Source: Myxococcota bacterium (GTDB lineage: Bacteria > Myxococcota_C > UBA6777). Taken from it: a stretch of 15,144 nt of DNA. This document shows positions 1 to 15,144 of this stretch, in pieces; position 1 is the stretch's first letter, and each line of letters opens with the position of its first letter. A program made the position numbers and the translations under genes. The notes under the pieces were generated by a model that was given only the letters and a program-made list of their open reading frames with translations, had not been told where the DNA came from and searched no databases. The stretch covers positions 1 through 15,144 of the forward strand of contig JAKLKB010000152.1 of the NCBI GenBank assembly GCA_023150835.1. Direction: 5' to 3'.

Positions 1-6
1 GAAAAA

Positions 7-49
7 GTAGGGGCAGACAGGTGTGGCTGCCCAATCACAGGGCGTTTAC
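7..49 (+). repeat. Dispersed palindromic repeat, copy A (core only)
   Basis: Core of an intergenic repeat found five times in the window. It begins GTAGGGGCAG, has a variable loop, then GGCTGCCCAA and ends AGGGCGTTTAC. GGGCAG and CTGCCC pair to form a hairpin. The outer terminal repeats seen in copies C and D are not recognisable here; the left side may be cut by the window edge. It lies beyond the end of the trp operon and no ORF overlaps it convincingly. Confidence 0.75.
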
Positions 50-100
50 AACAAACCGCATCGACGCTTATGGATACGCTTTTGACGGATATTGTAGGAA

Positions 101-207
101 GGATGATCGCAAACGAATGGCATGAGTTGGTCCAAGTGCAACAGGGGGCTGCCCTATAACAAGGCGTCTACGCACGGCCCTTCAATCACATATCACTCGG
201 ATATCGT
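101..207 (+). repeat. Dispersed palindromic repeat, copy B
   Basis: The clearest part is 136-207. It contains GGGGGCTGCCCTA, then AAGGCGTCTACGCAC, then a right flank ending ACTCGGATATCGTG. The same right flank (GTCTACGCAC, ATCACA, ACTCGGATATCGT) recurs on the minus strand in copy D upstream of trpE, so homology extends well past the hairpin core. The left part (GATGATCGCAAAC at 101-113) resembles the subterminal segment of D only weakly, and the left boundary is uncertain. It lies 70 bases beyond the trpA stop codon, the only other content of the 276-base non-coding stretch. Confidence 0.7.
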
Positions 208-276
208 GTGGTAGGATTGGTGCAGTTTGGTGGGGCAGGGTATCCCCCACACCAGCGAGCCGATGGCACTGGCCGA

Positions 277-1074
277 TTACGAATCGGAGCGGATCGCGTG
301 TACGAATGCCCGAACATCGGATGCGATATCGTTGCTTTTCTCCAAGACTTGAAGTAGCGCGCTTCCGAGGATACCTCCGCGCAAAAGAGCGGTGCTATCC
401 TCGAAGGATCGGCGATCATGGATTCCAAAACCCACCATCGTTGGAGAAGACAGCTTCATCTCGTGGATGCGTTGAAAGTACTGTTTGCGCGAATCATCGA
501 CCGCGAGTTTGTTTCCCGTCACGGAAGCGACAGACACCACATACAAAAAGCCCGTCGCAAGGCCATCAAGCAGACGGATCCGCTCAGGAGGCGTCTGGGG
601 CGTGATCAAGAAAACGCTGCGTAGCCCGTAGTCTGCAAACATCGACTGATATCGCTCGCGGTATTCATCGATCGGCAGATCGGGCAAGATCAATCCATCG
701 ATCCCGACTTCTGCGCACGAAGCACAGAAACGCTCTGGGCCGTATTGCAGCACAGGGTTCAAGTAGCCCATCAACAGCACAGGGACACGGATCGCAGGGC
801 GAAGTCCTTGGAGCTGCTCGAAAAGCACAGACAAAGACATCCCATTTTGGAGGGCGCGTTCGTTGCTGCGCTGGATGATCGGGCCGTCTGCAAGCGGATC
901 AGAAAAAGGAAAACCGAGTTCGATCATCTCGACGCCTGCGTCTTGGAGGGCTTTACAGACGCGCAAGGTATCGTCAAACTGCGGATAGCCCGCCGTTGTA
1001 AACATTGACAAGACTTTTCCTTCGGCCTTCTCGAAAAGATCGCCGATGCGGTTACACAAAGCGTTGGATCTCAA
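277..1074 (-). CDS. trpA: Tryptophan synthase alpha subunit
   Basis: TrpA cleaves indole-3-glycerol phosphate to indole and glyceraldehyde-3-phosphate and passes indole through a tunnel to TrpB in the cytoplasmic alpha2beta2 complex. The chosen start gives 265 residues, normal for the family. The protein begins with an [10 protein letters not shown]-type helix, then MFTTAGYPQ, then [15 protein letters not shown], which carries the catalytic Glu52 and Asp63 (E. coli Glu49/Asp60). Further landmarks are [32 protein letters not shown] and VGFGIHD. Start: a TTG overlapping the trpB stop codon (TTGA), with a perfect AAGGAG at 1083-1088 eight bases upstream; the open frame runs on to 1143 but that part lies inside trpB. 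A second TTG at 1059 is possible. Last gene of the trp operon; no strong hairpin plus T-run follows it. Confidence 0.97.
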
Positions 1075-2264
1075 AAGCTCATCTCCTTGCGGTGATGCTC
1101 GCTGTAAGCGGCCATATCTTTGTCGCCCCGCCCCGAAAGGCACAAGACGACGGGATCGTCGGGCCCAGCATCGTGTTCGGCCAAATAAGCCAACGCATGG
1201 GCGGTTTCGAGGGCAGGGATGATCCCTTCGAGCCGAGCGAGTTCGTGGGCGGCAGCAAGGGCTTGTTCGTCGGTGACGCTGACATAACGAGCGCGGCCTG
1301 TGCGCGCAAGATGTGCGTGTTGTGGCCCCACTCCGGGATAATCGAGACCTGCCGAGATCGAATGAGCCTCGGTGATCTGACCGTCAGCGGTTTGCATGAC
1401 GAGCGTACGACTTCCATGTAAGACGCCTTCTCGACCGCGTGCGATCGTGGCGGCAGTTTCGCCGCTATCGAGTCCTTTTCCTGCCGCTTCAACACCGATC
1501 AGCGCAACTTCGGGAGTATCGAGAAATCGTGCAAATGCGCCGATGGCGTTGCTTCCGCCTCCCACGCAAGCGATGATGCTGTGCGGCAGCGTGTAGGGCG
1601 TTTGTGCGGGGAGTTGCCAACGGATCTCTTCGCTGATCACAGATTGAAAGCGCATCACCATATCGGGATAAGGATGCGGGCCGACCGCCGAGCCGATGAT
1701 GTAGTGCGTATCTTCGGGGTTTGCGATCCAATCGCGCATCGCTTCGTTGGCAGCGTCTTTAAGCACGCGACTTCCCGAATTCACCGCACGAACCGTAGCA
1801 CCAAGCATCTGCATCCGCTGCACATTCGGGGCTTGGCGGTGCATATCGATCTCGCCCATATACACGACACATTCGATGCCCATCAAAGCGCAAACTGTGG
1901 CGGTCGCCACGCCATGCTGACCTGCACCTGTCTCTGCGATGATACGGCGTTTTCCGAGACGTTGCGCCAAAAGGATCTGACCAACAGCGTTATTGATCTT
2001 GTGTGCGCCTGTGTGGTTGAGATCTTCTCGCTTCAAAAACAGCGGATAGCCGAGCTTTTTTGACAGGCGACGCGCTGGATAAAGCGGTGTAGGTCGCCCA
2101 ACATAATCACGTAAAAGCTGATGAAACTCCGCTTGGAACGCAGGTTCCTCGATCACCTCACGATAACAGGCTTGCAACGCTGTGATATTGGGCACCAACA
2201 TCTCAGGGATATATGCGCCGCCAAACGAACCAAAAAATCCCCGTGTATCGACGTTATAGTTCAC
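1071..2264 (-). CDS. trpB: Tryptophan synthase beta subunit
   Basis: PLP-dependent TrpB condenses indole with L-serine to give tryptophan. With the chosen start it has 397 residues, the usual TrpB1 length. The N-terminus [20 protein letters not shown] is typical. The PLP lysine is in HTGAHKINN (Lys89, E. coli Lys87), followed by [27 protein letters not shown], the PLP-phosphate loop GGGSNAIG and the C-terminal LSGRGDKDM. Start: GTG at 2262-2264, preceded by a GAGGTG-type ribosome site; the frame is open to a GTG at 2276, which would add four residues. It overlaps the 3' end of trpF by 11 bases, and its own stop overlaps the TTG of trpA, so translation of F, B and A is probably coupled. All catalytic elements are intact. 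Confidence 0.98.
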
Positions 2265-2910
2265 CACGCACCTCACTGATCACTTCCGCGACCCACGCAA
2301 CCGATTTCTGCGCGACCGCTGTTTCCAAGCGACTATTGAAATCGACCCCCACCAGACGCGGATCTCGCGCACGCAACGCAAACACCTCGGATAATGCTTG
2401 ACGATCCAGTCCTCCCGCCAACAGATACGGCACTTCCAACCGATACTCCGTCAACAACGACCAATCAAACCGCCTCCCTGCGCCTCCCAAACCCTGCGTT
2501 TGCGTATCAAACAAAAACCGCTCGATCCGACCAACATACGCAGACAATGCCTGCCACTGCGTATGCTCCGAACTCCCCACCGCTTTCCAGATCCTTGCAG
2601 CCTCTCCCCACAGATCTCTCAATCGGCCACAAAATGCCGCATCTTCCACACCGTGCAACTGCACAACATCCAATCTGTATCGCCTGACTTGTTCCACGAT
2701 CCAACTCGCTTCTGCATCGACAAAAACCCCGACTCTTCGGGTCTTTTCACCAAGGCTCTCCAAGCACCGCGGATCAAAGGATGTCCCCACAAAACGCTTG
2801 GAGCCTGCATAAAACAAAAAGCCCAAATAATCAGGCCCACACGCCGCAACCTCCGCGATATTTCGCGGATCACGCATACCACAGATCTTCACTTCCAAGG
2901 GGCGCTGCAT
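2254..2910 (-). CDS. trpF: Phosphoribosylanthranilate isomerase
   Basis: TrpF catalyses the Amadori rearrangement of N-(5-phosphoribosyl)anthranilate to CdRP in a (beta/alpha)8 barrel. The 218-residue protein opens with VKICGMRDP, with catalytic Cys10, and has the general-acid Asp135 in FLFDTQT. Other family landmarks are [37 protein letters not shown] and LLAGGL near the phosphate site. The final VDFNSRLE differs slightly from the usual VDVNSGVE. The ATG has a good GGAGAAGG site just upstream. TrpF is not fused to TrpC, unlike in enterobacteria. It is separated from trpC by a 119-base gap filled by a palindromic repeat, the only sizeable break in the operon, but overlaps trpB downstream. Confidence 0.96.
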
Positions 2911-2944
2911 ACCTTCTCCCGACTATCCGCTTTTTAGAGGACCG

Positions 2945-3030
2945 ATACGAAATCCGCAGGGGGGTGATCGAACGGTGTAGGGGCAGCCCCCCCTGCCCAA
3001 CTATAGGGCGTCTACAGCGGGATTTCGTAT
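2945..3030 (+). repeat. Dispersed palindromic repeat, copy C, between trpC and trpF
   Basis: A nearly self-contained element of about 86 bases. Its ends are inverted repeats: ATACGAAATCCGC at 2945-2957 and GCGGGATTTCGTAT at 3017-3030. The right end runs into the TAA stop codon of trpC. Inside is TGATCG, then the core GTAGGGGCAGCCCC at 2977-2990, CCTGCCCAA, and TATAGGGCGTCTAC ending at 3015. GGGGCAG pairs with CTGCCC. In the operon mRNA this would form a stem-loop with a long outer stem between trpC and trpF. There is no T-run, so it does not look like a normal intrinsic terminator. Confidence 0.85.
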
Positions 3031-3851
3031 TACGCAGGCACAGCCGAGGCGTGTTGTTTGGCGATCGCTTGGTATTCTCGGATCAATTGAGCGCAACCTT
3101 CTTCGGGTTGGCTGCGCTTCATAAACATCTCGCCGATCAAAAAGCCGTCAAATCCGGCCTGTTTGAGTTGCCAAAGATCCTCAGCGCGATGCAGTCCGCT
3201 TTCTGAGATCTTGACGCTTTCCGAAGGGATCCGCTCCACCAACGACAGAGAACGTTCCAAAGAGACCGAAAAGTCCCGAAGATCGCGGTTATTCACACCG
3301 ATCACATCGATCGAGGGACTCCAGCAAGCGTCAAGTTCTTCCGCGCTATGGATCTCCAACGCCACCTCAAGACCAAGGCGATGTGCAAAGGCCGCAAGCT
3401 CCCGCAACACCGAGGGTTCCAACGCCGCAGCGATCAACAAGATCGCATCTGCCCCCAAGGACCGCGATTCAACGATCTGATAGGGGTCCACGATAAAGTC
3501 TTTGCGTAAGATCGGACAAAAGTTGAATCGCCTTGCGACTTGGAGATCTTCGTTGCTTCCACCGAAGAATTTTTGATCCGTCAGCACCGAAAGCGCCGAA
3601 GCGCCCGCTTGCATATAACCGATCGACAACCGCTCCACCGAGATATGCGGATTGAGCTCGCCTTTAGAAGGAGAACGCCGTTTGATCTCTGCGATCACAC
3701 CGACCTTATCGGTGCGGCGGAGATAGCGTTTGAGCGAGACGACAGTCGTTGTCATGTAGATGCTTTTTTCCAACAAAGGCTGCGGATACAAGGCTTTGCG
3801 CTCCGCGACTTCGTGTTTTTTGTGGGCAAGAATGGTCTCCAAGATCGTCAT
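3030..3851 (-). CDS. trpC: Indole-3-glycerol phosphate synthase
   Basis: TrpC closes the indole ring by decarboxylative cyclisation of CdRP to indole-3-glycerol phosphate. The 273-residue protein has the IGPS-specific N-terminal helix (ILETILAHKKHEVAERK) and then the (beta/alpha)8 barrel. Catalytic Lys57 is in VIAEIKRRSPSKG, Lys117 in LRKDFIVD, and Glu166 lies in ALEIHSAEEL. GVNNRDL (Asn188) and SESG (Ser217-Gly219) are the substrate-binding loops, and FLIGE is the phosphate site. Its ATG shares one base with the trpD stop codon (TGATG), which points to translational coupling. It is monofunctional, with no fused TrpF domain. Confidence 0.97.
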   Translation of the reverse strand: MTILETILAHKKHEVAERKALYPQPLLEKSIYMTTTVVSLKRYLRRTDKVGVIAEIKRRSPSKGELNPHISVERLSIGYMQAGASALSVLTDQKFFGGSNEDLQVARRFNFCPILRKDFIVDPYQIVESRSLGADAILLIAAALEPSVLRELAAFAHRLGLEVALEIHSAEELDACWSPSIDVIGVNNRDLRDFSVSLERSLSLVERIPSESVKISESGLHRAEDLWQLKQAGFDGFLIGEMFMKRSQPEEGCAQLIREYQAIAKQHASAVPA

Positions 3852-4876
3852 CAGCCGACGGCCTCCTGTGGGTGGGGAGCTTGCTGTGTGAGATGCAAAA
3901 ATCGCTCAAAAGTCTGATATGCCTTGCCCGAACGCAAGGCTTCTTGTGCGTGGGCGATGCCTTCTTGTAGAGAAGCAACGGCTCCAGCGCAATGTAGCGC
4001 AAGAGCGGCATTTGCGGCCACCACATCTTCTTGGGCGGGCGTGCCTTCTGCGCGCAAGATCGCCAAAAACAGCCGCGCAGAAGACGCGATATCCTTTCCA
4101 CCCCACAGCGCAGCGGCGGGATATCGAGGCAGTCCGATATCTTCGGGTTCAAGGAATTGTTCGCGTCGGGATCCGTACACCTGAAACGCGCCTGTCAAAG
4201 AGATCTCATCGTATCCATCGAGTGAATGAACGACACGATAAGCGATGCCTTCTTGTTCAAGCAGAGAATGAACGAGCCGAGCGATCTCCAGATCGTACAC
4301 GCCCATGACTTGGCATCGAGGGCGCGCTGGATTGACCAACGGACCCAACATATTGAAAAAGGTTCGAACGCCAAACTCTCGACGTATCGGGGCCATCGCT
4401 TTCATCGCAGGGTGAAACAACGGCGCGTGGAGATAACAGATCCCCGCTTCTTCTACACAACGCCGCAAGACCGACTCTTGCGAGTGAAACACGACGCCCA
4501 ACGCTTCCAACACATTCGACGAACCGCACACCGAAGAAACACCGACGTTTCCGTGTTTTGCAACGCGCACCCCACAAGCCGCGACCACAAAGGCCGAGAG
4601 CGTCGAGATATTAAACGTCTCTTTGCCATCGCCACCTGTTCCGCACACGTCGATCAGATCGAATCCTTCGAGTGAAACGGCTTGACTTAACGAGAGCATG
4701 GTGTCTCGAAAGCCTGCCAACTCCGCCAAGGTCATCTGACGCATACAAAAAACGGTCAAAAAGCCAGCGACTTGGCTAGACGGATATCGCTGCTGCACGA
4801 TGGCAAGCAACAGCGCCGCCGCTTCTTCTCGTGACAGCGGATGCCCCGCAAACAGTCGTGTCAGGGTGGCTTTCAT
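3851..4876 (-). CDS. trpD: Anthranilate phosphoribosyltransferase
   Basis: TrpD transfers phosphoribose from PRPP to anthranilate. At 341 residues it is a normal monofunctional TrpD with no fused glutaminase. The alpha-helical N-terminal domain (LSREEAAALL) is followed by the PRPP/Mg site GTGGDGKETFNIS (about 79-91), KHGNVGVSS (about 107-115) and GSSNVLEALG, where the common A-D is S-N. RREFGVRTFFNMLGPLVNP and SLDGYDEISLTG are also typical. Start: ATG at 4874-4876 giving MKATLTRLFAG, which matches family N-termini. The frame is open to a TTG at 4921, but the extra 15 residues look unlike TrpD. The ATG overlaps the stop of an upstream 24-codon mini-ORF (ATGA), so trpD is probably coupled to that ORF rather than directly to trpG. 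Confidence 0.97.
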   Translation of the reverse strand: MKATLTRLFAGHPLSREEAAALLLAIVQQRYPSSQVAGFLTVFCMRQMTLAELAGFRDTMLSLSQAVSLEGFDLIDVCGTGGDGKETFNISTLSAFVVAACGVRVAKHGNVGVSSVCGSSNVLEALGVVFHSQESVLRRCVEEAGICYLHAPLFHPAMKAMAPIRREFGVRTFFNMLGPLVNPARPRCQVMGVYDLEIARLVHSLLEQEGIAYRVVHSLDGYDEISLTGAFQVYGSRREQFLEPEDIGLPRYPAAALWGGKDIASSARLFLAILRAEGTPAQEDVVAANAALALHCAGAVASLQEGIAHAQEALRSGKAYQTFERFLHLTQQAPHPQEAVG

Positions 4877-4947
4877 CGCTTCCCGCTCCCTGTGGCTCGC
4901 AAGAAAAGTTCGTACAACCAAAACAGCCGTGTGGCGGTGGCTTTCAT
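4873..4947 (-). CDS. 24-codon mini-ORF bridging trpG and trpD
   Basis: The ATG at 4945-4947 overlaps the TGA of trpG (ATGA), and its own TGA overlaps the ATG of trpD (ATGA), so it links the two genes with four-base overlaps at both ends. The product would have 24 residues, MKATATRLFW at the N-terminus and ATGSGKR at the C-terminus. The first eight residues nearly repeat the true TrpD N-terminus (MKATLTRL), and about 28 bases after each ATG are near-identical: ATGAAAGCCACC, ACACG and CTGTTT are shared. This looks like a partial duplication of the trpD start, offset by 71 bases. It may serve translational coupling or be a duplication relic; no function is claimed for the peptide. It is clearly present in the sequence, but translation is unproven. 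Confidence 0.5.
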   Translation of the reverse strand: MKATATRLFWLYELFLRATGSGKR

Positions 4948-5519
4948 TGCGCTCCCCCCAACCAGTTGGCCAAGATCTTTGTTCCGCAGGGGGTCATCAT
5001 GGATTCGGGATGAAACTGGATGCCTTTGATATCGAGCTGTCGGTGCGCGATGCCCATCACGCATCCTTCGGCATCTTCCGCGATCACCTCAAAGCAGTCA
5101 GGCAGGGTCGCTCGACGAACGGCCCACGAATGATAGCGCCCTGCTTGAAAAGGCGATGGGATCCCCGCAAACAACGGCTCCTCCGAGCGCAAGATATGCA
5201 CAGGCGTTTCGCGGCCATGATACATCTGCCGCATATTGTAGATCTCGCCCCCAAACACTTCTGCGATCCCTTGGTGGCCAAGACAAACTCCCAAGAGGCT
5301 GTGCTGCACACCACAAGCTGCGATCAGCGCAGGCATGATCCCCGCTTCGGAAGGGATCCCGGGTCCGGGAGAGAGCAAGATCTTCTCGTAAGCAAGGGCT
5401 TCTTCGAGACGGATCTTGTCGTTGCGGATCACATCAAGCTCGCGAACACCGAGTTCTTCAAGAACATGAACAAGGTTGTAGGTGAAAGAGTCGTAGTTAT
5501 CGAGAACAAGCAACCGCAT
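4944..5519 (-). CDS. trpG: Anthranilate synthase component II, glutamine amidotransferase
   Basis: TrpG is a class I glutamine amidotransferase that hydrolyses glutamine and delivers ammonia to TrpE for anthranilate synthesis. The 191-residue length is standard. The triad is Cys79 in GVCLGHQ, with His170 and Glu172 in FHPES; the oxyanion region is SPGPG at about 50-54. The N-terminus LLVLDNYDSFTYNL is characteristic of TrpG/PabA. Because it lies between trpE and trpD, tryptophan synthesis is its main role, but a shared PabA function in folate synthesis cannot be excluded. The ATG follows the trpE stop by three bases and has GAGGTGA inside the trpE end. Its TGA overlaps the mini-ORF that leads into trpD. 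Confidence 0.96.
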   Translation of the reverse strand: MRLLVLDNYDSFTYNLVHVLEELGVRELDVIRNDKIRLEEALAYEKILLSPGPGIPSEAGIMPALIAACGVQHSLLGVCLGHQGIAEVFGGEIYNMRQMYHGRETPVHILRSEEPLFAGIPSPFQAGRYHSWAVRRATLPDCFEVIAEDAEGCVMGIAHRQLDIKGIQFHPESMMTPCGTKILANWLGGAQ

Positions 5520-5522
5520 CGC

Positions 5523-6977
5523 TCACCTCTGCGCCCCTTGACGCTCGGCCATCTGCAATGCAGCGCGCAAAGCACCGAGCTTGTTGTTGACTTCTTGCAT
5601 CTCTTCGGCGGGCCGAGAGTCTGCGACGACGCCCCCTCCTGCTTGGCAATGCAACACCCCGTCCTTGCTCAAAAAAGAGCGGATCACGATCGCGTGATTG
5701 CAACTGCCATCAAAGCCCAAGCAGCCGATCGCTCCACCGTACGCCCGCCGTCGTCCGCGCTCGTACTGATCCAACAACTCCAACGCCCGATACTTAGGCG
5801 CTCCGCTCAGCGTTCCCATCGGAAAGGTATCTGCCAACAAACCGATCGCTTCGGCTCCTTGCTTGAGCGTTCCAGTCACCTTGGAGGTCAGGTGGATCAC
5901 ATGCGAATACCATTGGACCTGCTTGTACACTTCGACATGAACTTGGCGGCAATGCTTGCTTAGATCGTTGCGTGCGAGATCGACCAACATCACATGCTCG
6001 GCATTTTCTTTGGGGTCTTCGCGCAGACGTGCAACGGCTGCTTGATCGGCCTCGATATCTCCCGTCCGACGGTACGTTCCAGCGATCGGAAACAGAGACG
6101 CTTTTCCATCGCGCACCACAAGCTGCGCTTCGGGAGACGAACCGAGCAACCGAAATCCACCCAGATCGAAGTAAAACAAATAAGGCGAGGGATTGATCGA
6201 GCGCAGCGCTCGATACACATGAAAGTCATCCCCCTGATAAGACCGAGAGAACCGACGAGAGGGCACGATCTGGAACACATCGCCCCGTTGGATGTGCGTC
6301 TGACAACGCTCGACGAGCGCCATGTATTCGGCTTCTGTAAAGTTCGATGATTCGTCCCCCACCAACGCAAACGGATACATGGGGAAATCTTTGTGTGCCA
6401 CAAGGTACAACAGCCGCTCTAGTTCGCCTTCTTCGATCGGTGCTTCGGACCAGCCGTTTCCTTGGATGTACATCACATCGCGATAATGATCGATGGCGAT
6501 GACGTACCGAAACAAGCGGTACACCAGATCAGGGATCGCTCGGCTTTCGTCTGTATCGGCTTGTACGCAAAGATCGTCGAAATAGCGCACGCAATCAAAA
6601 CCAACATAACCGAAGATCCCGTTATTGAGCGGCGGCATCTGCGCTCGATGTGCAACACCGCTCAGATCGCGCTCCCACGAAAACTGCCCCAAAAAAGCGC
6701 GTAAGCCTTCGACCACATCGCTGCGTTGGGTGATGGCTCGCGTCTCCCGCGTCCCGTCGAGATCGTGGGTGGTAATCGTCTCGTCTTGCACACGAAAGCC
6801 CGCAACAGGCGCACAACACAAGTACGTCATGCTCTTTCCATGCGGGCCATCTTCGGTGCTTTCAAGCAAAAAGGTTCGGGGATACACATCACGCAGCCGT
6901 AGATACGCGCTCACAGGCGTTATCGTATCTGCAAGCGCCGACAAGACGCAGGTTTGAATGACAAAAGCTTTCGTCAC
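5523..6977 (-). CDS. trpE: Anthranilate synthase component I
   Basis: TrpE converts chorismate and TrpG-derived ammonia to anthranilate, the committed and feedback-controlled step. The 484-residue protein has the N-terminal regulatory domain with PVSAYLRLRD and the tryptophan-binding LLES at 37-40, so feedback inhibition is expected. The chorismate-binding domain shows FQIVPSRRF, INPSPYLFYFD, GSSPEAQLV, PIAGTYRRTGD, LVDLARNDL and MGTLSGAPKYRALEL. Start: GTG at 6975-6977 with AAAGGTGG about eight bases upstream. First gene of the trp operon. A dispersed palindromic repeat lies 31 bases upstream of the start codon. I find no leader peptide with tandem Trp codons, so classical ribosome-mediated attenuation is not supported. 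Confidence 0.97.
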   Translation of the reverse strand: MTKAFVIQTCVLSALADTITPVSAYLRLRDVYPRTFLLESTEDGPHGKSMTYLCCAPVAGFRVQDETITTHDLDGTRETRAITQRSDVVEGLRAFLGQFSWERDLSGVAHRAQMPPLNNGIFGYVGFDCVRYFDDLCVQADTDESRAIPDLVYRLFRYVIAIDHYRDVMYIQGNGWSEAPIEEGELERLLYLVAHKDFPMYPFALVGDESSNFTEAEYMALVERCQTHIQRGDVFQIVPSRRFSRSYQGDDFHVYRALRSINPSPYLFYFDLGGFRLLGSSPEAQLVVRDGKASLFPIAGTYRRTGDIEADQAAVARLREDPKENAEHVMLVDLARNDLSKHCRQVHVEVYKQVQWYSHVIHLTSKVTGTLKQGAEAIGLLADTFPMGTLSGAPKYRALELLDQYERGRRRAYGGAIGCLGFDGSCNHAIVIRSFLSKDGVLHCQAGGGVVADSRPAEEMQEVNNKLGALRAALQMAERQGAQR

Positions 6978-7007
6978 GCTTGGGCCACCTTTCGCGTTGG
7001 GGCATCG

Positions 7008-7119
7008 TACGATATCCGAGTCATGTGTGATCGAAGAAGAGTGCGTAGACGCCCTATTTTTGGGCAGCTCACTGTGGCTGCCCCTGCATTTTTACGATCA
7101 CACTCTGGGCGAATTTCGT
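7008..7119 (-). repeat. Dispersed palindromic repeat, copy D, in the trpE leader
   Basis: The fullest copy, on the minus strand. The outer ends are imperfect inverted repeats: TACGATATCCG at 7008-7018 against TACGAAATTCG read on the minus strand near 7109-7119 (9 of 11 match). Inside them are perfect 9-base inverted repeats, GTGTGATCG at 7025-7033 and CGATCACAC at 7095-7103. The core on the minus strand reads GCAGGGGCAGCC, a short loop, GCTGCCCAA, then ATAGGGCGTCTAC (7045-7086). It would make up most of any trpE 5' leader RNA as a long branched hairpin. No T-run follows the stem. Confidence 0.85.
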
Positions 7120-7142
7120 ATCATCAGCGATCCACACCCACC

Positions 7143-7179
7143 AAAAAACGGCCCTTATGGATCATCGTGATCCGTTTGA
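7143..7179 (-). terminator. Possible weak terminator after the kinase cluster
   Basis: Read on the minus strand, AAACGG pairs with CCGTTT around an inner perfect hairpin GGATCA-CGA-TGATCC (7159-7173), and the 3' arm runs into TTTTTT. This could end the transcript of the upstream pseudo-amidase gene, whose stop is about 45 bases earlier. The outer stem is only six pairs and shares two G bases with the inner hairpin, so strength is doubtful. The same bases are also read below as a promoter and operator, and the two readings may both be partly right. Confidence 0.3.
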
Positions 7180-7182
7180 CAA
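7154..7182 (-). promoter_or_regulatory. trpE: Candidate sigma70-type trp promoter with palindrome in the spacer
   Basis: On the minus strand TTGTCA (7177-7182, five of six matches to TTGACA) is followed after exactly 17 bases by CATAAG (7154-7159, four of six to TATAAT). The spacer holds the perfect palindrome GGATCA-CGA-TGATCC at 7159-7173, placed where a repressor could block RNA polymerase. This predicts a trpE leader of roughly 170 bases containing repeat copy D. GATC is very common in this genome, so the palindrome may be coincidental. The palindrome does not match the E. coli TrpR operator. Confidence 0.35.
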
Positions 7183-7222
7183 GCCCCCCTCGATTGGCTT
7201 CCACCGCTCCTGTGTGGTCTCC

Positions 7223-8734
7223 CTATTTTAGATAACAGACCAAAGCGTGCTCGACGACGAGGGCGAGGTGACCGTGTGTTTCGGGGTTGGTGAGGACTTT
7301 TTCTTCTGCACGGTGGGTGGGGTAGCCCACGACGAGGCGCACAGCAGGGATCGGCGAGGCATCCAGCAACGGCACAGACGCTTTGCGTACACCGACGGTC
7401 GAACCTGCGAGGGTTTCTTTGGCCGAAGCGTTGGGCAAAAACCCTGCATTTTTCATAGCCGTTCCAAGGCAGGTCGCGAACTTCTCGGAGGCTTCGGCTT
7501 GTTTGTTTTGTTCGGAATAGATCACTTTGTAGCCCGCGATCGAATCGTTGTAAGTGATCTCTTTGTCGGCGACTTTTTCTTTGACGACACCTGCGGGGAA
7601 TTCTTTGATGCCATCGGCAAGATCGATCTGCAAGAGCAGCTTCGAGCGTTTTTTGGCCCGATCGACACGATCCTCGACAGAAGCCGCATCGTCCTTGCTT
7701 CGGGTCATGCCCACACGTTTTTTGAAGGCGAGGGTCTTCTCAAGAGCCTCTTTGATCGCTTGGGCGATCGTCAAGTTGAGTTGGCTTGCGGGGGTTTGTG
7801 TGGTGACTCCGAGGACACCTTTGGCTTCGCCGCCGTGATCGGGATCAAGAGCGATGCGAAAGCGCTTGTCTTTTGGTTTCCATTTGCGTTTGGGGTAAAG
7901 GATGTTGAGGGCTTGGGGGCGCGAAACCGCGACAGCACGGGGCTTGGGAGGCTCTTTGGGTTTGATGTCGAGTTTTTTGGGAAACCAGCCCGGGATGGTG
8001 AGTTCTTTGGGCTCGATCGCCGCTTCTTTTTGCTTGTCGGGCGTGAGCTTTCCCCATTCTTCTTGGGACTTCAAGCCTTTGGACCACGTTTGGTAGCCAT
8101 TCATCGAGATCGAGATGCGGATGATCTTGGCGGCGCGGCGCAAAGAAAAGCGGCGCGGAGTTTTGCCTGAGAGACGATTGATCTTGTTTTCACCGATACC
8201 GGGAAGCCCTGTCATATCCGCGATGATCTCAAACTCTGCGCCGTTGGGTTCGGTTTTGATCTCGACAGAAACCGTGTCGTCAGCGGGTCCACCTGAAAAA
8301 AGGTAGTACCCCGCCGCCCCAAGCAACAACACCGCAGCGATCGCGATCCAGAGATTGGAACGCTTGGACGCCGAGGCCACGGCGATCTCTTCTTGTCCCA
8401 ACCCCTCGAATCCATCGATATAAAGGGTGTTTGCGCGTAGCTCGATCGGGCGCACCACGATCAATGCGCCTTCTTGGACCTTTTGTGCAGAAAAGGCTTG
8501 TTGGCCCATGATCGGCGCTTCTTCGCCCTTGTTTCGGCAAGAATAGCGCCACTTGAGATCCACTTCTTTTCCTGTATTCGGATCGACGGCGCGAGTCGCG
8601 ATCTCTTTTTCTGTTCCTTGGAGTTGCTGGACCAGCCGACGAAAGACAGCCTCGGGTGTTTCATTCATTCCCATCTGGATGCGGTGGTGCATATTGCGCT
8701 TTCCCGTCCAGATCTCCCACAAGAATTCTTGCAT
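7223..8734 (-). CDS. Membrane protein with PEGA-like domain and degenerate Amidase_3-like domain
   Basis: 503 residues. Start: ATG at 8732-8734 with GGAGG five bases upstream; an in-frame GTG at 8800 lacks a good site. Residues 1-125 form a soluble, presumably cytoplasmic domain of unknown family; its size and the ALIVVRPIEL ending loosely recall ubiquitin-like (YukD-type) folds, which is speculative. A membrane span covers about 127-147 (LWIAIAAVLLLGAAGYYLF). Residues 155-215 look like a PEGA domain (IKTEPNGAEFEI to MNGYQTW) with an insertion. A charged Pro/Lys linker leads to 291-503, which follows N-acetylmuramoyl-L-alanine amidase (Amidase_3): ALDPDHGG, RVGMTRSKDD, EDRVDRAKK, GYKVIYSEQNKQAEA, RLVVGYPTHRAEE. 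Of the usual zinc and catalytic residues only His300 is evident; the Glu of the EKxLNL region, the His of SIHANA (here QIDLAD) and the Glu of LVExGF (here LVVGY) are missing. It is therefore probably a binding or sensing domain, third in an operon with two kinases. Confidence 0.8.
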   Translation of the reverse strand: MQEFLWEIWTGKRNMHHRIQMGMNETPEAVFRRLVQQLQGTEKEIATRAVDPNTGKEVDLKWRYSCRNKGEEAPIMGQQAFSAQKVQEGALIVVRPIELRANTLYIDGFEGLGQEEIAVASASKRSNLWIAIAAVLLLGAAGYYLFSGGPADDTVSVEIKTEPNGAEFEIIADMTGLPGIGENKINRLSGKTPRRFSLRRAAKIIRISISMNGYQTWSKGLKSQEEWGKLTPDKQKEAAIEPKELTIPGWFPKKLDIKPKEPPKPRAVAVSRPQALNILYPKRKWKPKDKRFRIALDPDHGGEAKGVLGVTTQTPASQLNLTIAQAIKEALEKTLAFKKRVGMTRSKDDAASVEDRVDRAKKRSKLLLQIDLADGIKEFPAGVVKEKVADKEITYNDSIAGYKVIYSEQNKQAEASEKFATCLGTAMKNAGFLPNASAKETLAGSTVGVRKASVPLLDASPIPAVRLVVGYPTHRAEEKVLTNPETHGHLALVVEHALVCYLK

Positions 8735-8847
8735 GTTTACCTCCATGCGCGAAAAAACATCAACGTTCGACATCGTTATCGGGCGTTTGTTCTGTATCAC
8801 AGCCCTCGATCAAGCGCAAAGTCTCGCCTTGGTTTGCGTCGATTGCC

Positions 8848-10206
8848 TCATGGATGTTCAAAGCACGACAAGCGCAACTCTGCTTGCCCCAAGGTGATCC
8901 AGTCCCCGTCTTGGAGCAGACTGCTGGTGGTCACAGAGCCGTTGACGCGAACAACCGCTCCTTCGATGCCTGTGATCGTGATCCATCCGTCTGGGGCGCA
9001 ATACACTTCGGCATGCAAAGGCAGCACACCCGAGAGATGCAGCGCCAACGAGGCTTCTTTTTGCGATCCGATCCGCAAGCGTTCTCCGCGCAACAGCCAC
9101 GCGACTTCGCGTGATTGTTCGCCTTCTTGCAGCAACAAAACCCCCAACGGCTGCTCTTGAGCCGCGATGACTTCGGCATCTGTCGCCACTTGGCTTTCGG
9201 GTGCGTAGGGGCTGGCAACAGAGCTTGCAGCCAGCGCCAACCACTTCGATATATCGGGCAATTCGGTCATGGTGGCATTAAAATCATCGGGGGTTAAGAT
9301 CTGCCTGCTTTCCCACAGACGCTCGCGCACATCCCCCAACGAAGCGGGCCGATCGAAGGTATCTTTGGCCATCATCTGCTGCAACAAGTCTTCGAGGGTC
9401 GTTCCGCTGAGTTCTCGGCGGAACTTGCGCAACAACGGGGGAGCGGCTGTCAGGTGCGCTCCCATGATCATGTAAGGGTTATCGCCTGCAAAGGGCAACG
9501 TCCCCGTGACCAACTGAAAGATAATGATCCCCAAAGCGTAGATATCGGTCGCTGGCCCCACCGAAGAAGCAGGGCCACGTATCTGCTCAGGGGCCATATA
9601 CAACGGCGTCCCCACCGAGATGCCGTGCAGCGTCAGCTTTCCCCCGACTTCTTCTTCCAAGAGCTTTCCGATGCCAAAGTCAAAGACTTTGATCACTTCC
9701 TTGCCATCGGCTTGTTGCTCCAAAAAGATATTTGCGGGTTTGAGATCGCGGTGGACGATCCCGCACAAGTGCGCGGATTCAAGGCCCGCACAAACTTGTA
9801 AGGCGATATCCAGCGATTGCTTGAGCGGTAGCCTTCCGCCGCGATCACGCATATACGATTCCAGTTCTTCGCCTTGCAAAAGCTCCGTCGCAAGGTAAAA
9901 ATGCACACGAGGATCAAAACCAAAATCAAAAAACTCGACGAGATTGGGATGATGCAAGCGGTTGGAGATCACGGCTTCACGGATGAAACGCCCCACATCT
10001 TGTCGTCGTCCACGCAGCTCGTGGCGCATGACCTTAAACGCCGCAGAACGGCCATCGTGGAGCCTTTCGGCACGATAGATCAGCCCCATTCCTCCTTCGG
10101 CCAGCAAAGACAGCACCCGAAAGCCCGCGATCTCCTCTCCCTCTAGGAGCCGTGTGCTTTCTTCGCTGTCGATGTTCCCCGTCTTCGCCTCGTCGTTCAC
10201 GATCAT
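8848..10206 (-). CDS. Serine/threonine protein kinase with C-terminal FHA-like domain
   Basis: 452 residues with the ATG at 10204-10206, which has GGGGAG just upstream. A TTG at 10242 overlapping the stop of the upstream kinase (TTGA) is an alternative start but has no ribosome site. The kinase domain spans about 29-300: glycine loop LAEGGMG, Lys58 in AAFKVM, IVHRDLKPANI with Asp154, VFDFG with Asp176, GTPLYMAPE, and DIYALGIIIFQLVTG. All catalytic residues are present, so an active Hanks-type kinase is expected. After a linker, about 366-448 reads as an FHA-like fold (LRGERLRIGS, PLHAEVY, VRVNG, LLQDGDWITLG). The usual FHA Arg after the Gly is Ser, and the Ser of the SxxH motif is not seen, so phosphothreonine binding is doubtful. 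No membrane segment was found. It lies 32 bases after kinase 1 and 113 bases before the pseudo-amidase gene. Confidence 0.93.
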   Translation of the reverse strand: MIVNDEAKTGNIDSEESTRLLEGEEIAGFRVLSLLAEGGMGLIYRAERLHDGRSAAFKVMRHELRGRRQDVGRFIREAVISNRLHHPNLVEFFDFGFDPRVHFYLATELLQGEELESYMRDRGGRLPLKQSLDIALQVCAGLESAHLCGIVHRDLKPANIFLEQQADGKEVIKVFDFGIGKLLEEEVGGKLTLHGISVGTPLYMAPEQIRGPASSVGPATDIYALGIIIFQLVTGTLPFAGDNPYMIMGAHLTAAPPLLRKFRRELSGTTLEDLLQQMMAKDTFDRPASLGDVRERLWESRQILTPDDFNATMTELPDISKWLALAASSVASPYAPESQVATDAEVIAAQEQPLGVLLLQEGEQSREVAWLLRGERLRIGSQKEASLALHLSGVLPLHAEVYCAPDGWITITGIEGAVVRVNGSVTTSSLLQDGDWITLGQAELRLSCFEHP

Positions 10207-10238
10207 CGAACTCCCCTCACCGTCGGTGAACTCTTGGA

Positions 10239-11897
10239 TCAAGCCGGTCTGATGGGCTTTTTAATTGACGGCGCACCTTGCTCTTGAACGGGCTGTGTCG
10301 GCAACATCCCCGATCCCTTTTGTTGCGTGCGTTGGTACCATTGCCACCCCAACAACCCCATCCCCCCCAACAAGATCCCGAGCAACAAAGCCCACACCAA
10401 GGTCTTCCAAGAAGACGCGACGGTCGGAGCGGTGGGATGGCCTTGGGCGGTGGGATGGCCTTGGGCGGTGGGATGGCCTTGGGTGGTGGGAGACGGGCTG
10501 CGCGCAGGCAAAGGCGGTAGGGGCGTGATCTTTGACTGCGCGAGCAAACTCACATGGCCACCCGAGCCTTTTTGCGACCATGCAGCGCGGACTTGCTCGG
10601 ATTCATTGCGACCGATCAGCATGGTATCGAGGTTGGGATCACCGCCTGCGGCTTCTTGTGGGATATCGGCTGTTTCAACCACAGTATGCGAGACTTCGTC
10701 GTCTGCGTCGTCTGCGTGGGCGACAGAAAAAGACGGAGCGGGAGCCTTGGCGCGGGACTGGAAACTGTGGCTCTGTTCGACGGGTGGGGAGGTGGGCGGG
10801 TAAGACATACTGCTCGGAGTATCGACCGCTTCCGCCCCCGCCCCCGCAAAATAGCCGTAAGACGCACTTGCGGCACCGTACATCGGCGCAGGCGTCGACT
10901 GGGACGCATAGCCCGGCCCCACAGCGTCCCATGCTCCCGAAGGCATTTTTTCGTACTGGGCTGCTGTCTCAAACAAACGATAAAAGTCGGCAGCATGGGC
11001 TGGACGGCCTTCTTTTTCTTTCGCAAGCGAACTGAGGATCAACGCTTCCATCTGCGCCGAAAAAGGGCGACCCATGCTCGAAAGCGTGGGGGGTTCTTTT
11101 TTGACGTGCATATACAACAAGCGCGCCAACTGTTTGGACTCAAAAGGCAACCGACCCGTCAACAGCCAAAACACCATCACACCGAGCGAATACAGATCAG
11201 AGCGCGCATCGACTTCGCTATGACGGCCTCGCGCTTGTTCGGGACTCATAAAGCGAGGCGATCCGACGATCTGCCCTGTCACGGTCATCTGCTCGCCGCC
11301 TTCGGCTTGCAGGACTTTGGCGATCCCAAAATCAAGGATCTTGACGATATCATCTTGCTCGAAACGCTTGATCAGCAGGATATTCGAGGGTTTGAGATCG
11401 CGGTGAACGATCATCAACGAATGGGCGCGCTGCAAGGCAGAACAGATCTGGCGGAGTATCGGCAACAAGCGAGATATCGGCATCCCGTTGGGATAGGCGC
11501 GCATCGCATCGGAAAGCGATTCTCCATCAAGGAATTCCATGATGTAAAAAAAGCCGAGGGCGTCATCGTAGCCAAAGTCGTAGATCTGAACGACATTCTC
11601 ATGATTGATCTGACTACAGACTTGGGCTTCTCGGCGAAATCGCCCCACCAACTGCTCGTCTGTAATAAACTTTTTGCGCAGGATCTTGACCGCTGCAAAG
11701 TTGCCTTCGAGTTCTGTGTGGCTGGCGAGATAAACAACTCCAAACCCCCCCTTACCGATGGGCTTGATCAGACGATAGCGCCCCACTTGGTGGCCCAAAT
11801 AAGCGTCGTCAGAGGTCGTAAGTTGCGCGTGATCCACCGAACAATAGTATGTTTCTTCGGGATAACGGCGACCGCAAGTAGGACAGATCATGGCCAT
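10239..11897 (-). CDS. Transmembrane serine/threonine protein kinase with N-terminal zinc ribbon
   Basis: 552 residues. The N-terminus has a short zinc-ribbon-like motif, CPTCGRRYPEETYYCSVDH, with Cys5, Cys8, Cys19 and perhaps His23 as ligands, common on myxobacterial-type kinases. The kinase domain spans about 41-310: GKGGFG (48-53), Lys71 in AAVKIL, IVHRDLKPSNI with Asp167, ILDFG with Asp189, SPRFMSPE and DLYSLGVMVFWLLTG. All catalytic residues are intact. A Pro/Ser/Ala-rich low-complexity region (about 315-495) follows, including three GHPTAQ-type hexapeptides. One membrane span lies at about 499-519 (TLVWALLLGILLGGMGLLGW), with a short tail after it, probably periplasmic. The start is ATG at 11895-11897, or the ATG two codons later; no clear ribosome site precedes it. 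First of the three-gene cluster. Confidence 0.94.
   Translation of the reverse strand: MAMICPTCGRRYPEETYYCSVDHAQLTTSDDAYLGHQVGRYRLIKPIGKGGFGVVYLASHTELEGNFAAVKILRKKFITDEQLVGRFRREAQVCSQINHENVVQIYDFGYDDALGFFYIMEFLDGESLSDAMRAYPNGMPISRLLPILRQICSALQRAHSLMIVHRDLKPSNILLIKRFEQDDIVKILDFGIAKVLQAEGGEQMTVTGQIVGSPRFMSPEQARGRHSEVDARSDLYSLGVMVFWLLTGRLPFESKQLARLLYMHVKKEPPTLSSMGRPFSAQMEALILSSLAKEKEGRPAHAADFYRLFETAAQYEKMPSGAWDAVGPGYASQSTPAPMYGAASASYGYFAGAGAEAVDTPSSMSYPPTSPPVEQSHSFQSRAKAPAPSFSVAHADDADDEVSHTVVETADIPQEAAGGDPNLDTMLIGRNESEQVRAAWSQKGSGGHVSLLAQSKITPLPPLPARSPSPTTQGHPTAQGHPTAQGHPTAPTVASSWKTLVWALLLGILLGGMGLLGWQWYQRTQQKGSGMLPTQPVQEQGAPSIKKPIRPA
10431..10484. repeat. Three tandem 18-bp repeats inside the kinase 1 gene
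   Basis: Unit GGTGGGATGGCCTTGGGC at 10431-10448, 10449-10466 and 10467-10484; the third ends in T. A partial fourth unit (GGTGGGA) follows. The period is six codons, so copy-number change keeps the kinase frame. On the coding strand it specifies the repeated hexapeptide PTAQGH in the low-complexity linker just before the membrane span. Confidence 0.95.
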
Positions 11898-12161
11898 AAT
11901 GAATGCTCGCGATCACGCAGTCCGACGCGATCGCATTCCTCCTTCCTTAACCAAGGCGCTCCCTCAAAACAAAGGCATCCAAAACAGGCGTCCCACCTTG
12001 ACGCTCCAAGCCCATAAACCAACCAGCGTTGGGCTTGGAGATCTGTCGATCTTGCGGAAGCAAGGACCTTTTCTGGCCCACAAACCAAAAACGGCTCGAT
12101 TCGTCCACAAGCCAAAAACGGCTCGATAGTATCACCTTTCCACTCCAAGGCAAAGATTTTC
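11898..12161. other. Non-coding gap between Cys-rich gene and kinase 1
   Basis: 264 bases without a convincing gene. It holds a 27-bp-period tandem repeat at 12078-12127 and, near kinase 1, AAGGAAGGAGG (minus strand, about 11938-11948) followed almost at once by ATG at 11934-11936. That ATG opens only seven codons (MRSRRTA) and stops at 11913-11915, in the same frame as the kinase. The short ORF may be chance. No clear promoter or terminator was recognised. Short open frames through the repeat differ in every frame and have no recognisable homology. Confidence 0.5.
12078..12127. repeat. Two tandem copies of a 27-bp-period repeat
   Basis: The 23-base segments 12078-12100 and 12105-12127 differ at one base and are separated by TCGT. 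Each contains CCAAAAACGGCTCGAT. In the second unit GCC-AAAAAC-GGC could form a very small hairpin. It lies 35 bases beyond the stop of the Cys-rich gene. Confidence 0.9.
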
Positions 12162-12917
12162 TCAACGACAACACCCCGCAACACAGCTTGTGTAGCCTCG
12201 ATTTTGGCAATCACTTTCAAGCACACACGCCAACGTCTGACAGGTGGGGCCTTGGCTTTGGACGCGGCACACGCCCGAAGTGCAGGCCCCGTTGCAAGAA
12301 AGACAATCCGCATTGGACTGACAGACTTTGCTTTGACAAGCATCTCCTGCGATCTTCTGACAGCGGCCCATCTCGCAAAGCAAGCTACATGCGCTGCAAT
12401 CACTCGCTTTTGTACACGGCATCCCGATCTGGCAAGAGCTTGTTGCAGAACAATTGCCTGCATTGGGGTTGCAACAGGCTTGTTCGCGGCAGAGATACCC
12501 CGCCAAACAATCGTTGTCTTGCGTGCATACCTTGCGCAGCTCACACACGCGCACACTCCCGCTACCCGTGCAGATCCAGCCTCGGCCACAGTCGCTATCG
12601 CTTTGACAGGTCCGGATATCTCGTTTGTAGCAGACGCAATTCCCGCAGCCTTCGTAAGGGTAGTTGCAATCTGCGTCGTCTTTGCAGGCGCAGGTTTTTT
12701 CTGGGAGAGCTTCTTGGGTCGCCTTGCATCGACCTTCACAGGTCCCCAGATTGGCGTAGCATTCGGGCTTGTCGAATACACAACTCATCCCCGCACCACA
12801 CTCATAACCATGCGAGCAAACACCGGGTTCTTGGGAAGGCAACACACAATGCACCACACTCCACCACACCAACACCAAACCGCCCCACACGCCCATCATC
12901 CGCAACATACTTGTCAT
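12162..12917 (-). CDS. Cysteine-rich exported protein
   Basis: 251 residues from the ATG at 12915-12917, which has AAGGA seven bases upstream; a TTG at 12941 is less likely. The N-terminus is a signal sequence, with a hydrophobic stretch MMGVWGGLVLVWWSVV. It ends at a Cys (VVHC, residue 24) that could be a lipoprotein cysteine, but His before it is atypical, so signal peptidase I cleavage is equally possible. By my count 41 of 251 residues are Cys. They recur in modules of the form CxSDSDCGRGWIC, CTQDNDCLAGYLC and CQSNADCLSC, resembling the Dickkopf-N-like Cys-rich repeats common in Myxococcota secreted proteins. The protein ends with CCR. It is probably a disulfide-rich surface or secreted protein; ligand unknown. 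The next gene downstream is kinase 1, 264 bases away on the same strand, but co-transcription is not shown. Confidence 0.8.
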   Translation of the reverse strand: MTSMLRMMGVWGGLVLVWWSVVHCVLPSQEPGVCSHGYECGAGMSCVFDKPECYANLGTCEGRCKATQEALPEKTCACKDDADCNYPYEGCGNCVCYKRDIRTCQSDSDCGRGWICTGSGSVRVCELRKVCTQDNDCLAGYLCREQACCNPNAGNCSATSSCQIGMPCTKASDCSACSLLCEMGRCQKIAGDACQSKVCQSNADCLSCNGACTSGVCRVQSQGPTCQTLACVLESDCQNRGYTSCVAGCCR

Positions 12918-13161
12918 CACCCTATCCTTTTCTCTTCCCAAAGCACCCTATGCTCGGCTATTTGCACTCTGTTCTCGGAGAAAAACTAGCCCGTCACGTC
13001 CAGCAAAGCTATGCTTCTCCTGTGCAAAGCACAAGGAACCCACAAAAAACAAGCGTTGTCTCGCTTTTTGTGCGCTGTCTTTCACAGGCCCAAACGAACG
13101 GCCAAACAGCCAAAGCCCAAACGACCTGCGCTGTTGATCACCCATCCCAAAGGAGCTTCCC
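12918..13161. other. Divergent intergenic region
   Basis: 244 bases between the minus-strand Cys-rich gene and the plus-strand LD-carboxypeptidase gene, so it should contain two outward promoters; I could not identify convincing -35/-10 pairs. It contains an imperfect inverted repeat (CACAAAAA..GCG at about 13041-13055 against CGCTTTTTGTG at about 13062-13072). AAGGAG at 13150-13155 is the ribosome site for the carboxypeptidase. Confidence 0.5.
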
Positions 13162-14328
13162 TTGTCAGCATCGACCCTTGCCCCTGCGTGCCGCGCAGGG
13201 GATCGCGTAGCCATCGTCGCCCCAGCGGGGCCCTTTTCGCACGAACACCTGTTGCGCGGCTGTGCTTTGTTGCGTGCGTGGTCGCTTGAGCCTGTGTTTG
13301 ATCCTGCGATCCTCGCACGATGGGGCTACCTTGCGGGACAAGACGATCTGCGTGCGCGTCTATTGACCGAAGCATGGGAAGATCCTTCGGTGCGTGCCAT
13401 CCTCTGTGCGCGAGGTGGCTACGGCTCAATGCGTCTGCTCGATCGCCTTCCGACGCAGAGATTTGCCCAGCACCCCAAGCGCTTCTTTGGTTTTAGCGAC
13501 ATCACGTTGCTGTTAAACGCGCTGGTTCGGGACGCGGGGCTGATCAGCTTTCACAGCCCGATGATCGCAAGTCCCTTGTTTTTTGAGGGTTCGCCTGCAA
13601 GCCAAGACGCGCTCAAACAGGCCCTTTTTGGCGAGACCCTTTCGGATATCTATGCGCCGCTTTTGGGAACGTGGGTACAAGGAAGCCGTCAGACGGGGCG
13701 TTTGTTGGGAGGCAATCTTTCCTTGATCGCTTCAGCCATCGGCACACCTTGGGAGATCACCGATCAGCCGATCATCTTGTTGCTTGAAGAAGTTAGCGAA
13801 CCACCCTACCGCATCGATCGGATGCTCCAACAGCTCCGATACAGCGGCTTTTTGGAGCGTGTCGTCGGGATCGCCCTCGGTGATATGGGCGCTTATCAAG
13901 ACCAGTACCAACGCTACACCACCCAAGAGATGTGGCTCGAACGCTTGGCGTTGCCCCCAACATGCGCGTTGCTTTGTGACCTTCCGATCGGCCATATCGA
14001 CGATCACCGCAGCGTTCCCTTGGGAGCGTGGATGACCCTTGACCCACAAGAGGCCAGTCTTCGCATCGCAAACGCCCAAGAGATCGCAAACGCCCAAGAG
14101 ATCGCGAACGCCCAAGAGATCGCGAACGCCCAAGAGATCGCGAACGCCCAAGAGATCGCGAACGCCCAAGAGATCGCGAACGCCCGAGACAGCAACAACA
14201 CCCGAGACAGCAACGACATCCGCAAGGGCCAAGCCGCTCACTTTTCGGATCCCAGCGAAGCGAGCCACGCGAGTCCATCGGATCCTTCGGAACCATCGCC
14301 CCATTCAACACAAAGGAGGCGCAGATGA
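13162..14328 (+). CDS. LD-carboxypeptidase, S66 family, with repeat tail
   Basis: S66 serine peptidases of the LdcA/MccF type cleave the L,D bond that releases the terminal D-Ala from murein tetrapeptides during peptidoglycan recycling. Start: TTG at 13162 with AAGGAG six bases upstream. The family core occupies residues 1-300. It opens with GDRVAIVAPAGP, then ARGGYGSMRLL, then FFGFSDIT with nucleophile Ser112, LLLEEVSEPPYRIDRML with the catalytic Glu (209 or 210), and LPIGHIDDHRSVPLG with His278. The triad is thus complete. Residues 302-340 are six and a half copies of IANAQE encoded by an 18-bp repeat, followed by a Ser/Pro/Asp-rich tail ending in QRRRR; this roughly 88-residue extension is beyond the normal domain. 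No signal peptide is seen, so a cytoplasmic location is likely, as for LdcA. An MccF-like role on other peptides cannot be excluded. Its stop overlaps the next gene. Confidence 0.92.
   Translation: MSASTLAPACRAGDRVAIVAPAGPFSHEHLLRGCALLRAWSLEPVFDPAILARWGYLAGQDDLRARLLTEAWEDPSVRAILCARGGYGSMRLLDRLPTQRFAQHPKRFFGFSDITLLLNALVRDAGLISFHSPMIASPLFFEGSPASQDALKQALFGETLSDIYAPLLGTWVQGSRQTGRLLGGNLSLIASAIGTPWEITDQPIILLLEEVSEPPYRIDRMLQQLRYSGFLERVVGIALGDMGAYQDQYQRYTTQEMWLERLALPPTCALLCDLPIGHIDDHRSVPLGAWMTLDPQEASLRIANAQEIANAQEIANAQEIANAQEIANAQEIANAQEIANARDSNNTRDSNDIRKGQAAHFSDPSEASHASPSDPSEPSPHSTQRRRR
14065..14190 (+). repeat. 18-bp tandem repeat array inside the LD-carboxypeptidase gene
   Basis: Six near-perfect units of ATCGCGAACGCCCAAGAG from 14065 to 14172; the first two have A in place of G at position 6. 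A seventh, diverged at its end, lies at 14173-14190, and two more degenerate 18-base units (AGCAACAACACCCGAGAC type) run to 14226. The period is six codons and encodes IANAQE, so unit gain or loss is frame-neutral. Confidence 0.97.
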
Positions 14329-14921
14329 TCGCCGAGCGCTTTTATGCGATGCGCCACGGCGCAAGCGAAGCCAACCTTGCAGGGAAAGTGCAAGGCATCG
14401 AAGATATCCCGCTGGCGGTACGCGGAGAGCGCGAAGCGTTGGCCTCTGCCAAAGCCCTCGAAGCAGCGGGGATTACACACATCTACGCATCCCCGCTTCA
14501 GCGGGCCTTTCGGACTGCCGAGATCGTCGCGCAGCATCTGGGCCTTTCGGTCCGCTCGCTCGACGGATTGCGCGCTCGAAACCTCGGGACATGGGCCTTG
14601 AAACCCAGCAGCGAGATCAAAGCCGCGTGGGCGGATCACCAACATCCTTTTCGCAGCGATCCGCACTTTGCTCCGCCGGGCGGCGAGAGCCTTTACGACA
14701 GCGAGCAACGGCTTTGGCAAGCCGTCGATCCGATCCTTGCTGAACCTGCGAGAATCCCGCTGTTTGTGACACATCTCGTCGCCACAGGCGCGCTTGTCCA
14801 ACGCTTCTTTGGGCAACGTCCCGCTTTTCATAACGCCGAGGTCTGGGTGCTCTTTCCTCAACAACGTTCTGCGCGCTTGTTCTTCCGCCCCGAGGGAGAT
14901 CTGCTCATGGGCAACGAATAA
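14325..14921 (+). CDS. Histidine phosphatase superfamily protein
   Basis: 198 residues, phosphoglycerate-mutase-like branch 1 fold. The RHG motif is at Arg10-His11-Gly12 (AMRHGASEAN) with the phospho-accepting His11. YASPLQRAFRTAEIV carries the second phosphate-binding Arg60, and VTHLVATGAL carries His150. The segment that normally reads LxExxxGxWEG is LRARNLGTWAL (82-92), so the usual acidic proton donor seems replaced by Ala84; activity may rely on another acid or be altered. Substrate cannot be told: cobalamin phosphatase (CobC), sugar phosphatase and SixA-like roles are all possible. The ATG overlaps the carboxypeptidase stop (ATGA) and has a strong AAAGGAGG five bases upstream, so the two genes form an operon. 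Confidence 0.9.
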   Translation: MIAERFYAMRHGASEANLAGKVQGIEDIPLAVRGEREALASAKALEAAGITHIYASPLQRAFRTAEIVAQHLGLSVRSLDGLRARNLGTWALKPSSEIKAAWADHQHPFRSDPHFAPPGGESLYDSEQRLWQAVDPILAEPARIPLFVTHLVATGALVQRFFGQRPAFHNAEVWVLFPQQRSARLFFRPEGDLLMGNE

Positions 14922-14960
14922 GAGGGGGTTTTGTATGCCGCCCCCCATCGAAAAACGATC

Positions 14961-15019
14961 GACGAGATCCGCCCGTTGAGTTATCGTAAAGAGGTAGGGG
15001 CAGCCCCCATAGGCGTTAG
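14961..15019 (+). repeat. Dispersed palindromic repeat, copy E (shortened)
   Basis: The left half matches copy D in detail: GACGAGATCCGCCC (14961-14974), TTATCGTAAAGAG, then GTAGGGGCAGCCCCC from 14994. The second hairpin arm is missing, and the element goes straight to ATAGGCGTTAG, ending at 15019. It lies about 40 bases after the phosphatase stop codon, in the 223-base non-coding end of the window. Confidence 0.7.
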
Positions 15020-15083
15020 GTTAAGGTGAAAACCTCGTAGAGTCGGTCTTGATCGCCTTTTCTTTTGTTCTCCCCCCCTCAAT

Positions 15084-15101
15084 CCCCCCGTGAACGGGGG
15101 G
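15084..15101. repeat. GC-rich perfect palindrome
   Basis: CCCCCCGTGAACGGGGGG: eight-base arms around a two-base centre, preceded by another C-run (15072-15078) in a pyrimidine tract. On neither strand is it followed by a clear T-run, so a standard intrinsic terminator is not supported, although it could end transcription of the phosphatase operon. The form suggests a REP-like dispersed element. Only one copy is in the window. Confidence 0.6.
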
Positions 15102-15144
15102 AAGTTGGAACGGGCAGCGTCTGCATTTCGTGCATACAGCGTGC

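Follow-up and report, generated by a model that had tools for sequence, protein, structure and literature searches.

What is known of how kinases control the cell wall comes mainly from the PASTA kinases and from CwlM, in Gram-positive bacteria and mycobacteria, and little is understood of wall sensing in kinase-rich diderm bacteria. The PASTA kinases (PknB, Stk1, PrkC) are transmembrane Hanks kinases with a presumed wall-sensing ectodomain. Two regulators of amidases, EnvC and ActH, are wall-hydrolase-derived or partner proteins. EnvC is of the LytM type and ActH is a membrane activator of LytH; to our knowledge, both lack an Amidase_3 fold and are not encoded beside kinases. The cwlM gene is located apart from pknB. 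The mycobacterial CwlM protein (Rv3915), which belongs with PknB and FhaA, is of the Amidase_3 type, misses zinc ligands, is connected to Ser/Thr kinases and an FHA protein, and has a regulatory instead of an enzymatic role (PMC4946905, PMC6180346). It provides a precedent for an amidase-fold pseudoenzyme in kinase signalling (PMC4946905, PMC6180346), and EnvC is mentioned as a pseudoenzyme in a statement of PMC4946905.

The window analysed here is one entire contig of 15,144 bases from a genome of 7.56 Mb. It contains three co-directional genes, all on the minus strand and located where the initial annotation had placed them, for a transmembrane kinase (K1), which is a Hanks kinase like the PASTA kinases, for a soluble kinase (K2), and for a membrane protein with an amidase fold (AMI). 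AMI resembles CwlM in its Amidase_3 type, in the missing zinc ligands and in the company of Ser/Thr kinases and an FHA protein, and by analogy it may also have a regulatory role. Our reading is that K1, K2 and AMI are one envelope-signalling unit with AMI as a single-pass receptor or co-receptor, to which we give an even chance. The features of the window are as follows.

277-6977, minus strand: trpE-trpG-trpD-trpC-trpF-trpB-trpA
7223..8734, minus strand: AMI, single-pass membrane protein of 503 aa (conserved ATG and GGAG(G), transmembrane segment 128-146)
7226..7864, minus strand: AMI residues 291-503, Amidase_3-fold pseudoenzyme (Pfam, VIA-align, amidase alignment)
8069..8284, minus strand: AMI residues 151-222, PEGA-like beta domain (hhalign)
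8405..8734, minus strand: AMI residues 1-110, predicted ubiquitin-like beta-grasp domain (AlphaFold2, pLDDT 85)
8848..10242 (or from ATG 10206), minus strand: K2, soluble Ser/Thr kinase of 464 aa (Pfam, FHA alignment, orthologues)
10239..11897, minus strand: K1, Ser/Thr kinase of 552 aa (Pkinase, motifs, hydropathy transmembrane segment, one-to-one orthologues)
12162..12941, minus strand: Cys-rich secreted protein or lipoprotein (position and strand conserved in all the other genomes)

Conservation of the gene cluster

The lineage sample comprised five genomes of one family, and the collection had no other family of that phylum. Besides the window genome these were the MAGs KLAP109, NP119, S139 and M3003, which are labelled Myxococcota, Myxococcales or Deltaproteobacteria. 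AMI was present in all five genomes. The genes for the Cys-rich protein, K1, K2 and AMI were contiguous in this order in the window genome, KLAP109, NP119 and M3003. In S139, the cluster is divided between two contig ends, with the Cys-rich gene and K1 on one and K2 and AMI on the other. The check for conserved co-occurrence that the initial annotation had proposed showed the three genes as neighbours in 5/5 genomes, with one cluster split across contig ends.

The Cys-rich gene lies upstream of K1 with a gap of 264 nt and showed only weak Dickkopf_N/DUF7107-like repeats (weak Pfam matches). The downstream flanks of the cluster varied between the genomes and harbored the trp operon, a gene for a VWA protein or other genes. 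A functional tie to the trp operon was rejected, as trp was found there only within the genus, and the clusters of NP119 and M3003 have no trp genes next to them. The genes for an S66 LD-carboxypeptidase and a histidine phosphatase, which are on the plus strand within the window, adjoined the cluster also in NP119 and not in M3003.

All genes had a dN/dS of ~0.09 in comparison with the same-genus genome, indicating purifying selection. The set of two kinases and a pseudo-amidase, as initially annotated, was present with good Pfam matches and this same dN/dS. Since the genes are under purifying selection and their order is kept in all five genomes, the gene set is not a product of chance. A promoter and terminator scan of the window predicted a number of promoters close to the shuffled background and did not resolve an operon boundary.

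Each genome had at least about 140 kinase matches, and the orthology of K1 and K2 is important for this reason. In each genome, the search with K1 led to a single match with 430-461 bits (next match ≤260), and the search with K2 to a single match with 463-479 bits (next match 213). All these best matches were inside the cluster or, for S139, on the split contigs. Judged by these scores, K1 and K2 are unambiguous one-to-one orthologues across the lineage.

The N-domain of AMI was the best-conserved part of the protein, with 100% identity within the genus (dN 0) and 51-66% between the window and the other genera. The ectodomain diverges faster: for the same comparison with other genera, identity was about 40% for the amidase domain and 24-34% for the PEGA-like part. 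Receptors or adaptors commonly combine a strongly constrained cytoplasmic docking domain and a less constrained outer part, and the pattern tells nothing about the direction of the signal.

We also searched for AMI outside the lineage. Among 290 mixed relatives, the N-domain was not found beyond the five genomes, and short matches with E values of 0.05-0.08 were taken as chance. As a proxy for Myxococcota we used the Myxococcus-type phylum (195 genomes), which was picked because one of its genomes matched GltG strongly. The N-domain had no match in these 195 genomes, whereas the same query gave matches in the home lineage, and with a whole-AMI profile the sole match was weak and confined to the amidase part. 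A contig scan with AMI N-domain patterns only led to no genomes beyond the same four others. In the literature, no description of a pseudo-amidase or inactive Amidase_3 protein with kinases was found under the terms tried, and a 2005 survey of bacterial kinase architectures left amidase and PEGA unmentioned.

Domains and motifs of K1, K2 and AMI

K1 matched Pkinase with an E value of 9.8e-46 (Pfam), with the kinase domain at about residues 41-300. The protein starts with a zinc-ribbon-like sequence (CPTCGRRY...C..D), and the kinase domain is followed by a low-complexity linker, a single transmembrane segment predicted by hydropathy at residues 499-517, and a short outer C-terminal tail. The initial description of a transmembrane zinc-ribbon kinase was therefore correct. 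Of the motifs of Hanks-type Ser/Thr kinases, the P-loop, the VAIK Lys, HRDxKxxN, DFG and an APE-type motif were all present in K1, K2 and their orthologues, with the exception that Ala replaces the first P-loop Gly in K2. The best-scoring model for K1 was PknB_PASTA with 272.6 bits versus a cut-off of 450, which reflected the kinase part only, and Pfam gave no PASTA match in K1.

K2 matched Pkinase with an E value of 3e-45 (Pfam; kinase domain about 43-300). Its start is ambiguous and is either TTG 10242, which overlaps the K1 stop, or ATG 10206. No convincing transmembrane segment was found; the sole hydrophobic stretch is within the kinase fold and is missing in the M3003 orthologue. The C-terminal FHA/YscD-like domain (about 383-459) matched PF16697 with an E value of 1.9e-6, which is under the curated cut-off, and PF00498 with 0.044, and in profile comparisons it matched FHA domains of the PDB, the KIF13B FHA domain among them. 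The weak Pfam matches and the PDB profiles together supported the soluble kinase with FHA-like tail of the initial annotation. The motifs for phosphothreonine binding in FHA domains are GR, SxxH and NG (PMC1262709). In the alignment of the K2 tails, all five orthologues had GS or GA instead of GR and lacked the Ser of SxxH, while NG and the His were retained. Since two of the three motifs are missing in 5/5 orthologues, a classical phospho-relay via this tail is unlikely. Binding by the KIF13B FHA domain has been reported to be phosphorylation-independent, according to a reference cited in PMC9203973. Based on the motif loss and the KIF13B-type profile match, the K2 tail more probably makes a contact that does not depend on phosphorylation.

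AMI was initially annotated to start at 8800. The ATG at 8734 is preceded directly by GGAG(G) in 5/5 orthologues and is the shared N-terminus of the alignment, and for these reasons it is very probably the true start, 8800 being 22 codons too early. From this start, the order is a ubiquitin-like domain, the single transmembrane segment, the PEGA-like part and the Amidase_3 fold. In every orthologue examined, the transmembrane segment precedes the amidase fold. The N-terminus is predicted to be cytoplasmic and the PEGA-like and amidase parts to be periplasmic. The cysteines C422 and C500 are invariant and also present in an NP119 paralogue; they may be linked by a disulphide, which would agree with a location outside the cytoplasm.

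AlphaFold2 modelling of AMI from five sequences resulted in a pLDDT of 75 for the whole protein and 85 for the N-domain alone. In VIA-align, the N-domain model had Z scores of 9-10 to ubiquitin, FERM and further ubiquitin-like domains (FERMT2 FERM 9.8, ubiquitin 9.5), and the best Foldseek match was EccD of ESX-5 (E 1e-3). The model therefore has a ubiquitin-like beta-grasp fold. The likeness of this fold to ubiquitin or EccD implies no function. Of the earlier proposal of a cytoplasmic N-domain serving as kinase partner or substrate, the domain itself stood, as a predicted cytoplasmic, modelled ubiquitin-like and best-conserved part of AMI; contact with either kinase would be its suggested role. 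For the PEGA-like outer domain, residues 151-222 aligned to PEGA domains of the same genomes with an hhalign probability of 88%, against 2% and 0.1% for the other AMI domains, but Pfam gave no match to PEGA (PF08308).

The outer C-terminal domain matched Amidase_3 (PF01520) with an E value of 5.2e-16 and 59.6 bits (curated cut-off 27), and all five members matched. The predicted structure has an amidase fold, as the initial annotation had expected, with a Z score of 22.4 to 4rn7 (rmsd 2.3 over 180 residues, 23% identity). Z scores to Amidase_3 structures were about 20-22 and those of unrelated structures near 10.

The AMI orthologues, that of the window included, were compared in an alignment with the canonical Amidase_3 protein of each of the five genomes. 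One such protein was found per genome, with all four zinc or catalytic residues kept: H in D[AP]GHGG, E in ..EK.VTLDI, H in S[VI]H.N and E in LVEASF. In AMI, H300 is kept, the zinc-binding E is replaced by A316, the zinc-binding H by D371 and the catalytic E by V468 (numbering from the M at 8734). The same pattern, with the first H retained and with A, D and one of V, L or A at the other three positions, was found in all five orthologues, so that the term pseudo-amidase is justified by the loss of 3/4 residues. The comparison with the canonical paralogues ruled out that AMI is an active N-acetylmuramoyl-L-alanine amidase. None of the five orthologues differs at H300, A316 or D371, despite an identity of only about 40% for the domain, and this fits a preserved non-catalytic pocket rather than decay. 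A second dead-amidase copy in NP119 (L024) is part of a DUF3857/transglutaminase lipoprotein without a kinase and has lost the remaining His as well (DAMRGG). As this copy has no kinase, the dead-amidase domain is not kinase-specific; its place on such a lipoprotein suggests a general periplasmic binding module.

Possible roles of AMI in signalling

Starting from what the computation established (gene order, folds, residue loss, intact kinase motifs, orthology and N-domain constraint), we infer a ligand, a signal direction, a physical contact and an order of K1 before K2. The PEGA-like and dead Amidase_3 domains of AMI would bind peptidoglycan or muropeptides in the periplasm without cutting them, so that the amidase fold would be the peptidoglycan sensor. 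Ligand binding would shift the position or clustering of AMI. Its ubiquitin-like domain would then dock to the membrane kinase K1 and activate it, or present a substrate to K1, and K1 would hand the signal on to the soluble K2. A receptor function is supported by the constant cluster order in five genomes with differing downstream flanks, and by an amidase fold that was retained in AMI but without its E, H and E, with a complete amidase elsewhere in each genome. Ubiquitin-like domains are common protein-docking modules, and the modelled N-domain fits a docking role. On the other side, a dead wall hydrolase can, by analogy to EnvC and CwlM, be an output, the dead-amidase domain is also found without a kinase (NP119), and assembly by phosphorylation is doubtful because the FHA tail of K2 lacks phosphothreonine motifs.

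The main rival to AMI as receptor is that AMI is an effector, which we consider rather unlikely. K1 and/or K2 would phosphorylate its cytoplasmic domain, other inputs, e.g., the Cys-rich protein or K1's own tail, would drive the kinases, and from the periplasm the dead amidase would control either peptidoglycan synthesis or a true amidase. The canonical Amidase_3 enzyme in each genome is a natural partner candidate, and the AMI N-domain has invariant Thr/Ser residues, e.g., T26 within an invariant ETP. CwlM, an amidase homologue without key zinc ligands, controls MurA upon phosphorylation by PknB (PMC4946905), phosphorylated CwlM binds FhaA (PMC6180346), and the dead hydrolase EnvC activates AmiA/AmiB, as cited in PMC4946905. 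However, the amidase fold of CwlM is cytoplasmic; that of AMI is behind the transmembrane segment and predicted to be periplasmic, and phosphorylation would therefore have to act across the membrane.

It is improbable that the ectodomain merely tethers AMI and the kinases to a wall site, with regulatory input from elsewhere. PEGA-like and amidase folds could act as wall anchors, and the faster divergence of the ectodomain would be in agreement, but plain tethering does not require invariant positions at the former active site. Chance vicinity of an amidase-like gene to two of about 140 or more kinase genes, very improbable in spite of the very high kinase density per genome, was rejected on account of conserved order and one-to-one orthology, as the same orthologous pair, order and strand recur in five genomes whose proteins share 40-50% identity and whose downstream genes differ. 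Finally, a re-built metal site with another hydrolytic activity, formed by the invariant H300 and D371 and another residue, is extremely unlikely, as Ala replaces the second zinc ligand and hydrophobic residues the catalytic glutamate, and the NP119 paralogue also lacks the remaining His.

The anatomy and conservation of K1/K2/AMI are supported, with peptidoglycan as a putative ligand and a kinase as a putative partner. If true, a conserved dead-amidase receptor would be a testable answer to how diderm bacteria sense their wall, and the ubiquitin-like docking domain is a handle for finding the kinase it serves among about 140 or more.

Comparison with known systems

EccD of ESX type VII secretion has, like AMI, an N-terminal cytoplasmic ubiquitin-like domain before a membrane segment. 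Unlike AMI, it has many transmembrane helices and no comparable ectodomain, and no secretion genes adjoin AMI. Compared with the PASTA kinases, K1 lacks PASTA domains, and its outer tail is short. A separate protein of another fold is the candidate sensor here, while in PASTA kinases the sensor is fused to the kinase; K1/K2/AMI suggests a cell-wall signalling unit of another build.

CwlM is soluble and cytoplasmic and has no transmembrane segment, ubiquitin-like or PEGA-like domain. In contrast, AMI has a transmembrane segment (128-146), its amidase fold is predicted to be periplasmic, and its gene lies beside two kinase genes in a diderm-type lineage. Because of this different location of the amidase fold, the topology of AMI is not that of CwlM, but its mode of action may be similar. 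Under the terms tried, the arrangement K1-K2-AMI was described nowhere in the literature found, and amidase-derived regulators linked to kinases are already known from CwlM. We tentatively suggest, with somewhat less than even confidence, that a dead wall amidase with one transmembrane segment and a ubiquitin-like dock that switches a dedicated two-kinase cascade is a new kind of receptor, present in one phylum-level lineage only. If this is true, AMI would be a second amidase turned regulator, with a topology opposite to that of CwlM.

Genes flanking the kinases

On either side of the kinase cluster, the window carries the following:

277-6977, full trp biosynthesis cluster, adjoining the kinase cluster on its downstream side
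12162-12941, Cys-rich secreted protein with weak Dickkopf_N/DUF7107-like repeats
13162-14328, S66 LD-carboxypeptidase
14325-14921, histidine phosphatase gene

The Cys-rich protein gene lies upstream of K1, the transmembrane kinase with a zinc-ribbon N-terminus, and was kept in all five genomes of the lineage. The residue before the candidate lipobox Cys of its product is unusual. Conservation of the trp cluster beside the kinases was restricted to the genus. The end of the carboxypeptidase gene and the start of the histidine phosphatase gene overlap by 4 bases.

Two tandem repeats were seen. The AQGHPT short repeat in the K1 linker (10420-10520) showed slight differences when the genus's two genomes were compared, and the IANAQE-type repeat in the C-terminal tail of the carboxypeptidase was not the same in the same-genus genome.

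Kinase, PEGA and Amidase_3 domains in the lineage

The collection contains just five genomes of this phylum-level lineage (G000-G004). Each of them has some 140 protein-kinase domains or more, together with 42-63 matches to PEGA. Outside the kinase cluster, MAG NP119 (G003:C3) encodes the dead Amidase_3 domain a second time (L024:5158-7827), in fusion with a DUF3857/transglutaminase-like lipoprotein. This copy carries the motif DAMRGG and has lost four of four active-site residues.
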